Below are positions 1 to 64,000 of a DNA stretch of 64,000 nucleotides, one piece after another. Under the pieces are notes generated by a model that saw nothing but the letters and a program-made list of their open reading frames with translations, made no database searches and was not told where the DNA came from. This DNA comes from an uncultured Ignavibacteria bacterium (GTDB taxonomy: Bacteria > Bacteroidota > Ignavibacteria > SZUA-365), in the NCBI GenBank assembly GCA_913061095.1, contig CAJXVM010000013.1, forward strand, positions 1 to 64,000. The letters are read 5' to 3'. The position numbers were made by a program, and so were the translations under genes. Every line of letters starts with the position of its first letter. Position 1 is the stretch's first letter.

Positions 1-51
1 CATTCCCAGCAGCGGCACGAGCAGGACGAGCACAATGGTGTGTTTCAGCAT
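1..51 (-). CDS. Start of an exported protein (partial, runs off left edge)
   Basis: The first 51 bases read on the minus strand as an ATG followed by a hydrophobic stretch (MLKHTIVLVLLVPLLGM), which looks like the beginning of a signal peptide. A GAGG Shine-Dalgarno sequence lies about 5 nt upstream of the ATG. The rest of the protein is outside the window, so its function cannot be told. It points the same way as the glycosidase gene downstream in this frame of view. Confidence 0.6.
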   Translation of the reverse strand, partial: MLKHTIVLVLLVPLLGM

Positions 52-179
52 ATCAGCCTCGCGTGATGTCATACACGGATGCATCCTACTGTAATTCCGG
101 GAGAAAATAAAGGGAAAAACAGATGATGAGGGGTTTTTATAAAGCCGTTGGCTTATAGCCGCAGGCGCGTCACCCCGAG

Positions 180-252
180 ACAATGTATTCGCCCTGAAGG
201 GGCGATATGATTCAGCCCTGGGCTGAAGCGTTGCGCCCTTTCAGGGCGCTTC
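180..252. repeat. REP-like palindromic element
   Basis: Three nested palindromes in order: CGCCCTGAAGGGGCG (190-204), TTCAGCCCTGGGCTGAA (211-227) and CGCCCTTTCAGGGCG (234-248). The same arrangement occurs twice at 7998-8200 at the start of the TonB receptor gene. It lies between the partial gene at the left edge and the 3' end of the glycosidase gene. The remaining bases of 52-280 hold no gene that I can support. Confidence 0.7.
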
Positions 253-280
253 CACTCTGATGTCTACCAACCACCAACAG

Positions 281-3046
281 CTAACGGACTACGGCCAACA
301 GCTTTGTCATCACCCCATCAGTACTCCGCAACACCCCCACATACACTCCCGCCGTCAGGCGCGGCAGTGTGATGCGCGTCGTGCGCAGCCGGGAACCTGA
401 GGCCGGCAGATCGCGCGAAAGGACGGTGCGGCCGAGCTGGTCGGTGAGCACGAAGGTCGCGGGTTTGCCATCGGGAGTACGCCATTCGAGCATGACGTTG
501 CCGTCCTGCCGCAGGGGCTGCGGGTACAGCGCCAGGTGCATGCCCGCCGGCGCAGGCGTTCCGCCGAGCGCAGTCGTGATATCCCCCAGTTCATAATACA
601 TGGTGTCGGCGAAAGGGACGCGCGAGGTCCACCCGCGGTTGTCGCTCGCGGTGACGTACCACTGCAGCCACGAGGCATCCCCGGGGATGTCGAGCCAGAC
701 ATCCTCCAGCTGCCCGGGCGTGACGCTGAAGGCCGTCTCCCGGAACGGATCCCCCGGCGCGGTGCGCCAGTGGATGGCGGCGGCCGTCAGCTCCCAGTCC
801 GGATCCCAGCGGTCGCCGCGGATCATCGTGCGCAGCAGCACGCGATCGCCGGGCGGGAGTCCCCAGGCGGGAGTGTGATAGATGTGCGGCGCATGCGTCC
901 ATGCGTAGTCGCCGAAGGGTTCGAGGTGGTCGTACCGGCGCTGCCAGGTGGTGTACATCATGCCGTGGAAATCCGGGGCGCCGCGCGTCCACTCGCGCCA
1001 GCGCCGGATCTGCCGCTCGTCGTTGTCGTAATACGGCGCGGAGATCTGCTGGAAACCGCGCTGCGCGAAGAAGTCGAGACTGTTCTGCACGATCCCCTCG
1101 CGCCCGTTCCAGTTCACCATGCCGATGTCGTTCGCGATAAGGTCCGCGCTGCCGCGCAGGTCGCCGTTGACGAGGTAATACGGACCCTCCACCGCGTTGT
1201 GGTGCGCGTCGAACATGTCCGACCACACCCACACCTCCGCGCCGGGATGATGCTTCTCGATGATGGCGGTGCATTTCCCGACGTTGTCGGCGATGATTTC
1301 CGCCGGAGTGAGACCGCGCGCCCGGTCGCCGGCATCCCAGTTCATCGTCCTGATTTCGTCATGCTGCATGAAGTAGCGGTCCGCACCCAGCAAGGAATCC
1401 AGCAAAGCGAATTCCCGGTCGAGGATGTCATACACTTCGGGATGCGACATCGTCGCCGCCACCTGTCCGTCATTGATCACCACCGCGTGATAGTAGGAAA
1501 CCAGGATCGTGTCGCCGCCGTTCAGCATCCCGCCCTTCGCGGTGCGCAGCGTGGGTGGGGTGTGCCACTTGTCGTAATTCCCCGGCCAGCGGTGCATGCC
1601 CATGCGCGCGTCGCGCAGCGTGTCGAAATCCGTTCCCTCGGTGTACACGATCGCCAGGCGGGGATGCGCCACGGTCAGCGGCGCGCCCTCACGTCGGATG
1701 AGATTGACGAAGGCGCACTCCTCGAAGACGAGGTCGTCCCACCAGATGCGGCCGGACTCCGCGCCCCACACGCCGCAGTACAGTCCGATCGTATCCGCCC
1801 CCAGCGTGTTGATGGTATAGTCGATTTTCATCCAGTCCGTCGTCGCGGGGATATCGAAGTCATTGTAGGCGAGGCTGTAGCCCGCGTTGCTCAGCACGAA
1901 GAGATTGATCGACGAGGCGGGGCGCAGGTCCTCGGTTTTCACCCAGGCGCTGACGTGATACTGCGTGAACGGCTGCACCGGCGTCCAGTACGAGACGCGG
2001 CCGTGTCCGTGCTCCGGCGAGTGCGCGGCAAAATTCTCCATGCGCACGCTCACCGCGCCGGAGCGCTTCACCTGCGTATCCGCGAAGCTGATCTTCCCCG
2101 GATGGTCGATAAAGAGGAAGCCGGGGAAATTGTCGCCCGTGTGCTGTTCGAAGCCGCCGTTGGGAAGCGCCACGTCGACGCGCGGCACGACGCGCGCCGT
2201 GTCGGCAGCGATGACGAACTTCTGCTGCCGCACCGGGAGTCCCGAAGCGAGATCGGGATTGTGGAAGAGGATGCTGTTGGAATAGCCGAAGGGCATGACG
2301 CTGGGGATGATCTCCAGCCGGCGATCGCGCGCCCAGTCGCGCAGGGATGCCAGCGAATCGAGGTAGCGCCGCGGCAGGGTGGTGGGACGCGAGAACTTCG
2401 AATCCGCCAGGTGCACGCCGTTGAGCCGGTACGTGAGCGCCTCGCTCCAGAGCGCCTTCGCCGCGGTGACATTGTCTCCGACCAGTATGTTGGTGGGATA
2501 GTAGAACCAGCGGATCGGCAGCTCCGGTGCGTCCACGATGCGGCATCCCTCGAGTCCGAACCAGTTCTCGTCGGGATACAGCATCTGCGTGAGCGTATTG
2601 AGCGCGTAGGCGAGGCCCGCCTCGTCGGATGCGTTGATCAGCATGCGTGAGGGGAGCACGTCGATCGCGTAGCCCTCCGGTCCCGGGAACGCCGGCGTCA
2701 CCACCAGCTCCTGGTCATCGATCGCCGCCAGCATCGCGTTGATCTCCTCCGAGCACACGCCGATGAAAATGCCCGGCTGCATCGAATCCGCCGGCGCGTA
2801 CATGCGGATCTCCAGCGTATCCTTGCCTTTTGCGCGAAGGAACGCGTTCAGCTCCGCCGCCGTGCCGTGCATCGGACGCTCCGGCATCAGATAGATGGGA
2901 TACGCGGGCGTGGGTTCGAACACCGCGCTCGTAAAGCGCGAATACGCCTGCCGGGGCTGGGGATGGATGAGGGAGAAATCCGTCTGCGCGGGAGAATGGA
3001 AAGATGACAGGATGAGAATAATGGCAAGATAAGCGGCGAATCTCAT
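281..3046 (-). CDS. Secreted GH20-like glycoside hydrolase with inserted carbohydrate-binding module and T9SS sorting domain
   Basis: 921 residues. Residues 1-20 form a signal peptide. Residues about 25-155 resemble the N-terminal alpha/beta domain that precedes GH20/GH67 catalytic barrels (GYAIDV, then ASDEAGLAYALNTLTQML). The catalytic barrel begins near 178. It is interrupted at about 292-445 by a jelly-roll region (NGGFEQ... SYWTPVQPFTQYHVSAWV... RIWWDDLVFEE) like CBM4/9-type modules. An adjacent Asp-Glu pair (HDEIR, 563-564) could be the GH20 catalytic pair. The last 80 residues (LYPQPL... TDQLGRTVLS... GVYVGVLRS) fit a type IX sorting domain, so the protein is probably surface-bound or released. 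It probably removes terminal sugars such as N-acetylhexosamines, but the exact GH family and substrate are not certain. Confidence 0.75.
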   Translation of the reverse strand: MRFAAYLAIILILSSFHSPAQTDFSLIHPQPRQAYSRFTSAVFEPTPAYPIYLMPERPMHGTAAELNAFLRAKGKDTLEIRMYAPADSMQPGIFIGVCSEEINAMLAAIDDQELVVTPAFPGPEGYAIDVLPSRMLINASDEAGLAYALNTLTQMLYPDENWFGLEGCRIVDAPELPIRWFYYPTNILVGDNVTAAKALWSEALTYRLNGVHLADSKFSRPTTLPRRYLDSLASLRDWARDRRLEIIPSVMPFGYSNSILFHNPDLASGLPVRQQKFVIAADTARVVPRVDVALPNGGFEQHTGDNFPGFLFIDHPGKISFADTQVKRSGAVSVRMENFAAHSPEHGHGRVSYWTPVQPFTQYHVSAWVKTEDLRPASSINLFVLSNAGYSLAYNDFDIPATTDWMKIDYTINTLGADTIGLYCGVWGAESGRIWWDDLVFEECAFVNLIRREGAPLTVAHPRLAIVYTEGTDFDTLRDARMGMHRWPGNYDKWHTPPTLRTAKGGMLNGGDTILVSYYHAVVINDGQVAATMSHPEVYDILDREFALLDSLLGADRYFMQHDEIRTMNWDAGDRARGLTPAEIIADNVGKCTAIIEKHHPGAEVWVWSDMFDAHHNAVEGPYYLVNGDLRGSADLIANDIGMVNWNGREGIVQNSLDFFAQRGFQQISAPYYDNDERQIRRWREWTRGAPDFHGMMYTTWQRRYDHLEPFGDYAWTHAPHIYHTPAWGLPPGDRVLLRTMIRGDRWDPDWELTAAAIHWRTAPGDPFRETAFSVTPGQLEDVWLDIPGDASWLQWYVTASDNRGWTSRVPFADTMYYELGDITTALGGTPAPAGMHLALYPQPLRQDGNVMLEWRTPDGKPATFVLTDQLGRTVLSRDLPASGSRLRTTRITLPRLTAGVYVGVLRSTDGVMTKLLAVVR

Positions 3047-3396
3047 ATCAGGCGGCTCCGTGTGATGCGTATCCGCACGTTAGGGAGATTTCCGTACAAA
3101 TTCCAGAGGGGGGGGAGCGGGGAGGAACGGGACGTATCGAGGGACCGCGGCTTCGCTCCTCATTTCCAAACCTGTCATCCCGAGTAGGTCATCCTGAGCC
3201 TGTCGAAGGATGACCGTATCGAGGGATCATCGAATCTCACTTCACATGCAAACCATTTTTACCCGGGTAAAACCCCATTTTGGGCAATTTTACCCGGGTA
3301 TAACGCCTATTTTACCCGGGTAATATTCCGCAATAGCACTCCTTCCTGGCAATCCGCGCGCACAGCGGCAAACAGCATGAACAGCAGTGGTTAGAA
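3047..3396. other. Gene-free stretch with dispersed repeats
   Basis: No ORF here looks coding. It holds two copies of CGTATCGAGGGA (3133-3144 and 3215-3226), an inverted repeat GGTCATCCT/AGGATGACC (3187-3195/3207-3215), and the triple TACCCGGGTA array listed separately. The same CGTATCGAGGGA unit recurs at 13331 (one mismatch) and, reversed, inside the radical SAM gene at 14047. This marks a dispersed repeat family. Confidence 0.6.
3256..3326. repeat. Triple TTTTACCCGGGTA palindrome array
   Basis: TACCCGGGTA occurs at 3260-3269, 3291-3300 and 3313-3322, each preceded by TTTT and each a perfect 10-bp palindrome. The copies are spaced 31 and 22 bp apart (start to start). The array lies between two minus-strand genes, roughly 210-280 bp upstream of the glycosidase start. 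It could be an operator cluster or a small tandem repeat; the sequence alone does not decide. Confidence 0.6.
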
Positions 3397-4011
3397 CTAC
3401 TTCTCTGTGAAATATTGATACTTGAAAATACAGAAATTGCGATGCAGGAAGATCCAGACCATATCTCCACTGTCAGGATGCACGAAAACAATCTTCAATC
3501 GAGCACGTTCCTGCCCATCATCCCTGATAAATGCGTTCGATTCTGATGCTGTTGTATCGTACTCAAACCCTCTATCCAGAAACTCGAGCAAAATGTCAGG
3601 GAAATATTCAATAGGAACTGATATCAATCCGAGCCTGATGGAATCCTCATCAGCGTTATTATCGAACGCCAATCCATAAAACCGCTGTTTCAAGAAGTAT
3701 TCAGCTCCCTTGATAGAACTATCAGGACTTGCGATGGCAATGCTGTCAACCATGGCATCGAATTCATTCCAACTTCGCAGGCCTGTAAGCGGATGCTGCC
3801 AGAGCCACATTTCGGAATTGCGGTCGTACGCGAGCTCTGTGAATCCAGACCGTTCGAGGAAGTTGATTGATTCCCGGCTATCCGATACCGGGCTTTTAAC
3901 AAAGTACTCGATTGCTGAAAGATAATCAGATACACTATCAGCTGATTCGTTCTGGGCACATCCGTAAGAGAGAACGATGATCAGCAATATCAGAGGGTTG
4001 ATCAGTTTCAT
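3397..4011 (-). CDS. Exported lipoprotein-like protein of unknown function
   Basis: 204 residues from the ATG at 4011, chosen because a signal sequence starts exactly there (MKLINPLILLIIVLSYGCAQ); the longer upstream reading is out of character. The Cys at residue 17 suggests lipid attachment, though the lipobox (LSYGC) is not ideal. The mature part is acidic and has no motif that I recognise. It starts 11 bp after the 34-codon leader ORF, so the two may be translationally coupled. Its codons look less GC-rich than those of its neighbours, which may hint at transfer. Confidence 0.7.
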   Translation of the reverse strand: MKLINPLILLIIVLSYGCAQNESADSVSDYLSAIEYFVKSPVSDSRESINFLERSGFTELAYDRNSEMWLWQHPLTGLRSWNEFDAMVDSIAIASPDSSIKGAEYFLKQRFYGLAFDNNADEDSIRLGLISVPIEYFPDILLEFLDRGFEYDTTASESNAFIRDDGQERARLKIVFVHPDSGDMVWIFLHRNFCIFKYQYFTEK

Positions 4012-4022
4012 TTTCAGACTCT

Positions 4023-4127
4023 TCACAGGAATGTGTGTGAGGTGCCCTGGGCGGCCGCGCGGCCGGCGATCCCCGCCGCAAACAGAATGAATAGAAGTGC
4101 AAGGACAGGTGTTCGCAGCCTGGTCAT
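4023..4127 (-). CDS. 34-residue secretory leader ORF
   Basis: The ATG at 4127 has a strong GGAGGAGG Shine-Dalgarno sequence about 6 nt upstream. It encodes a peptide that is nearly all signal sequence, with hydrophobic core LALLFILFAAGIAG and a possible AAA cleavage site, then stops after GTSHTFL. It could be a truncated exported gene whose mature part was lost, a leader peptide affecting the lipoprotein gene 11 bp downstream, or a genuine small protein. The ribosome-binding site argues that it is translated. Confidence 0.5.
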   Translation of the reverse strand: MTRLRTPVLALLFILFAAGIAGRAAAQGTSHTFL

Positions 4128-4264
4128 GATATCGCCTCCTCCAACAGTACACGATGACGGCAGCCCGTGCGACGGATCACATCTCCGCCACCCCGGTTGT
4201 GGGATATGAACGGAGATTAATGACTTTTTATGACAAATTCCAGTGGGTGGGATGGAGTGCGCTC

Positions 4265-4300
4265 GGCCAACCCCACGCTCACGCGTGGGGCTACCGCTTC
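4265..4300. repeat. Palindromic repeat CCCCACGC-N4-GCGTGGGG
   Basis: Perfect 8-bp arms at 4271-4278 and 4283-4290, followed by CTACCGC. A near copy (24880-24899) lies inside the signal region of the FnIII lipoprotein gene. It sits in the intergenic region before the BatA-like gene. Confidence 0.6.
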
Positions 4301-4364
4301 CTGCCTTGTTTCGCAGGTATCGTCCCGATAAATTGCACGGTTTGATCACGCATGAACGGACGGT

Positions 4365-6497
4365 ATGCAATTTCTCAATCCGCTGTACCTGATCGCACTC
4401 GCCGCCGCGGCGATTCCCATCATCCTGCATCTGCTGAACCTGCGCAGAACGCGGGTGATCGAGTTCAGCACGCTGAGCTTTCTCAAGGAGCTGCAGAAAA
4501 GCCGCATCCGCAAACTGAAGCTCAAGCAGTGGCTGCTGCTCGCCCTGCGCACGCTGATCATCATCTTCGTGGTGCTCGCGTTTACGCGTCCCGCGCTGCG
4601 CACGGGCTTCGGCTTCCTGCCCGGCACTTCGGCGAAAACCTCGGCCGTGATCGTGCTGGACAATTCGTTCAGCATGCTGACGTCGGATGAACACGGACAG
4701 CTGCTCAAGCAGGCGCGGCAAAAGGCGACGGAGCTGGTGGACCTGATGGAGGCCGGCGACGAGGCGGCCCTGGTGCTGACGACCGCGCCGGATGAAAACG
4801 TCGATTTCACCGCCGCGCTCAACGCGCTGCGCGGCGAGATCGAAGACGTGCAGCCATCCTACGCGCACGGCGATTACCGGCAGGCGCTCACCGCGGCCGG
4901 CGCCCTGCTCGCGCAGAGCGACAATTTCAACAAGGAAGTCTATATCCTCACCGACCGGCAGCGCTCGCAGTACGTCTCGGATAACGACGCCCGGCAGCCG
5001 CTGTTCGGCGCCGGTGTGCGCGTGTTCGTGCTCCCCGTCGGCGACGGCGACCAGGGAAATACCGCCGTCGTGGAGGCCGAAACCCGCAACGCGATTTTCG
5101 AACGCGACAAGCCGGTCGACGTCGGCGCCACGGTGCGCAACCTCTCGTCGAACGCCCTCGGCGGATCCATCGTCTCGGTGTTCCTCGGCGGCGAACGCGT
5201 CGCGCAGCAGACCGTGGATGTGGAAGCCGGCGGCTTCGAACAGGTGAATTTCACCGTCGTGCCCAAACGCGCGGGATGGATAGACGGCTTCGTGGAGCTG
5301 GAAGACGACCGCCTGCCCGAAGACAACCGCCGCTATTTCGGATTCTACATCCCCGAACAGCTGAACGTGCTGCTCGGTCCGACCGGCGGACGCGACGCCC
5401 GCCTCCTCTCGCTGGCGCTGAATCCCGCCGCCGCCGATCCGGACGTGCCGCAGAGCTTCCGCATCGACGCGGCGGACCGCGGCGCGCTGCTCTCGGCGAA
5501 TCTCTCGCGCTACGACGTGGTCGTGCTCACCGGCGCCGAAGGTCTCTCCGACGCGTTCATCCAGCGCCTCGCATCCTGGGTGCGCGACGGCGGACGCGTC
5601 ATGCTCTTCCCCGACGCCGACGGCGATATCGACGCGTGGTCGACCGTCCTTCTCCCGCAACTCGGCATCCCCGCCCCGGCGGGCACCACCGGCTCGCTCG
5701 CGGAGGGATCCTCCTTCGTCAGCTTCGGCGAGGTGGATTTCGATCACCCGCTGTTCGCAAACATTTTCGCGCAGACCGACATGCAGGACGAACCCGAGAT
5801 CGAGTCCCCACGCCTGTATCACAGCGTGCGCCTGCGCGGCGACGAACGTGCCCGGCAGGTGATCTCCACGCGCGCGGGCGATGCCTTCCTGCTCGACGCG
5901 CGCGTCGATGACGGACGCGCGCTGGTCTTCGGCGTCTCGCCCGATCTCGCCTGGTCGGATTTTCCGATGAAAGGGATTTTCGTCCCTCTCGTCAACCGCG
6001 GGATGTTCTACCTGGCCGCGCGGGACGACAACGCCCTCGCGCTGACCGTCGGGGAAAACACCGAGATCACCATCCCCAAGACCGTTCCCGGCGACGACCT
6101 CTTCGAGCTGCGCGGACCCGAGGGCACCGTGCAGCGCATCGTGCCCAAGACCCTGCCGTCGGGACTCGTGTTTCCGGTGGAGTCGCCGTCCGCTCCCGGC
6201 GTGTACACGCTCGCCACCGGCGACCGCGTGCTGCGCAGCATCGCGGTGAACACCGATCCGGTGGAATCCGATCTCGCGCGCGCGGATGCGGAGCTGCGCG
6301 AGCAGTTTTTCGCGCGCCTGGGCATCGCGAACATCGCTGAACTCGGCGCGGATGTGAACGTGCAGCAGGCGGTGGCGCAGGTGCGCTACGGCGTGGAGCT
6401 GTGGAAGTACATGCTCGGGCTGGCGCTGCTCTGCGCGCTGCTGGAAATGCTCGTGGCGCGGGATGTGAAGCGCGAGGAGATTAATATTGAAGGATAA
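4365..6497 (+). CDS. BatA-like membrane protein with VWA domain
   Basis: 710 residues. The N-terminus (FLNPLYLIALAAAAIPIILH, then a second segment at about 56-74) is the double-transmembrane domain of the BatA/TIGR02226 family. A von Willebrand A domain follows, with the metal-site motif DNSFS at 99-103. A large periplasmic region with a glutamine-amidotransferase-like segment (SRYDVVVLTGAEGLSD) comes next, and a last transmembrane helix lies near 675-693. In this family such proteins are usually next to MoxR ATPase and DUF58 genes; none is visible here. Likely role: inner-membrane protein of envelope assembly or stress functions. Confidence 0.85.
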   Translation: MQFLNPLYLIALAAAAIPIILHLLNLRRTRVIEFSTLSFLKELQKSRIRKLKLKQWLLLALRTLIIIFVVLAFTRPALRTGFGFLPGTSAKTSAVIVLDNSFSMLTSDEHGQLLKQARQKATELVDLMEAGDEAALVLTTAPDENVDFTAALNALRGEIEDVQPSYAHGDYRQALTAAGALLAQSDNFNKEVYILTDRQRSQYVSDNDARQPLFGAGVRVFVLPVGDGDQGNTAVVEAETRNAIFERDKPVDVGATVRNLSSNALGGSIVSVFLGGERVAQQTVDVEAGGFEQVNFTVVPKRAGWIDGFVELEDDRLPEDNRRYFGFYIPEQLNVLLGPTGGRDARLLSLALNPAAADPDVPQSFRIDAADRGALLSANLSRYDVVVLTGAEGLSDAFIQRLASWVRDGGRVMLFPDADGDIDAWSTVLLPQLGIPAPAGTTGSLAEGSSFVSFGEVDFDHPLFANIFAQTDMQDEPEIESPRLYHSVRLRGDERARQVISTRAGDAFLLDARVDDGRALVFGVSPDLAWSDFPMKGIFVPLVNRGMFYLAARDDNALALTVGENTEITIPKTVPGDDLFELRGPEGTVQRIVPKTLPSGLVFPVESPSAPGVYTLATGDRVLRSIAVNTDPVESDLARADAELREQFFARLGIANIAELGADVNVQQAVAQVRYGVELWKYMLGLALLCALLEMLVARDVKREEINIEG

Positions 6498-6587
6498 GTC
6501 TTGGGGGCGCGAAGGCACGAAGACGTGAAGACACGAAGAAATAATTTGAACAGCGAAGGAAGCGAAGGGACGAAGGATATTTCGAAT
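6498..6587. repeat. GAAG-rich degenerate repeat before hflX
   Basis: The leader between the BatA-like gene and hflX is built of imperfect CGAAG/ACGAAGA units (gcgaaggcacgaagacgt and following). It could be read in frame from a TTG at 6501, but this would add low-complexity residues upstream of the natural HflX start, so I treat it as non-coding repeat. Confidence 0.45.
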
Positions 6588-7961
6588 ATGACCGAAGAAC
6601 GAGAAAACCATGTTCCCTACTCCGAGGAGCCAGTTGATGCCGGGGAGACGGAGGAGAAGCGCGCGTATGTGAAGCCGTCGGAGCGGATGTTCGAGACGGA
6701 GAAGGATGTCGAGCGCGTGATCCTGATGGGCGTGTCGCGTCCCCCGTCGCAGATGCGCTACGAGACCGATGAGCATCTCGACGAGCTGGAGCTGCTGGCG
6801 GAGACGGCCGGCGCGGAGGTGGTGGAGAAGGTCTTCCAGAACCGCTCGGCCATCAAGGTGACGACGTTCATCGGCAAGGGCAAGGCGGAATACCTGGCCG
6901 AACGCTGCGAGGATCTCAACGTGCAGACGGTGATTTTCGACGACGACCTCTCGCCGGTGCAGCAGCGCAACCTCGAGCGCGCGCTCAACCGCAAGGTCAT
7001 CGACCGCACGTCGCTCATTCTCGACATCTTCGCGATGCACGCGCGCACCAACGCCGCGAAAACGCAGGTGGAGCTGGCGCAGCTCGAGTACCTGCTGCCG
7101 CGCCTGACGCGCATGTGGACGCATCTCTCGAAACAGTACGGCGGCATCGGCACCAAGGGTCCGGGCGAAACCCAGATCGAAACCGACCGCCGCATCGTGC
7201 GCGACCGCATCGCGCATCTGAAATCGAAACTCGCGCGCATCGACCGGCAGCGCGAGACGCAGCGCAAGGGACGGCAGGACATCACGCGCGTCTCGCTGGT
7301 GGGATACACGAACGTGGGAAAATCCACGCTCCTGAACATGCTCACCGGCGCGGATGTGCTGGTGGAGAACAAGCTCTTCGCGACGCTGGACTCCACCGTG
7401 CGCTCGGTGGATGTCGAGGGACACGACGTGCTGTTCTCCGACACGGTCGGCTTCATCCGCAAACTGCCCACGCGCCTGGTGGCCTCGTTCAAGAGCACGC
7501 TCGACGAGGTCGTGGAGGCCGACATCATCCTGCACGTGGTGGATGTATCGCATCCGCATTTCAAGGAGCAGATCGACGTCGTACGCGACACGCTCCGCGA
7601 GCTGGGCGCGCAGGACAAGCCCACCATCATGGTGTTCAACAAGATCGACCGGCTGGAAAACACGGGCAGCATGGCGGGATTGAAGGAAGAGTATCCTTAC
7701 GCCGTCTTCATCTCCGCCGCGCGCGGGATGAATATCGGACAGCTGCGTACCGCCGTGCTCATGCTGCTCGAGGAGCAGCACCGGGAGAAGGAATACGAGA
7801 TTCGTCCGCCGGACTTCGCGCTCAGCGCCGAATTCCACCGCCTCGGTCGCATCATCGAGGAGAAGTACGAAGAAGATCACATCCGCATCCGCTGCGTGCT
7901 TCCTCCCGACACCGAACAGCGCCTCCTCAAGCAGCATGCGGATAAACTGCGGGTGGTATAA
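6588..7961 (+). CDS. hflX: GTPase HflX
   Basis: 457 residues from the ATG at 6588. The N-terminal HflX domain carries FIGKGKAEYLAE and VIFDDDLSPVQQRNLE; a glycine-rich linker YGGIGTKGPGETQIETDRR follows. The G domain has G1 GYTNVGKST (about 239), G3 DTVGFIRKLP and G4 NKID. HflX binds the 50S subunit and splits stalled or stressed ribosomes. A Tyr-rich acidic C-terminal extension is present, as in many family members. The upstream TTG reading was rejected because it only translates a repeat. Confidence 0.95.
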   Translation: MTEERENHVPYSEEPVDAGETEEKRAYVKPSERMFETEKDVERVILMGVSRPPSQMRYETDEHLDELELLAETAGAEVVEKVFQNRSAIKVTTFIGKGKAEYLAERCEDLNVQTVIFDDDLSPVQQRNLERALNRKVIDRTSLILDIFAMHARTNAAKTQVELAQLEYLLPRLTRMWTHLSKQYGGIGTKGPGETQIETDRRIVRDRIAHLKSKLARIDRQRETQRKGRQDITRVSLVGYTNVGKSTLLNMLTGADVLVENKLFATLDSTVRSVDVEGHDVLFSDTVGFIRKLPTRLVASFKSTLDEVVEADIILHVVDVSHPHFKEQIDVVRDTLRELGAQDKPTIMVFNKIDRLENTGSMAGLKEEYPYAVFISAARGMNIGQLRTAVLMLLEEQHREKEYEIRPPDFALSAEFHRLGRIIEEKYEEDHIRIRCVLPPDTEQRLLKQHADKLRVV

Positions 7962-7973
7962 CAGGGAGTGGCT

Positions 7974-10478
7974 ATGCAGCGGATTGTTCGGATTCTTCGC
8001 CCTGAAAGGGCGACATGTCTCAGCCCCAGACGAAGTCCGGGGTTCCGGGCGACGCACCCACCCCCTCCTCTTCGTCCTGAAAGGACGACACAATTGCGAT
8101 TAATCCTGTGTCGCCCTTTCAGGGCGAATATATTTCGTTGGTTGTCGCGCTCATTCCCGGGGCTTCGCCCCGGGCTGAGACGTACCGCCCTTTCAGGGCG
8201 GTCCATCCAATCCACCCATTTCCTGCTCGTGCTCGTGCTCCTGCTCGTGCTCGCCAAAGGCGCCAGCGCGCAGGGCGTCATTTCCGGCACCGTCCAGGAG
8301 GCCGGCTCCGGCGAAGCGGTGATCGGGGCGAACGTCGTGCTGGACGGCACGGGCAAGGGCGCGGCGACGAACCGCTACGGCTACTTCGCCATTGCGGGAC
8401 TCCAGCCCGCCACATACACGCTGCGCATCAGTGCTGTGGGATACCGCACTTACACAAAGGATATTCGCGTCGCGAATTCCGATGAAATCCGTCTCGACGT
8501 GGATCTCGAGGAGTCGGTGATCGAGCTTGGCGCGGTGTCCATCGAAGCCGACCGCGAAGAGTCCACCGCGCGCCGCGTCTCCGCGGTGGATCTTCCCGTC
8601 GAGCAGATCCTGCGCCTGCCGTCGCTCGGCGGGGAAGTGGACATCTTCCGCGCGCTGCAGCTGCTGCCGGGCGTGCAGGAAAGCTCGGAGATCTCCAGCG
8701 GCCTGTACATCCGCGGCGGGAGTCCCGATCAGAACCTCGTGCTTCTCGACCGCATGGTGCTGTACAATCCCTCGCACCTCGGCGGCTTCCTCTCCACGTT
8801 CAACGCCGACGCCATCAACAACGTCACGCTCATCAAGGGCGCCATGCCGGCCGAGTACGGCGGACGCCTCTCCTCGGTCGTCGACGTGACCATGCGCGAG
8901 GGCGGACGCGACCGTATCCGCGGGGCGGGCGGCATCAGCATGATCGATTCGCGGCTGACGATCGATGGTCCGATAAACGACGACGTCACCTTCATGATCT
9001 CAGGCCGCCGCGTGTACCTCGACTGGCTGGTGGACCTGATGTCCGACGAAGGATCGCTCAATTACTACTTCTACGACCTCGTCGCCAAGACCAACATCCG
9101 GCTCGGGGAGAACGACCGGCTGTTCTTCTCCGGCTTTTTCGGGCGCGACGTGATGGGCGAGCCCTTCGATGACGACGACGAATTCAACATCTCGTGGGGC
9201 AACAGCGCCGGCAACCTGCGCTGGACGCACATCTTCGGCAGCAAGCTCTTCACCAGCGTCTCCGCCGTGGTGAGCGACTACCGCTTCAGCTCCGAGATCG
9301 AGGAGTGGGATGAGTCCCGCTTCAAAACCGTCTCCGGCATCCTCGACTACTCACTGCGCGGCGAAGCGGAGTACTTTCATTCCGCCGAACACACATTCAA
9401 GGCCGGACTCGAATCCACCATCCACACCTTCACCTCGGAGGCGTCATCCAACCAGGGCGAGTTCGAGGAGTTCGATCCGCATCTGCCCACGCATCGCGGC
9501 ACCGAGCTGTCGCTGTTCCTGCAGGACGAGTGGACCGTGAATGAGCGCCTGCGCCTGCAGCTCGGCGGACGCGGGTTCTATTTCGACCGCGGCAACTACC
9601 TGCGCTTCGAGCCGCGGCTCGCGGGTTTTTACACGCTCGACAACGAGATCACGCTCAAGGCCGCATTCATCGGCGCGAATCAGTTCCTGCATCTCGTCAC
9701 GCGCAACGACATTTCTCTGCCGACGGACATGTGGTTTCCCTCCACCGCTTCGCTGCCGCCGTCCTACGCCCTGCAGTACGTGCTCGGCGCCAGCCGGGAT
9801 TTCCATGACGGCATGTACAGCGTTTCGCTGGAGGGGTATTACAAGACCATGAACAACCTGCTGGAGTTCCGCGACAACGCGTACTTCTCGATTTTCGCGC
9901 CGCTGGAGCGCGAGCTGACCGGCGGCGACGGACGCGGCTACGGCGTGGAGTTGTTCGTGCAGAAGCGCAAGGGCAGCTTCACCGGCTGGCTGGGATACAC
10001 GCTCGCCTGGACCGACCGCACCTTCCCGGAGCTGAACGGCGGCAAGCGCTTCCCGCCGCGGTACGACCGGCGGCACGACATTTCGCTCGTGCTCAACTAC
10101 CGTCTCAGCGACCGCTGGGAGTTCACCGGCGTCTGGGTGTACGGCACGGGACAGGCCTTCACCTTTCCCGTCGCGCAGTATCAGCTCGACGTGAACGATC
10201 CGGTGAAATTTCTTTACAGCGACCGAAACGGGTACCGGCTTCCGTCGTATCACCGCCTGGATCTGAATTTCAGCTACGCGTTCAACTGGTTCGGGTGGGA
10301 CTGGAAGGCCAGCATCAACCTGTACAACACGTACAATCACATGAATCCCTTTGCCCAGTACCTCGACTCCGACTGGAACTGGGATCCGGTCACCGGCCAG
10401 GAGACGCGCACGCTCAAGCTCAAGCAGATCACGCTCTTCCCGCTGCTCCCGACCTTCGGGCTCAGCTTCACGTTCTGA
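7974..10478 (+). CDS. TonB-dependent outer-membrane receptor with N-terminal carboxypeptidase-like domain
   Basis: 834 residues if started at the ATG at 7974, which has AGGGAG 5 nt upstream. The order is: an Arg/Pro-rich N-terminus of about 80 residues encoded by palindromic repeats, a signal core (FLLVLVLLLVLAKGASAQ), a CarboxypepD_reg-like beta-sandwich (SGTVQEAGSGEAVIGANV), a plug (LYIRGGSPDQNLVLLD... VTLIKGAMPAEYGGRLSSVVDV) and a 22-strand-type barrel ending in F-S-F-T-F. It is followed 3 bp later by a DUF4249 lipoprotein, the usual Bacteroidota pairing. The substrate is unknown. The odd N-terminus suggests repeat insertion into the signal region; the effective start may lie further in. 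Confidence 0.85.
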   Translation: MQRIVRILRPERATCLSPRRSPGFRATHPPPPLRPERTTQLRLILCRPFRANIFRWLSRSFPGLRPGLRRTALSGRSIQSTHFLLVLVLLLVLAKGASAQGVISGTVQEAGSGEAVIGANVVLDGTGKGAATNRYGYFAIAGLQPATYTLRISAVGYRTYTKDIRVANSDEIRLDVDLEESVIELGAVSIEADREESTARRVSAVDLPVEQILRLPSLGGEVDIFRALQLLPGVQESSEISSGLYIRGGSPDQNLVLLDRMVLYNPSHLGGFLSTFNADAINNVTLIKGAMPAEYGGRLSSVVDVTMREGGRDRIRGAGGISMIDSRLTIDGPINDDVTFMISGRRVYLDWLVDLMSDEGSLNYYFYDLVAKTNIRLGENDRLFFSGFFGRDVMGEPFDDDDEFNISWGNSAGNLRWTHIFGSKLFTSVSAVVSDYRFSSEIEEWDESRFKTVSGILDYSLRGEAEYFHSAEHTFKAGLESTIHTFTSEASSNQGEFEEFDPHLPTHRGTELSLFLQDEWTVNERLRLQLGGRGFYFDRGNYLRFEPRLAGFYTLDNEITLKAAFIGANQFLHLVTRNDISLPTDMWFPSTASLPPSYALQYVLGASRDFHDGMYSVSLEGYYKTMNNLLEFRDNAYFSIFAPLERELTGGDGRGYGVELFVQKRKGSFTGWLGYTLAWTDRTFPELNGGKRFPPRYDRRHDISLVLNYRLSDRWEFTGVWVYGTGQAFTFPVAQYQLDVNDPVKFLYSDRNGYRLPSYHRLDLNFSYAFNWFGWDWKASINLYNTYNHMNPFAQYLDSDWNWDPVTGQETRTLKLKQITLFPLLPTFGLSFTF
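7998..8200. repeat. Two REP-like palindrome units inside the receptor's 5' coding region
   Basis: Palindromes CGCCCTGAAAGGGCG (7998-8012), CGTCCTGAAAGGACG (8073-8087), CGCCCTTTCAGGGCG (8112-8126 and 8186-8200), with a GC hairpin CCCGGGGC/GCCCCGGG near 8157-8174. The layout matches the element at 180-252. The reading frame of the TonB receptor stays open through all of it. Confidence 0.75.
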
Positions 10479-10481
10479 GAT

Positions 10482-11312
10482 ATGAAGAAAGCACTACTAT
10501 ATATACCGCTGCTCATCCTGCTCGCCTCGTGTGAAAACGAGGTGGATGGTCCCGCCTGGCCCGACCACGATCCGAAGCTCGTCGTCACGGCGAACATCCG
10601 CGTCGAGGGGGATTCCGTGCAGGTCTTCTGCCGCGTCTCCCGCACGATGGCGCTGAACGAGGAGTTCCGCATCGACCGCGCCATGGTCAACGACGCGGTC
10701 GTTGAGATCCACCACGACGGTGAGATCCACAACATCCCCTACCGCACGGGTTATTATCCCTACGATTTCGATGTGAATTATGCGGGATTCCTGCCCAGGG
10801 GCAGCTCCGGCCGCTACGAGCTGGTGGTGCGCAAGGATGCCATGACCGCGCGCTCGGTGCTGGAAGTGCCGGAGCTTCCGTTGACATTTGATCAATTCAA
10901 AGTACAGTGGTACGATCCGTCCAATCGGGAAAGCAATGTATACTACCGGCTCTCCACACCACAGAACAGGATCCGCTACGACTTGATCGTGGAAGGTTAT
11001 TACAGTGGTCCCGGTGGGGGTTGGTACGTGATTCCCTTTGGAGGGAGACCCCTTATTGAGGCAAGCTATGCCGCCTACACTGAGGGGACGTTCAGACTAG
11101 GGTATTCTCATCCGGAGCAGGAGCGCATGCGCTATATTCTGACTGCCATCAGTCCGCAATACACCGCATTCCAGGACTCCCGCTGGTGGTCGGGCTACTC
11201 CGGTTCCCCGTTCGAGCCCGAGGAGCAGAATCCCGCGTTTAACGTCGGCGGCGACGGCATCGGCTTTTTCTGGTGGGAGCTGGTCGGCGAGCCGGTGGAG
11301 TTCTCCTACTGA
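10482..11312 (+). CDS. DUF4249 lipoprotein, partner of the TonB receptor
   Basis: 276 residues. Signal peptide with a good lipobox (LLLASC, Cys at 17), then a beta-rich domain with PKLVVTANI... GDSVQVFCRVSRT typical of DUF4249 proteins. It starts 3 bp after the receptor's stop codon, so the two are an operon. In Bacteroidota, DUF4249 genes are commonly paired with TonB receptors in this order; the lipoprotein presumably sits in the outer membrane next to the barrel. The ligand is unknown. Confidence 0.8.
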   Translation: MKKALLYIPLLILLASCENEVDGPAWPDHDPKLVVTANIRVEGDSVQVFCRVSRTMALNEEFRIDRAMVNDAVVEIHHDGEIHNIPYRTGYYPYDFDVNYAGFLPRGSSGRYELVVRKDAMTARSVLEVPELPLTFDQFKVQWYDPSNRESNVYYRLSTPQNRIRYDLIVEGYYSGPGGGWYVIPFGGRPLIEASYAAYTEGTFRLGYSHPEQERMRYILTAISPQYTAFQDSRWWSGYSGSPFEPEEQNPAFNVGGDGIGFFWWELVGEPVEFSY

Positions 11313-11382
11313 TGGTTGGATTCGGAGAATGGCGGGAAATTCCGTAATTATGCTGTGATCCTCCACAAGCCGCATTCGTGAT

Positions 11383-12468
11383 ATGGCATTCGATCCGGAC
11401 AAACCTTACAACGATCTGCCGACGCTGCCGCCGGTACGGGATGTCGAATCCGCCAGGGTCCTGAAAGCGGCGCTGCGTGCGGGCAGGGCACTCGCCGAGC
11501 TGAAGGGGATCGGTGCGACGATCCCGAATCAGTCCATCCTCATCGATTCGCTCATCCTGCAGGAAGCCCGGGCCAGTTCGGAAATCGAAAACATCATCAC
11601 GACCAACGACGCGCTCTTCCGCGCCTTCTCGTCGGAAATCTCCGCGACCGATCCCGCAACAAAGGAGGTCCTGCGCTATCGTCACGCCCTCTGGCACGGG
11701 TTCAACGAACTGATGGAGCACGGACTGCTCACCACGAACCTCTTTGTCAACGTCTGCCAGGTATTGCGCGATACCACGGACGGCATCCGCCGCACTCCCG
11801 GCACCAAACTCGGGAATCCTGCGACGGGACAGACCGTGTACACTCCCCCTGAAGGCGAAGAGGTCATCCGCGAAAAGCTGAAGAATCTTGAGGATTTCAT
11901 TCATGAGGACGGAAGCCTTGATCCGCTCGTGAAGCTTCCGCTGATTCACTACCAGTTCGAGGCCATTCATCCATTCTCCGATGGCAACGGCCGGACAGGA
12001 CGCATCATCAACATCCTCTACCTTGTGCAGCAGAACCTGCTGGATCTGCCCGTGCTCTATCTCAGCAAGGCGATCATCGAGCATAAATCGGACTACTATC
12101 GACTCCTGAGAGCTGTCACGGAGCTGCATGAATGGGAAGCATGGATATTGTACTTTCTGGATGCCGTAGAAAATACTGCCACACATACTCGTGACCGTAT
12201 GCAGGCAATCCGTGAACTCCTCAATGAGACACTCGAAAAAGCACGGAAACAATTACCAAGCCGAGTGTATTCCAAAGAACTCATAGAACTCCTTTTCAGG
12301 CAGCCTTATGTGAAAGGGCAGTTCCTCGTCGATTCAGGGATCGCCAAGCGAAAAACCGCTGCGGAGTATCTGAAAGAGCTCGAAAAAATTGGGATTCTCA
12401 GTCTGCAGAAGGTCGGACGGGAGTCTCTCTATCTGAATGTCGGTCTCCATAATCTTTTGAGCAGTTGA
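11383..12468 (+). CDS. Fic family protein (class II, self-inhibited) with C-terminal winged helix
   Basis: 361 residues. The Fic motif HPFSDGNGRTGR is complete at about 195-206, with the catalytic His and the Arg pair, so AMP transfer (or other NMP transfer) to a protein is expected. The N-terminal Fic_N region contains SSEIEN at about 65-70, which fits the inhibitory helix pattern (S/T)xxxE(G/N). This places it in class II, where the inhibitor is part of the same chain. Residues about 290-360 look like a winged-helix DNA-binding domain (VDSGIAKRKTAAEYLKELEKIG). There is no separate antitoxin gene beside it. The target is unknown. Confidence 0.9.
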   Translation: MAFDPDKPYNDLPTLPPVRDVESARVLKAALRAGRALAELKGIGATIPNQSILIDSLILQEARASSEIENIITTNDALFRAFSSEISATDPATKEVLRYRHALWHGFNELMEHGLLTTNLFVNVCQVLRDTTDGIRRTPGTKLGNPATGQTVYTPPEGEEVIREKLKNLEDFIHEDGSLDPLVKLPLIHYQFEAIHPFSDGNGRTGRIINILYLVQQNLLDLPVLYLSKAIIEHKSDYYRLLRAVTELHEWEAWILYFLDAVENTATHTRDRMQAIRELLNETLEKARKQLPSRVYSKELIELLFRQPYVKGQFLVDSGIAKRKTAAEYLKELEKIGILSLQKVGRESLYLNVGLHNLLSS

Positions 12469-12469
12469 T

Positions 12470-12548
12470 ACGTCCACGTCATGGACATATTGATAAAACG
12501 TGTCCAATTTTCCGCATAATATGGACACATTCTTGCACTCTGTCCATG
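12470..12548. promoter_or_regulatory. GTCCA/TGGAC dyad cluster, candidate operator
   Basis: Within about 80 bp there are GTCCA (12472-12476), TGGAC (12482-12486), GTGTCCA (12500-12506), TGGACAC (12522-12528) and TGTCCATG (12541-12548). The first pair forms one dyad and the middle pair another. It lies just downstream of the fic stop and about 30-110 bp upstream of rsmI, so it may control rsmI. The DNA-binding domain of the Fic protein is one possible ligand, but this is only inference. Confidence 0.4.
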
Positions 12549-12577
12549 TTGTACACTTATCTCGATCAAACACATCC

Positions 12578-13291
12578 ATGACCCAGGAACGTCCCGAACC
12601 CCGTCCCGGCACGCTGTTTGTCGTTGCCACGCCCATCGGCAACATGGACGACATCACGCTGCGCGCGCTGCGCATCCTGCGCGACGTCGACCTGATCGCC
12701 GCGGAAGACACGCGCACGACGCGCAACCTGCTGCGGCATCACGGCATCGAGACGGACTGCATCAGCTACTTCGCGCGCAACGAGCGGCAGCGCATCCCGA
12801 TGCTGCTGGAGCACCTGCGCGCGGAGCGCACGCTCGCGGTTGTCTCCGACGCCGGCACTCCGGGCGTCTCCGATCCCGCCGCGCTGCTGATCGCGGCCGT
12901 GATCGAGGAGGGGATGGAAGTCATTCCCGTCCCCGGCGCCTCGGCCGCGCTGGCGGCGCTCACGGCCAGCGGACTGCAGATGGACCGCTTCCACTTCGAG
13001 GGTTTCCTTCCCATCAAGAAACGCCGTCAGACCCGCATCGCCGAACTCGCCGGTGAAACGCGGACGGTCATTCTCTATGAATCCGTGCACCGCCTACTCA
13101 AGACCCTTCGCGAACTGCATGAGGCAATGGGCGAGCGACGCGTCTCCGTCTCCCGCGAAATCACGAAAAAGTTCGAGGAGACGGTGCGGGGTTCGTTCGA
13201 CGAGGTGATCGCGCATTTCGAGGCGAAGCCGCCGAAGGGGGAGTTCGTGATCGTCGTGGAGGGCGGGGAGGTCGGAGGCCGCAGGCCGTAG
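12578..13291 (+). CDS. rsmI: 16S rRNA (cytidine-1402-2'-O)-methyltransferase
   Basis: 237 residues from the ATG at 12578; the upstream reading from 12500 runs through the dyad cluster and is unlikely. Family motifs are clear: VATPIGN near the start, AAEDTRTT, SDAGTPGVSDPA, PVPGASA and FEGFLP. It uses S-adenosylmethionine to 2'-O-methylate C1402 in the ribosomal decoding centre. The last residues (GGEVGGRRP) and the stop codon come from the first copy of a GAGGTCGGAGGCCG repeat, so the natural C-terminus has been replaced or extended. Confidence 0.95.
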   Translation: MTQERPEPRPGTLFVVATPIGNMDDITLRALRILRDVDLIAAEDTRTTRNLLRHHGIETDCISYFARNERQRIPMLLEHLRAERTLAVVSDAGTPGVSDPAALLIAAVIEEGMEVIPVPGASAALAALTASGLQMDRFHFEGFLPIKKRRQTRIAELAGETRTVILYESVHRLLKTLRELHEAMGERRVSVSREITKKFEETVRGSFDEVIAHFEAKPPKGEFVIVVEGGEVGGRRP

Positions 13292-13346
13292 ACTCGCCGA
13301 AGGCGAGATCGTAGAGGTCGGAGGCCGGGACCTATCGAGGGACTGT
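13268..13346. repeat. GAGGTCGGAGGCCG direct repeat with CTCGCC/GGCGAG hairpin
   Basis: GAGGTCGGAGGCCG occurs at 13268-13281 (inside the end of rsmI) and again at 13314-13327, 46 bp apart. Between them is a hairpin CTCGCC-GAA-GGCGAG (13293-13307). CCTATCGAGGGA at 13331-13342 is a one-mismatch copy of the unit seen at 3133, 3215 and, reversed, at 14047. Confidence 0.6.
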
Positions 13347-13372
13347 GCACAGGAATAAACGAAAGGCTCCCC

Positions 13373-13759
13373 ATGCGCGCATATATCCTTTTAAAGCTGT
13401 CTGTCCTTCTCCTCACCGCCTGCGCCGGCAGGCCGGATCTCTCCGAGCAGATCACCGGCCGCTGGGAGATGGAACAGGTCCTCCGCAACGGCAATGACGT
13501 CACCGCCGAGCACGATCCGGATGATGACCGCTTTATCGTCATCATTGCCGACGGCACGTTCAGGAGCGGCGGCCATTTCGGCGAGAACACCGGCAGATGG
13601 AGCATCGATACGGATACCGGGGAGCTGTTCATCGACAGCGACGCCGGCGAAAATGACGACAGCTACTGGTTCATCTCCTTCGACGACGATGTCATGACCT
13701 GGACCGGCGCGCGCGGCTTCGGAAGGGAATTCATGCTGAAGCATCGGCGCAGTCAATGA
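13373..13759 (+). CDS. Small lipocalin-like lipoprotein
   Basis: 128 residues. Signal peptide with lipobox LLTAC (Cys at about 17). The mature part has the pattern of small lipocalin-like/DUF barrel proteins (ITGRWEMEQVLRNG... DGTFRSGG... NTGRWSIDTDTGELFI), a fold of beta strands with Trp-containing first strand. It overlaps the radical SAM gene by 4 bp (ATGA), so both are likely co-translated. No specific role can be assigned. Confidence 0.75.
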   Translation: MRAYILLKLSVLLLTACAGRPDLSEQITGRWEMEQVLRNGNDVTAEHDPDDDRFIVIIADGTFRSGGHFGENTGRWSIDTDTGELFIDSDAGENDDSYWFISFDDDVMTWTGARGFGREFMLKHRRSQ

Positions 13760-15177
13760 ATATCCTCTTCGTGCAAACAAACACGGTCGGACAGCTCATG
13801 CCGCTGCCGATCGGCGCCGCGATGGCCGCGAAGCATCTGGAGCGCAGCGGACACCGCGTGCGCTTCCTCGACCTGATGGGAGAACGTGATCCCATTGCGA
13901 CCGCCCGCCGCGTCACCGCGGAATTTCGGCCGGATCTCGCCTGTTTCTCCATCCGCAACCGCGACAATCAGTCGCTGATGAAATACCACGATCCCCTGCC
14001 GGGAATACGTGATGTTGTGAATGCCGTTCGGGAGGTGGCTGACAGGTCCCTCGATACGTCCGCCTCCGCTCCGCTCCGGCGGACTACCCGGGATGACGAT
14101 CGATTCGACCCTCACACTCCTCACGCTCCCCACGTCCCCATCCTCCTCGGCGGCACCGCGTTCACGACGTTTCCGCATCGCATGATGGACTACTTCGGCG
14201 CCGACTACGGCATCGCCGGGGATGCGCTGGCACCGGTGTCGCGTTTTGTCGCCTCGCTGGAGAACGGCGCGCCGGATTTCGACACGCCCGGACTGGTGTA
14301 CCACGACGAGGACGGCCGCATCATCGCGAATCCGTTCCAACTCGAGGGATACCACGAGATCGACACGGACTACCACGATTTCATCGACGCGAAGCGTTAC
14401 CGCAAAACGTACTGGGACGCCGCGATCATCACGCGCAGCGGCTGTCCGGAAAACTGCGAGTACTGCGACACGTTCCGGACCTTCGGCCGCGAGTTCATTC
14501 TCCGCGACCCCGATGCGATCACCGAGGAAATGCTCATGCTCAAACGCGCGCGCGGTGCGCGCTCGGTGTGGCTGGTGGATGCAGGATTCAACCGTCCCCT
14601 CGATCACGCGAAACAGGTGCTCGAGGCGATCATCCGGCGCGGCGCGCAGATGCAGCTGTACAGCGTCTTCGATCCCTGGGAGTCCGATGCGGAGTTTCTC
14701 AGTCTGTACCGTCAGGCGGGCGGACTCATGTTCATGATGTCCGCCGAAAGCCTGTCCGACCCGGTTCTCGAGACCCTGCAGAAGAAATGCCGGTTCGGGG
14801 ATATCGAGCGCGAGGCACGCGCCATCCGCGCGGCGGGACTCGATTTCATGCTCATGCCCGCGCTCGGGAGTCCGGGAGAGACGCGCGACACCGTGGAGGA
14901 AAGCCTCCGCCGTGCGCCCGGACTGAAGGCGGTAATGACGGATTTCGGCATCGGTTGGCGGATACAGCCCGACACGCCCATGCGCGCGCGTGCGGTGCGT
15001 GAGGGAATGATCAACGAAGAAGACGACTGCTGGGACGCACATTTCTACCTCTCACCCGAAACGCCGCTCAACTGGCTGCGCGCGCGCCTGCGCCGCTATC
15101 GCCGATCACATGCGCACCTCGGCCTCCGCATGCTGCCGTTTGTATGGCGGGCAATGACACGGCGTCCTGCTGCATGA
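13756..15177 (+). CDS. B12-binding-domain radical SAM protein carrying an in-frame repeat
   Basis: 473 residues. The N-terminus (MNILFVQTN, PLPIGAAMAAKHLERSGHRV) has the fold signature of the cobalamin-binding domain of B12-dependent radical SAM enzymes. The cluster motif CPENCEYC (CxxxCxxC, nt 14446-14469) binds the 4Fe-4S cluster. PMLMPALGSPGET-type residues near the end of the barrel fit SAM binding. Around residues 96-128 an Arg/Asp/Pro-rich segment (RSLDTSASAPLRRTTRDDD and following) breaks the Rossmann domain just before PILLGG; its DNA is a dispersed repeat. Substrate unknown; whether the inserted loop is tolerated is unknown. Confidence 0.85.
   Translation: MNILFVQTNTVGQLMPLPIGAAMAAKHLERSGHRVRFLDLMGERDPIATARRVTAEFRPDLACFSIRNRDNQSLMKYHDPLPGIRDVVNAVREVADRSLDTSASAPLRRTTRDDDRFDPHTPHAPHVPILLGGTAFTTFPHRMMDYFGADYGIAGDALAPVSRFVASLENGAPDFDTPGLVYHDEDGRIIANPFQLEGYHEIDTDYHDFIDAKRYRKTYWDAAIITRSGCPENCEYCDTFRTFGREFILRDPDAITEEMLMLKRARGARSVWLVDAGFNRPLDHAKQVLEAIIRRGAQMQLYSVFDPWESDAEFLSLYRQAGGLMFMMSAESLSDPVLETLQKKCRFGDIEREARAIRAAGLDFMLMPALGSPGETRDTVEESLRRAPGLKAVMTDFGIGWRIQPDTPMRARAVREGMINEEDDCWDAHFYLSPETPLNWLRARLRRYRRSHAHLGLRMLPFVWRAMTRRPAA
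14041..14140. repeat. Dispersed repeat inserted in frame in the radical SAM gene
   Basis: Contains TCCCTCGATACG (14047-14058, reverse complement of the unit at 3133 and 3215), a GTCCGCC/GGCGGAC hairpin (14058-14064/14078-14084), CTACCCGGGATGAC (14084-14097, compare GTCATCCCGAGTAG at 3174-3187 on the other strand) and a CTCACxCTCCTCACGCTCCCCACG tail. The host frame stays open. Confidence 0.65.
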
Positions 15178-15255
15178 AATGAAACTTCTGCATCTTCTAT
15201 CCGTTATTTCTGGAAGAACCGACATCGGCACGTCCTACAGTAATGACATAGAACA

Positions 15256-15699
15256 ATGAACAGACTTCTCCCTCCCACGTACTTCATGATCGCGCTTGTG
15301 CTCACGGCGCTGGCGCATTTCCTCTTCCGCACCGGTGATTTCCTCACATTCCCGTGGACGCTCACCGGCATCGTACCGATCGCGATCGGCAGCTGGCTCA
15401 ATCTCGTGGCGGACCAGGTATTCAAAAAACGGCAGACCACCGTCAAACCCTTCGAGGAATCAAGCACACTCGTCACCGACAGTGTTTTCCGCCTGACGCG
15501 CAATCCGATGTATCTCGGCATGATCCTCATCCTTCTCGGCGAAGCGCTGCTGCTGGGTTCCGCCCCGCCCTTCCTCGTCGTCCTCATCACAGCGGTATTC
15601 TTCGACCGCGCGTACATCAAGCCGGAAGAACATATCCTTGCGGCGACCTTCGGCGAGGAATTTGACGCCTATCGCAGCCGTGTGCGCCGCTGGGTCTGA
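15256..15699 (+). CDS. Isoprenylcysteine carboxyl methyltransferase/PEMT-like membrane methyltransferase
   Basis: 147 residues with about four hydrophobic segments. The conserved signature RNPMYLGM followed by GEALLLGS and a terminal EEHILAATFGEEFDAYRSRVRRW matches the ICMT/PEMT family, in which the C-terminal part binds S-adenosylmethionine. The bacterial substrate is generally unknown; lipid or small-molecule methylation is likely. It stands alone among small membrane and accessory genes. Confidence 0.85.
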   Translation: MNRLLPPTYFMIALVLTALAHFLFRTGDFLTFPWTLTGIVPIAIGSWLNLVADQVFKKRQTTVKPFEESSTLVTDSVFRLTRNPMYLGMILILLGEALLLGSAPPFLVVLITAVFFDRAYIKPEEHILAATFGEEFDAYRSRVRRWV

Positions 15700-15759
15700 A
15701 CATGAATTGAAACTGAATTCCGTATCTTTCCGGTCGGCATCGTATCACGACTCCACTGA

Positions 15760-16128
15760 ATGGAAATGGCCGCCGTCCTTATTACCCTCGCGCTCGCGTT
15801 CTATTCACTCGGCGTCTGGGCCGAACGGTTCGCCCGCTACCTCCGCGGCTGGCACGTGGCCGCGTTCTGGACCGGCTTTGCATTCGATGTTTCCGGCACG
15901 TACGCCATGCACCTGATGGCGACGGGACCGTTCGACATCACCGAGCCGCATACGCTCACCGGACAGATCGCGCTCTGGCTGATGCTCGGGCATGCGATCT
16001 GGGCCACCGCGGCCGTCCGCCGTGGATCGGAACGCATGCGCACAATCTTCCATCGCTACAGCCTGTTCGTCTGGCTGGTCTGGCTCGTGCCCTATTTCGG
16101 CGGCATGTACCTCGGGATGACACAGTAA
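15760..16128 (+). CDS. HsmA-like four-helix membrane protein
   Basis: 122 residues, almost all hydrophobic, with about four membrane helices. The pattern AFYSLGVWAER... GWHVAAFWTGFAFDVSGTYAMHLMA... HTLTGQIALWLMLGHAIWAT agrees with the HsmA/TIGR03987 family of unknown function. Conserved Trp, His and Asp residues lie within the membrane segments, which could suggest cofactor or proton binding. The start at ATG 15760 places it 60 bp after the ICMT-like gene. Confidence 0.65.
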   Translation: MEMAAVLITLALAFYSLGVWAERFARYLRGWHVAAFWTGFAFDVSGTYAMHLMATGPFDITEPHTLTGQIALWLMLGHAIWATAAVRRGSERMRTIFHRYSLFVWLVWLVPYFGGMYLGMTQ

Positions 16129-16149
16129 CATTAAAGAGAAAGGATCCCC

Positions 16150-16629
16150 ATGCAGCACGACGCACTGCGCGCCCACATCATCGACCTGCTCGACTGGCAC
16201 GATGCCCACGCCACCTTCGACGACGCTGTGCGCGATATGCCCACAGAACTGCAGGGCGCACTTGCCGACGGCGTCCCCCATTCCCCGTGGATGCTGCTCG
16301 AGCATCTGCGCATCGCCCAGCGAGACATCCTCGAGTTCTGCTGCGAGGGAGAATACACGCTTCCTTCCTGGCCCGACGACTACTGGCCCGCGGATCCCGC
16401 GCCCCCGAACGCGGAGGCGTGGGATGAACGTGTGCGCCGCTTCCGTGAGGATCTCGCTACACTGCGCGACATCGCCGAACACACGCCCGATCTCTTCGCG
16501 GTCGTGCCGCAGGGCGAAAACGAAAAACAGACCTACCTGCGCGAGCTGCTGCTCGCCGCCGACCACAATGCCTATCATGTCGGACAGCTGGTCATCCTGC
16601 GGCGCACGCTCGGCGCATGGCATTCGTGA
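16150..16629 (+). CDS. DinB family protein
   Basis: 159 residues. A four-helix bundle protein with histidines placed as in the DinB/YfiT superfamily: LLDWHDAHATFDDAV, then LLEHLRIAQRDILEF, then DHNAYHVGQLVILRR, a typical metal-binding triad. AGAAAGGA upstream of the ATG serves as ribosome-binding site. Family members include thiol transferases and damage-inducible proteins, but most have no known substrate. Confidence 0.85.
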   Translation: MQHDALRAHIIDLLDWHDAHATFDDAVRDMPTELQGALADGVPHSPWMLLEHLRIAQRDILEFCCEGEYTLPSWPDDYWPADPAPPNAEAWDERVRRFREDLATLRDIAEHTPDLFAVVPQGENEKQTYLRELLLAADHNAYHVGQLVILRRTLGAWHS

Positions 16630-16749
16630 AACGGAACACCGGCACCCGCAACAATCGAATGAAACATCCGTTGAAGTAACCATCCAACTGCGGGTATCCT
16701 CTGCCAGGAACTGCCGCACTTCCCCAACATTCCCTGACAAGAATCCATC

Positions 16750-16944
16750 ATGAACGACAGATCGACAATTCCCTTCACGATTTTCTTCCCCGTCGGCACA
16801 GCACTGCTCGTGATCGGTATCAACACGACTCCTGTCCTTATCGCATTTGGCGGCTTTTTTCTCCTCGTCGCGATTCTCTCACTGACAAAACTCCGTGAAG
16901 GAAAAAAACGCAGTTCAGGCGACGATCGCGACAGCACACCCTGA
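16750..16944 (+). CDS. Small membrane protein, hypothetical
   Basis: 64 residues: two closely spaced hydrophobic segments (FTIFFPVGTALLVIGI and FGGFFLLVAILSL) followed by a charged tail. No homologue is recognised and the Shine-Dalgarno sequence is weak. It is supported mainly by its composition and its place in a gap between two co-directional genes. Confidence 0.45.
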   Translation: MNDRSTIPFTIFFPVGTALLVIGINTTPVLIAFGGFFLLVAILSLTKLREGKKRSSGDDRDSTP

Positions 16945-17032
16945 ATCCTGCTGCCCGCGGCACTTGCGTTTGAGAAAGCTCGTACCCATTTTTCCCCTGA
17001 TCATCCGATACACACACTGACCGGAGGCTCCC

Positions 17033-18271
17033 CTGCCTGAGAAACTTCGCATCGGAATCGTCGGCGGTTCACTCGCCGGCTGCGCGGCCGCCATCCTGCT
17101 GCTGCGCGAAGGACACACGGTCACCGTATACGAACGTCTAACCGGGAACCTCGAGGGACGCGGCGGCGGTATCGGCACCACGTCGACCGTGCTCGGCGCG
17201 TTGATGCGCAATGACGTGATTGACGAGGACTTCCCACACTGCTCGGCAAGCACCATGCCTTTCGTGGGCAAAAGCGGGGAACATGAGCCACTGGGACGCA
17301 TCCCATGGTCCATGCCGCTCGACCTGCAGACCTTCCACTGGAGTCATCTCTGGAAAACGCTGCGTGCCCGCGTGCCCGATGATGTCTATCACGCGGGGCA
17401 GGCCATTACCGGGGCCGATGTGCTCGACGAACGCACCGTCGGCGTACGCACGGCCGACGGCGACGACGCCGAGTTCGACCTCCTCATCTTCGCCGACGGC
17501 GCACAGTCCCTCGGCCGCCGCCTTTTATTCCCCGACGTGCAGCTGCTGTACCGTGGCTATGCCCTCTGGCGCGGACTCCTCCCGGAAACATCCATCGACG
17601 ACACCGCTCCGATCGACTCCACGGTTCCGCGCATCTCGCACCGTCATCAGCCCGGCGATACTGTCATGTACTTCATTCCCGGCCGCGACGGATCCATCGA
17701 ACCCGGCAGCCGCCTGTGCAACTGGGCGTCGTACGTCCCTCTGCGCGAGGAGAGCATCCCCCGTTTCATGACCGACAGCAGCGGCCGCCAGCGCGAAGGC
17801 ATGATTCCCCCCGGCTCGATGCGCCTCGACGAGGAACAGCGGCTCAAGCAGATGGCGCTTGACAACCTCCCGCAGTGGTACGCGAATGTCATCGCGCGCA
17901 CGGAAAATACCTACGCACACCTGATTTACACTGTCGACGTTCCGTCCTACTACAAGGGCCGCATGTGCCTGATCGGTGACGCGGGCGCGGTCATCCAGCC
18001 CTTCACCGGCTCGGGCATTTTCAAGGGATATAACAACGTGCGCAGCCTCATTGACGCGCTGCAGGACCAGGGGAGCGTGGACCGCGCCCTCCGCCAGTGG
18101 GATGCGATGCAGGTCGTGATCGGCCGGCGCCTCCTGGCACTCGGCGAGCAAATGGAACAGGCATTCATCTGGAATCCCATCGATCTGTCGACCGCCGACG
18201 AAAAAGCGACCCGGGAATGGTGGCAGTCGTCCGTCCGCTTCCCGGAAGATTTCAATTTGCAGCGGCGCTGA
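17033..18271 (+). CDS. FAD-dependent monooxygenase, probable CTG start
   Basis: 412 residues. The dinucleotide-binding motif IGIVGGSLAGCAAAILL...VTVYER begins only about 6 codons after the CTG at 17033. An in-frame stop lies at 17018-17020, and no ATG, GTG or TTG occurs before 17189, which is inside the Rossmann fold. GGAGG (17023-17027) sits 5 nt before the CTG, an ideal spacing. Downstream, the LIGDAGAVIQPFTGSGIFKGYNN motif fits the second FAD contact of the PHBH-fold hydroxylases. It probably hydroxylates an aromatic or heteroaromatic compound; the substrate is unknown. Confidence 0.85.
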   Translation: MPEKLRIGIVGGSLAGCAAAILLLREGHTVTVYERLTGNLEGRGGGIGTTSTVLGALMRNDVIDEDFPHCSASTMPFVGKSGEHEPLGRIPWSMPLDLQTFHWSHLWKTLRARVPDDVYHAGQAITGADVLDERTVGVRTADGDDAEFDLLIFADGAQSLGRRLLFPDVQLLYRGYALWRGLLPETSIDDTAPIDSTVPRISHRHQPGDTVMYFIPGRDGSIEPGSRLCNWASYVPLREESIPRFMTDSSGRQREGMIPPGSMRLDEEQRLKQMALDNLPQWYANVIARTENTYAHLIYTVDVPSYYKGRMCLIGDAGAVIQPFTGSGIFKGYNNVRSLIDALQDQGSVDRALRQWDAMQVVIGRRLLALGEQMEQAFIWNPIDLSTADEKATREWWQSSVRFPEDFNLQRR

Positions 18272-18288
18272 CATCAGGCGCAGAATCC

Positions 18289-18322
18289 TGCATCCCGGCT
18301 GCAATGATCCCGGCCGGGATGT
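18289..18322. terminator. Hairpin after the monooxygenase gene
   Basis: CATCCCGGC (18291-18299) pairs with GCCGGGATG (18313-18321), a 9-bp perfect stem with a 13-nt loop. There is no T-tract, so it may act as an mRNA end-stabilising structure rather than a classic terminator. Confidence 0.3.
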
Positions 18323-18422
18323 GCTGTGCAGAACAGCTGATCAGAAACAGAGAAACAATTATCCGATTCATCCGTATTGACTGGCAACTCCCCGATTCAT
18401 TGTCTATGCGCAGGAGATACGC

Positions 18423-18935
18423 ATGAACGTTCGAACTCGTACCGGAATCCGGTTAGCCGCGGTTCTCTGCATCCTCTGTTTCGCACTGTCAGCACATGCC
18501 CAGGATGAGCCCCGAATCGGCCTCCTGCAATTCACCGCGCACATCAGTGCGCAGAATGATTGGGACGAAGCCGTCCTGGAACAATTGCGTGATCGCATTC
18601 GAGAAGAACTCGTCTCTCACGGTATCTCTGTCATTCCTCCCGACGAAATACCGGATGAACTGTCTCCGATGATGACATACGATGCGGAGGACTTACCGGA
18701 AACGACCTGGGAAATTTTGAATCGCGTGCACGGCCATACGAAATTTGTCCTCGGAACAGTGGAAAACCACAAAACCGGCGAGACCTCGCTGTCACTCGCG
18801 TGGATCATTCCGGAAAGCGGACGTGTCATGAAATCCGCTGCCATTACACTCGATGCCGGTGAAGGCCTGAATGACAACATCATGCAGAAATTCGTGCAGC
18901 GTGCATCCGATGTGATTCGCGCTGGTGCTTACTGA
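18423..18935 (+). CDS. Exported protein of unknown function
   Basis: 170 residues. Signal peptide (LAAVLCILCFALSAHAQ), then an alpha/beta domain that begins IGLLQFTAHI and includes ELVSHGISVIPPDEIP and FVLGTVENHKTGETSLSLAWI. This layout resembles the small periplasmic domains that start TolB or CsgG-type proteins, but the match is too weak to name. Probably periplasmic. Confidence 0.6.
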   Translation: MNVRTRTGIRLAAVLCILCFALSAHAQDEPRIGLLQFTAHISAQNDWDEAVLEQLRDRIREELVSHGISVIPPDEIPDELSPMMTYDAEDLPETTWEILNRVHGHTKFVLGTVENHKTGETSLSLAWIIPESGRVMKSAAITLDAGEGLNDNIMQKFVQRASDVIRAGAY

Positions 18936-18981
18936 TTCACTGACCGGTCAACGTTCGCTCACCGGCGCAGAGTGACACGCC

Positions 18982-19605
18982 ATGACAGGACAATCGACAC
19001 GCATGTTTCACCTTCGCTCTGCATTCCGGAGCGGCTGCGCGGCACTGCTGTTCTGCATGTTCCTGCCGCCGGTCCTCTCCGCGCAACACAGCATGAACAC
19101 ACGCATCATCATCGATTTCTCGAACACCGCGTCCTGGGAACCCTGGATGCCCGTCAACGACGTCGTCATGGGCGGAGTCTCGTCCAGTGAAATCTCCGCC
19201 ACAGACAGCGGCACTGCCGTGTTCCGCGGTACGGTGTCGCTGGAAAACAACGGGGGATTCGCGTCCGTGCGCTCGGGGCCGGCGGAGTTCGACATGGAAG
19301 GTTACGACGGCATCCGCTTGCGTGTGCGCGGTGACGGCAGTGACTACCGCCTGCGGCTGCGCACGACCGACAGCTTCGACGGTGTCGCATACCAGCAGAC
19401 CTTTGGTACGACCGCGGGCGAATGGATCACCGTCGACATCCCCTTCGCGGATTTCACGGCATCGTTCCGCGGACGCCGCGTCCCTGACGCCCCGGCGCTG
19501 AATCCCGCAAACATCCGGCAGATCGGTTTTCTCATCGCCGACAGGCAGACGGGACCCTTCGCGCTCGAGATCGCTGAGATCCGCGCGTATGTCGGCAGCG
19601 ATTGA
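18982..19605 (+). CDS. Exported CIA30 (NDUFAF1-like) domain protein
   Basis: 207 residues; the start may also be the ATG at 19003. Signal peptide to about residue 37, then IIDFSNTASWEPWMPVNDVVMGGVSSSE, the hallmark opening of the CIA30 domain, with GYDGIRLRVRGDG and a final FALEIAEIRAY. In mitochondria this jelly-roll fold helps assemble complex I. Bacterial versions are common and their role is unknown. The secreted form here suggests carbohydrate or protein binding in the envelope. Confidence 0.8.
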   Translation: MTGQSTRMFHLRSAFRSGCAALLFCMFLPPVLSAQHSMNTRIIIDFSNTASWEPWMPVNDVVMGGVSSSEISATDSGTAVFRGTVSLENNGGFASVRSGPAEFDMEGYDGIRLRVRGDGSDYRLRLRTTDSFDGVAYQQTFGTTAGEWITVDIPFADFTASFRGRRVPDAPALNPANIRQIGFLIADRQTGPFALEIAEIRAYVGSD

Positions 19606-19637
19606 CATTCCTTCCGCTTTTCGCGAAACTGTTCTCC

Positions 19638-20738
19638 ATGCTGATTTCACTCATTGCCGCAAACGGGTCTGATACCGGCAGCGTCGCGCTGCTGATCACG
19701 TACGTGCTGCTCGCACTTGTCGTTTCGTTCCTCTGCTCCATCGCGGAAGCGGTGCTGTTGAGCATCACACCATCCTTCATCGCCGGACTGCGGGATAAAA
19801 CACCGAAGAAGGCCGAGTTGCTTGTGCGCCTCAAGCAGGAAAATGTCGACCGTTCACTCGCGGCCATTCTGACGCTCAATACCATCGCGCACACCGTCGG
19901 CGCCATCGGCGCGGGCGCACAGGCCGTCGCGGTGTTCGGCAGCGCCTGGTTCGGCCTGTTCTCGGTTGTCATGACGCTGATGATTCTCTTTCTCTCGGAG
20001 ATCATCCCGAAAACGCTCGGTGCGGTGCACTGGCGCACGCTGGCCGGACCGATCGCACTGTTCGTGCGCGGCATGATCATCGCACTCTATCCCCTTATCA
20101 TCATCACTGAAAAACTTACACGCCTGATTTCCCGGAACAAGCAGATGAAACTCTTCAGCCGGGATGAATTCATCGCCATGGCAGGCATTGGCGAACGCAC
20201 CGGTGAAATCAACACGCGGGAGTCGCGCATCATCAGCAACCTGTTCAAATTCTCAGTCATCAAGGCGCGTGACATCATGACACCGCGCACGGTCATCTTC
20301 GGCATGCGGCAGGATGTCACCGTCAGTGAGGCACTTGATGCGGCTCCCGAAATCCCCTTCTCCCGAATTCCCGTCCATGATTCCGACCTCGACAGCATCA
20401 CCGGCATCGTGCTCAAGGACGACATGCTGCTCGCCAAGGCGCAGGATCGCGGGGATGTTCCGCTCTCTTCACTCAAGCGTCCCCTGCACAGCATCCTTCC
20501 CGAGACGCCGCTGACCGAACTGCTGGAATTCCTTCTCGATCATCGGCAGCATATCGCGCTTGTGGTCGACGAATACGGCGGTACGATGGGCATCGTTACA
20601 CTCGAGGATGTCGTCGAAACGCTGCTCGGAATGGAAGTGGTCGATGAGATGGACGAGGTCGTCGACATGCAGGCGCTCGCACGCGCGCAATGGAAGCGGC
20701 GCGCCCGCGATCTTGGTATTGATCCCGACAAGAAGTGA
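19638..20738 (+). CDS. CNNM/CBS domain membrane protein (CorB/HlyC-like)
   Basis: 366 residues from the ATG at 19638; a TTG at 19602 is an alternative. The order is a CNNM (DUF21) membrane domain of three to four helices with SIAEAVLLSITPSFI near its start, then an acidic helix motif TGEINTRESRIISNLFKFS, then two CBS domains (RDIMTPRTVIFGM... FSRIPVHDSDLDSITGIV, and VDEYGGTMGIVTLEDVVETLLG). The C-terminal CorC_HlyC transporter-associated domain usual in longer relatives is missing. The family is linked to Mg2+/Co2+ export. Confidence 0.88.
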   Translation: MLISLIAANGSDTGSVALLITYVLLALVVSFLCSIAEAVLLSITPSFIAGLRDKTPKKAELLVRLKQENVDRSLAAILTLNTIAHTVGAIGAGAQAVAVFGSAWFGLFSVVMTLMILFLSEIIPKTLGAVHWRTLAGPIALFVRGMIIALYPLIIITEKLTRLISRNKQMKLFSRDEFIAMAGIGERTGEINTRESRIISNLFKFSVIKARDIMTPRTVIFGMRQDVTVSEALDAAPEIPFSRIPVHDSDLDSITGIVLKDDMLLAKAQDRGDVPLSSLKRPLHSILPETPLTELLEFLLDHRQHIALVVDEYGGTMGIVTLEDVVETLLGMEVVDEMDEVVDMQALARAQWKRRARDLGIDPDKK

Positions 20739-20753
20739 CTTCCTCCCGCGCCA

Positions 20754-21092
20754 TCAATCCTCGTAATAAATCCGGTATACCGCGCCGCCCTTGTCGTCGG
20801 AGACGAGAAGGGAGCCGTTGGGATTCATGCGCATGATGGTGCCAAAACGCTCGTCCTCGCTCTCGCAGATGTTGCGCGGCACGCCGACCGGGATGTACAG
20901 CTTTCCGTCGGGACCGAAGGCAATGAATTTCCATCCGTGGTGCTCGCCGGTGGGCACAGCGCCCGCCGGGAACACGCACGACATGAGCATGACCGCCGCG
21001 GCGGTCAGCAGCAATGCGATGAAGCGGCGCTTTCCGCGCCTGCGGCCAGAACCGTATCCGCTGGTTCCGGTAAACAGATCGGCGGTGTTCAT
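20754..21092 (-). pseudogene. Internally deleted remnant of a PQQ-dependent sugar dehydrogenase
   Basis: 112 codons. Residues about 50-92 (GEHHGWKFIAFGPDGKLYIPVG, then FGTIMRMNPNGS) match the middle blades of the sorbosone/glucose dehydrogenase propeller. They run straight into SLLVSDDKGGAVYRIYY, which belongs at the very end of that enzyme. The section in between, some 150 residues or more, is gone, joined in frame at a shared Gly-Ser. An unrelated Arg-rich and hydrophobic stretch (GRRRGKRRFIALLLTAAAVML) sits in front. It cannot be an active enzyme. Confidence 0.65.
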
Positions 21093-21244
21093 GAGATCTC
21101 ATCGCGATGGTGAACGTACGCTTTCATTGTAGGAATTTGCGGACGGGAAGTTAAAAGCAGGGCGCCGGGGCGATCATGGCAGAACATCGAACGAATCGCT
21201 ATATTGTGGTCGATTTCACGTCCAATATTTCACGAGGAGGATTC

Positions 21245-22348
21245 ATGCAGCTACGTTCAAACGTGCAACGCACCCTGTTTCTGCATGTCTGCATCGCCGC
21301 CGGCGTCCTGTTGATCGCAGGAACGGCCTGGGGACAGGCAGGCAAGCAGCTCGTCATCAATCATTTCGTGTCGGATCCGCAGGTCATCGAGGGACATCTC
21401 GTCGTCAGTGATGTCGAGGGACGCGGCGGCACGATCAACGTTGCCGTGTACGATGAGTCGGGTGCCCTCTATGGGAAATCCGAAGAGAGCATACCACCGG
21501 GCGGGAAACTGAACATCAACGCCGAAAAATATGTGCAGGGCCGCAAGATGGTCGGCACCATGCGCATCACGGCCACGACGACAGTCGTCGGCCAGTACTG
21601 GCAGTTCTACAGGGATCCCGCGCTCGGCTGGAAAAACATCGCCGTGCCGGCCGCTGTCGGACCCGGCGCCACGAAGCTCATCTGTCAGCATTTCGTCGCG
21701 GATCCACAGATCGAAAGCTACATCGTCGTGGCCGACGCTGAAGGCACCGGTCCTACCGTGTATGTCGAATGCTACAACGACCAGGGAGAACTGGCGGGAC
21801 AGAAAAAAATCAACATCCCGAAATACGGCAAGTTCTCCATCAAGCCGCTTGATCTCGTCGGCGGAAAGAAAATGACTGGTGTCGCCTACATTCAGACCGA
21901 GGGCGGCAAGATCACCGGTGAATACTGGCAGGTTTCCGACGCTGAGCAGTACCAGGTCGCGCATGCCATGCAGGGAAGCGCTCCCGTCGCGGAGGAGATC
22001 AAGAAGGATCCCATGATCCGCGTGCAGGTGCAGTTCGATTTCGACAGCGACAAGATACAGAAGCGCTCGTATGCGGATCTGATGGAAGTCGCCAAGGCCA
22101 TGAAAAGCGGCGGCAACCGCGACGCGCGCTATGAGGTCGGCGGACACACAGACAACGTCGGCGACGAGGCCTACAACATGAAGCTTTCCGAACGCCGCGC
22201 ACAGTCGGTCAAGCAGTTTCTCGTCGACAGCGGCATCGATGCGAGCCGTCTGCTCGTCGTGGGCTACGGACCGAAAAATCCGCTGGTGCCCAACGAAACA
22301 CCGGCACAGCGCGCCATCAACCGCCGCGTCGAATTCAAGAAGCTCTGA
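21245..22348 (+). CDS. OmpA-family protein with duplicated N-terminal envelope module
   Basis: 367 residues from the ATG at 21245, which has GAGGAGG 5 nt upstream. Signal peptide, then two copies of one module: NHFVSDPQVIEGHLVVSDVEG...YWQFYRD (about 37-140) and QHFVADPQIESYIVVADAEG...GEYWQVSD (about 142-245). The C-terminal OmpA peptidoglycan-binding domain follows (VQFDFDSDKIQKRS, GGHTDNVGDEAYNMKLSERRAQSVK, NRRVEFKKL). It should tether the outer membrane to the cell wall. The next gene repeats the N-terminal half without the OmpA domain. Confidence 0.9.
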   Translation: MQLRSNVQRTLFLHVCIAAGVLLIAGTAWGQAGKQLVINHFVSDPQVIEGHLVVSDVEGRGGTINVAVYDESGALYGKSEESIPPGGKLNINAEKYVQGRKMVGTMRITATTTVVGQYWQFYRDPALGWKNIAVPAAVGPGATKLICQHFVADPQIESYIVVADAEGTGPTVYVECYNDQGELAGQKKINIPKYGKFSIKPLDLVGGKKMTGVAYIQTEGGKITGEYWQVSDAEQYQVAHAMQGSAPVAEEIKKDPMIRVQVQFDFDSDKIQKRSYADLMEVAKAMKSGGNRDARYEVGGHTDNVGDEAYNMKLSERRAQSVKQFLVDSGIDASRLLVVGYGPKNPLVPNETPAQRAINRRVEFKKL

Positions 22349-22383
22349 TCATGGCACCCCGCAACGAACGCAAAGGAGAAACA

Positions 22384-23094
22384 ATGCAATACATCAGGCA
22401 TATGCTCATTGCCGCTTTCCTGCTGCTGCTCGCCGGACAGGTGTCGGCACAGGGCGCGGAAAAGTACATCATCAATCATTTCGTCAATGATCCCAGCGTC
22501 ATCGAGGCGCATCTCGTCATCACAGACGTACAGGGCAAAGGCCCCATCGTACGCATGAAATTTTACGACAACGACGGCAAGCTCATCGGCGAGGGCAAGG
22601 AGCTGCTGCAGCCCTACGGCAAGCTCAACCTCAACCCGGGCAAGTACGTCAGCGGCGTCGCCAACGGCACCATCCACATCGAAGCCGAGGGCGGCAACAT
22701 CGTCGCCGAATACTGGCAGTTTTACAAAGACCGTGCGGAGACCTGGAAAAACACCACCACGGTCGGACAGGAAGCCAGGGGCTACAGCAAACTGGTCTGT
22801 CCGCATTTCGTCAGCGACCCCGATGTGGAAGTTTACATCGTCCTCGCCAACACCGACGGCAAGGATGCCGTGGCCTCCATCACCTTCCACAACGACAGCG
22901 GAAACGAGGTCGGCAAGGCGCGCGAACTGGTGCGCGGAAACGGCAAGACCGTCATCCAACCCTACAAGATCATCGGCAGCAAGGCCAACGGTGTAGCATT
23001 CATCAGTGTCGAAGGCGGTAAAATCACCGCGGATTACTGGCAGGCGGAAAAAGCCAAGAAGTATCAGATCGCCACCCCCATCGCAGGGATCTGA
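22384..23094 (+). CDS. Exported paralogue of the upstream OmpA protein's N-terminal half
   Basis: 236 residues from the ATG at 22384, with AAGGAG 7 nt upstream. Signal peptide, then the same two-module layout: NHFVNDPSVIEAHLVITDVQG...EYWQFYKDR and PHFVSDPDVEVYIVLANTDG...DYWQAEK. The OmpA domain is absent. The 35-bp spacing and the shared module suggest tandem duplication followed by loss of the anchoring domain, and that the two proteins act together in the periplasm or outer membrane. I know no function for the module. Confidence 0.8.
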   Translation: MQYIRHMLIAAFLLLLAGQVSAQGAEKYIINHFVNDPSVIEAHLVITDVQGKGPIVRMKFYDNDGKLIGEGKELLQPYGKLNLNPGKYVSGVANGTIHIEAEGGNIVAEYWQFYKDRAETWKNTTTVGQEARGYSKLVCPHFVSDPDVEVYIVLANTDGKDAVASITFHNDSGNEVGKARELVRGNGKTVIQPYKIIGSKANGVAFISVEGGKITADYWQAEKAKKYQIATPIAGI

Positions 23095-23127
23095 ATCCCG
23101 GCTGCACCGGATATCAACCTTTTGACG

Positions 23128-23159
23128 ACCTCCCGCGTCCCGGCGCGGGAGGTTTTTTT
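23128..23159 (+). terminator. Rho-independent terminator
   Basis: ACCTCCCGCG (23128-23137) pairs perfectly with CGCGGGAGGT (23144-23153), followed by seven T. It ends the ompA-like pair. The next gene starts 14 bp after it. Confidence 0.9.
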
Positions 23160-23172
23160 GTATTTTCCGCAG

Positions 23173-24678
23173 ATGGATCTGACACTGAGCACGACCGATC
23201 TTCTGCGTCTTTCCGTTCTCGCGGGCGCTATTCTGCTGCTGCTGGGACTGAGTGAAATCCTTCGCCGGCGCTTTCGTCTTCCCGACGAATTCACACGCAA
23301 ATTCGTGCATGTGGCAATCGGTGTTGTCATTTTCTTCGCGCCGCCATTCTTTCCCAACGCGGGAGCAGTCGCGCTCATCGCAGCGGTATTTATCGCGCTC
23401 AACGCAGCCGCCTACGCCGCCGGTGTGCTCAAAGCCGTGCATCATACCACCCGCCCGTCGTTCGGCACGGTGTACTATCCCCTCGCTCTGCTGCTGATCG
23501 CCCTGCCGTTCTGGAATGCATGGCCCGACATCGTCGTCGCCGCGATCATGGTTATGGCCGTCGGCGACGCCGCTGCAGGCATAACCGGCGAGAGCATCCG
23601 CAACCCGCACCTGTATCACGTCACCGGCGATCCGAAATCCCTCGAAGGATCGACGGCGATGCTGCTCGGCAGTCTCGCCGCCATCCTGCTGACACTTATC
23701 GTCTACGGGGATATCGGACTGCAGGCGGCGCAGCTTTTCATGCGGTATCCATTCGCCACCGCCGCAGCCATCCTTGCCATCGCGTTGTTCGCCACCGGCT
23801 GGGAGGCGGCGTCTTCGCGGGGAAGCGACAACATCACCGTCCCGGTCATGACCGCGATCGCGCTGCATGTGGGATTCGCGTCCGGCGCGTCCGCGGACAT
23901 GCTGCGTTTTGCCCTCGGAGCGGGACTCGGCATCGTTATCGCGGGAGTCGCGTACGCGCTGCGCATGCTCAAGTCGTCGGGAGCCGTCGCGACCTTCCTG
24001 CTCGCGACAGTGGTGTATGGCATCGGCGGCTGGCAGTGGACCCTGCCGATCTTCACGTTTTTCCTGCTGTCCAGCCTGCTGTCGCGCTGGAGGAAATCGC
24101 GCAAGCAGGTATTCGATACCGTGTTCGAAAAAAGCGGCACGCGGGATGCGGGACAGGTAGCCGCGAACGGCGCCATCGTCGGTGTCCTTGCGATCGCCTG
24201 GCATTTTTCCGGTCCCGATGCGCTGTACCTGCTTTCGCTCATCGCGGTCGCCGTCGTGACCGCGGACACCTGGGGAACGGAAATCGGTGTGCTTGCGCGG
24301 CAGACCCCGCGCAGCGTCATCAGCGGGAAGCGCGTTCCCGCCGGGACCTCGGGCGGCATCACTCTGGCCGGAACGGCCGGCGGAGCACTCGGAGCACTTG
24401 TCGTCACGCTCAGCGCCCTGCCGTTCATCGCACTCAGCGGAGTGGCCTTCGCCGGCATCGTGCTGCTCGGAGTGACCGGAAGCCTCATCGACAGCATCCT
24501 CGGTGCCACGGTGCAGGCGCAGTACCGCTGCCGCGTCTGCGGAAAGGCGACCGAGAAACGCCTGCACTGCGCCATGCCCGCCGAACGCGTGCGCGGCGCG
24601 CAGCGCATCACCAATGATACGGTGAACTGCGTCTCCACGCTGATCACCGTGCTGATCGCAGCGGCGGTGCTGCTGTAG
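23173..24678 (+). CDS. Fused polyprenol kinase-like and DUF92 (phytyl-phosphate kinase-like) membrane protein
   Basis: 501 residues with about 13 membrane helices, from the ATG at 23173. Residues 1-210 look like the SEC59/VTE5-type CTP-dependent kinase family (RKFVHVAIGVVIFFAPPFF, VGDAAAGITGE, KSLEGSTAM). Residues about 255-501 are a DUF92/VTE6-type domain (LKSSGAVATFLLATVVYG, ADTWGTEIGVL, ISGKRVPAGTSGGITLAGT, GSLIDSILGATVQAQYRC). In plants VTE5 and VTE6 phosphorylate phytol in two successive steps. A single chain carrying both would convert a polyprenol to its diphosphate, perhaps to recycle quinone or lipid side chains; this role is inference. Confidence 0.8.
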   Translation: MDLTLSTTDLLRLSVLAGAILLLLGLSEILRRRFRLPDEFTRKFVHVAIGVVIFFAPPFFPNAGAVALIAAVFIALNAAAYAAGVLKAVHHTTRPSFGTVYYPLALLLIALPFWNAWPDIVVAAIMVMAVGDAAAGITGESIRNPHLYHVTGDPKSLEGSTAMLLGSLAAILLTLIVYGDIGLQAAQLFMRYPFATAAAILAIALFATGWEAASSRGSDNITVPVMTAIALHVGFASGASADMLRFALGAGLGIVIAGVAYALRMLKSSGAVATFLLATVVYGIGGWQWTLPIFTFFLLSSLLSRWRKSRKQVFDTVFEKSGTRDAGQVAANGAIVGVLAIAWHFSGPDALYLLSLIAVAVVTADTWGTEIGVLARQTPRSVISGKRVPAGTSGGITLAGTAGGALGALVVTLSALPFIALSGVAFAGIVLLGVTGSLIDSILGATVQAQYRCRVCGKATEKRLHCAMPAERVRGAQRITNDTVNCVSTLITVLIAAAVLL

Positions 24679-24754
24679 GCATTCATCCTCTTTCCCCTTT
24701 CGCGCGAACGTCCTGCTGCGTATGTTGTCCATCCGGCGAATACAATCGAAGATC

Positions 24755-25855
24755 ATGAACGAGAGCCTTCACAATCTCCCCCGCAGCGCACGGTTCGGGC
24801 AGACCCACGCCGAACGGAGCATACTGCATACTGCCTACTGCCTATTGCGTACTGCGTCCTGTTTACTGCGTACTGCTATCCCCACGCTTACGCGTGGTGC
24901 TATTCTGCTCCTGCTCGTTCTCAGTGCTTGCGAACGCGAACGCATCGTGGATCCAGGCCCCGACACCACGCCGCCGCTTCCGCCGGCAGGTGTGCTGGTC
25001 GAGGGTGCGCGGGACGGCTACATCTTCATTGGATGGCTTCGCAACAGTGAACGAGACCTGCGCGGCTACATCGTGTACCGGGCCGAGGAAGATGCCGACG
25101 GACCGTACGCTGCCATCGACACCATCACACAGAATTTCATCATTGACCAGCAGCGCAGCTACGACACGACGTACCATTATTTTATCACCGCCGTTGACGA
25201 AGCCGGAAACGAAAGCATCGCCATCGATACGGTTTCCGCGGAGTCACCGAATCTCAGCGATCCCGATGAGACGCGCAACATCGCGGCGAATGGGTTCAAT
25301 GACGGTCGTCGCCGCCTGCTTCGCCTTTCCTGGGTTTCCGTCGAGGAGGCGGATCTCGCCGGCTACCGCGTGTACCGATCCGACACTCCCTTCGATGACC
25401 CCTCGGCTGCGCGTGAGATAGCCACCACGGATGCCGCATTTGTCGAAGACAGCACTGACGTGCAGCCGGGCAGGCGGTATTATTTCGCTGTCGTAACCAT
25501 TGACCGCGGCGGACGCGAGAGTGAACTCTCGCCGCTCGCATCCGACCTGATCGCGACCCGTCCCGTACCCATCGCACCGGCTGACAACGGCCAGGCGCCA
25601 CCGTATCCACAGCTGTCATGGCTTTCCGTGCCCGAGGCATCACGGTACCTTGTCAGCATTGCACTCTCTGAAACGACCGGAGAAGTCTGGAGCGGATACG
25701 TTTCCGCCGGCACTGATGACACCGTGCGCGTGCGCTATTCGGAATCCCCGCTCACACCGGGTGTCACCTATTACTGGCGCGTCTCCAGCGTCACTGCAGC
25801 GAACGGCAAACCAAACGGTATCTCCGACGTCCGGCGATTCATCGTCGAGAACTGA
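24755..25855 (+). CDS. Lipoprotein with three fibronectin type III-like modules
   Basis: About 366 residues from the ATG at 24755. The lipobox is LVLSAC, but it lies about 58 residues from that ATG, too far for a normal signal. The excess is encoded by a tandem TACTGC repeat and a palindrome (24817-24899); a TTG at 24845 would give a 29-residue signal. The mature part has FnIII-like modules: TTPPLPPAGVLVEGARDGYIFIGW, then LRLSWVSVEEADLAGYRVYRS, then PQLSWLSVPEASRYLVSI...VTYYWRVSSV. A surface scaffold or adhesin; the ligand is unknown. Confidence 0.75.
   Translation: MNESLHNLPRSARFGQTHAERSILHTAYCLLRTASCLLRTAIPTLTRGAILLLLVLSACERERIVDPGPDTTPPLPPAGVLVEGARDGYIFIGWLRNSERDLRGYIVYRAEEDADGPYAAIDTITQNFIIDQQRSYDTTYHYFITAVDEAGNESIAIDTVSAESPNLSDPDETRNIAANGFNDGRRRLLRLSWVSVEEADLAGYRVYRSDTPFDDPSAAREIATTDAAFVEDSTDVQPGRRYYFAVVTIDRGGRESELSPLASDLIATRPVPIAPADNGQAPPYPQLSWLSVPEASRYLVSIALSETTGEVWSGYVSAGTDDTVRVRYSESPLTPGVTYYWRVSSVTAANGKPNGISDVRRFIVEN
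24817..24899. repeat. Tandem TACTGCN repeat plus palindrome inside the FnIII lipoprotein gene
   Basis: From 24827 to about 24876 the sequence is a degenerate 7-bp repeat (catactgcctactgcctatt and following). It runs into CCCCACGC-TTAC-GCGTGG (24880-24896), a near copy of the palindrome at 4271-4290. It encodes the region in front of the signal core without breaking the frame. Confidence 0.65.
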
Positions 25856-25941
25856 TCGGCGTTTCCCTGTTCTCCTTTCGATCCCGTATATTTTACTTTC
25901 TGCGCTACGGAAGCACCGCTGTCCCATCATCCGGAAAATCC

Positions 25942-27933
25942 GTGCTCCCGACGTATCCCCGCTCACACATCGCATTCTTCCCGCGACTGTGCACACTGCT
26001 GTGCACATCTGCAATGCTGTTCGCATCCGCGCTGCTGTTCTGTGGAACTGCATCCGCACAGCAAATGCCCGCTGACAGCGTTGACGCGGATACGGAAGCG
26101 GCCATCCCCCCGGATGAACAACGGGATGCCGGACCAGGCCAGCTGTCCGCCGGTTTTGAACGAAACGTCAATACCTTTTTGTGGGATCTCGGCGGCACAT
26201 TCCGGCTTGAAGAAAATGGCTGGCGCATCGATGCCGACGAACGGTTCCTTCGCACACTGATCCGAACCGACCGCAATACCATCAAGGATGAGCAGAGTTT
26301 CCGCCTCAATACGGCACGCACGCTGACGCGTGGATTTGCCGTCACCGCGTCATTCTCATCGTTTATTTTTTCCGACAACCGCGCGCTCGGACTCAACGAC
26401 CTCTCCACCAACAAAGCGCTTGCAGGTGTGCAATGGGATGCCCTGCCGGTACTTGAGATTCAGCCCATGGCGGGCGTGAGCTTCGACAATCAGCAGGGAA
26501 TCCTCGACCGGGGATTCATGTACAGCGGACGCGCACGACTGCACGATCTTCTTATCGGACGCACGGCCGCTCAGGCGGAGCTGTATTCCTCGGCGGAGTT
26601 CATCGACCCGCGTTTCCAGGCGGAACATCGCGGCAGCGCAGATCTGCTCGCCACCGTGGGAGACAACAGCATCAACCACACACAGCTCCTCATCCGGCAG
26701 GTGCGCCGGGAATTCTACCTTCCATTCGATTCACTTTTCGAAGCGCGTACGGGTGTGACAAACCAGATCGAATCGCGGGAAGAGCGTATCGTGACACTGT
26801 CGAACACGCTGAACTACCGCATTATGCGATCGCTTGAACTGCAGGCCGCCGTGGATCTCACCCAGCGTGACATCGCACGCGCCCGGCAGCGTCATGATCC
26901 CGGAAACGACAATCCTTTTTTCGATACCGATATCAGCGAGTTCCATCTCAATGGCAACATGCAGCTGCGCTATGAAAACAGCCGTGGAACACGGGGCATG
27001 GTACGCCTTGAACTCAACGAGCGCGACGAGAGTCACGCGATCAATCCCTTCGAGGGAGCCAGTCCCGTCAGCATCGCAAGGCAGGAGATGCTTGAGACAC
27101 AAAAGAACAACAGCATCCAGCAGACCCAGCTCGCGTTCGACATCTCCCAGGCGCTCGGCAGCAGAGACACGCTTTCGCTGAGCGCTTCGACGGTGAAGAT
27201 GCAGTATGATACGCCGAGCGAGGAGAACTACGACGACCGCGACGAACTCTGGGTGCTCGCCGGACTTCGGTGGATGCATCGTTTCAGCCCGCAGTTCCAG
27301 GCAGGCGTCAGTGCGGATCTCAACATGCGGCATACGGTATTCATTTTCGCGGAACGGAGTGCAAACAATACATGGAACCGCGTCCTTCGGCTGCGTCCGA
27401 TGACCGAGATTCGCGTCGGACACGGGTTCGTCAGCCGCAACACGGCGGAGGTTGTGGCAAACTATACCGTTTATGATTTCGAGACTGCGACACTTGCGCA
27501 GCGCAGCTTTTCTCTGCGGCAGCTCACACTCAGCGATTCCACGACGATGCATCTCGGCGGTGATTTCTGGACGGAAATCAACCTGCATCTTCGCTTCTAC
27601 GAGCGGGGGGAACTGCGCTGGAGCGCATTCACCGTTCGTCCGGTTCAGTATTTCGATGAACGCACGCTGTCGATATCCATGCTGCGCGTCGGTGAGGCCG
27701 TCCGCGCCTCTGTTGGCTTCCGACTGTTCGAGCAGCGGCGATACGCTTACGAAGGACGCGAAAAGGCGCGCAGCGGACTGCTCCGCAGCTATGGTCCGAC
27801 AGGAAGTCTGCGTCTTCGATTCTCGCAAGCGACCGACATCATCGCGGAAGGCTGGTATCAGCTGACCTCCGAAAACGACGGTCCGCAGCGAAGCACGCCG
27901 AATCTATCTCTGCGTGTGGTTTGGAATCTGTGA
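25942..27933 (+). CDS. Outer-membrane beta-barrel-like protein
   Basis: 663 residues from a GTG at 25942; an ATG at 26014 would also keep the signal core (MLFASALLFCGTASAQQ). The mature protein is a long series of alternating amphipathic strands rich in aromatic and charged residues, ending LSLRVVWNL with an aromatic near the last strand, as expected for a large barrel. No conserved domain is recognised. A TATATT box lies about 60 bp upstream (CGTATATTTTACTTT), and it follows the FnIII lipoprotein by 86 bp. Confidence 0.65.
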   Translation: MLPTYPRSHIAFFPRLCTLLCTSAMLFASALLFCGTASAQQMPADSVDADTEAAIPPDEQRDAGPGQLSAGFERNVNTFLWDLGGTFRLEENGWRIDADERFLRTLIRTDRNTIKDEQSFRLNTARTLTRGFAVTASFSSFIFSDNRALGLNDLSTNKALAGVQWDALPVLEIQPMAGVSFDNQQGILDRGFMYSGRARLHDLLIGRTAAQAELYSSAEFIDPRFQAEHRGSADLLATVGDNSINHTQLLIRQVRREFYLPFDSLFEARTGVTNQIESREERIVTLSNTLNYRIMRSLELQAAVDLTQRDIARARQRHDPGNDNPFFDTDISEFHLNGNMQLRYENSRGTRGMVRLELNERDESHAINPFEGASPVSIARQEMLETQKNNSIQQTQLAFDISQALGSRDTLSLSASTVKMQYDTPSEENYDDRDELWVLAGLRWMHRFSPQFQAGVSADLNMRHTVFIFAERSANNTWNRVLRLRPMTEIRVGHGFVSRNTAEVVANYTVYDFETATLAQRSFSLRQLTLSDSTTMHLGGDFWTEINLHLRFYERGELRWSAFTVRPVQYFDERTLSISMLRVGEAVRASVGFRLFEQRRYAYEGREKARSGLLRSYGPTGSLRLRFSQATDIIAEGWYQLTSENDGPQRSTPNLSLRVVWNL

Positions 27934-27988
27934 GGCAGATTTTCTACTTTTATGTTCTAACAGTCCGCCGACCGAGGAGAACCCCACT

Positions 27989-28414
27989 CTGAGCGAACCC
28001 GTCTTGAAAAAATCCGTCAGCTTTTCCAGTGTTCGATCGAATATCAGGCTGGTCGAGTCCTTTATCCTCGAGATCAACGATGCACTCGATCTCGAGTCGT
28101 CGATTCTCGACCGCATCATGATATCGATCACTGAAGTCGTCAACAACGGCATCATTCACGGAAATCAGTCCGATCCCGCAAAGCAGGTGCATCTCAGCTG
28201 CACGTGTTACGAAGACCGCATCGATTTTGTCATCCGCGACGAGGGAACGGGATTCAGCCCCGATGATATCCCCGACCCCCTGGATGATGAAAACCTCCTC
28301 AAGGAAGGGGGGCGCGGAGTATTGATCGTGCGGTCGATGATGGACAGCGTCCGGTTCCAACCCTCCGCGGACGGAATGGAAGTCCATCTCTCCATCAGCA
28401 GAACGGAAAGCTGA
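27989..28414 (+). CDS. Anti-sigma-type ATP-binding protein (RsbW/SpoIIAB-like), probable CTG start
   Basis: 141 residues. The HATPase fold shows N box ISITEVVNNGIIHGNQ, then VIRDEGTGFSPDDIP (G1 box), then EGGRGVLIVRSMMD (G2 box), typical of RsbW-type serine kinases that bind sigma factors or anti-sigma antagonists. There is no in-frame ATG. GAGGAGA (27974-27980) lies 8 nt before an in-frame CTG at 27989, which I take as the start. A TTG at 28004 or a GTG at 27914 overlapping the previous gene are alternatives. No partner sigma or antagonist gene is adjacent. Confidence 0.8.
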   Translation: MSEPVLKKSVSFSSVRSNIRLVESFILEINDALDLESSILDRIMISITEVVNNGIIHGNQSDPAKQVHLSCTCYEDRIDFVIRDEGTGFSPDDIPDPLDDENLLKEGGRGVLIVRSMMDSVRFQPSADGMEVHLSISRTES

Positions 28415-28447
28415 GCGCCTATCTCACCATCCAACAGAGGAACGTCG

Positions 28448-29479
28448 ATGTCGAACCGCCAGTACATTCCCGGCGACGAAACCCGCCTGATGACCATCCA
28501 GCGCTACATCGCGCAGGAGGAGCGTCTGCACCCGGAAGCGACCGGAGAATTTTCCACGCTGCTGCGAAATCTCGCGCTCGCAGTGAAAATCGTCTCGCGC
28601 GAGGTGCGGCGGGCCGGATTGGTGGATATCCTCGGCCGCGCAGCCACGACGAATACCAGCGGCGACGAGGTCAAGAAGCTCGACGTGTTCGCCAACCGCA
28701 TGATCATCAATGCGCTCGAGACCGGCGGACAGCTCTGCGTGATGGCATCCGAAGAAAATGAGTCGGTCATCCCCATCCCGGAAGAATTTCCCTGCGGCAA
28801 GTACGCCATGCTTTTCGATCCGCTAGACGGCTCTTCCAACATCGAAGCCAACGTCACGATCGGAACGGTGTTCTCCATTTTCCGCCGTGTGAGCGACGGC
28901 TGCCGTGGAACGGAACAGGACGTCGTGCAGTCCGGCGTCAAACAGGTCGCTGCCGGCTATATCATGTACGGATCGAGCACCATCATGGTGTTCACCACCG
29001 GCAATGGTGTGCAGGGATTCACGCTCGATCCCACCATCGGTTCCTTCCTGCTCTCGCACGGCAACATGAAAATCCCCGCCCATGGAAATATCTACAGCGT
29101 CAACGAGGGCAACAGGGAAATGTGGGATGAGGGCTTTCGGCGTTACATTGCGTGGCTTCAGCAGGAGGACACTGAAAGCGGACGTCCCTACAAGGCACGA
29201 TATGTCGGATCGATGGTTGCGGACATCCACCGGACGCTTCTCTACGGCGGCATCTTCGCCTATCCCGGTGACAGGAATAATCCGCAGGGAAAACTGCGCC
29301 TGATGTACGAGGCGAATCCCATGGCCTTTCTCGTCGAGCAGGCAGGCGGGCGCGCGAGCGATGGTTCAAAACGCATTCTCGAAATCGAACCGACCGATGT
29401 GCATCAGCGCGTCCCCGTGTTCATGGGGTCCGCACATGACGTGACCACGGCGGAAGAATTCATGGCGGGAAAACGCTGA
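28448..29479 (+). CDS. fbp: Fructose-1,6-bisphosphatase, class I
   Basis: 343 residues, the usual length of the family. The active-site metal-binding motif DPLDGSSNIEANV is intact, and EENESVI and YVGSMVADIHRTLLYGGIFAYP agree with the substrate-binding regions. AACAGAGGA upstream of the ATG serves as ribosome-binding site. It hydrolyses fructose-1,6-bisphosphate in gluconeogenesis, which fits a cell that also converts propionate or succinate through methylmalonyl-CoA mutase. Confidence 0.95.
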   Translation: MSNRQYIPGDETRLMTIQRYIAQEERLHPEATGEFSTLLRNLALAVKIVSREVRRAGLVDILGRAATTNTSGDEVKKLDVFANRMIINALETGGQLCVMASEENESVIPIPEEFPCGKYAMLFDPLDGSSNIEANVTIGTVFSIFRRVSDGCRGTEQDVVQSGVKQVAAGYIMYGSSTIMVFTTGNGVQGFTLDPTIGSFLLSHGNMKIPAHGNIYSVNEGNREMWDEGFRRYIAWLQQEDTESGRPYKARYVGSMVADIHRTLLYGGIFAYPGDRNNPQGKLRLMYEANPMAFLVEQAGGRASDGSKRILEIEPTDVHQRVPVFMGSAHDVTTAEEFMAGKR

Positions 29480-29495
29480 CAGCAGGGTGACAGCC

Positions 29496-30266
29496 ATGCG
29501 GAAAACGCTGCGCATACTGCTGACGGCCGTGCTTCTCCTCGGTCCCGCAAGCCTCTTCGGTCAGCGGTCGGCCGGTGATCGCGCCAATATTGATCCCATG
29601 TTCCTGGTCGACATGCCGGTCGCAGGTATCCTGCCCGCCACGTCCGGTGCGGTGGAGACCTATTTCTATCCCGACGGGGGCGTAATCGCCACATTCACCT
29701 ACGGACTCTTCACAAACCTCAATGTCGGTGCTTCCTTCGGAGGAACGAACATCATCGGAAGCGGGGGCATCACGTGGAACAACCTTCCCGGGATACACGC
29801 GCGCTACCGCGTGATGGAGGAAGGAATGCGCTCTCCGGCGATCGTCATCGGATTTGATTCACAGGGTCGAGACGGATGGCTGACCGGACTCCGGCAGTAT
29901 GTCATGAAATCACCCGGCCTGTTCGTCACCGTTGGGAAAAACTATCAGTTCTATGGGACCGTCAGCTTTCACGGGGGCATGAATTACACGCTGGAACGGC
30001 ATGACGACGACATGGATCCAAACGTGTATGTCGGACTGGAAAAATCAATCGGTCCGATCGTGTCATACCTCGCTGAATACAACTTCGCCTTTGACAACGA
30101 TCGCGACCAGCGCGGCTTCTGGAACGGATCGATGGGGATGGGCATCCGTGTTTCGACGAATATCGGTTTCAATGCCGACATCCTGTTCAAAAATCTGCTG
30201 ACATCGGGCTTCGCGCACGACAGGATTATCCGGTCGATTCGCATTCAGTACGTACGATATCTGTGA
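29496..30266 (+). CDS. Exported, probable outer-membrane barrel protein
   Basis: 256 residues from the ATG at 29496 (AGGG 8 nt upstream). Signal peptide (LRILLTAVLLLGPASLFGQ), then beta-rich repeats: VETYFYPDGGVIATFTYGLFTNLNVGASFGG, YRVMEEG...AIVIGFDSQG, VTVGKNYQFYGTVSFHGG, ending IRSIRIQYVRYL. The strand pattern resembles YjbH-like barrels, though I would not name it. It is 16 bp downstream of fbp and probably transcribed with it. Confidence 0.65.
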   Translation: MRKTLRILLTAVLLLGPASLFGQRSAGDRANIDPMFLVDMPVAGILPATSGAVETYFYPDGGVIATFTYGLFTNLNVGASFGGTNIIGSGGITWNNLPGIHARYRVMEEGMRSPAIVIGFDSQGRDGWLTGLRQYVMKSPGLFVTVGKNYQFYGTVSFHGGMNYTLERHDDDMDPNVYVGLEKSIGPIVSYLAEYNFAFDNDRDQRGFWNGSMGMGIRVSTNIGFNADILFKNLLTSGFAHDRIIRSIRIQYVRYL

Positions 30267-30521
30267 CACCGTCGTGATGGCGGGTTGAATCTTCAGGTGG
30301 TTCTTCCGCTGCTCCCGCGTCACGCTATTCCTCCCTGTGTGCTTTTTCACACAGGTACTGTCCTCTGCAGTGGTCACTTTGCTTGTCCTTTCATCTTTCC
30401 GCTCAAAGATATAGCTTGATTAGGGCCGATTCGGCGATTTTTTTCGGGTGAATCGGGAATATTACGGCATGATATTTGTTGATATAACAGTAGAACGCTA
30501 CGATAACCGATGAGGTGTGTC
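30267..30521. other. Intergenic region with hairpins
   Basis: No gene. It has a perfect hairpin CCTGTGTG/CACACAGG (30334-30341/30348-30355, loop CTTTTT), possibly a terminator for the upstream gene, and a looser CCGATTC...GAATCGG dyad near 30430-30465. The AT-rich stretch at 30455-30505 is the likely promoter zone of the next gene. Confidence 0.4.
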
Positions 30522-31577
30522 ATGAAACGTACAACGACTCTTCTGCTTGCGATGGCTTCTGTCGTGGTGCTGCTCGGAACGTCGGGCTGCTACACGCAGA
30601 TTGCCGTTCGTGATGAGTATCCGCGCTATGAGGAATACGATTACTACCCTGAGTATTCCGAGACCTACGAAGACAGTGTCGGAAACGTCGTCACCAACAA
30701 CTACTATTACGATACCTTTCCCCGCAGCAGTATCTACTTCGACTTTTACTACCCCTACCGCTGGGGATCGATGTGGTCAGCGCACTATGATCCCTGGTAC
30801 AGCTGGTACAGTCCTCCCTACTACGGCTATTACTACAGCTACTGGGATCCTTTCCATTTCGGACCGTCCTGGTACTGGCATCGTCCGCTGTATTACGGGG
30901 GCTGGGCTTCCCATGGCTGGGGATACGGCGGCTGGTACAGTCCGTATTACTACGACAGCGGTACCCGTCTTGTGACACGCAGCCGTACGTCGGCCGTGCG
31001 CACCTCCGGCATTTCACGAACGACGCTCGACAGCCGAACCCGCAGCACCATTTCCCGCACCGGTGTCTCACGCACGACGACGGGATCTTCTGCGGTCGGT
31101 TCGACGACAGGACGCACGCGCTCGACCTACGATCGCACACGTGAATCCGTGAACAGCAGCCGTTCGCGCAGCGCCACATCGCGCAGCGCCACATCGCGCA
31201 GCGCAACCACGCGCAGTTCCACTTCGCGCAGCCGCTCCTCCGGATATGAGTCCGTGCGCTCGCGCAGTTCGGAAAGCCGCAGTTCGGGTACAAGCACACG
31301 GTCCTCGAGCGGACGCTCGAGCAGCTCCGAACGCTCATACCGGGCACCTTCACGCTCGCGCAGCTCCGGCTCCTCGAACAGAAGTTACACTCCTTCGTCG
31401 CGCAGCAGCCGCAGTTCGGGCTCCAGCAGAAGCTACACACCGTCCTCGCGCAGCAGCCGCAGTTCGGGAAGCAGCCGCAGCTACTCACCGCCGTCGAGGA
31501 GTTCCGGTTCAAGCAGCGGGTCCCGCTCCTCCGGCAGCTCAGGCTCGTCGGGCGGCAGCCGCAGCCGTTCACGCTAA
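30522..31577 (+). CDS. Tyr/Trp-rich, Ser/Arg-repeat lipoprotein
   Basis: 351 residues from the ATG at 30522 (GAGG 7 nt upstream). Signal peptide ending near GTSGC, so probably lipidated. Residues about 25-145 are packed with Tyr, Trp and Pro (YYSYWDPFHFGPSWYWHRP). Residues about 150-351 are almost only Ser, Arg, Thr and Gly, with repeats such as SRSATSRSATSRSA and RSYTPSSRSSRSSGSS. The tail should be disordered and strongly basic, so it could bind polysaccharide, DNA or wall polymers at the cell surface. No enzymatic motif is present. Confidence 0.7.
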   Translation: MKRTTTLLLAMASVVVLLGTSGCYTQIAVRDEYPRYEEYDYYPEYSETYEDSVGNVVTNNYYYDTFPRSSIYFDFYYPYRWGSMWSAHYDPWYSWYSPPYYGYYYSYWDPFHFGPSWYWHRPLYYGGWASHGWGYGGWYSPYYYDSGTRLVTRSRTSAVRTSGISRTTLDSRTRSTISRTGVSRTTTGSSAVGSTTGRTRSTYDRTRESVNSSRSRSATSRSATSRSATTRSSTSRSRSSGYESVRSRSSESRSSGTSTRSSSGRSSSSERSYRAPSRSRSSGSSNRSYTPSSRSSRSSGSSRSYTPSSRSSRSSGSSRSYSPPSRSSGSSSGSRSSGSSGSSGGSRSRSR

Positions 31578-31667
31578 CAGCGAACACAGCAATACGATCG
31601 GGATACAACGAAACGATTTGATCCGTACCGGACACACCTCATCGGTATGGTCTATCAGGAGGTCATC

Positions 31668-33173
31668 ATGAAACGCGCGATATATATCTCTCTGGTTTTC
31701 ATCTTCGCCGCCGCCGGAATGCAGGCGCAGACCATTCAGGACGCCCTGCGCCTCTCGCGTCCGGCGACGCTGTTCAGTCCGCGCAGCGCAGGCATGGGAA
31801 ATGCCTTTGTCGGACTTGCCAATGACGCATCAGCGCTGTACTTCAATCCCGCCGGACTCGGGCAGCTCCGCCAGAAAGAATTCAGCATCGGTCTCTCCAA
31901 CATCGGCTTCGACAACGACGCCACCATGTTCGATGTCACCACCAGCGGCAGCGAAGGCGCCACGACGCTCACCAACCTCAATCTCGCCCTGCCATTCCCC
32001 GTCGTGCGCGGAAGTTTCGTGCTGTCGGCGGGCTATAACCGCCTTCTTGACTTCAACGGCGCGATGGATGTCGATGTATACAACCCGCAGAGTTCCATTC
32101 AGGCCTCTTTGTTCAACGATGATCCCGAGCTGGATTTCGCCTGGAATCTCGGTCTCGAAGACACACTCGTGCTGAGTTACCTGGATGCCGGCGATCCCGG
32201 CTGGTTCGCCATCCCTGTCGCGAATCGCGTCCAGCAGACCATCGACGTCACCGAAGAAGGAGGCCTCAACCAGTGGTCCTTCGGCGGAAGCATGGAAATC
32301 GCCCGCAACATGATGGTCGGTCTTTCGCTGAACGTGCTCACCGGGTCCTACCTCTACCAGCGCACCTTCATCGAGGCGGATATCAACGACGTCTGGCAGG
32401 GTGAAATTGTCGGAATTCCCGCTGTGGAGGACGGACCGTACATCACGCGCACGGATTTCCAGGAGCTTGAACTCATGGAAGAAATCGAACAGGACATCTC
32501 CGGATGGAACATGAAATTCGGTTTCCTGTACAACTACCGCGACAAGGCGCGCTTCGGCATAGCGATCCAGACCGCCAGCTACATAACGATCAACGAGGAT
32601 TACTACAAGTCCGGCAACAGCTATTTTGCCGATGCGACCGTCGGATACGATCTCGTTTTCGAGAACCACAATTACGAAATCAGCACGGCGCCGATATACA
32701 GTTTCGGTGCGTCGTGGTCGCCGGTGGAGTTCGCCACGGTGAGCGCGGATTTCGAGCTGGTGGATTTCTCGAATATCGAATTCGAGGACAGCAACGACTG
32801 GGATCCCATCCTGATCAGTGACCGGAACAGGGAAATCCGAAATACCTTCCGCGGGGCCAACAACTTCCGCATCGGTGCGGAGTTCAACATCCCCGAAACC
32901 GGACTGTTCCTGCGCGGCGGTTTCGGGTATCGCTATTCTCCGTATGAGGTGGACGAGAACACCACCGACTTCGACGTCAAGACAATCAGCGGCGGTATCG
33001 GATATCAGTTCGAACATAATTTCGCCCTGCAGGCGGCGTATTCCATATCGAACTACCGCGCCATCGTTGACAATTACTTCGATCCGGACGCGGCCGCTCC
33101 GCTGAGCGCATTTCAGGCCGATCAGGACATCAGCGTTTCACGGCTCATGCTCGGCCTTTCCTACCGTTTCTGA
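31668..33173 (+). CDS. OmpP1/FadL/PorV-like outer-membrane protein
   Basis: 501 residues from the ATG at 31668, with AGGAGG 6 nt upstream. Signal peptide, then the family opening RSAGMGNAFVGLANDASALYFNPAGLGQL. A long barrel follows, ending LMLGLSYRF with the terminal Phe used for outer-membrane insertion. FadL relatives carry hydrophobic compounds; PorV of type IX secretion belongs to the same superfamily. The choice between the two cannot be made here. It sits 90 bp after the Ser/Arg-rich lipoprotein. Confidence 0.8.
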   Translation: MKRAIYISLVFIFAAAGMQAQTIQDALRLSRPATLFSPRSAGMGNAFVGLANDASALYFNPAGLGQLRQKEFSIGLSNIGFDNDATMFDVTTSGSEGATTLTNLNLALPFPVVRGSFVLSAGYNRLLDFNGAMDVDVYNPQSSIQASLFNDDPELDFAWNLGLEDTLVLSYLDAGDPGWFAIPVANRVQQTIDVTEEGGLNQWSFGGSMEIARNMMVGLSLNVLTGSYLYQRTFIEADINDVWQGEIVGIPAVEDGPYITRTDFQELELMEEIEQDISGWNMKFGFLYNYRDKARFGIAIQTASYITINEDYYKSGNSYFADATVGYDLVFENHNYEISTAPIYSFGASWSPVEFATVSADFELVDFSNIEFEDSNDWDPILISDRNREIRNTFRGANNFRIGAEFNIPETGLFLRGGFGYRYSPYEVDENTTDFDVKTISGGIGYQFEHNFALQAAYSISNYRAIVDNYFDPDAAAPLSAFQADQDISVSRLMLGLSYRF

Positions 33174-33207
33174 TTTTGAAACGGTTCGCACACACCTCAA
33201 CACGACG

Positions 33208-33238
33208 CGCGGTCACATCGGTGGCCGCGTTTTTTTTA
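33208..33238 (+). terminator. Rho-independent terminator
   Basis: CGCGGTCAC (33208-33216) pairs with GTGGCCGCG (33221-33229) with one G-U pair, loop ATCG, then eight T. It ends the FadL-like gene. Confidence 0.9.
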
Positions 33239-33476
33239 CACCAGCTTCCGTCATAGCACCAGCGGCGCATAACGGCAGCGGCGCATAACGGCAGCGGCGG
33301 CAATGCATCAGCTGATCGGCTCCCCGTCGCAGGCCGCGTGTCGCACTCCCCACCGCCCCTCCGCCACCGAAAAAGACGAATTCAGGGGTATCCCCCTGTC
33401 CATTGCGTCATATAGGCAACTCCCCTATATTTGTTAGCTTGTATACCTATTCTTTGAATTCGTGGAGTAGATTGAC
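33239..33476. promoter_or_regulatory. Upstream region of ppiD with sigma70-like promoter
   Basis: TTGCGT (33403-33408) and TATATT (33426-33431) are separated by 17 bp, a good -35/-10 pair about 45 bp upstream of the ppiD ATG. A 16-bp tandem repeat AGCGGCGCATAACGGC x2 lies at 33261-33292. No gene is visible in the rest. Confidence 0.5.
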
Positions 33477-35582
33477 ATGGGTATGATGACAAAAATGCGC
33501 GAGAGAGCGCACGTCTTCATCATCGCGTTCGCCGTCATCTTCGTTGCCTTCTGGGTGGTCAGCGATGTCGACATCGGATCGATCATGCAGGGTTCGGCTA
33601 ATGAAATCGGAAATGTCGGCGGCAATGCCATTTCATATCAGGAGTTCCAGGCTGTCGTCGAGCAGGTTGCCGAACAGCGCCGTCAGGAGAATGAAGGCAA
33701 GGAACTGACAGAGAACGATTACATGCAGATCCGTGAACAGGTCTGGAATGATTTCGTCACGCAGTCCATCATCGAAAAGGCCATCGAGGAATTCGACATC
33801 CAGGTGACCGACGAGGAAATACGCGATTGGATCTGGGATGTAAACAATCCACCCCAGCAGTTGGCGCAGTATTTCATGGATTCCACCGGCCGATTCAACG
33901 CTGAAACATACCAGCAGTTCCTTCGCAATCCCGGTCCCGAAAACGAGGAAGCGCTCATCGCCATTGAGCAGCAGCTCCGTTCCGAACTTCTGCGTTCGAA
34001 ACTGACGAACATTCTCAGCTCCTCCGTCATCGTTTCCGAACAGCAGGTCAAGGACGAATTCCTCAAGACCAACCTCGACTTCAACGTGAGCTACGTACTC
34101 TTCGATCCCCGCGTTTTTGCGGCCACCGACACGGCTGCTCCGACGGAAGAAGAATTCAGGGAATACTACGAAGAGAACAAGGAACAGTTCAAGATCGATG
34201 AGATGCGGAAGCTCAAGTATGTGCTCTTCGAGGAAACCCCGTCCAAGGGCGACACTAACGCGATCGTGAACGAACTGCGCACGCTGAAGGAAATCGCGGA
34301 CGGCGGCGGTGACTTTCTTGAGCTCGTCGACGCCAATTCCGAGGAACCATATGATTCCACTGCCTGGGTCACGCGCGACCAGGTTCCGGATGCCGTCTCC
34401 GACAGCGTATTTCCCGCACCGGTCGGTTCCATTGTGGGTCCCGTGCCCAATGAGACCGGACTCTCATTGTACAGAGTGATGGACGCGCGCGAAGGAGAGA
34501 ACACTCTGTATAAGGCGTCACATATCCTGCTTCGCACAGACGGCGGACAGGACGACGCGGCACAGAAGGCAAAAGCGGAGGAAGTACTTGCCAAGGCGCG
34601 CGCCGGTGAGGATTTCGATCGCCTCGCGGCGCAGTACTCCGAGGAACCCGGTGCTGCGGAACGCGGCGGCTCACTTCCCTGGTTCGGGGAGGGACGAATG
34701 GTTGAGGAATTCCAGAATGCGGTCATGGGTGCGCGTCCCGGGCAGATCCTCGGCCCGGTGAAAACGCAGTTCGGCTACCATGTGATCAAGATGGAAGGAA
34801 CGACGCGCCGCGAAGTGAAACTTGCCGAGTTGCGGATGTCCATCCGCGCCGGATCCCGCACACGCGACGATATTTTCGAGCGCGCGCGCAATTTCGGGTA
34901 CTTCGCCACTGAAAACGGCTTCGAGCAGGAAGCACAGCAGAGCGAACTGCAGATCCAGGAAACACCGGATTTTGCGAAGCAGACCGGTTCGTATATCCCC
35001 AACATCGGAACAAATCCCGCACTGATGAAATTTGCCTTTGAGAACGGTGTGGGTGAGATCAGTGACGTGCATCGTGCCGCGGGCGGCTATGTCGTTGCCA
35101 TGATTTCTGATGAGCGCGATGCCGGATACCGCACGCTCGACGAAGTTCGAGATCAGATCAAGCCGCAGGTGATCTTTGAGCGCCAGATGAAAAAGACAAT
35201 GGAAAAGGCAAATTCCATTGTCTCGGCAGGAAAGACACTCGAACAGATCGCCAGTGCCGATCCCAATCTCAACGTGGAGAGTCCTCCGCCTTTCAAACTC
35301 CAGAACGGTGTGCCGAATGTCGGCCGCGACCAGAATTTCATCGGCCGCTTGCTCGCACTCGATGTGGGTAAACGCACGGAACCGTTCCGCGGAATGCGCG
35401 GCGTCTATGTCGCGCGCCTGAACGCCAAATCCGATTTTGACGAAACGGCCTTCAAGGTGAAAAAAGAGGAAATCCGCAAGCAGCAGCTCTCCAGACTGCA
35501 GAATGAATTCGTGCAGTCCTGGCTTGAGGAAAAGCGGGACGAAATTGACGTCGTTGATAATCGGGACAGATTTTTCCGTTGA
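33477..35582 (+). CDS. PpiD-like peptidyl-prolyl isomerase/periplasmic chaperone
   Basis: 701 residues. A single N-terminal membrane anchor (VFIIAFAVIFVAFWVVSDV) is followed by a SurA_N-like chaperone region (residues about 40-190). A parvulin domain lies around residues 340-440 (YKASHILLRTDG... SEEPGAAERGGSLPWFGEGRMVEEFQNAV... GPVKTQFGYHVIKM), and a second PPIase-like region follows. This is the layout of PpiD/SurA-type folding factors, which escort outer-membrane proteins as they leave the Sec channel. It fits the many barrel genes nearby. Confidence 0.9.
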   Translation: MGMMTKMRERAHVFIIAFAVIFVAFWVVSDVDIGSIMQGSANEIGNVGGNAISYQEFQAVVEQVAEQRRQENEGKELTENDYMQIREQVWNDFVTQSIIEKAIEEFDIQVTDEEIRDWIWDVNNPPQQLAQYFMDSTGRFNAETYQQFLRNPGPENEEALIAIEQQLRSELLRSKLTNILSSSVIVSEQQVKDEFLKTNLDFNVSYVLFDPRVFAATDTAAPTEEEFREYYEENKEQFKIDEMRKLKYVLFEETPSKGDTNAIVNELRTLKEIADGGGDFLELVDANSEEPYDSTAWVTRDQVPDAVSDSVFPAPVGSIVGPVPNETGLSLYRVMDAREGENTLYKASHILLRTDGGQDDAAQKAKAEEVLAKARAGEDFDRLAAQYSEEPGAAERGGSLPWFGEGRMVEEFQNAVMGARPGQILGPVKTQFGYHVIKMEGTTRREVKLAELRMSIRAGSRTRDDIFERARNFGYFATENGFEQEAQQSELQIQETPDFAKQTGSYIPNIGTNPALMKFAFENGVGEISDVHRAAGGYVVAMISDERDAGYRTLDEVRDQIKPQVIFERQMKKTMEKANSIVSAGKTLEQIASADPNLNVESPPPFKLQNGVPNVGRDQNFIGRLLALDVGKRTEPFRGMRGVYVARLNAKSDFDETAFKVKKEEIRKQQLSRLQNEFVQSWLEEKRDEIDVVDNRDRFFR

Positions 35583-35583
35583 T

Positions 35584-36309
35584 ATGACACGCGCAGACGT
35601 GAAAAGCCCCCGGGTGAAATCCGCTGGAACAGCGCTTCTCCGGGGGCTTTTCCTTTTCCTGCTCACGCTGCCCCTGCACGCGCAGACAGGCGACCACTCG
35701 ATTGCCCTCTCCGTCGGATATCTCGACGCATCCCAGATTTTCCTCTACCCGCAGTCTTCGGATCCCGTGCTGCGTGATGAAACCGCCGACATCGGTAGCA
35801 GTTTCTGCTATGCCGGCGGATATCGCTTCAATCTGTATCCTTCCATCGCGGTACAGCTGCACGCGGAGTATGTTTCTGGCCGCAGCAGCCGCAGCGATCA
35901 GGTCGGAACTGTCGAGAAAAATGGTTTCGACGTGTGGCTTCTGGAAGCGAATGCCGTATTCACTCTTCCCTTCAGCACCCGGCGCTTTCAGATGTATGTC
36001 GGCGGGGGCGGGGGCATGTATCTCGGACGCCGCATACACTCGATCGCCGGCGTGTCCGCGGAAACCGTTTCATCAACACCCGCTGTCGGGATCCACGTAC
36101 TCGTCGGCGCGGAATATATGCTTACCGAGCACCTCGCAGTGCGAGCCGACATCATTTTCCGCGATCCGCAGATTTCCGCGGAAAACCGTTTCCCTCAGGA
36201 ACGCGTTCTGTCCAACGGAGTCGAATATCCCCTCCGCGATGAACCCTTCCGTTCCCATATCAATCTCAACGGAAACGTCTACTCACTCGGATGGTCCTGG
36301 TATTTCTGA
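35584..36309 (+). CDS. Outer-membrane beta-barrel protein, unknown
   Basis: 241 residues from the ATG at 35584, one base after the ppiD stop. A GTG at 35614 gives 231 residues and a cleaner signal peptide (KSAGTALLRGLFLFLLTLPLHAQ). The mature part has barrel strands (HSIALSVGYLDASQIFLYPQ, YAGGYRFNLYPSIAVQLHAEYV, FQMYVGGGGGMYLGRR) and ends LGWSWYF with the terminal Phe. A perfect 13-bp inverted repeat that looks like a terminator lies inside the signal-coding region. Confidence 0.7.
   Translation: MTRADVKSPRVKSAGTALLRGLFLFLLTLPLHAQTGDHSIALSVGYLDASQIFLYPQSSDPVLRDETADIGSSFCYAGGYRFNLYPSIAVQLHAEYVSGRSSRSDQVGTVEKNGFDVWLLEANAVFTLPFSTRRFQMYVGGGGGMYLGRRIHSIAGVSAETVSSTPAVGIHVLVGAEYMLTEHLAVRADIIFRDPQISAENRFPQERVLSNGVEYPLRDEPFRSHINLNGNVYSLGWSWYF
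35601..35656 (+). terminator. Terminator-like hairpin inside the start of the barrel gene
   Basis: GAAAAGCCCCCGG (35601-35613) pairs perfectly with CCGGGGGCTTTTC (35640-35652), loop of 26 nt, followed by CTTTTCC. It lies within the first codons of the barrel gene, just after ppiD. It could terminate ppiD transcripts or attenuate the downstream gene. Confidence 0.55.
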
Positions 36310-36394
36310 TTTCTCGCGCACACGCGCTGTTCGGCGTTCGTCCCTGAGCCTGCACTGATCCTTTCCTCCCATCGTGACTCTTCCTTCCCCTGAA

Positions 36395-38029
36395 TTACAT
36401 CTTCTCCGGCGCTGAGATTCCGATGACGGAAAATCCATTGGCAAGCACCTGCCGTGTTGCATGACACAGTGAGAGACGTGCGGCGCTGAGTTCGCGGTTT
36501 TCCGTCACTACCCGGCAGTCGTGGTAAAACTTGTGGAACGCGGTGGCGAGGTTGTGCAGGTACGTACAGAGATGCTGCGTTTCATAGGTGCGCGCACTGA
36601 GCGAAATGATCTCCGGGAACTGCTGGAGTTCCTTGATAAGTGCGATTTCCGATTCATGCGTCAGCAGCGACAGCTTTTCGGTGTCGCCGGTCGCGGGCAT
36701 CCCTTCGCTCTCCGCGAAGCGCAGAATGCTGGCGATACGCGCGTGCGCATACTGCAGGTAATAGACGGGATTGCTCTCACTCTGTTCCTGCGCGAGTTTG
36801 ATGTCGAACTCGAGATGCGAACTCGCCCCGCGCATGATGAAGAAGTACCGCACAGCATCCACGCCGACATCCTCGATCAGGTCATCGAGCGAATAGACGT
36901 TTCCTGAACGCTTGCTCATTTTGACGACCTCCCCGTCGCTGACGAAACTCACCATCTGATGTATGATGACATCAACGTGATCGGTCGAAAGATCCATCGC
37001 GCGCACGGCCGCCAGCACATCGGGAATGGTAGCGATGTGATCGGCACCGAAGATATCGATGATTCTGTCGTCGCCACGGAGAATTTTTTCCCGGTGATAC
37101 GCGATGTCCGGAAGACGATATGTGGGCTCACCACTGCTCTTAATGATGACGCGATCCTTGTCCGCGCCGAATGCCGTTGTTTTCAGCCAGACGGCGCCGT
37201 CCTTGTCATACGCGAGTTCCTTCTCGCGCAGGGCGTTCAGTACGTCGTCGATCTTTCCGTCTCTGTACAGACTGTCTTCGTTGAAGAACACGTCGTGATG
37301 AACGGCAAGCCGATCCAGTGTGCGACGGATGGTCGCGAAGCACCACTGCTCACCGGTAGAACGAAAGAAGTCGAGATCGGCATCCATCATGGAGTCGCCA
37401 TGCTCCTCGGATATGGCCTCGGCAATCTCGGAAATGTACTCGCCGGCATAATGGATATTTTCCTCTCTGATTTCCTCACCGTGACGTGCACGGTAACGTT
37501 CGCGTACCGTGATGGCGAGGTTCTGCATCTGGTTGCCGGCATTGTTGAAGTAGTATTCCCGCGTCACCTTCCATCCCGTGCGCTCCAGCAGCGAACATAC
37601 CGTTTCTCCTATGCAGACCTGCCGTCCGTGACCGGCGTGCAGAGGACCGGTGGGATTGGCGCTGACCCATTCTACATTGACGGACTTCCCGCGATGCTCG
37701 TCTGTCGATCCATATGTATGCCCCCTTGTGAGAATCTCCGACAGGACCTCATAGAGATATGTATCAGCAAAGCGGAAATTTATGAATCCCGGGCCGGCAA
37801 TCTCGACAGCTGCAATTCTCTTCGTATCAAGTTGCAGTCCATCGACGATATCCTGCGCGATCTGCCGCGGATTCTTTTTCAGTATACGTGCCAGTGTCAT
37901 GGCGACGTTCGTGGCGAGATCGCCATGTTCGGCAATATTCGGTTTTTCGAAGACGATCTGCTCGTCCGTCACAGACACACCCATCGATTTCAGAGTAGTC
38001 CGGAGCTGTTCTTTCAGATATTGTTTCAT
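36395..38029 (-). CDS. argS: Arginyl-tRNA synthetase
   Basis: 544 residues from the ATG at 38029 (MKQYLKEQLRTTL), the usual class I ArgRS N-terminus; the reading from 38074 adds an atypical extension. The HIGH-type motif appears as ANPTGPLHAGHGRQV, the KMSK-type motif as VVKMSKRSGN. The anticodon-binding DALR domain is at the end (YLQYAHARIASILRF... CHATRQVLANGFSVIGISAPEKM). It charges tRNA-Arg. It is followed on the same strand by nothing until the barrel gene, which converges on it. Confidence 0.96.
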   Translation of the reverse strand: MKQYLKEQLRTTLKSMGVSVTDEQIVFEKPNIAEHGDLATNVAMTLARILKKNPRQIAQDIVDGLQLDTKRIAAVEIAGPGFINFRFADTYLYEVLSEILTRGHTYGSTDEHRGKSVNVEWVSANPTGPLHAGHGRQVCIGETVCSLLERTGWKVTREYYFNNAGNQMQNLAITVRERYRARHGEEIREENIHYAGEYISEIAEAISEEHGDSMMDADLDFFRSTGEQWCFATIRRTLDRLAVHHDVFFNEDSLYRDGKIDDVLNALREKELAYDKDGAVWLKTTAFGADKDRVIIKSSGEPTYRLPDIAYHREKILRGDDRIIDIFGADHIATIPDVLAAVRAMDLSTDHVDVIIHQMVSFVSDGEVVKMSKRSGNVYSLDDLIEDVGVDAVRYFFIMRGASSHLEFDIKLAQEQSESNPVYYLQYAHARIASILRFAESEGMPATGDTEKLSLLTHESEIALIKELQQFPEIISLSARTYETQHLCTYLHNLATAFHKFYHDCRVVTENRELSAARLSLCHATRQVLANGFSVIGISAPEKM

Positions 38030-38074
38030 ACGGATTTCAGGTGGGATGAATACACTCGAAAATGCCCGGCACAC

Positions 38075-38419
38075 TTAATCCGAGATGCGGGTCTGCGGCG
38101 CGTCTCCCCAGAGGCGCTCGATCTCATAGTACCTTCGTACCTTAGGAAGAAAGATGTGAACAACGACATCGACGAAGTCAAGCAGGGCCCATTGCAGCGA
38201 ATCGAAACCTTCCTTTCGCCAGACCTTTGCATCATGCTCTGCCGTGCCGTCCATGATCGCGTCTGCAATCGCCTTGACCTGCGTATCAGATTCTCCGCTG
38301 CAGATCACGAAGAAATTTGTCACGTCGGACAGACCTGACAGATCGAGGATGACGACGTCCTGTGCCTTTTTTGTGACGGCGAGTTCCGCTGTCAGTTTCG
38401 CGAGTTCCTGTGCTTCCAA
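38075..38419 (-). CDS. rsfS: Ribosomal silencing factor RsfS
   Basis: 114 residues, the normal size. The conserved elements are all there: KAQDVVILDLSGLSDVTNFFVICSGESDTQVKAIAD, WALLDFVDVVVHIFLPKVRRYYEIERLWGDA. It binds ribosomal protein uL14 and blocks subunit joining when cells starve. It lies between the LytR_C gene and argS on the same strand, 45 bp before the argS start, suggesting an operon. Confidence 0.95.
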   Translation of the reverse strand: MEAQELAKLTAELAVTKKAQDVVILDLSGLSDVTNFFVICSGESDTQVKAIADAIMDGTAEHDAKVWRKEGFDSLQWALLDFVDVVVHIFLPKVRRYYEIERLWGDAPQTRISD

Positions 38420-38440
38420 GTGTTTCTGCCCTTGTTGAAC

Positions 38441-38914
38441 TTACTGCGACGGTTTGAGCTGTTCGTAGTCTCTCCCTATCACCACGGATACATTCAGATA
38501 GTAGTCCGGATTGATCTGCTGGACAATGTTCTTTTCATCGATGCCGAGGGCGTAGGCCACCTTGCGGGCTGCTGCAAGATCGCCTGTTCTGTCGATCACA
38601 AGCGATTCCTCCACATCAAAGGTCTTGTAATTCGCGGACTGCACGACATCGAAATTTCTTTTTCGCAGATAATCGGTAAAATCCTGTGCGATTCCGCGCA
38701 CGCCACAGCCATTGAGTACGTCGAGCTGAATGATCTCGCCGGCTGCATCGCCGAGTTCAGGAGACTCGGTGGTCCATTCGACCGGCTTGTTCACGATCGA
38801 ATTGGTGATGAACGAATAGAGAAGAAAAAAAACAATGACACCGAGAATAACGATGACAATGTTGAGAATGAGATTTCGCGGACTGAGCTGTTTTTTCTTT
38901 CCTACCCTTGCCAT
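38441..38914 (-). CDS. Membrane-anchored LytR C-terminal domain protein
   Basis: 157 residues from the ATG at 38914 (MARVGKKKQ); longer starts are out of place. One membrane helix (LILNIVIVILGVIVFFLLYSF), then a LytR_C domain (IIQLDVLNGCGVRGIAQDFTDYLRKRNFDVVQSANYKTFDVEESLVIDR... GRDYEQLKPS). The domain usually ends LytR-CpsA-Psr proteins or stands alone next to rsfS in Bacteroidota-type genomes. Role probably in the cell envelope. It is 21 bp upstream of rsfS and in operon with it. Confidence 0.85.
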   Translation of the reverse strand: MARVGKKKQLSPRNLILNIVIVILGVIVFFLLYSFITNSIVNKPVEWTTESPELGDAAGEIIQLDVLNGCGVRGIAQDFTDYLRKRNFDVVQSANYKTFDVEESLVIDRTGDLAAARKVAYALGIDEKNIVQQINPDYYLNVSVVIGRDYEQLKPSQ

Positions 38915-38927
38915 ACCTGAATATACG

Positions 38928-38953
38928 AAAAAAAGCCGAGTCCCTGACCCGGC
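38928..38953 (-). terminator. Rho-independent terminator (minus strand)
   Basis: On the minus strand, GCCGGGTC and GACTCGGC form an 8-bp stem (one G-U pair) with loop AGG, followed by seven T. It ends the exported-protein gene at 38981-39499 just before the lytR_C gene starts. Confidence 0.8.
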
Positions 38954-38980
38954 CATTTTTTGTCGCGAGGGTGCTTCCGT

Positions 38981-39499
38981 TTACCATCCGTCATCGAATT
39001 CATCGCGGAAAAAACCGATTCCGAGTGGAGATCCGTATCCGTAGCGGCTGTAGTACGGATCATAGACCGTTGTCGGCATGTTCCGGTACTGAAGACTGAT
39101 ATGCATGTCTTTTGTCGGCCGGTAATCAACGCTGGCGCGGCGCAGGAAAATACCTGTCAGATCATTCTTGAACATCGAGGATGCGCTGCCGAAGGGGGAG
39201 AAGAGCATGGAAATATCCGCACGCACAGTCAGGGGTTCTGATATTCGGTACCGAAGACTGTTCGTGTACATGGATACGCCCATTCCCTGATCGCCGAACA
39301 TGCCGTAGCTGAACGAAAGGCTGTGCCGCATGTCCAGATTCTCCGGATGAAAGAAACCGAGAATAGCGGAATGCCCAGAGGACTCTGTCATCCCCTCTGT
39401 CACGGATGGGCGTCGGGGCTCTTCACCGCGAAACTGGGAGAGCAGTGTCGACGGCAGCAGCAGAATGGTAACAATGACGGCTATTCGCAGCATGGGCAT
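38981..39499 (-). CDS. Exported protein of unknown function
   Basis: 172 residues, or 170 from the ATG at 39493. Signal peptide (LRIAVIVTILLLPSTLLSQ). The mature protein has beta-strand patterns (RHSLSFSYGMFGDQGMGVSMYTNSLRYRI, VRADISMLFSPFG) and Tyr/Gly-rich end (YDPYYSRYGYGSPLGIGFF). It may be a small outer-membrane or periplasmic beta protein. I do not recognise a family. It is divergent to dnaA, facing away from the origin. Confidence 0.65.
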   Translation of the reverse strand: MPMLRIAVIVTILLLPSTLLSQFRGEEPRRPSVTEGMTESSGHSAILGFFHPENLDMRHSLSFSYGMFGDQGMGVSMYTNSLRYRISEPLTVRADISMLFSPFGSASSMFKNDLTGIFLRRASVDYRPTKDMHISLQYRNMPTTVYDPYYSRYGYGSPLGIGFFRDEFDDGW

Positions 39500-39994
39500 T
39501 CGGATTCTGTGAAAATCACAACTGGAATTCTACGCATGCGGGCAGATAAAATCAAGTCAGGACGCCGTCTATCGCCGCGATATCCCGCAGGCAGCCGGAC
39601 AGAAAAAAAACCTGAAAAAATCTTTCTCCCGTAAGTCTTTGCAGGTGCCGTACTTTGAAAAAATCAAGTCCTGAGCAAACTTTTTTCATATTGAAAATCA
39701 CTTGCGGACTCTCTATACTAACCTTCGAACGCAAGCCGCTTTTTAATGTGAATAACCTGTGAATAAGTCTTGTGTTCTGTAGAGAACAGAGCTTATACGG
39801 TCCGCTGCCTTTTATCTCCCGAAAGAGGAAAATCGAGACCTTCCCGACGCTCTTATACTAAGTCGTTTATCTGGAATAGCTTACTGGAATCTGACCCTCA
39901 GATACCGTGGTGTTGTATGTTTTCACGACAATAGCGGCGAACAATTGACCTCCATGCTCCTTTTTTTCTGGTCCTGTGAATAACTTTATTGAAT
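39500..39994. promoter_or_regulatory. AT-rich dnaA upstream region with DnaA boxes and promoter
   Basis: A strong sigma70-type promoter, TTGAAA (39691-39696) and TATACT (39714-39719) with a 17-bp spacer, points to dnaA. Two DnaA-box-like TGTGAATAA sites lie at 39747-39755 and 39758-39766, 11 bp apart, that is one helical turn. A third (39975-39983) is 11 bp before the dnaA ATG, a position suited to autoregulation. A second TATACT is at 39854-39859. There is no gene in this stretch. Confidence 0.7.
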
Positions 39995-41407
39995 ATGGCA
40001 CTTGTTTCGGAAAAAACAGCTGAATCTGCCTGGAAAGAATGTCTCGATCTGGTCCGGCCTCATCTCAAGCCGCTGACCTTTAAAACCTGGTTTGAACCCA
40101 TCATTCCCACAAATCTGGAAGGGACGTTGCTCACCGTCGAGGTTCCGAGCACGTATTTCTATGAATGGCTGGAGGAACATTACTTCGATCTTCTCCAGAA
40201 GTCCATTCACAGTGTGCTCGGGGCAGATGCCGTTCTTCAGTATGCCGTGAAGGTTCCTCGCAGTGAAGCAGCATCAGTCACCATGCCAGAGCCTTCTCAA
40301 GCAGGATTCTCCGCGGAACTCCTCCGGCCTGATCCGACATCGGCGAAGCCGCGCTCGAAGCATGAGGAGCCGTTCGTTACGAACCTCAATCCAAAATTCA
40401 CATTCGAAAGCTTCATTCGCGGAGACGGGAATCAGTTTGCCCGTGCCGCGGCACTGAATGTATCAAACAATCCGGGTGAAACGGCCTTTAATCCTCTCGT
40501 GCTCTACGGCGGTGTCGGTCTCGGAAAAACACATCTCATTCAGGCGATCGGAAATCATGTCTCCCGGAACAATCCCGGAAAGCGGGTGTATTACGTCAGC
40601 AGCGAGAAATTTACGATCGATTTCGTCGAAGCCATCGAGCGCAACAGCACCATCGAGTTTTCCAACTTCTATCGAAGCATGGATGTGCTCATCGTCGATG
40701 ATATTCAGTTCTTCTCCGGCAAGGAACGTACACAGGATACCTTTTTCCATACGTTCAATACGCTTCATCAACTGAAAAAACAGATCATTCTCTCATCAGA
40801 CAGGCCTCCGCGTGATCTCGTCGGGCTCGACGAGCGCCTTATTTCGCGATTTCAGTGCGGGCTGACGGTGGACATTCAACCGCCCGACCTGGAAACACGC
40901 ATTGCCATCCTGCGGAAAAAAGCAGAGAACGATCACATTGAAATTCCGCAGGACGTGATTGAGTTCATTGCGTCGAATGTGAAGTCCAACATCAGGGAAC
41001 TGGAAGGCTGCTACATCGGACTCATCGCGCGTCATACGCTTGAGCAGTGTCCGCTGGATGTATCTCTCGCGGAAAAAGTGCTCAAAAACGTCATCTCTTC
41101 GGACAAGAAGGATATCACTGTCGAGCAGATCCAGAAAATAGTCGCCGATCACTTCAAAATTCCAGAAAATTCACTTCGCGCAAAAACTCGCAAACAGGAA
41201 ATCGTCGTGCCTCGTCAGATCGCAATGTATCTCTCTAAAAATCTGACACGTGCGTCACTGAAAACGATCGGACTTCATTTTGGCGGCCGCGATCACAGTA
41301 CCATCATCCACGCGTGCAAAACCGTGGAGCGCAGTTTTGCCGAGGACGATTCGCTTCGCCAGCACGTTGAACAGCTCGAAAAACAGATCTCATACATTTC
41401 CCGATAA
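39995..41407 (+). CDS. dnaA: Chromosomal replication initiator protein DnaA
   Basis: 470 residues from the ATG at 39995; a TTG two codons upstream is less likely. Domain I is residues 1-90 (AWKECLDLVRPHLKPLTFKTWFEP), a short linker follows, then the AAA+ domain with Walker A GGVGLGKTH (about 171) and Walker B VLIVDDIQFF. Domain IV ends in the DnaA-box-binding signature GGRDHSTIIHACKTVE. It opens the origin and recruits the helicase. AT-rich DNA with DnaA boxes flanks the gene on both sides. Confidence 0.98.
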   Translation: MALVSEKTAESAWKECLDLVRPHLKPLTFKTWFEPIIPTNLEGTLLTVEVPSTYFYEWLEEHYFDLLQKSIHSVLGADAVLQYAVKVPRSEAASVTMPEPSQAGFSAELLRPDPTSAKPRSKHEEPFVTNLNPKFTFESFIRGDGNQFARAAALNVSNNPGETAFNPLVLYGGVGLGKTHLIQAIGNHVSRNNPGKRVYYVSSEKFTIDFVEAIERNSTIEFSNFYRSMDVLIVDDIQFFSGKERTQDTFFHTFNTLHQLKKQIILSSDRPPRDLVGLDERLISRFQCGLTVDIQPPDLETRIAILRKKAENDHIEIPQDVIEFIASNVKSNIRELEGCYIGLIARHTLEQCPLDVSLAEKVLKNVISSDKKDITVEQIQKIVADHFKIPENSLRAKTRKQEIVVPRQIAMYLSKNLTRASLKTIGLHFGGRDHSTIIHACKTVERSFAEDDSLRQHVEQLEKQISYISR

Positions 41408-41710
41408 CGTAATCCACTGATGGTTGAAAACCGTGTGGATAACTCCCTGAGGCAGCTTTCATTTTGTTGAAATCTGCCTTTTTTGTTTTTGCCGATCGGC
41501 TGCAAACACCACGAATGTCGTCTTCACACTGTTCTCACATATTACACACATGAAGTACATGTTTATATCTGACCACTGTATCTCATTGAAAACAATAACG
41601 TAAAACACTTCTAAACACTTTATCCACATATACACATGCCTAATAATAATTGGTTTTCATATACTTTCAGATCATTGTTCATGTATTTAGGCGGTTGACG
41701 GGAAAAGGTG
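41408..41710. other. Candidate oriC, downstream of dnaA
   Basis: About 300 bp of AT-rich DNA without a gene. Perfect DnaA boxes: TGTGGATAA (41434-41442, minus orientation) and TTATCCACA (41620-41628). A near match TTACACACA is at 41542-41550. The run from 41560 to 41690 is very AT-rich (aaacaataacgtaaaacact and following) and could be the unwinding element. With the boxes upstream of dnaA this suggests a bipartite origin. Confidence 0.75.
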
Positions 41711-44074
41711 ATGAATAATTCGGAGAAGAACATCATTGAATGGTGGAATCCTGAATGGAATGTATTCCGAATAGCTCTGTGTGTAACCGGCAGTGTTGCC
41801 CGCGGAGAGGAAACACCGCATTCCGATATTGATCTGCTTCTGATTCATGATCCGGAAGAAGCCTGTGTTCGTCTGAGTGAACGCATTATCCGGATGCTGC
41901 ATACTCGCTTCGAGCATATCAGCGTTGTGGCCCGTTCGCTCGAAGAGCATGATGCAACGCTCCTCAATGATCTTCGTTCACTCACCGCCCAGGCGGATAC
42001 GCGACTTCTGACGGGAGACCCTGAGCTCTTTCGCCTGTTCAGGAGGCAGCTGTGCGGACAGATCGTACAAAACCGTCAGAGTGTGCTGAACAGTCTGCGG
42101 GAGTCATCGCAGGAACGGCACAGACACTACGGTGAAACTGTCGCGCTGCTCGAGCCGAACATAAAAAACAGTGCCGGTGCACTGCGCGATATTCACATCA
42201 TGGGATACATCGCTGTTTCGCTGCATGCGGAAGAATGTTTCTCCACGGAACAGGATAGCATGATCTCCGTACCCGATCGCATTTCCATTCTTGATCTGCA
42301 GGAGCAGCGGAAAAAGGATCTGTTGTCTGCGTACCGTTTCATGCTCAACGTACGCCGCAGTATGCATGAGTGCAGCGGACATCTGCATGATATCCTGGGA
42401 TTCGATCTGCAGCGTTCCGTTGCCGAGGCAATGGGGTATGGTTCACGTGATGAGAAGAGTGCCGTGGAAGAGTTCATGCGCGATTATTATCGCCATGCGA
42501 GAGTTGTTCACATATCGCAGGAACTGTTGTTTCACGATGTCCTGCAACACGGTTCTGATCCTCTGGTACTGTTTTCAGACACCGGATCCCCGAAACCAAT
42601 CCCGGAAAGCGAGCTTCCCGAAGAAGTGCTGCGCATGTTCCTGCGCTCATGCGAAACAGGAGAACCCGTATCCATCGCATTGATGCGGACACTGGACCGT
42701 CATCCTGAGCTGGATTTCTCAACTTTTGAGGTTCGGAAAATATTTGATGAGATTCTTCGACAGCCGAAAAACGTGGCTGCGACGCTCTCGCGTATGCATG
42801 ACATGCGCATTCTCGGGCGCCTGATGCCTGAGTTTTCTCTTCTGGATCACTTTTTTCAGCACAATATATATCACTATTTCACCGCGGACGAACATACGCT
42901 GCGGGCGCTGCACGCCTGTGAATCTCTTCATGGTTCCGGGGAACATGCGGAGCGGGCGCTGCACCGCATCAGTGACATGTCGGTGCTTCATTATGCGATT
43001 CTTCTTCATGACGCGGCAAAGCCGATCGATCTTTCCAACCATGAAGATGTGGGTGCGGAACTCGCACCTGTTGTTCTTTCACGTCACGGACGCGAAGATA
43101 TTGTCGATGATGTAGTGTTCCTCGTTCGGAATCATCTCTTCATGGAGCAAATCGCATTTCGCAGGAATATTCGTGAGTCTGCGACCATCCGCGCATTTGT
43201 GGAACTGCTGGAGAATGAAAAACGACTCGATTTGCTCTATGTCCTGACCTGGTCCGATATGTCCGCACTGAATCCCGGTGTCCTCACGGAATGGAAGAAG
43301 GAATTGCTCGCCGAGTTGTACGACATCACGCGGGTGTATTTCGAAACAGGTGACATTGCACATGCGCCCGTCCCCGCGGAGTACGATGCGGAACCGGTTT
43401 CGAGCATGAGTTCTCATGAATTCCGCACGGCGGTGCAGGATATTTTTGAGGGGGAACAGGTGCGTATGCATATCACGCATCACCGTGCTTTCAGTGAAGT
43501 GACCGTTTTCTGTGTCGACAGACCACAGCTGCTGTCGCGACTTTCCGCAGCGTTTTTCGGTGCGGACTGTACCATCGTCGACGCCATGATAGAGACGCGG
43601 AACGATGTTGTCATAGATGTTTTTCGTGTGATAGACATCATATCAGGAAAGCACCTATCTGTGGAACAGGCGCATTCCCTTGAGCGGTTGATCAGACAGG
43701 TGTGTGCGGGAACGTTGAATTCGGAAGAACTCTATCACAGATACCGCAGAAAGTGGATCCGCCGTCTCCGTAAAATGCCCAAAACGGATGTGCGCCAAGA
43801 CGTCGAGTATGTCGCCCATGTGACAGACAGCGGTGAAGAACAGACGATCATCGAGGTGTATGCCCCGGATACATTCGGCCTTCTGTACCGCGTTGCCGGT
43901 GAAATTTCCCGATTTGGATTGAATGTCGTATTTGCCAAAATTGCAACGAGAGTCGACGGTGTCGTCGATTCCTTCTACGTCGTGGATGAAAAGGGAAAGC
44001 CGTTCACGGACGAGAACAAGAGAAAACAGCTGCGCGAACAGCTGCTTTCACACATCACATCACTTACCCAGTAA
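41711..44074 (+). CDS. GlnD-like [protein-PII] uridylyltransferase
   Basis: 787 residues. The nucleotidyltransferase domain has GSVARGEETPHSDIDLL (metal-binding Asp pair). The PII-uridylyltransferase region has LLEPNIKNSAGALRDIHIMGY. An HD domain follows (ILLHDAAKPIDLSNHEDVGAELA), and two ACT domains close the protein (FCVDRPQLLSRLSAAFFGADCTIVDA, and YAPDTFGLLYRVAGEISRFGLNV). That is the complete GlnD order for uridylylating and deuridylylating PII proteins in response to glutamine. No glnB or glnA gene is adjacent. It starts beside the putative origin. Confidence 0.85.
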   Translation: MNNSEKNIIEWWNPEWNVFRIALCVTGSVARGEETPHSDIDLLLIHDPEEACVRLSERIIRMLHTRFEHISVVARSLEEHDATLLNDLRSLTAQADTRLLTGDPELFRLFRRQLCGQIVQNRQSVLNSLRESSQERHRHYGETVALLEPNIKNSAGALRDIHIMGYIAVSLHAEECFSTEQDSMISVPDRISILDLQEQRKKDLLSAYRFMLNVRRSMHECSGHLHDILGFDLQRSVAEAMGYGSRDEKSAVEEFMRDYYRHARVVHISQELLFHDVLQHGSDPLVLFSDTGSPKPIPESELPEEVLRMFLRSCETGEPVSIALMRTLDRHPELDFSTFEVRKIFDEILRQPKNVAATLSRMHDMRILGRLMPEFSLLDHFFQHNIYHYFTADEHTLRALHACESLHGSGEHAERALHRISDMSVLHYAILLHDAAKPIDLSNHEDVGAELAPVVLSRHGREDIVDDVVFLVRNHLFMEQIAFRRNIRESATIRAFVELLENEKRLDLLYVLTWSDMSALNPGVLTEWKKELLAELYDITRVYFETGDIAHAPVPAEYDAEPVSSMSSHEFRTAVQDIFEGEQVRMHITHHRAFSEVTVFCVDRPQLLSRLSAAFFGADCTIVDAMIETRNDVVIDVFRVIDIISGKHLSVEQAHSLERLIRQVCAGTLNSEELYHRYRRKWIRRLRKMPKTDVRQDVEYVAHVTDSGEEQTIIEVYAPDTFGLLYRVAGEISRFGLNVVFAKIATRVDGVVDSFYVVDEKGKPFTDENKRKQLREQLLSHITSLTQ

Positions 44075-44086
44075 CGGATTGCGTTC

Positions 44087-44908
44087 ATGTCAGCCTGGAG
44101 CATCCCGCAGCAGCAGAAAAGTATCGGCATCTTCGACTCGGGAATCGGAGGATTGACGGTGGTCCATGCACTCATGAAGCATCTGCCAAATGAGAACATC
44201 ACATATTTCGGTGACACAGCGCGCGTGCCGTATGGCAGTAAATCGGCTGAGGTAGTCAGGGAATATGCGTTCGAGGATACGCGTTTTCTCCTGCAACAGG
44301 GGGTGAAAATAATAGTCGTGGCATGCAACACGGTATCCGCCGTAGCCATTGATGACCTCAAATCCCATTTCGACATCCCCATCATCGGCATGATCAAGCC
44401 GGGCGCGACGGTCGCCTGCGACGTTACAGCGCGCGGACAGGTTGGTGTCATCGGTACGCTCGCTACAATTGCCAGTGAATCGTACCCGCGTGCCATCAGG
44501 GAGTGCAGTGCGGATATTCGGGTGCATTCGCAGCCGTGCCCCCTGTTTGTACCGCTTGCGGAAGAAGGATGGAGCGATCATCCGGTCACACGTCTCGTAG
44601 CCGAGGAATACCTGGGGAAACTCCGTGACCAGGGTATCGATGCTCTCATTCTCGGCTGTACGCATTACCCGATTCTCCGGAATGTCATTCAGGAGACCAT
44701 CGGCTCGCATGTGACGCTGATCGACTCGGGAGAAGCCGCGGCAATGCGCGTCGAAGAATTGCTGCGCGAACAGGATCTCCTGAACACATCGCGTGAACAA
44801 CCCAACTATTCCTTCTTTGTATCCGACGTTCCACAGAAGTTCAAGCAGCTCGGTCAGATATTTCTCGGCAAATCCGACCTGCGCGTAACCAAAGTCCACC
44901 TCACCTGA
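44087..44908 (+). CDS. murI: Glutamate racemase
   Basis: 273 residues. Catalytic regions IGIFDSGIGGLTVVHALM (Asp), VVACNTVSAVA (first Cys) and ILGCTHYPIL (second Cys) are intact, as is YFGDTARVPYGSKS. It makes D-glutamate for peptidoglycan. It begins 12 bp after the GlnD-like gene and is probably in one transcript with it. Confidence 0.96.
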   Translation: MSAWSIPQQQKSIGIFDSGIGGLTVVHALMKHLPNENITYFGDTARVPYGSKSAEVVREYAFEDTRFLLQQGVKIIVVACNTVSAVAIDDLKSHFDIPIIGMIKPGATVACDVTARGQVGVIGTLATIASESYPRAIRECSADIRVHSQPCPLFVPLAEEGWSDHPVTRLVAEEYLGKLRDQGIDALILGCTHYPILRNVIQETIGSHVTLIDSGEAAAMRVEELLREQDLLNTSREQPNYSFFVSDVPQKFKQLGQIFLGKSDLRVTKVHLT

Positions 44909-44997
44909 CACGCTGCAGTTTTACTACACAGCAGAATTCGCTAAATTTATCACGACTTCGGTTCTCTCCGCCGCATTTCAGCGTTCCCGGAGGGTCA

Positions 44998-47106
44998 TTG
45001 TTACGAAAACAGAGCACGATCATGGCAGCGAAAGAACAACAAGAACAGCAACAGTCGCTTTTTTCGGACTTCACAACTCCCGGAAAAGCGGCATGGGAAG
45101 AGAAAGTCATCCAGGATCTCAAGGGGAAGGAAATCAGTACTCTGACCTGGCATCCATACGAGGGATTTCCGGTGGCACCGATGCTATTCCGTGAAGATGT
45201 CAGTGATATCGAACATCTCGGCTTCATGCCGGATTTTGCACCGTATCACCGCGGCAGCACCCCGGCATCCTGGACCATCGCGCAGATCATCGATGAGATA
45301 GATCCAGAAGTGGCCACCGAGGAAATCGAGCGCGCAGTCAACAACGGACAGCAGGCCGTCGGCATTCATTTTGATCGACAGCTGCACCGGGCGTCCTCGT
45401 TGAACACGGTCGTTGAAGAAGGCGGAACGGAAGGCCTTGCGGTGTATTCGCTGAAGGGAATGAAAACAATCGCCGATGTGCTCGGTGAAGAGACACCGCT
45501 CGAGATATACGGCGGGATGGCTTCACCGGTGCTTGCCGTCCTAGCAGAAGTATCTGGCTGCCTCGTATCGCACGTGGAATTCGATCCGCTCGGAACGCTT
45601 GCTGCCGAAGGTGCGCTGCCAATGAGTATGGAGTGCACGTTTCGTCTCGCTGCCGACGGAATCCGCATGGCAGAAAACGATGGACAAACAGCGCTCAGTG
45701 TAAGTGGTGAACCGTATCAGAATGCCGGCGCCAGCGCCGTCGAGGAACTTGGCTGTGTGCTTGCGGCGGGAGTCGAGTATCTGCATCGCCTGCAGGATAT
45801 CGGACTCGATGCGCGAGACATCGCCTCTCGGATGCGATTCACGTTTCCTGTCGGGACAAATTTCTTTATGGAGATCGCGAAACTGCGTGCCGCACGCATG
45901 CTGTGGGCGCACATCGTCCGGCAATTCGGCGTTGAAGATGAAAATGCACAGCGCATGCGCATCATGGTTCGCAGTTCGCGCTGGTTCCAGACGAAATATG
46001 ATCCATATGTCAACATGCTGCGCACGACGGTCGAAGCGATCGCGGGAGCCGTCGGTGGCGCGGACGCAATGCACACCGCACCCTTCGATGAAATCGCCGG
46101 TGAGCCGGGACCGTTTTCCCGCCGCATTGCGCGCAATACGCAGATCGTTCTCAGGGAGGAATCGCATCTCTCGCAGGTCGTTGATCCGGCGGGTGGCTCG
46201 TATTACGTGGAGGCACTGACGGATTCCCTTGCTCGTCACGCCTGGGATTTCTTCCGTGAGATTGAAGCGAAAGGCGGCTTCGTGGCAGCGCTCGAGGACG
46301 GTATTGTGCAGGCCCGCATCAATGCCACAGCGGATGAAAAACGGCGCAATATTTCACGACGCCGTGACGTGCTTGTGGGTACGACGCAGTACCCGAACAT
46401 TTCGGAGAAACCGTTGCCGCAGGCCGGACAGGATCCGGTTGAACGGGCACAGCGCATGCGAAACGCGCTGCGTGCATATGTTGATGACCGCGGTGAACGC
46501 AATGCCGATGCACTGGCCGCAGCGCTTGAAGATCCCGATGCGAAAATCGGTGAAGCGCTTCGAAAAGCCGTGCACGAAGGACTGACGGTTCCGGAAATCT
46601 CTCAGATGTTGTGCGCATCCGGGATTACCGCGCCGACAGTACAGCCGCTGACGGCGTTCCGCGGGGCCGATACCTTTGAGCGTATCCGCGATGCGGTCAC
46701 GAGGGCACCGAAAAAACCGACGGTCTTCCTCGCGACGCTCGGTCCGGTATTCTGGCGCCGCGCCCGCGCCACATTTTCCTCCGGCTTCTTCGGAGTGGCC
46801 GGCATGGAAATCATCGACAACCTGGGATTTGAATCTCCACAGGAAGCCGCGAATGCAGCGATCGACGCGCATGCCGACATCGTGGTCGCCTGCAGCGACG
46901 ATGAAAGCTACGGCAGTCTCGTGCCGGACCTGATAAATGCCCTGGCCGCCGGAGGGAAAAAACCGCTGGTCATTGTTGCCGGGAATCCGAAAGACGACAT
47001 CGAGGCACTCACCAAAGCCGGCGTGAACACATTCATTCATCTCAAGACGGATGCGGGGGAAACCCTGGCCGCCGTTCTCGAAACACTTGGAATCGAAATT
47101 CAATAA
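44998..47106 (+). CDS. mutA: Methylmalonyl-CoA mutase small subunit
   Basis: 702 residues from a TTG at 44998, chosen because GGAGGG lies just upstream; an ATG at 45022 has no such site. The TIM-barrel part contains [33 protein letters not shown] and DPAGGSYYVE. The C-terminal domain looks like a B12-binding fold but lacks the DxHxxG signature (it has LATLGPVFWRR), as expected for the non-catalytic beta chain. With mutB it interconverts methylmalonyl-CoA and succinyl-CoA. The two genes are 18 bp apart. Confidence 0.93.
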   Translation: MLRKQSTIMAAKEQQEQQQSLFSDFTTPGKAAWEEKVIQDLKGKEISTLTWHPYEGFPVAPMLFREDVSDIEHLGFMPDFAPYHRGSTPASWTIAQIIDEIDPEVATEEIERAVNNGQQAVGIHFDRQLHRASSLNTVVEEGGTEGLAVYSLKGMKTIADVLGEETPLEIYGGMASPVLAVLAEVSGCLVSHVEFDPLGTLAAEGALPMSMECTFRLAADGIRMAENDGQTALSVSGEPYQNAGASAVEELGCVLAAGVEYLHRLQDIGLDARDIASRMRFTFPVGTNFFMEIAKLRAARMLWAHIVRQFGVEDENAQRMRIMVRSSRWFQTKYDPYVNMLRTTVEAIAGAVGGADAMHTAPFDEIAGEPGPFSRRIARNTQIVLREESHLSQVVDPAGGSYYVEALTDSLARHAWDFFREIEAKGGFVAALEDGIVQARINATADEKRRNISRRRDVLVGTTQYPNISEKPLPQAGQDPVERAQRMRNALRAYVDDRGERNADALAAALEDPDAKIGEALRKAVHEGLTVPEISQMLCASGITAPTVQPLTAFRGADTFERIRDAVTRAPKKPTVFLATLGPVFWRRARATFSSGFFGVAGMEIIDNLGFESPQEAANAAIDAHADIVVACSDDESYGSLVPDLINALAAGGKKPLVIVAGNPKDDIEALTKAGVNTFIHLKTDAGETLAAVLETLGIEIQ

Positions 47107-47124
47107 GGACGCAGGAAAACGATC

Positions 47125-49293
<2,169 letters not shown>

Positions 49294-49319
49294 CCGCGCG
49301 TCAGTTTCCGCATTGAACA

Positions 49320-49356
49320 ACGGGGCCGTTTCACGGAAGCGGTCCCGTTTCCGTTT
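49320..49356 (+). terminator. Rho-independent terminator after mutB
   Basis: ACGGGGCCGTTT (49320-49331) pairs with AAGCGGTCCCGT (49337-49348) using two G-U pairs, loop CACGG, followed by TTCCGTTTT. It separates mutAB from the glycine-rich protein gene. Confidence 0.75.
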
Positions 49357-49414
49357 TGGGATTGAATATCTGTGCGCAAATCGATAACATGGAGTATACC
49401 GGAAACGACGAAGC

Positions 49415-52400
49415 ATGAAACGAATGGGATTCCTGATGAAGCCATATCCCCTGACTGTCCTCATCATTGCGATCATCGCTGTTCTTCCAGCGAGATCGGC
49501 CAGAGCGCAGACCATTTCATATATGATTCCAGACATCGGTGCGCCGGGCATGAACGTTTACGTCGAGTTTATCGCTCCGCATGATGGCATCGGAAATTTC
49601 GGCAGTGACGGGATGTATCTCAACCATCCCGGCGACAATATCCGTCTCGAATGCGCCGATCCCGCGGATACGGGAGCCGTAACCATCGGACCGCTTGTTG
49701 TTTCATGGGACGGTCGTCTCGTCTCGACACAGATTTTCGTGCATCCACACCTGAACCCGCCGAGCAGCGACTGGAATGTTGTCGGGCCGGACTATGAAAT
49801 TCCCCTGCGCTTTGTCCGCGGCGGCAATGTATCCAACGTCGAAACGTTTTATGTCGTGCGACCGCAGCCGGCCATCATCGATGGCGGCACGGGCGGTGAG
49901 ATCGGCGGCGGCGGGAGATGGGGACTGCGGTCGCGACGAGGAGCCATGATTGTTGACAGTCTCGATCTCACGGGTGACAGCTACTCGATTTCCACGGTGG
50001 ATGCGGATATCGCGGCACCCGGCAATCAGGGATATCTGCCGGCCGTCATCCTCTCCCGCGGTCCCGCGCGTTTTGGTGCGAACACACGGATGCACGTCGA
50101 CGCCACCGGGAAGGTCGCCGGACCGGGAGGCGGCGGTGGCGGAGGAAATTTCTGTGATTTCACCGGTGACGGATCCGATGGCGGTGACGGATTTACGGGC
50201 GGCGGTCCGGGCGGGAGAAACAGATCCGGAAATCCTCTTGGAAGTGATGAGTACCGGGATCCCGGCGCCGGATCGGGAGCGATGATCGGTATGACCGGCG
50301 GAAGTCTCAACGGTGTGCGCGGCGGGAATTCACCTGCATACGAAGCGTCAGGTGGCGGAACAGGACACCCGTTCGGGATATCCGGAGACGGCTGCAACAG
50401 CGGTTCAAGCTGCAATCCGCCGGGCGGATTCGGCGGCGGCAGCGGGCAGCAGCAGCAGCGTCCGGGCGGTGGCGGCGGATATGCCACCGCGGGGGGCTCG
50501 TCGAACAACGGAAACGGCGGACAGGTGCATGGCAATGAATTCATCGTTCCGCTGGCAGGCGGCTCCGGCGGCGCGAGCGGTAATCCCCAGCAGGGATTCG
50601 CCTGTTCAGGCGACGGCGGCGGCGGTGCGGGCGCACTACGACTTTCCGCCACTCAGGTCGAAGGCTATCTTTTCACGGCGAACGGAGCCGGCGGAGGCAA
50701 TGGCGCCTCGGGTGACGGCGGCTCCGGTTCCGGTGGCGCCGTGGAACTGCAGGCAAAACTCCTGTCCGGTGTCTGGAAGATCACCGCACTCGGCGGCACA
50801 GGCGCGGGCACGCCGGGCGGTGCGGGACGCATCCGCATGGATGGTCCCATCGGCTGGTACAGCAGCGGTATCCCGGTCGATGAATCCATGGCACAGGGGC
50901 CTTCGACCGATACGACGATGTTCGTGCGCAGGACCTTCGAGCTGACGGGAACGGGCGACGGGGAGGACATTCAGCTCTATCTCAAATCACGTTCGCAGCC
51001 CTGGACGCTGATCGACGTCATATCGGGATATTCGACAGACTGGCGCACCGATATCACGCTTCCCGAAAACGGCGACAGCCTGTTTTTTCTCGCCGCGATG
51101 CAGCAGGTGCCGACCCCTTCATCAGAGCGATACACCGCCCGGCCATCAAAAGTGTTTTCCCAGGCGGCGGCAAATATCCTCGTTCTGCAGACCATCCCTG
51201 AACTCGTCGCGGACGATTTCCTTCGTTTCCCGGAGATGCGCTGCGAGGATACGATGCTCGACACCGTGTTCGTCAGCAATGACGGTGACGGCATGCTCTT
51301 CATTGAAAACGCGTTTTTCCTGCGCGGCGACCAGGGATTCTCCCTGCTGCAGCCGTCGGGCTTCCCGCTGCCGATTCCGCCCGGAGAATCGGTCGCATTC
51401 ATCATTCAATCCTCGCGCATCCCCGGTCTTACGGGTCGCAACGCGGATACACTCGTGCTCCAACACAATGCACGCGGTGTGAATCCTTTTTACATGACGG
51501 TGGAGCAGGTCGTGCAGAATGCCGCCATGACGGTCACCTCGCATGAAGTGTCAATGCCGGAACTGCTGCTCTGCGAAGGTACATCGACGGATACGACAAT
51601 TCTGCTCATGAATACCGGAACAATACCGCTGCGAATTCTTTCGCCGCAGTTCAGCAATCCCGCGTTCTCTCTGGTTCGTCCCGCGCCTGCGGCGTTTCCC
51701 CTTGTGATCGATGCGGATTCCTCTCTGGAGCTGCAGCTTCGCGTTACGCACAGCGGCACGGGGACACAGACAGGAACACTGCTTCTCGAGGCCGACTCCA
51801 GCGGATGTTTCATCAATCACGATGTGATGCTGACGGCGCGCGCATGGGAGCCGGAGCTCAGCGTTACAGACCTTGATACATTTCCGACGCTGCTCTGTGA
51901 CGGCGACATCGCCGATGATACGCTGTTCGTGCGCAACGAGGGAGAGGAAGATGTGCGCATCACATCCGTCATGGTGACGGATGCGGCGTTCGCCGTACTG
52001 TCTCCGGCTGTGCCGCAAACGCTTTCGCCGGGTGCCGAACTGCCGGTAGTGATCCGTTTTGCACCCGCTGCCGCGGGAAGCTTCAGCGGATCCCTCATCC
52101 TCGAGGCGGAACCCTGCGTGCTGCGTTTCGAGCGTGACCTCGCAGGTATGCGTGAAGCGGTCGAGCTCACAGCGGATGCATTGGATTTTGGTCTTGTCCG
52201 GGCGGAAAACCTGCCTGTCACCGCGACAACGATGATACGTAATCCCGGTACGGTGGCGATCACGATTTCTTCCTCGGTTGATATCCCGCCGTTTCGAGTC
52301 ATCGGCGGACTTCCGGTGACGATCCCGCCGGGTGGCAGCGCGCCGTTGAACCTGCAGTTCGATGATCCGGGTTCGGACGGACCATACAGCGCAGAGATCG

Positions 52401-53131
52401 CGCTGCTTCATGATCCGAGCTGTGATCCCGTATTCGTGCAGCTGGATGGCCGGCGTGCGACGGCACGCATCGTGCTGATCGCTGACACGCTGAGCGCGGG
52501 TCCGTCGGAAGTTGTGGATGTTGCGCTGTACCTGCGCAATGCGGAGAACCTGCGTCTGTTCGGTGCGACGGGCATCACGGCAAATCTGCGCTACGAGAAG
52601 AGTCTGCTCGTTCCGCTGTTCGATCCTCCGGGCAGCATCGTCGGTAATGAGCGCATCATCCCGCTCGATCTGCCGCTCACCGTGGACGCGGATGACGTCG
52701 TGCTGCGTCTCCCGTTCATAGTGACTCTGGGCACGGCTCTGCAGACGCCGCTGCAGCTGACCGACGTGGAAGCGGTCGGGGGCGATCTGACCGTGGAGGT
52801 CATTGACGGACAGTTTACGCTGCTCGACGTTTGCCGGGAGGGCGATCCGCGACTCTTTGACGGATCGGCATCCATCGCGCTTGAACCGAACCGACCCAAT
52901 CCGTTTAATCCTGCCACGACCATTCGATTCTCCGTCATTGAGGAAGGACGAACGCGGCTGTATGTGCTGGATGCGCTCGGCAGGAAGGTCGCAACGCTTG
53001 TGGACGGCATGCTGCCGGCCGGTGAATACAGTGCGGAGTTCGACGGCTCCGGTCTGCCGACCGGTATCTACTTTTCGGTACTGCAGACACCCTCAGTCGT
53101 GAAGATGCGGCGCATGCTGCTCTCGAAGTGA
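49415..53131 (+). CDS. Large glycine-rich T9SS-secreted surface protein with Ig-like (choice-of-anchor) modules
   Basis: 1238 residues; an ATG at 49436 is an alternative start. Signal peptide to about residue 31, then a beta domain. A very Gly-rich region follows (about 150-490; GPGGGGGGGNFCDFTGDG, PGGGGGYATAGGSSNNGNGG). Three to four ASPM/choice-of-anchor-D-type Ig modules come next, each with LVRPAPAAFPLVIDADSSLELQLRV-style strands and CxGD/CEGTSTDT openings. A cohesin-like domain lies about 1000-1130. The C-terminal sorting domain is clear: NRPNPFNPATTIRFSV... LDALGRKVATLVDG... GLPTGIYFSVL. A surface adhesin or matrix protein is likely. Confidence 0.85.
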   Translation: MKRMGFLMKPYPLTVLIIAIIAVLPARSARAQTISYMIPDIGAPGMNVYVEFIAPHDGIGNFGSDGMYLNHPGDNIRLECADPADTGAVTIGPLVVSWDGRLVSTQIFVHPHLNPPSSDWNVVGPDYEIPLRFVRGGNVSNVETFYVVRPQPAIIDGGTGGEIGGGGRWGLRSRRGAMIVDSLDLTGDSYSISTVDADIAAPGNQGYLPAVILSRGPARFGANTRMHVDATGKVAGPGGGGGGGNFCDFTGDGSDGGDGFTGGGPGGRNRSGNPLGSDEYRDPGAGSGAMIGMTGGSLNGVRGGNSPAYEASGGGTGHPFGISGDGCNSGSSCNPPGGFGGGSGQQQQRPGGGGGYATAGGSSNNGNGGQVHGNEFIVPLAGGSGGASGNPQQGFACSGDGGGGAGALRLSATQVEGYLFTANGAGGGNGASGDGGSGSGGAVELQAKLLSGVWKITALGGTGAGTPGGAGRIRMDGPIGWYSSGIPVDESMAQGPSTDTTMFVRRTFELTGTGDGEDIQLYLKSRSQPWTLIDVISGYSTDWRTDITLPENGDSLFFLAAMQQVPTPSSERYTARPSKVFSQAAANILVLQTIPELVADDFLRFPEMRCEDTMLDTVFVSNDGDGMLFIENAFFLRGDQGFSLLQPSGFPLPIPPGESVAFIIQSSRIPGLTGRNADTLVLQHNARGVNPFYMTVEQVVQNAAMTVTSHEVSMPELLLCEGTSTDTTILLMNTGTIPLRILSPQFSNPAFSLVRPAPAAFPLVIDADSSLELQLRVTHSGTGTQTGTLLLEADSSGCFINHDVMLTARAWEPELSVTDLDTFPTLLCDGDIADDTLFVRNEGEEDVRITSVMVTDAAFAVLSPAVPQTLSPGAELPVVIRFAPAAAGSFSGSLILEAEPCVLRFERDLAGMREAVELTADALDFGLVRAENLPVTATTMIRNPGTVAITISSSVDIPPFRVIGGLPVTIPPGGSAPLNLQFDDPGSDGPYSAEIALLHDPSCDPVFVQLDGRRATARIVLIADTLSAGPSEVVDVALYLRNAENLRLFGATGITANLRYEKSLLVPLFDPPGSIVGNERIIPLDLPLTVDADDVVLRLPFIVTLGTALQTPLQLTDVEAVGGDLTVEVIDGQFTLLDVCREGDPRLFDGSASIALEPNRPNPFNPATTIRFSVIEEGRTRLYVLDALGRKVATLVDGMLPAGEYSAEFDGSGLPTGIYFSVLQTPSVVKMRRMLLSK

Positions 53132-53161
53132 GGTATGACCGTGTTTGACCGTCACCAGTTG

Positions 53162-53232
53162 CCCGGCTTGAACATGCCCTGCGGGAATTTGCGCGACGCG
53201 GAAATACCGGGCTGGAACATGTCCTGCGGGAA
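53162..53232. repeat. Imperfect direct repeat, 45-bp period
   Basis: The segments 53162-53187 and 53207-53232 are similar over 26 bp (both contain GAACATG and CCTGCGGGAA). They lie between the T9SS gene and tRNA-Leu, in DNA with no supported gene. Confidence 0.4.
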
Positions 53233-53306
53233 CACATACGGCTGAGCTGCTCGGCGATGAATGGATCGGGTTGCATTCCGGCGGGCGATTCACGAAATTT
53301 CGATAC

Positions 53307-53392
53307 GCTCGAGTGGCGGAATTGGCAGACGCGCTGGACTCAAAATCCAGTGGGTGTTAAAACCCGTGCCGGTTCGACCCCGGCCTCGAGTA
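53307..53392 (+). tRNA. tRNA-Leu (anticodon CAA)
   Basis: An 86-nt class II tRNA. Acceptor stem GCTCGAG (53307-53313) pairs with CTCGAGT (53385-53391, one G-U), discriminator A at 53392. Anticodon arm CTGGA/TCCAG with loop CTCAAAA gives anticodon CAA at 53341-53343. A long variable arm (GGGTGTTAAAACCC) and T-arm GCCGGTTCGACCCCGGC support leucine. CCA is not encoded; the genome reads CAA after the discriminator. Confidence 0.95.
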
Positions 53393-53395
53393 CAA

Positions 53396-53434
53396 CAAAG
53401 GCCGTCCCCTGAAAGAGGGACGGCCTTTGTTCCT
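53396..53434. terminator. Bidirectional rho-independent terminator
   Basis: CAAAGGCCGTCCC (53396-53408) pairs perfectly with GGGACGGCCTTTG (53417-53429), loop CTGAAAGA, then TTCCTT. The flanking AAA and TTT suit termination of the tRNA from the left and of the minus-strand gene from the right. Confidence 0.85.
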
Positions 53435-53461
53435 TCCCGGCCTTTGCCACAATTGCGATTG

Positions 53462-54349
53462 TTATTTCCAGTGTACCGACACGGAGCCGAGACCGGCCTC
53501 GAGCTTGAGATATACGCGGCGGCTGCTTTGTTCGTAATCGGTCGTCGTGTACACGTCGTCTTCATGCTGAACGAAGCGGTACATCTTCGTTGAACTCAGC
53601 GGGTTGTCGCTGGTGATGGCTTTGGCAGCGACGCCCTCGGGAAGCGCGAGCTTCAATGAACCCACTCCAATGTCGGTTTTAATGCGCGCACCGTCGGGCA
53701 GCGCACCGCTGCAGTCGAGTTCGTATTCTCCGATACCACCGTCAAAATCGAGTGCGGAAAACCGGAGATTGCCGAGACCGCGGGTTTTCACCGATCCCAC
53801 GCCGGCGGAAAATGTCACCTTACCGATGCTCTGCCTGTTGGGCCGGTCGACGCGCATGCGTACGCTACCAGCACCGGCATCGATGGTGAGACCGCGGACA
53901 TGAATCCCCGTCAGATCAAGAGAGGCTTTTCCTGCACCGAGAGAAATATCGAATCGTATCGGCACCCGGTCTGTCAGTGTGACATACCATGTGCGGGAAT
54001 CCGTCCCGCGGAAAAGACAGGCGAGGGCATTCATATCCTCACCGTCGTCATTCCCCAGATCCAGTGTCAGGTATCCGATGCCGTCACGGACGTGATAATC
54101 AACCGTGGCATCACTCCTCTGCTCGTCATCTTCCTGCCTTTCACGAAGCGTCATGAGCGCGGGACCGGATCCGCGTTTCAGATTCAGCGTTCCGATACCG
54201 CCGTTGATTTCAGCAACGACCTCGGTCGCTCCCTCCAGGTCAACGGTTGTTCTGTAACCGTCCTGTGCCTGCAGGAGAGGAACGAGAAGCATGCCCATGA
54301 CAATGGAAAAAAAACCGGAACGTCGCATCGTATTCATTACCGTACACAT
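53462..54349 (-). CDS. Exported beta-rich toast-rack (DUF2154/LiaF-like) protein
   Basis: 295 residues from the ATG at 54349, which has GAAGGAAAG upstream on the minus strand; later ATGs at 54337 and 54328 also keep the signal peptide (FFSIVMGMLLVPLLQAQ). The mature part consists of repeated short strands with GxG turns: VVAEINGGIGTLNLKRG, FDISLGAGKASLDLTG, GLTIDAGAGSVRMRV, FSAGVGSVKTRG, TDIGVGSLKLALPEG, KLEAGLGSVSVHW. This is the pattern of toast-rack beta-helix domains in LiaF-type proteins. Its role is unknown. Confidence 0.7.
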   Translation of the reverse strand: MCTVMNTMRRSGFFSIVMGMLLVPLLQAQDGYRTTVDLEGATEVVAEINGGIGTLNLKRGSGPALMTLRERQEDDEQRSDATVDYHVRDGIGYLTLDLGNDDGEDMNALACLFRGTDSRTWYVTLTDRVPIRFDISLGAGKASLDLTGIHVRGLTIDAGAGSVRMRVDRPNRQSIGKVTFSAGVGSVKTRGLGNLRFSALDFDGGIGEYELDCSGALPDGARIKTDIGVGSLKLALPEGVAAKAITSDNPLSSTKMYRFVQHEDDVYTTTDYEQSSRRVYLKLEAGLGSVSVHWK

Positions 54350-54475
54350 CGTTATCTTTCCTTCTGTTGCTCTCTGATATACGAAAAAATCAGCAGAGTG
54401 TTTCGTGAAAGCAATCACATCCATTGATTTGCGCCGGGTGGTTTTGTAAGTTCCACTAATTACGTGTACAGGAGC

Positions 54476-55255
54476 ATGTTACCTCAACTGAAACTTGACG
54501 CACCGGCCGTTGTTCAACAGCTCACCGGCTTCATTCAACAGGAATTTACGCGTGCGGGATTACCCAACGCGGTAATCGGTCTTTCCGGCGGAATCGACTC
54601 CGCACTTTCGGCATTTCTCACAACGCATGCACTCGGTGCGGAGCATGTGCTCTGCGTCAGGATGCCGTATCGCTCGAGCAGTGCGGAGAGTCTCTCCCAT
54701 GCGCAGCTCGTGGTGGAGAAGCTCGGGGTGCGAAATGAAACAGTCGATATCACGCCGATGGTCGATCCCCTCATTGCAACCGATGAGGAAATGGACAACA
54801 TCCGGAGGGGAAATATCATGGCGCGCGTGCGCATGATCGTACTGTATGACCGATCGTCACGCGAGAAGGCTCTTGTCGTCGGAACGGGCAACAAGACGGA
54901 AACACTGCTGGGATACAGCACGCTGCACGGTGACGCCGCCTGTGCGGTCAATCCGCTCGGAGATCTTTACAAGGCGCAGGTGCGCCAGCTGGCGAGACAT
55001 CTCGGTGTGCCTGAAGAGATTGTTTCAAAGCCACCCAGCGCCGACCTCTGGGTGGGACAGACGGATGAGCAGGAACTCGGTTTCACATATGAAGATGCGG
55101 ATGCGCTGCTGTACCACATGTTTGACAGAAATCTTGATGACACGCAGCTCATCGAGGTAGGTTTCGATGCCGGACTCGTAACATCCGTACGCGAGAGGGT
55201 GCGGCGCAACGAGTTCAAGCGCCGTCCACCAGTCACCGCCCGGCTGACGACATAA
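54476..55255 (+). CDS. nadE: NAD+ synthase (ammonia-dependent)
   Basis: 259 residues from the ATG at 54476 (a GTG at 54464 is possible; AGGAG lies very close to the ATG). The ATP pyrophosphatase motif GLSGGIDSALSAFL is intact, as are VVGTGNKTETLLGYSTLHGD and KPPSADLWVGQTDEQELG. There is no glutaminase domain, so it uses ammonia to convert deamido-NAD to NAD. It is divergent from the toast-rack gene. Confidence 0.96.
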   Translation: MLPQLKLDAPAVVQQLTGFIQQEFTRAGLPNAVIGLSGGIDSALSAFLTTHALGAEHVLCVRMPYRSSSAESLSHAQLVVEKLGVRNETVDITPMVDPLIATDEEMDNIRRGNIMARVRMIVLYDRSSREKALVVGTGNKTETLLGYSTLHGDAACAVNPLGDLYKAQVRQLARHLGVPEEIVSKPPSADLWVGQTDEQELGFTYEDADALLYHMFDRNLDDTQLIEVGFDAGLVTSVRERVRRNEFKRRPPVTARLTT

Positions 55256-55441
55256 GCTTGAGGCCGAGAGACTCCGGCTGATCGACGGCAACATTTTTTG
55301 ATGACGATTCTCGGCATCCCCGCAGCGAGGGGAGCTGACATCCCGCCCGTGTGGCCACGTTCTTCACAGGGACTGCAGTTGCAGTCATCCATCCGACCTG
55401 ATACAGATTCGCCGATTCATACACAACCGTGGACAAAGGTC

Positions 55442-57562
55442 ATGTTCGAACGGAAAATTGAAGAAACCATTTCCTCCCTGCTCAGGGATACGATTGCTGA
55501 ACAGGAGACGATTACATCGAGGCAGATTTTCGCTTCTGATATTCCGGTGGCTTTGAAGGGCATGTTCGATCAGGACATCGATATCTGGATCGCCGAGGAG
55601 AAGGACCGGCTGTTCAATTCTCCGCATTTCCGATATGACGAGGACGACGTGCAGGCGTTGTTCGAGCAGATCGTCACACGCGCGAAAGAGTACGCCGTGT
55701 TCAGTCGCGAAAATTTCCATCAGGCGCTCGAGAAAAACGTCAAGCTTCTCTTCAATCATGTCTGCCGTCCCCAGTGGACGCTGCTGAAGTATTTTTTCGC
55801 CGACCGCGAGAATGCTTCCGCGGATGCGATTATTGAAGGACTGAAGTACTTCCACTACTACGAATACTATCGCGTCATCCTCACCGAGTATTTCCAGAAG
55901 AAAGAGCTCACGGTCATGAACGCGAAGAAGTTCGGAGAACTGCTCGAGTACATCGACCAGGAAGTCGTCAGGAATTTCGACAGCCGAAAGGTGGCCCACC
56001 TCGCGGAACCCGTGTTCGAAACTTTTTCGATCGGGTCGTCTGTCGAGGAGCAGTTCGTTCCCGTCGAGGCACTTACGCTGTTCTTCGACGACAAGAACAT
56101 GCGTTCCATCGTGGAGCGGCTGGATCGTGAAAAGGAAAAACGCGAGAGCATCACGCTGCATGATCTGGTGATGCTTATCAGTGAAGTCGACTATGCAATG
56201 AGTTTTGACATCTCGGAGATTGTTCATGAACAGATACATGGAAGCAGCGTGATGAAGCCCGAGCGGAAAGCGACCGCGGGCAAGGATTTCGATGTTCCGA
56301 AAATTGATCAGCGCGTGGAATCCGATGAACGTCGAAAGGATATTGGCGAAGAGGAAGGGGATCTGGACTTCATCATCACCGATGAGGAAGATTCCGTCGT
56401 GGCGCATGCCGCGGGCGAGGATTCCATTGACGCGGTGCTGGAAGAGGAAGAGCTGAACACAGATATCGAGGATGATCTCGATGTGACCATCGAGCAGACT
56501 GAAGAGGAAGAAGATGAGAGCGGAATGGAATCCGCTGACGAGGGCGATGACACTCCGGAAGGCGATCACCTGCAGGAAGATTTTGATGAGGAAGAGCCGC
56601 ATGATGCGCTGCAGACCGACGATGGAGAGTATCGTTACAGTCTCGAAGAAGAAATTCCCGTTCAGGATGACACGGCGGAGGATGAAGAGGATCTACTCGC
56701 TGGCGACGAATCGATTCTCGAAACGTCTTTCGATGCTGAAGATCAATCCGATTTCGAAGAGGACCTGATGGAGGAAGCATCCTCGATCGATCTGGCAGAA
56801 AGAATGGAGGAGCGTGATTCCATCCCTGACATGTCACTTGATGATATCGATGAGCTGGCGCGTGCGATGGGCGAGGAAAGTGATGACGAGATAGACCTCG
56901 GCACGGAAGATTTTGACCGGGAACTGCCGGATGATCAGCAGGATCAAGACGGCGGAGACGAAACGCTGTCCGAGATGGAAACGGCGGAGGACGAGGAACT
57001 TGACATTGACTGGGAAAAGGAAGCAGAGGATATCCCGGATGTCGATATCAATGCCGAAGACGAAGAGGAAACAGCGCGTGTCGATGACAGCATTCCCGGC
57101 ATTTCTCTCACCGAGGACGAAGACCTGAAACCCGCCGAGGAACTGCTCAGTCAGCTCGACCTGGAAGATCTGGGTGAAGAAGAGAAGGCACCGTCCAGGA
57201 AATCATACAATGATATTCCCATCGTCGAAGATGAGACGCCGCCTCCGTCTCCTGTCACGGCTGAGGAGAACGGTGCGGAGGAACCCGTTCCGGAAGTGCC
57301 GGCCGACGAGGTCATCGCGGAGTTCGGTGACATCAAGGAACAGATTTCTTCCTCCGACAGGAAGAAGTACATCAAGAAGCTGTTCCAGAAAAAAGAAGAT
57401 GCGTACGAGCAATCCATCCGTGTGCTCAATGCGAAACCCAGCTGGCGCGAGGCCTCGGAGTACATCGACGAACTTTTCATCAAATTTGATGTAGACATGT
57501 ATTCGCGCATCGCGGTAAAGTTTACCGATGATATTTATAAACGATATCTGAAAAATCAGTAA
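55442..57562 (+). CDS. Very acidic protein of unknown function
   Basis: 706 residues from the ATG at 55442 with AAAGG just upstream; upstream codons do not look coding. Residues 1-280 form a predicted helical domain (MFERKIEETISSLLRDTIAEQ... FHYYEYYRVILTEYFQKKEL). Residues about 285-640 are dominated by Glu and Asp (TIEQTEEEEDESGMESADEG) and should be disordered. A conserved-looking basic helical tail ends the protein (SSSDRKKYIKKLFQKKED... YSRIAVKFTDDIYKRYLKN). It has no signal or membrane segment, so it is cytoplasmic. It is 6 bp from obgE and probably co-transcribed. Confidence 0.75.
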   Translation: MFERKIEETISSLLRDTIAEQETITSRQIFASDIPVALKGMFDQDIDIWIAEEKDRLFNSPHFRYDEDDVQALFEQIVTRAKEYAVFSRENFHQALEKNVKLLFNHVCRPQWTLLKYFFADRENASADAIIEGLKYFHYYEYYRVILTEYFQKKELTVMNAKKFGELLEYIDQEVVRNFDSRKVAHLAEPVFETFSIGSSVEEQFVPVEALTLFFDDKNMRSIVERLDREKEKRESITLHDLVMLISEVDYAMSFDISEIVHEQIHGSSVMKPERKATAGKDFDVPKIDQRVESDERRKDIGEEEGDLDFIITDEEDSVVAHAAGEDSIDAVLEEEELNTDIEDDLDVTIEQTEEEEDESGMESADEGDDTPEGDHLQEDFDEEEPHDALQTDDGEYRYSLEEEIPVQDDTAEDEEDLLAGDESILETSFDAEDQSDFEEDLMEEASSIDLAERMEERDSIPDMSLDDIDELARAMGEESDDEIDLGTEDFDRELPDDQQDQDGGDETLSEMETAEDEELDIDWEKEAEDIPDVDINAEDEEETARVDDSIPGISLTEDEDLKPAEELLSQLDLEDLGEEEKAPSRKSYNDIPIVEDETPPPSPVTAEENGAEEPVPEVPADEVIAEFGDIKEQISSSDRKKYIKKLFQKKEDAYEQSIRVLNAKPSWREASEYIDELFIKFDVDMYSRIAVKFTDDIYKRYLKNQ

Positions 57563-57568
57563 TACGTC

Positions 57569-58564
57569 GTGTTTGTCGATCAAGTCAGTATCACCGTCCG
57601 ATCCGGGGACGGCGGCGCGGGATGCGTGAGTTTTCGCCGGGAGAAGTTCGTCCCGAAAGGAGGTCCTGACGGAGGCAATGGCGGACGCGGAGGGGATGTG
57701 CTTCTCTGCGCCGACAGCCAGCTACATACATTGCTCGATCATCGATACCGCAGGGAATACGGCGCCGACAAAGGAGCTCCCGGACAGTCATCGAGAAAAA
57801 CAGGGCGGTCCGGGGAAGCGCTCGTCATTTACGTGCCATGCGGTACTGTCGTGCGCGATGCGGAAAGCGGGGAAATGCTCGCGGATCTCGTCGAACATGA
57901 TCAGACGTATATCGCTGCAGCGGGCGGTCGCGGGGGAAGGGGAAATGCAGAATTTGCGACTTCGACGAATCGTACACCGCGCCGCGCCGAATCAGGACGT
58001 CCCGGCGAGGAGCGACAGCTCATGCTGGAATTGAAGCTGATCGCGGACGTGGGACTCGTGGGTTTTCCGAACGCGGGGAAATCCACACTCATATCAACAA
58101 TCTCCGCTGCGCGTCCGAAGATCGCGGACTATCCGTTTACGACGCTCGAGCCTAACCTGGGGATCGTGCGATACAGGGAATACGACAGTTTTACGGTGGC
58201 CGATTTGCCGGGACTGATCGAAGGCGCGCATGAGGGCAGGGGACTGGGAACAAAATTTCTGCGTCATGTTGAACGCACCCGAGTCCTCGCCGTCATCATC
58301 GAGTGTCTGAGCGAAGATTTCGGGAGAGATCTGGACATATTGCGGAATGAACTTTCATCCTACTCGGGGGAGCTTGCGCAGAAGCCCTGGTTTGTTGCGC
58401 TGTCGAAGTCGGATGTCGCGGATTCCGAAACAGAAGAACGCATGCGTACCTTCGAGGAGGAAATTGAGGTTCCCGTCCATCGTTTCTCCTCCGTCAGTGG
58501 TGTGGGTGTGGAGGCGCTCAAGGATGCAATGTGGCGTCTCGTGCAGGAATCCGGGTCGCCATGA
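57569..58564 (+). CDS. obgE: GTPase Obg
   Basis: 331 residues from a GTG at 57569. The glycine-rich Obg fold is at residues 1-160 (VRSGDGGAGCVSFRREKFVPKGGPDGGNGG). G1 is GFPNAGKSTLI, G3 DLPGLIEGAHEGRGLGTKFLRHVERT, and G4 SKSD. It acts in 50S subunit maturation and stress signalling. It overlaps the permease gene by 4 bp (ATGA) and follows the acidic protein by 6 bp, so the three are likely one operon. Confidence 0.96.
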   Translation: MFVDQVSITVRSGDGGAGCVSFRREKFVPKGGPDGGNGGRGGDVLLCADSQLHTLLDHRYRREYGADKGAPGQSSRKTGRSGEALVIYVPCGTVVRDAESGEMLADLVEHDQTYIAAAGGRGGRGNAEFATSTNRTPRRAESGRPGEERQLMLELKLIADVGLVGFPNAGKSTLISTISAARPKIADYPFTTLEPNLGIVRYREYDSFTVADLPGLIEGAHEGRGLGTKFLRHVERTRVLAVIIECLSEDFGRDLDILRNELSSYSGELAQKPWFVALSKSDVADSETEERMRTFEEEIEVPVHRFSSVSGVGVEALKDAMWRLVQESGSP

Positions 58565-59577
58565 CAACGCATGCGCCATTGACCGCAGGGAAAACGGCGC
58601 GTGTGCTGGTGATGCTTGGAGTCCTGCTTCTCATCAGCGTGCTCGTCAGTCTGCGCATCGGCACATTCGATCTTTCCTACCGGGATCTTTTTTCCATACT
58701 GTTTTCCTCTGCGGGGGGGCATGGAGCCGGTGAATCCGCACGTGCCGTTCTGATGGAGATCCGCCTGCCGCGTGTGCTGCTCGCACTCCTGGTCGGGGGA
58801 GGACTGTCCATCGCCGGTGCAATCTTTCAGGTGCTGCTCCGGAACGTTCTTGCCGATCCGTATATTCTTGGCGTTTCCGGAGGAGCTTCCGTCGGCGCTC
58901 TGATCGCGCTTGCAACGGGGATGAGTGGAATGTTTCTGCTTGCTCAGCCCCTGTTCGCTTTCATCGGAGCGCTGCTGGCGGTGGCCGCCGTATATGCGCT
59001 CGCCTCGCGCGGAAGATCCGGGGACAACACGCTGCTGCTCAGTGGCGTCATGATCGGAGCCTTTCTGTCCGCGGTCATTCTCGCGCTCGTGTCGACGATG
59101 GACAGTCCCCTGCGAAACGCCCTTTTCTGGCTTATCGGATATCTCGGGAACGCGACACTTCGGGAAGTCGTCATTTTGTTTCCGATCGTCGGTGTGCTCC
59201 TGATGATATCTCTTCTCGCCGCGGCGCGCATGAATGTGCTCGCACTCGGCACGGAGGCCGCGAGTCACCTCGGAGTCGGTGTGGATCGGCTGCAGCCGAT
59301 CCTGTATGTTGTTGCGTCGCTGATGACCGCGGCCGTTGTGGCATTTTCGGGTGCGATCGGGTTTGTCGGACTTATTGTACCGCATATCTGCCGCAGGCTG
59401 TTTGGTCCGGATCACCGTCTGCTGCTTCCGGCATCATTTCTTGGTGGCGCATCCTTTCTGATATTTTCTGATATCGTGGCAAGAAGCGTTCTGCATCCGG
59501 CTGAGCTTCCGGTCGGTGCGGTCACCGCAGCTCTTGGAGCACCGGTATTCATATACGTCATGCGAAGAAAATCATGA
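58561..59577 (+). CDS. FecCD/BtuC-type ABC transporter permease
   Basis: 338 residues with about ten membrane helices. Family motifs are present: RLPRVLLALLVGGGLSIAGAIFQVLLRNVLADPYILGVSGGASVGAL, ALGTEAASHLGVGVD, FSGAIGFVGLIVPHICRRLFGPDHRLLLPAS. It imports a siderophore, haem or cobalamin together with an ATPase and a binding protein. Neither partner lies next to it, so it must use genes elsewhere. Cobalamin would suit the nearby mutAB, but this is inference. It starts inside obgE's stop codon. Confidence 0.9.
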   Translation: MTTHAPLTAGKTARVLVMLGVLLLISVLVSLRIGTFDLSYRDLFSILFSSAGGHGAGESARAVLMEIRLPRVLLALLVGGGLSIAGAIFQVLLRNVLADPYILGVSGGASVGALIALATGMSGMFLLAQPLFAFIGALLAVAAVYALASRGRSGDNTLLLSGVMIGAFLSAVILALVSTMDSPLRNALFWLIGYLGNATLREVVILFPIVGVLLMISLLAAARMNVLALGTEAASHLGVGVDRLQPILYVVASLMTAAVVAFSGAIGFVGLIVPHICRRLFGPDHRLLLPASFLGGASFLIFSDIVARSVLHPAELPVGAVTAALGAPVFIYVMRRKS

Positions 59578-59584
59578 CGATGTT

Positions 59585-59658
59585 CCTTGCATTTTTGTAT
59601 AAGGAATGAGTAATTTTGTAGTTCTGTAAGGAATATTTCAAAACGCAACAGCGGAATC
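59585..59658 (+). promoter_or_regulatory. Candidate Bacteroidota-type promoter for rpmH
   Basis: TAATTTTG at 59611-59618 fits the Bacteroidota -7 consensus TAnnTTTG. CTTG at 59586-59589 lies 21 bp upstream, near the expected -33 TTTG. The region is AT-rich compared with its neighbours and lies directly before rpmH. Confidence 0.35.
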
Positions 59659-59814
59659 ATGAAACGTACATTTCAGCCCAGCAACCGGAGACGCAAGAAT
59701 AAGCATGGATTTCGCGCCCGCATGGCGACGAAAAACGGACGGAAGGTCCTTGCAAGAAGGCGTGCGAAGGGTCGCTGGAGACTTACAGTCAGTGACGAGC
59801 CGAAGCACAGGTAA
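59659..59814 (+). CDS. rpmH: 50S ribosomal protein L34
   Basis: 51 residues, starting [18 protein letters not shown] and continuing [21 protein letters not shown], the standard L34 sequence, with a short extra tail ([11 protein letters not shown]). It is the first gene of the conserved rpmH-rnpA-yidD-yidC string. Its end overlaps the likely rnpA start. Confidence 0.97.
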
Positions 59815-60205
59815 ATCGCACGGGCACACATTTCCGAAATCGGAGATACTTCGCGGGTACCGCATATTCGGACGCATACTATCCCGCGGAACCTCTGTGC
59901 AGAGCGATGCGATACGGTGCTTTTATGATGTCCAGCGGGAAATCCCACCTTACCAGTGTATGGTGGGATTTGCTGTTAAGAAGCCGGGCTCCGCTGTGAG
60001 GAGGAACCGGCTTCGTCGGCTTCTTCGTGAATCCTACAGGCAGCGAAAAAACGCGCTTACTGCATGGAGTAATGAGCAGCAGCTGCAGATTCGCTGTGTA
60101 TTCATCATTGACGCGCAGAAAGCTCCGGACACGACATTTGCTTCCGTGGATGCTGCGATGGCGCACATCCTCGAGGCTCTGCTGATAAAACTGAAGGAAA
60201 CATGA
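59792..60205 (+). CDS. rnpA: Ribonuclease P protein component
   Basis: 137 residues from a GTG at 59792, which lies 20 bp inside the end of rpmH; GGAG is 11 nt upstream. An ATG at 59705 would give 166 residues but lies deep in rpm[20 protein letters not shown] starts the conserved protein, and the RNA-binding motif is [14 protein letters not shown]. It assists the RNA component in maturing tRNA 5' ends. It overlaps yidD by 4 bp (ATGA). Confidence 0.92.
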
Positions 60206-60423
60206 GACGCGCTCTCACTTATATCCTTGTCTTTCTGATACGCGGATACAAAGCCCTGATCTCTCCGCTGTTTCCTCCTTCCTGCCGGTATTATCCCACC
60301 TGTTCGAGTTACTCGATGGAAGCCATTCAGAAATACGGCCCCTTCAAAGGGAGCTGGATGGGTGCGAAACGTATTGCCCGCTGCCATCCATGGCATGAGG
60401 GGGGATATGACCCGGTACCGTAA
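60202..60423 (+). CDS. yidD: Membrane protein insertion efficiency factor YidD
   Basis: 73 residues. The family hallmark [15 protein letters not shown] is intact, after an amphipathic N-terminal helix ([20 protein letters not shown]), and the end contains GGYDPVP. It lies between rnpA and yidC as in most bacteria and supports membrane protein insertion. Confidence 0.96.
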
Positions 60424-60450
60424 AGCCAATAAAAACAATAAGATGTGACG

Positions 60451-62334
60451 ATGGACAGACAAGCAATCATTGGATTCGTGATTATTGCCGTTCTTTTTGT
60501 CCTGTGGATGTTTTACACGGCACCTGATCCTGAAACCGCCCGCCAGCAGCAGACCGCAGAACAGACCCAGGAGGAAGAGCAGAAGACGCCGGCAGATCAG
60601 GTCACCGAAGGTGACGTCGAGACCCCCGCTGCGGCCGAAGCACCCGCTGCGGCAGACAGCACGGATTCGGAAGCGGAAGGAAAATACGGAAAGTGGTTTG
60701 GCCACTTGGTGGACGGCAGGGATATCACGTTCACCGTCGAGACGGAACTCTACGATGTTGTTTTTTCCGCCCGCGGTGGAACGATCAAACGCTGGACACT
60801 CAGTGACTTCACTACGTGGAAAGATAATCCGCTCCAGCTCATCGATTGGAAACGAAAAAATGACGTCAATATCGTGTTTGCCAGTTCCGATGGGAGAATA
60901 GTAAACACAAAAGATCTGTATTTCCGATTCTCGGAGTATCCTGAAAACGGGAAAGTGGTTCTCACGGACTCAATGACCTACTCGTTCGAGGCGATACTGC
61001 CGGTCAAGGGTGACAGTGTGGCGATTGTCAAGCGCTATGTTGTGCGAAGCGGCGGATACAACGTCGATTTCGATATCGAAATGCGGAATATGTCCGAGGT
61101 CATCGCGAACTATGAATATGAAGTGCTTATCCATTCCCCCGCTCTTTCGGAAAGAAACAGCGTAGAGGAAGCGAGCTTTTCCGAAGCGAACGTCTATGTC
61201 GAAGATTCCCGCTCATCATTCAATGCGGACGACACGGAGGAGAGGCTTCGAGAAGCCGTGCAGGGAGAAACGGACTGGGTGTCCATCAACAACAAGTATT
61301 TCCTCAGCGCACTTATCGCCAGAGATGAGTTCAAGGGCAACGGCGCTTATGTCGAAGGAATCATGAAGCCGCTTCCGGATGAAGGTCAGCGCGAGATTTA
61401 CGAGGCCGGTATCATGGTAAAATACCGTGGGAACGAAAGAGAGGTTTCCCACTTCCGGGTATATATCGGTCCGATGGATTATGAACTGCTGCAGACGCAG
61501 CATGAAGGGCTGGAGCAGATTCTCAGTCTCGGCTGGGAATTCATTGTTCGTCCGTTCTCCGAGTACTTTGTCATGCCGCTGTTCACATTCCTGCACAAAT
61601 TCATCCCGAACTATGGCCTGGTCATCATCATATTCTCGATCATCGTCAAGCTTCTTCTCTATCCCCTCACGAAAAGCAGCATGAAATCGATGCAGCGTAT
61701 GCAGAAACTGCAGCCGCTCATCTCCGAAATGCGGGAGAAGTACAAAGATGATCAGCAGAAGCAGAATGTTGAGATCATGAAAATGTATAAAGAGTACGGG
61801 GTCAATCCAGCCGGAGGCTGCCTGCCAATGGCCCTTCAGATGCCCATTCTCTTTGCACTGTTCACGATATTCCGTTCGACCATTGAGCTGCGACACGAGC
61901 CGTTCATGCTCTGGATCGATGATCTCTCCGCGCCGGATATCCTCTTCAGCCTCCCGACGAAGATTCCTGTTCTGGGGATGAGTTTTGTCAGTGGACTTGC
62001 ACTGCTCATGGCAGCCACGATGTTCATTCAACAGAAAATGTCTGTAAAGGATCCGCGGCAGAAATCCATGGTATATATCATGCCGCTGATGTTCTGGTTC
62101 CTTTTCAATTCTTTCCCCTCCGGACTGAACCTCTATTACTTCATGTTCAACCTTCTCTCAATCGGACAGCAGTACCTGATCAACAAGCGGCATCAGGACG
62201 AACCCCTAACAAAGGTCGCCCCCAAGGGTGGAAAGAAGAAAAGCTGGTCTGAGAGAGCGATGGCTTCCATGCAGGAAAAACAGAAAGAACAGGAAAAGCT
62301 CAGGAAGGCAGCAAAGAAGAATCGGAAGTTCTGA
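60451..62334 (+). CDS. yidC: Membrane protein insertase YidC
   Basis: 627 residues from the ATG at 60451. An N-terminal membrane anchor is followed by an Ala/Glu/Gln-rich linker. Then comes the large periplasmic domain of Gram-negative YidC (residues about 80-370) and the conserved five-helix core (PNYGLVIIIFSIIVKLLLYPLT, NPAGGCLPMALQMPILFALFTIFRSTIELRH, MPLMFWFLFNSFPSGLNLYYFMFNLLSIGQQYLIN). It inserts proteins into the inner membrane. The basic tail (EKQKEQEKLRKAAKKNRKF) is suited to ribosome contact. Confidence 0.97.
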   Translation: MDRQAIIGFVIIAVLFVLWMFYTAPDPETARQQQTAEQTQEEEQKTPADQVTEGDVETPAAAEAPAAADSTDSEAEGKYGKWFGHLVDGRDITFTVETELYDVVFSARGGTIKRWTLSDFTTWKDNPLQLIDWKRKNDVNIVFASSDGRIVNTKDLYFRFSEYPENGKVVLTDSMTYSFEAILPVKGDSVAIVKRYVVRSGGYNVDFDIEMRNMSEVIANYEYEVLIHSPALSERNSVEEASFSEANVYVEDSRSSFNADDTEERLREAVQGETDWVSINNKYFLSALIARDEFKGNGAYVEGIMKPLPDEGQREIYEAGIMVKYRGNEREVSHFRVYIGPMDYELLQTQHEGLEQILSLGWEFIVRPFSEYFVMPLFTFLHKFIPNYGLVIIIFSIIVKLLLYPLTKSSMKSMQRMQKLQPLISEMREKYKDDQQKQNVEIMKMYKEYGVNPAGGCLPMALQMPILFALFTIFRSTIELRHEPFMLWIDDLSAPDILFSLPTKIPVLGMSFVSGLALLMAATMFIQQKMSVKDPRQKSMVYIMPLMFWFLFNSFPSGLNLYYFMFNLLSIGQQYLINKRHQDEPLTKVAPKGGKKKSWSERAMASMQEKQKEQEKLRKAAKKNRKF

Positions 62335-62339
62335 GTTTC

Positions 62340-62355
62340 TGTTTCACGTGAAACA
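62340..62355. other. parS centromere site 1
   Basis: TGTTTCACGTGAAACA, a perfect 16-bp palindrome identical to the ParB-binding consensus. It lies 6 bp after the yidC stop codon and upstream of the terminator. Confidence 0.92.
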
Positions 62356-62357
62356 AG

Positions 62358-62383
62358 CCCCCTCCCCGCGGAGGGGGTTTTTT
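62358..62383 (+). terminator. Rho-independent terminator after yidC, between the parS sites
   Basis: CCCCCTCC (62358-62365) pairs with GGAGGGGG (62370-62377), loop CCGC, followed by six T. It ends the rpmH-rnpA-yidD-yidC transcript. Confidence 0.93.
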
Positions 62384-62398
62384 GTTTCACGTGAAACA
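62383..62398. other. parS centromere site 2
   Basis: A second perfect TGTTTCACGTGAAACA, 43 bp from the first (start to start). No parA or parB gene lies in the window. Confidence 0.92.
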
Positions 62399-63001
62399 AG
62401 AGCGATCAAATACCTGTGTATTCGGGGCCTGTTTCATCTCCGCCATGATGCGACAGGTCAATTCCGGTGATTCCATCCACTAGATAGTCTGTATCATTGA
62501 TGATCGGGGATATTGATCTGTGCTTCGCTACAGGACATACAGAACAGCAAAATTGAGTGTCATGAGTACATCGGAAGTTCATCACGCGTATTTCGATAAA
62601 TCGTGAGATATCGATGAATGATAACCGGATGCAGTCTGGGTTGCATTCTTCGTGATAAACATCCGGTTTTGACGCAGATGCATATTTTAGATTCATGGAT
62701 CGATGGATGCGATTGTGTGATGCCTCGGAATGCATAGTCTTCCCCGCTCTGGATATGAACTTTGGCGGGAAATGACGATCTGCCCGGGCAAACACCCATA
62801 TATATGTTTGTTTTTATTGGGTTTAGTGTGGGATAAGGTGGGTTCTGGCGTTCTTCTTCCGGCGGGAGTTTTTCGTGAGCGAATCGTGCCGGGATTTCGT
62901 ATTCCCTTGGAGATGAAACGGCATTCCATAGGTCTCGAGTGCTTTGTTCATTGGTATTCGTTTCGTAAATTTACTCTCTTGCATCATCCGAGGTGAAACT
63001 C
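62399..63001. other. Gene-free stretch between parS and the GH2 gene
   Basis: About 600 bp with no coding region that I would support; short ORFs on both strands have atypical composition. A dyad AACCGGATG/CATCCGGTT lies near 62624-62673 (about 30 bp apart). The AT-rich end (TTTCGTAAATTTACTCT) is probably the promoter zone of the next gene. Confidence 0.5.
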
Positions 63002-64000
63002 ATGCTGATTTGTGATCATTTCCGTCAGACAACGCACAGCAGGCTTCTGCCAGTTCTGATCACTTTCTTACTTTTCACTGCCGCATCCCATGCGCAGCCG
63101 CAGTTTCGCGAACTCGGACGTCCCTTCCCCGGGGACGTTAGCATGGGACTGCTCGCGCCTTCGGAGTATCGCACACTGATTGATCTCAATGGCGCATGGG
63201 AGTACCGGACAACGGAGGATGAGAACTGGAGACGGGTCGCGGTTCCTTCATCCTATGAAGGAACATATAAACTCACGTTTCGCAGGGATTTCAATGTTCC
63301 CCGCGCCCTGGTGACGGCTTCCGTGTTTCAGCTCCACGCTCTCAGTATCTCGTACTACTGTGAGATCAGTATTAACGGACAGTTTGTCGGCAAGCACGCC
63401 GGACTCACATCCTTCTCACTGAAAATTGATCCCGGCATTATCAAGCCCGGACGAAATACCATCGAAGTGCTCGTCCATAATTTCCTCGATACGCATGAAA
63501 CGATCCCGCTGTACGAACAGCTCTGGGATCGTATGAATTATGGTGGGATCGTGCACGACATCGGCATCCTTGCGCATCAGGGTGTGTGGGTGCAGGAATC
63601 GTATGTCACGACTGATGTGAATGGCGAAGGACGATCGGCGGGTCTGCGCTGCAGGGCTCTTCTGAACTCCGGAGAGATATCCTCCCTCCCGAATGATACT
63701 GCGGGGACCTCGATTACGTTCGGGCGCACAACCGTCAATTACGTTGCAGAAGTACTTGACGGGATGACCGGTGCTGTGGTTGCAAGCAGTGAGATGCAGC
63801 AGGTAGAGGTCGAATCGGACCGTCTGCGCGAGGTGCGTGTTGAGGTTACCGTTCCGGCCGTGCGCCTGTGGTCGGTCGAGTCTCCGAATCTGTACGTTCT
63901 TCGTCAACGTGTAAGTCGCGGCGGCCGAGTGCTCGATGAAACAATGCAGCATATCGGTTTTCGCAGCGTCCGCATGCATGAGGGGCGCGTCCAGCTCAAC
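63002..64000 (+). CDS. Secreted glycoside hydrolase family 2 protein (partial, runs off right edge)
   Basis: 333 codons from the ATG at 63002 (GAGGTGA 6 nt upstream) to the window edge. Signal peptide (LLPVLITFLLFTAASHAQ), then the GH2 sugar-binding domain (YRTLIDLNGAWEYR, VPSSYEGTYKLTFRRDFNVP, EISINGQFVGKHAGLTSFSLKI). The Ig-like domain follows (RLWSVESPNLYVLRQRV) and the frame reaches GFRSV, just before the catalytic barrel. It would be a beta-galactosidase, glucuronidase or mannosidase; the specificity lies beyond the window. Confidence 0.9.
   Translation, partial: MLICDHFRQTTHSRLLPVLITFLLFTAASHAQPQFRELGRPFPGDVSMGLLAPSEYRTLIDLNGAWEYRTTEDENWRRVAVPSSYEGTYKLTFRRDFNVPRALVTASVFQLHALSISYYCEISINGQFVGKHAGLTSFSLKIDPGIIKPGRNTIEVLVHNFLDTHETIPLYEQLWDRMNYGGIVHDIGILAHQGVWVQESYVTTDVNGEGRSAGLRCRALLNSGEISSLPNDTAGTSITFGRTTVNYVAEVLDGMTGAVVASSEMQQVEVESDRLREVRVEVTVPAVRLWSVESPNLYVLRQRVSRGGRVLDETMQHIGFRSVRMHEGRVQLN

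What the first reader, a model, noticed from the sequence alone, without database searches (positions are those of the whole stretch)
7974..8290. REP-like palindromes form part of a TonB receptor's N-terminus
Between an ATG with a good Shine-Dalgarno sequence (7974) and the hydrophobic signal core (about 8220) the frame runs through four CGCCCT...AGGGCG palindromes in two units. The same element occurs between genes at 180-252. The extra Arg/Pro-rich n-region of about 80 residues is unlike any normal signal peptide. Either the cell tolerates it, a cryptic internal start is used, or the receptor is poorly exported. A dispersed repeat kept in frame in a signal region is uncommon and recalls the palindromic elements found in Rickettsia proteins.
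Basis: partly seen in the sequence, partly recalled or inferred. Interest (0 to 1): 0.68.

Follow-up and report, generated by a model that had tools for sequence, protein, structure and literature searches.

The report
Mobile palindrome inside receptor signal peptide
A small mobile palindromic DNA repeat has landed in frame in the export signal of an outer-membrane receptor gene, so the gene now appears to begin with about 70 repeat-encoded codons; this is a clear new case of a known kind of event, and the repeat, catalogued as a small RNA, looks here like mobile DNA tied to a family of transposases.

Summary
The reading frame from ATG 7974 to the receptor's hydrophobic signal core (8220) runs through a 207-bp inverted doublet (7996-8202). 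It has two units, each with three palindromes, and folds as one hairpin (-127 kcal/mol, z = -12). Two of its parts reach the Rfam cut-off for RF01687, 'Acido-Lenti-1 RNA'. Orthologues have ordinary 20-28-residue signal peptides and lack the insert. In one same-genus genome the start codon, with an upstream GGAG, sits at the matching place at the end of hflX. The simplest history is insertion just behind the old start codon, leaving start and signal core on opposite sides. The receptor body is under purifying selection (dN/dS 0.10), but the insert has non-coding codon usage. No ATG, and no start with a ribosome site as good, lies between insert and signal core.

In relatives, RF01687 copies flank Y1 transposase genes (9 genes, 6 genomes; about 0.1-0.3 expected) whose motifs fit TnpA subclass 1.2, reported to lack such repeats. 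So the 'sRNA' behaves here as a REP-like mobile repeat. Of 122 copies surveyed by crude gene calling, 105 were intergenic, and only this one separates an evident start from its protein. Precedents exist (RPE, RU-2, intragenic REPs). Translation and export remain untested.

The parts
6501..7961 (+). upstream gene hflX (GTPase)
   Evidence: Pfam GTP-bdg_N, GTP-bdg_M, MMR_HSR1; also lies directly upstream of the orthologous receptor in L012, L011, L014, L015, L018
7964..7968 (+). Shine-Dalgarno GGGAG, 5 nt before ATG 7974
   Evidence: sequence; duplex energy -7.7 kcal/mol
7974..10478 (+). TonB-dependent receptor reading frame from ATG (834 aa), with the repeat near its 5' end
   Evidence: ORF; CarbopepD_reg_2, Plug, TonB_dep_Rec_b-barrel
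7974..7997 (+). codons MQRIVRIL, most likely the start of the ancestral signal peptide (first codons firm; codons next to the insert could belong to it)
   Evidence: compare MTRLLVRL (G001), MNRLAVLV (G006), MHRLVVFA (G009), MHRLVLLV (G011)
7996..8202 (+). inserted REP doublet: two three-palindrome units in opposite orientation, 207 bp = 69 codons; right end may reach about 8213
   Evidence: absent from orthologues
7998..8042 (-). RF01687 (Acido-Lenti-1) copy 1, palindromes 7998-8012 and 8024-8042
   Evidence: 37.9 bits, cut-off 37
8073..8087 (.). third palindrome of unit 1, CGTCCTGAAAGGACG (both arms changed)
8112..8126 (.). third palindrome of unit 2, CGCCCTTTCAGGGCG
8156..8200 (+). RF01687 copy 2, palindromes 8156-8174 and 8186-8200
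   Evidence: 41.4 bits, cut-off 37
8220..8270 (+). signal-peptide hydrophobic core and c-region FLLVLVLLLVLAKGASA, predicted cut before QG
   Evidence: hydropathy maximum 3.8; aligns with signal peptides of orthologues; cut site inferred
190..248 (.). intergenic copy of the same element
10482..11312 (+). downstream DUF4249 lipoprotein-like gene, apparently the same operon
   Evidence: PF14054, E = 1.7e-6, 28.2 bits against a cut-off of 28.5

Best explanation
A non-autonomous REP-like mobile element of the RF01687 type inserted as an inverted doublet into the 5' end of the receptor gene, just behind its original start codon. Shown: the element, its absence from orthologues, the open frame, and the tie of the same repeat type to Y1 transposase genes in relatives. 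Inferred: the insertion point lies inside the signal peptide. Also inferred: translation still starts at ATG 7974 and reads through 69 repeat codons, giving an 82-residue Arg/Pro-rich n-region before an intact hydrophobic core and signal-peptidase site. The extension would be cut off with the signal peptide, so the mature receptor would be unchanged; the price would be slower or lower expression from the large hairpin in the mRNA. It is a tolerated selfish insertion, not a domesticated domain.
For: The element is RF01687 above cut-off, twice and in opposite orientation, and is dispersed in the genome. Orthologues have normal signal peptides and no insert. In the same-genus genome G001 the receptor ATG overlaps the hflX stop, with GGAG upstream at nearly the same offset as in the window. 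No ATG occurs between 7974 and the signal core; the TTG, GTG, CTG and ATC codons there have poorer SD energies than 7974 (-5.3 to 0 against -7.7). The insert has non-coding codon usage (-0.55 per codon, body 0.41, sd 0.06 for windows of equal length), as expected of acquired DNA. The frame used is the only one of three without stops, and 207 is divisible by three. The body is under purifying selection: dN/dS 0.10 against G004, and 5 nonsynonymous to 29 synonymous changes on the window's branch. Mobility: RF01687 lies within 300 bp of 9 Y1 transposase genes in 6 genomes, and G029 has GCCCTGAAAGGGCG, as in the window, beside such a gene.
Against: No protein or RNA data. The genome has no RF01687-flanked transposase of its own. 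Selection on the body may pre-date the insertion. Many starts in this clade have weak SDs, so a strong SD is not decisive. The nearest relative, G004, also has repeats here and its start is unresolved, so the exact pre-insertion sequence is not known. GTG 8229 and ATC 8205 remain possible starts. The exact right edge of the insert is uncertain.
Confidence: 0.6

Rival explanations
1. The insert is in effect extragenic: it lies in the leader, and translation starts behind it at a cryptic start (ATC 8205 behind AGGGCGG, giving MQSTHFLLVLVLLLVLAKGASA, or GTG 8229).
For: Published caution that most N-terminal REPs are extragenic because true starts lie downstream (PMC3733652). In this clade RF01687 copies are mostly intergenic and several lie just upstream of start codons (105 of 122 copies intergenic). 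Codon usage of the insert is non-coding.
Against: No ATG in the stretch. AUC is a very poor start (general knowledge), and its computed SD energy is only -3.1 kcal/mol. GTG 8229 has no SD and leaves a 14-residue signal peptide without an n-region. A good ATG with an SD sits upstream where G001 has its start.
Confidence: 0.2
2. The receptor is silenced: the 207-nt hairpin stalls translation or is cut by RNase III, so the gene is a recent, still intact pseudogene, tolerated because the genome has many TonB-receptor paralogues.
For: Hairpin of -127 kcal/mol, z = -12.3. Twenty-four receptor matches in this genome. The predicted fold of a longer stretch also pairs the SD region with sequence behind the insert.
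Against: The body is intact, with few nonsynonymous changes on this branch; the frame happens to be preserved. A recent event would look the same, so this is weak evidence.
Confidence: 0.17
3. The RF01687 stretch is a functional small RNA or riboregulator controlling the receptor, as the Rfam entry type (sRNA) would suggest.
For: Rfam lists it as Gene; sRNA and it was proposed as an RNA motif (PMC2864571).
Against: Copies occur in both orientations, as inverted doublets and arrays, and flank transposase genes. Copy number varies from 0 to 30 among relatives, and it is missing at most orthologues.
Confidence: 0.03

Closest known systems
Intragenic REPs (Di Nocera et al. 2013, PMC3733652)
   Same: short palindromic repeats, often dimers in opposite orientation, inside coding frames; more at the N- than the C-terminal end; clusters encode up to 82 residues
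   Different: those are GTAG- and CGTC-tagged families; the paper regards most N-terminal cases as probably extragenic, whereas here the evident start lies upstream of the repeat
Enterobacterial RU-2 in YPO1552 (Delihas 2007, PMC2759123)
   Different: there the repeat supplies residues 1-30 of a short exported protein; here it splits the signal peptide of a conserved outer-membrane receptor
Rickettsia palindromic elements (RPE)
   Same: palindromic element inserted in frame in unrelated genes and tolerated (review PMC10969869)
   Different: a family of about 150 bp inserted in frame often; here one case among 122 copies, and another repeat family
REPINs/BIMEs and RAYT (TnpA-REP) systems
   Same: inverted doublet of palindromes, dispersed, non-autonomous, beside an HUH/Y1 transposase gene in some relatives
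   Different: no GTAG foot; double rather than single palindrome per unit; associated transposases fit TnpA subclass 1.2 (DH[IVL]H, WQ, Y---Q--HH), not the REP class 2 (Corneloup et al. 2018, PMC6006769)
RF01687 Acido-Lenti-1 RNA
   Same: sequence and structure match above cut-off
   Different: behaves here as mobile DNA in both orientations, not as a single-strand RNA gene

Membership tests
RF01687 (Acido-Lenti-1) | covariance-model score above the gathering cut-off | tested here: met
   41.4 and 37.9 bits against 37
RF01687 (Acido-Lenti-1) | transcribed as a small RNA | not testable with these tools
   no RNA data; arrangement argues for mobile DNA
REP/REPIN-type mobile palindrome | dispersed multi-copy palindromes, mostly intergenic | tested here: met
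   about 15 places in the genome; 105 of 122 surveyed copies intergenic (crude gene calling)
REP/REPIN-type mobile palindrome | inverted doublet forming one hairpin | tested here: met
   -127.1 kcal/mol, z = -12.3; opposite-strand pairs also common in G027
REP/REPIN-type mobile palindrome | GTAG or CGTC foot | tested here: not met
   no such tetranucleotide seen at the foot of the hairpins in the G000 copies (by eye)
REP/REPIN-type mobile palindrome | cognate Y1/HUH transposase gene flanked by the repeat | tested here: inconclusive
   met in relatives G024, G005, G029, G036, G038, G028; not in the window's own genome
TnpA Y1 subclass 1.2 (the associated transposases) | DH[IV]H, WQ and Y---Q--HH motifs, about 150 aa | tested here: met
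   present in most flanked proteins, with small departures such as DHLH and WS in G005C46; PDB matches are IS200/IS605 transposases
TnpA Y1 subclass 1.2 (the associated transposases) | no flanking REP (as published) | tested here: not met
   17 of 24 such genes have flanking inverted repeats at p < 0.02
Rickettsia palindromic element | sequence membership in an RPE family | not tested
   only likeness of outcome claimed; no RPE sequences were compared
In-frame mobile-element protein extension | orthologues lack the segment | tested here: met
   G001, G002, G006, G008, G009, G010, G011
In-frame mobile-element protein extension | segment is translated | not testable with these tools
   no proteomics or ribosome profiling

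The most novel reading that the evidence does not exclude
The doublet acts as a reversible switch. A Y1 transposase acting in trans could excise it precisely as single-stranded DNA. Because 207 bp is 69 codons, the receptor would stay in frame with or without it, so cells could alternate between a short-signal, well expressed receptor and a long-signal, hairpin-damped one. More widely, RF01687 would be the mobile repeat of TnpA subclass 1.2, which thus has REP-like systems of its own.
Probability: 0.05. Interest if true: 0.75.

Novelty: new member of a known kind. Interest (0 to 1): 0.43.

Why it matters
It is an unusually clean case of a mobile palindrome inside a signal peptide, because the likely original start and the hydrophobic core lie on opposite sides of it. 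It makes testable whether a cell tolerates an 82-residue n-region and a hairpin of about 100 bp in an early coding region. The side result may matter more: an Rfam 'small RNA' family (RF01687) behaves in this class of Bacteroidota as a REP-like repeat of a transposase subclass thought to lack such repeats, so automated annotation of it as sRNA is probably misleading here.

Tried and rejected
1) That the own genome's Y1 transposases mobilise this repeat: L039 and L040 are flanked by other palindromes, L041 by none of these types. 2) That complementarity of the flanks outside the doublet marks a larger element: p = 0.30 by shuffling. The right flank shares GGATTGGAT with the copy at C26:50844, so the right edge may reach about 8213. 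3) That the nearest relative G004 has the same insertion: it has another palindrome array behind hflX, a contig break, and then two GTAG-type repeats before the signal core. An ATG there is one base out of frame, so it cannot be read either way. 4) Other in-frame cases among 122 RF01687 copies in 14 genomes: 17 overlap a called ORF, two of them the window's. The 11 others read through have a possible start codon behind the repeat or look spurious; the remaining four lie at an ORF edge (crude gene calling). By the bare criterion 'a GTG follows' the window would also have one (8229), so its distinction rests on signal-peptide anatomy and SD. 6) No second strain was found, so no polymorphism test.

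Full report
WHAT IS THERE. The window is contig 13 of a 4.6-Mb genome. Its nearest public relatives are titled uncultured Bacteroidetes and Ignavibacteria bacteria. Position 7974 is an ATG 12 nt behind the hflX stop and 5 nt behind GGGAG. The frame is open to 10478 and encodes a CarbopepD_reg_2, Plug and TonB beta-barrel receptor. Between the ATG and the hydrophobic core at 8220 lie 82 residues with 18 Arg and 11 Pro. They come from palindromes at 7998-8012, 8024-8042, 8073-8087, 8112-8126, 8156-8174 and 8186-8200. These form two units of three palindromes in opposite orientation around 8093-8106. The 207 nt fold as one hairpin, -127.1 kcal/mol, z = -12.3, no shuffle as good. The 15-mer palindrome with at most one mismatch occurs 20 times in the genome, against 0 for the reversed control.

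WHAT THE REPEAT IS. Rfam places 8156-8200 (+) and 7998-8042 (-) in RF01687, Acido-Lenti-1, above its cut-off. The family was proposed as a candidate RNA from Acidobacteria and Lentisphaerae (PMC2864571). Among 41 genomes of the class, copies range from 0 to 30, often as opposite-strand pairs less than 200 bp apart, as in the window. Comparing the coordinates, nine Y1 transposase genes in six genomes have RF01687 within 300 bp, several on both sides in inverted orientation (G024:C11, G024:C15, G038:C23). My arithmetic from the numbers of genes, copies and bases gives about 0.1-0.3 expected. A separate Rfam scan of four of these loci finds the copies again. The G029:C1 transposase is flanked by GCCCTGAAAGGGCG, identical to the window's outer palindrome less one base. 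The flanked transposases cluster on a tree (3 changes of label against 7.1 shuffled, 0 of 500 shuffles as low). They carry DH[IVL]H, mostly WQ, and Y---Q--HH, the signature of TnpA subclass 1.2, described as lacking REPs (PMC6006769). Here 17 of 24 such genes have significant flanking inverted repeats. RF01687 therefore acts in this group as a REP-like mobile repeat. The window's genome has no RF01687-flanked transposase, so its copies are non-autonomous or relics.

WHERE IT SITS. Orthologues of the receptor with the same hflX neighbour have ordinary signal peptides: MTRLLVRLFFFALLLFPASAFSQG (G001), MKFSALILFLLFPALLAAQG (G002), MNRLAVLVVSFLLPASCLLLPAIARAQG (G006), MHRLVVFAVFLLLPASCLLLPAITSAQG (G009), MLRFVFIIVLTLLPAFLRSQG (G010), MHRLVLLVAFFLLPAICVLHPALSHAQG (G011). 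In G001 the ATG overlaps the hflX stop and has GGAG upstream at almost the window's offset. In the window MQRIVRIL lies before the insert and FLLVLVLLLVLAKGASAQG after it. The simplest history is an insertion behind the old start codon, inside the signal peptide. The outer codons next to the insert may belong to it: the right flank shares GGATTGGAT with another copy. In G011 an RF01687 copy lies in the same spacer but before the ATG. In G004 other repeats fill the spacer. The hflX-receptor junction is thus a place where repeats collect.

IS IT TRANSLATED? Not shown. For: 7974 is the only ATG, with the best SD energy of all candidates (-7.7 kcal/mol); the frame used is the only stop-free one and the insert length is a multiple of three; and the receptor body shows dN/dS 0.10 with few nonsynonymous changes on this branch. 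Against: codon usage in the insert is non-coding (-0.55 per codon against 0.41 in the body), which fits recent acquisition as well as non-translation; the hairpin could stall ribosomes or invite RNase III; and GTG 8229 and ATC 8205 remain possible starts. By chance alone, an element with one open frame of three and a length divisible by three would keep a gene open in about one insertion in three to one in nine, so no selection need be invoked.

HOW UNUSUAL. I surveyed 122 copies in 14 genomes with a simple codon model. 105 are intergenic and 17 overlap a called frame, two of these being the window's. Among those read through, none but the window's separates an evident start from the rest of a conserved protein. 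This is crude gene calling and a lower bound. Precedents: intragenic and N-terminal REPs, with the warning that most N-terminal ones are extragenic (PMC3733652); [quoted passage not shown] RPE in Rickettsia (PMC10969869). Very long signal sequences are reported for autotransporters (PMC2805444 abstract), so a long n-region need not abolish export.

VERDICT.

Noticed in passing
L097/L216 (G024:C11), L219 (G024:C15), L112/L215 (G024:C4), L095 (G036:C44), L288 (G029:C1), L238 (G005:C46), L267 (G038:C23): Rfam 'sRNA' RF01687 flanks Y1 transposase genes with TnpA subclass 1.2 motifs, often on both sides in inverted orientation; the subclass was published as lacking REPs.
   Followed up: partly
L119 (G004:C68) and L010 (G004:C80:1-110): In the nearest relative the same hflX-receptor junction holds an array of other double palindromes, a contig break, then two GTAG-type REPs directly before the signal core; the ATG there is one base out of frame, so slip, assembly error or an upstream start cannot be told apart.
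   Followed up: partly
L039 (G000:C16) and L040 (G000:C8): Two Y1 transposases of the window's own genome sit in arrays of their own palindrome families (CCACACCCTCACGGGTGTGG; CCGCCGCAGGCGG with CCCGGACGCATGTCCGGG), unlike the RF01687 repeat.
   Followed up: partly
L043 (G000:C4:64645-66252): An RF01687 doublet ends directly before the probable GTG start of an SbcD-like nuclease; the longest-ORF reading would wrongly include it.
   Followed up: no
L014 and L018 signal peptides: Signal peptides of several orthologues are built from near-tandem CCTGCT-type codons (LLPASCLLLPA), which may make signal-peptide length prone to slippage; the window has a similar TCCTGCTCGTGCTCG duplication at 8221-8253.
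   Followed up: no
window 4023-8093, minus strand: A mechanical 1356-codon ORF runs antisense to several genes and begins inside the repeat; probably an artefact of high GC content.
   Followed up: no
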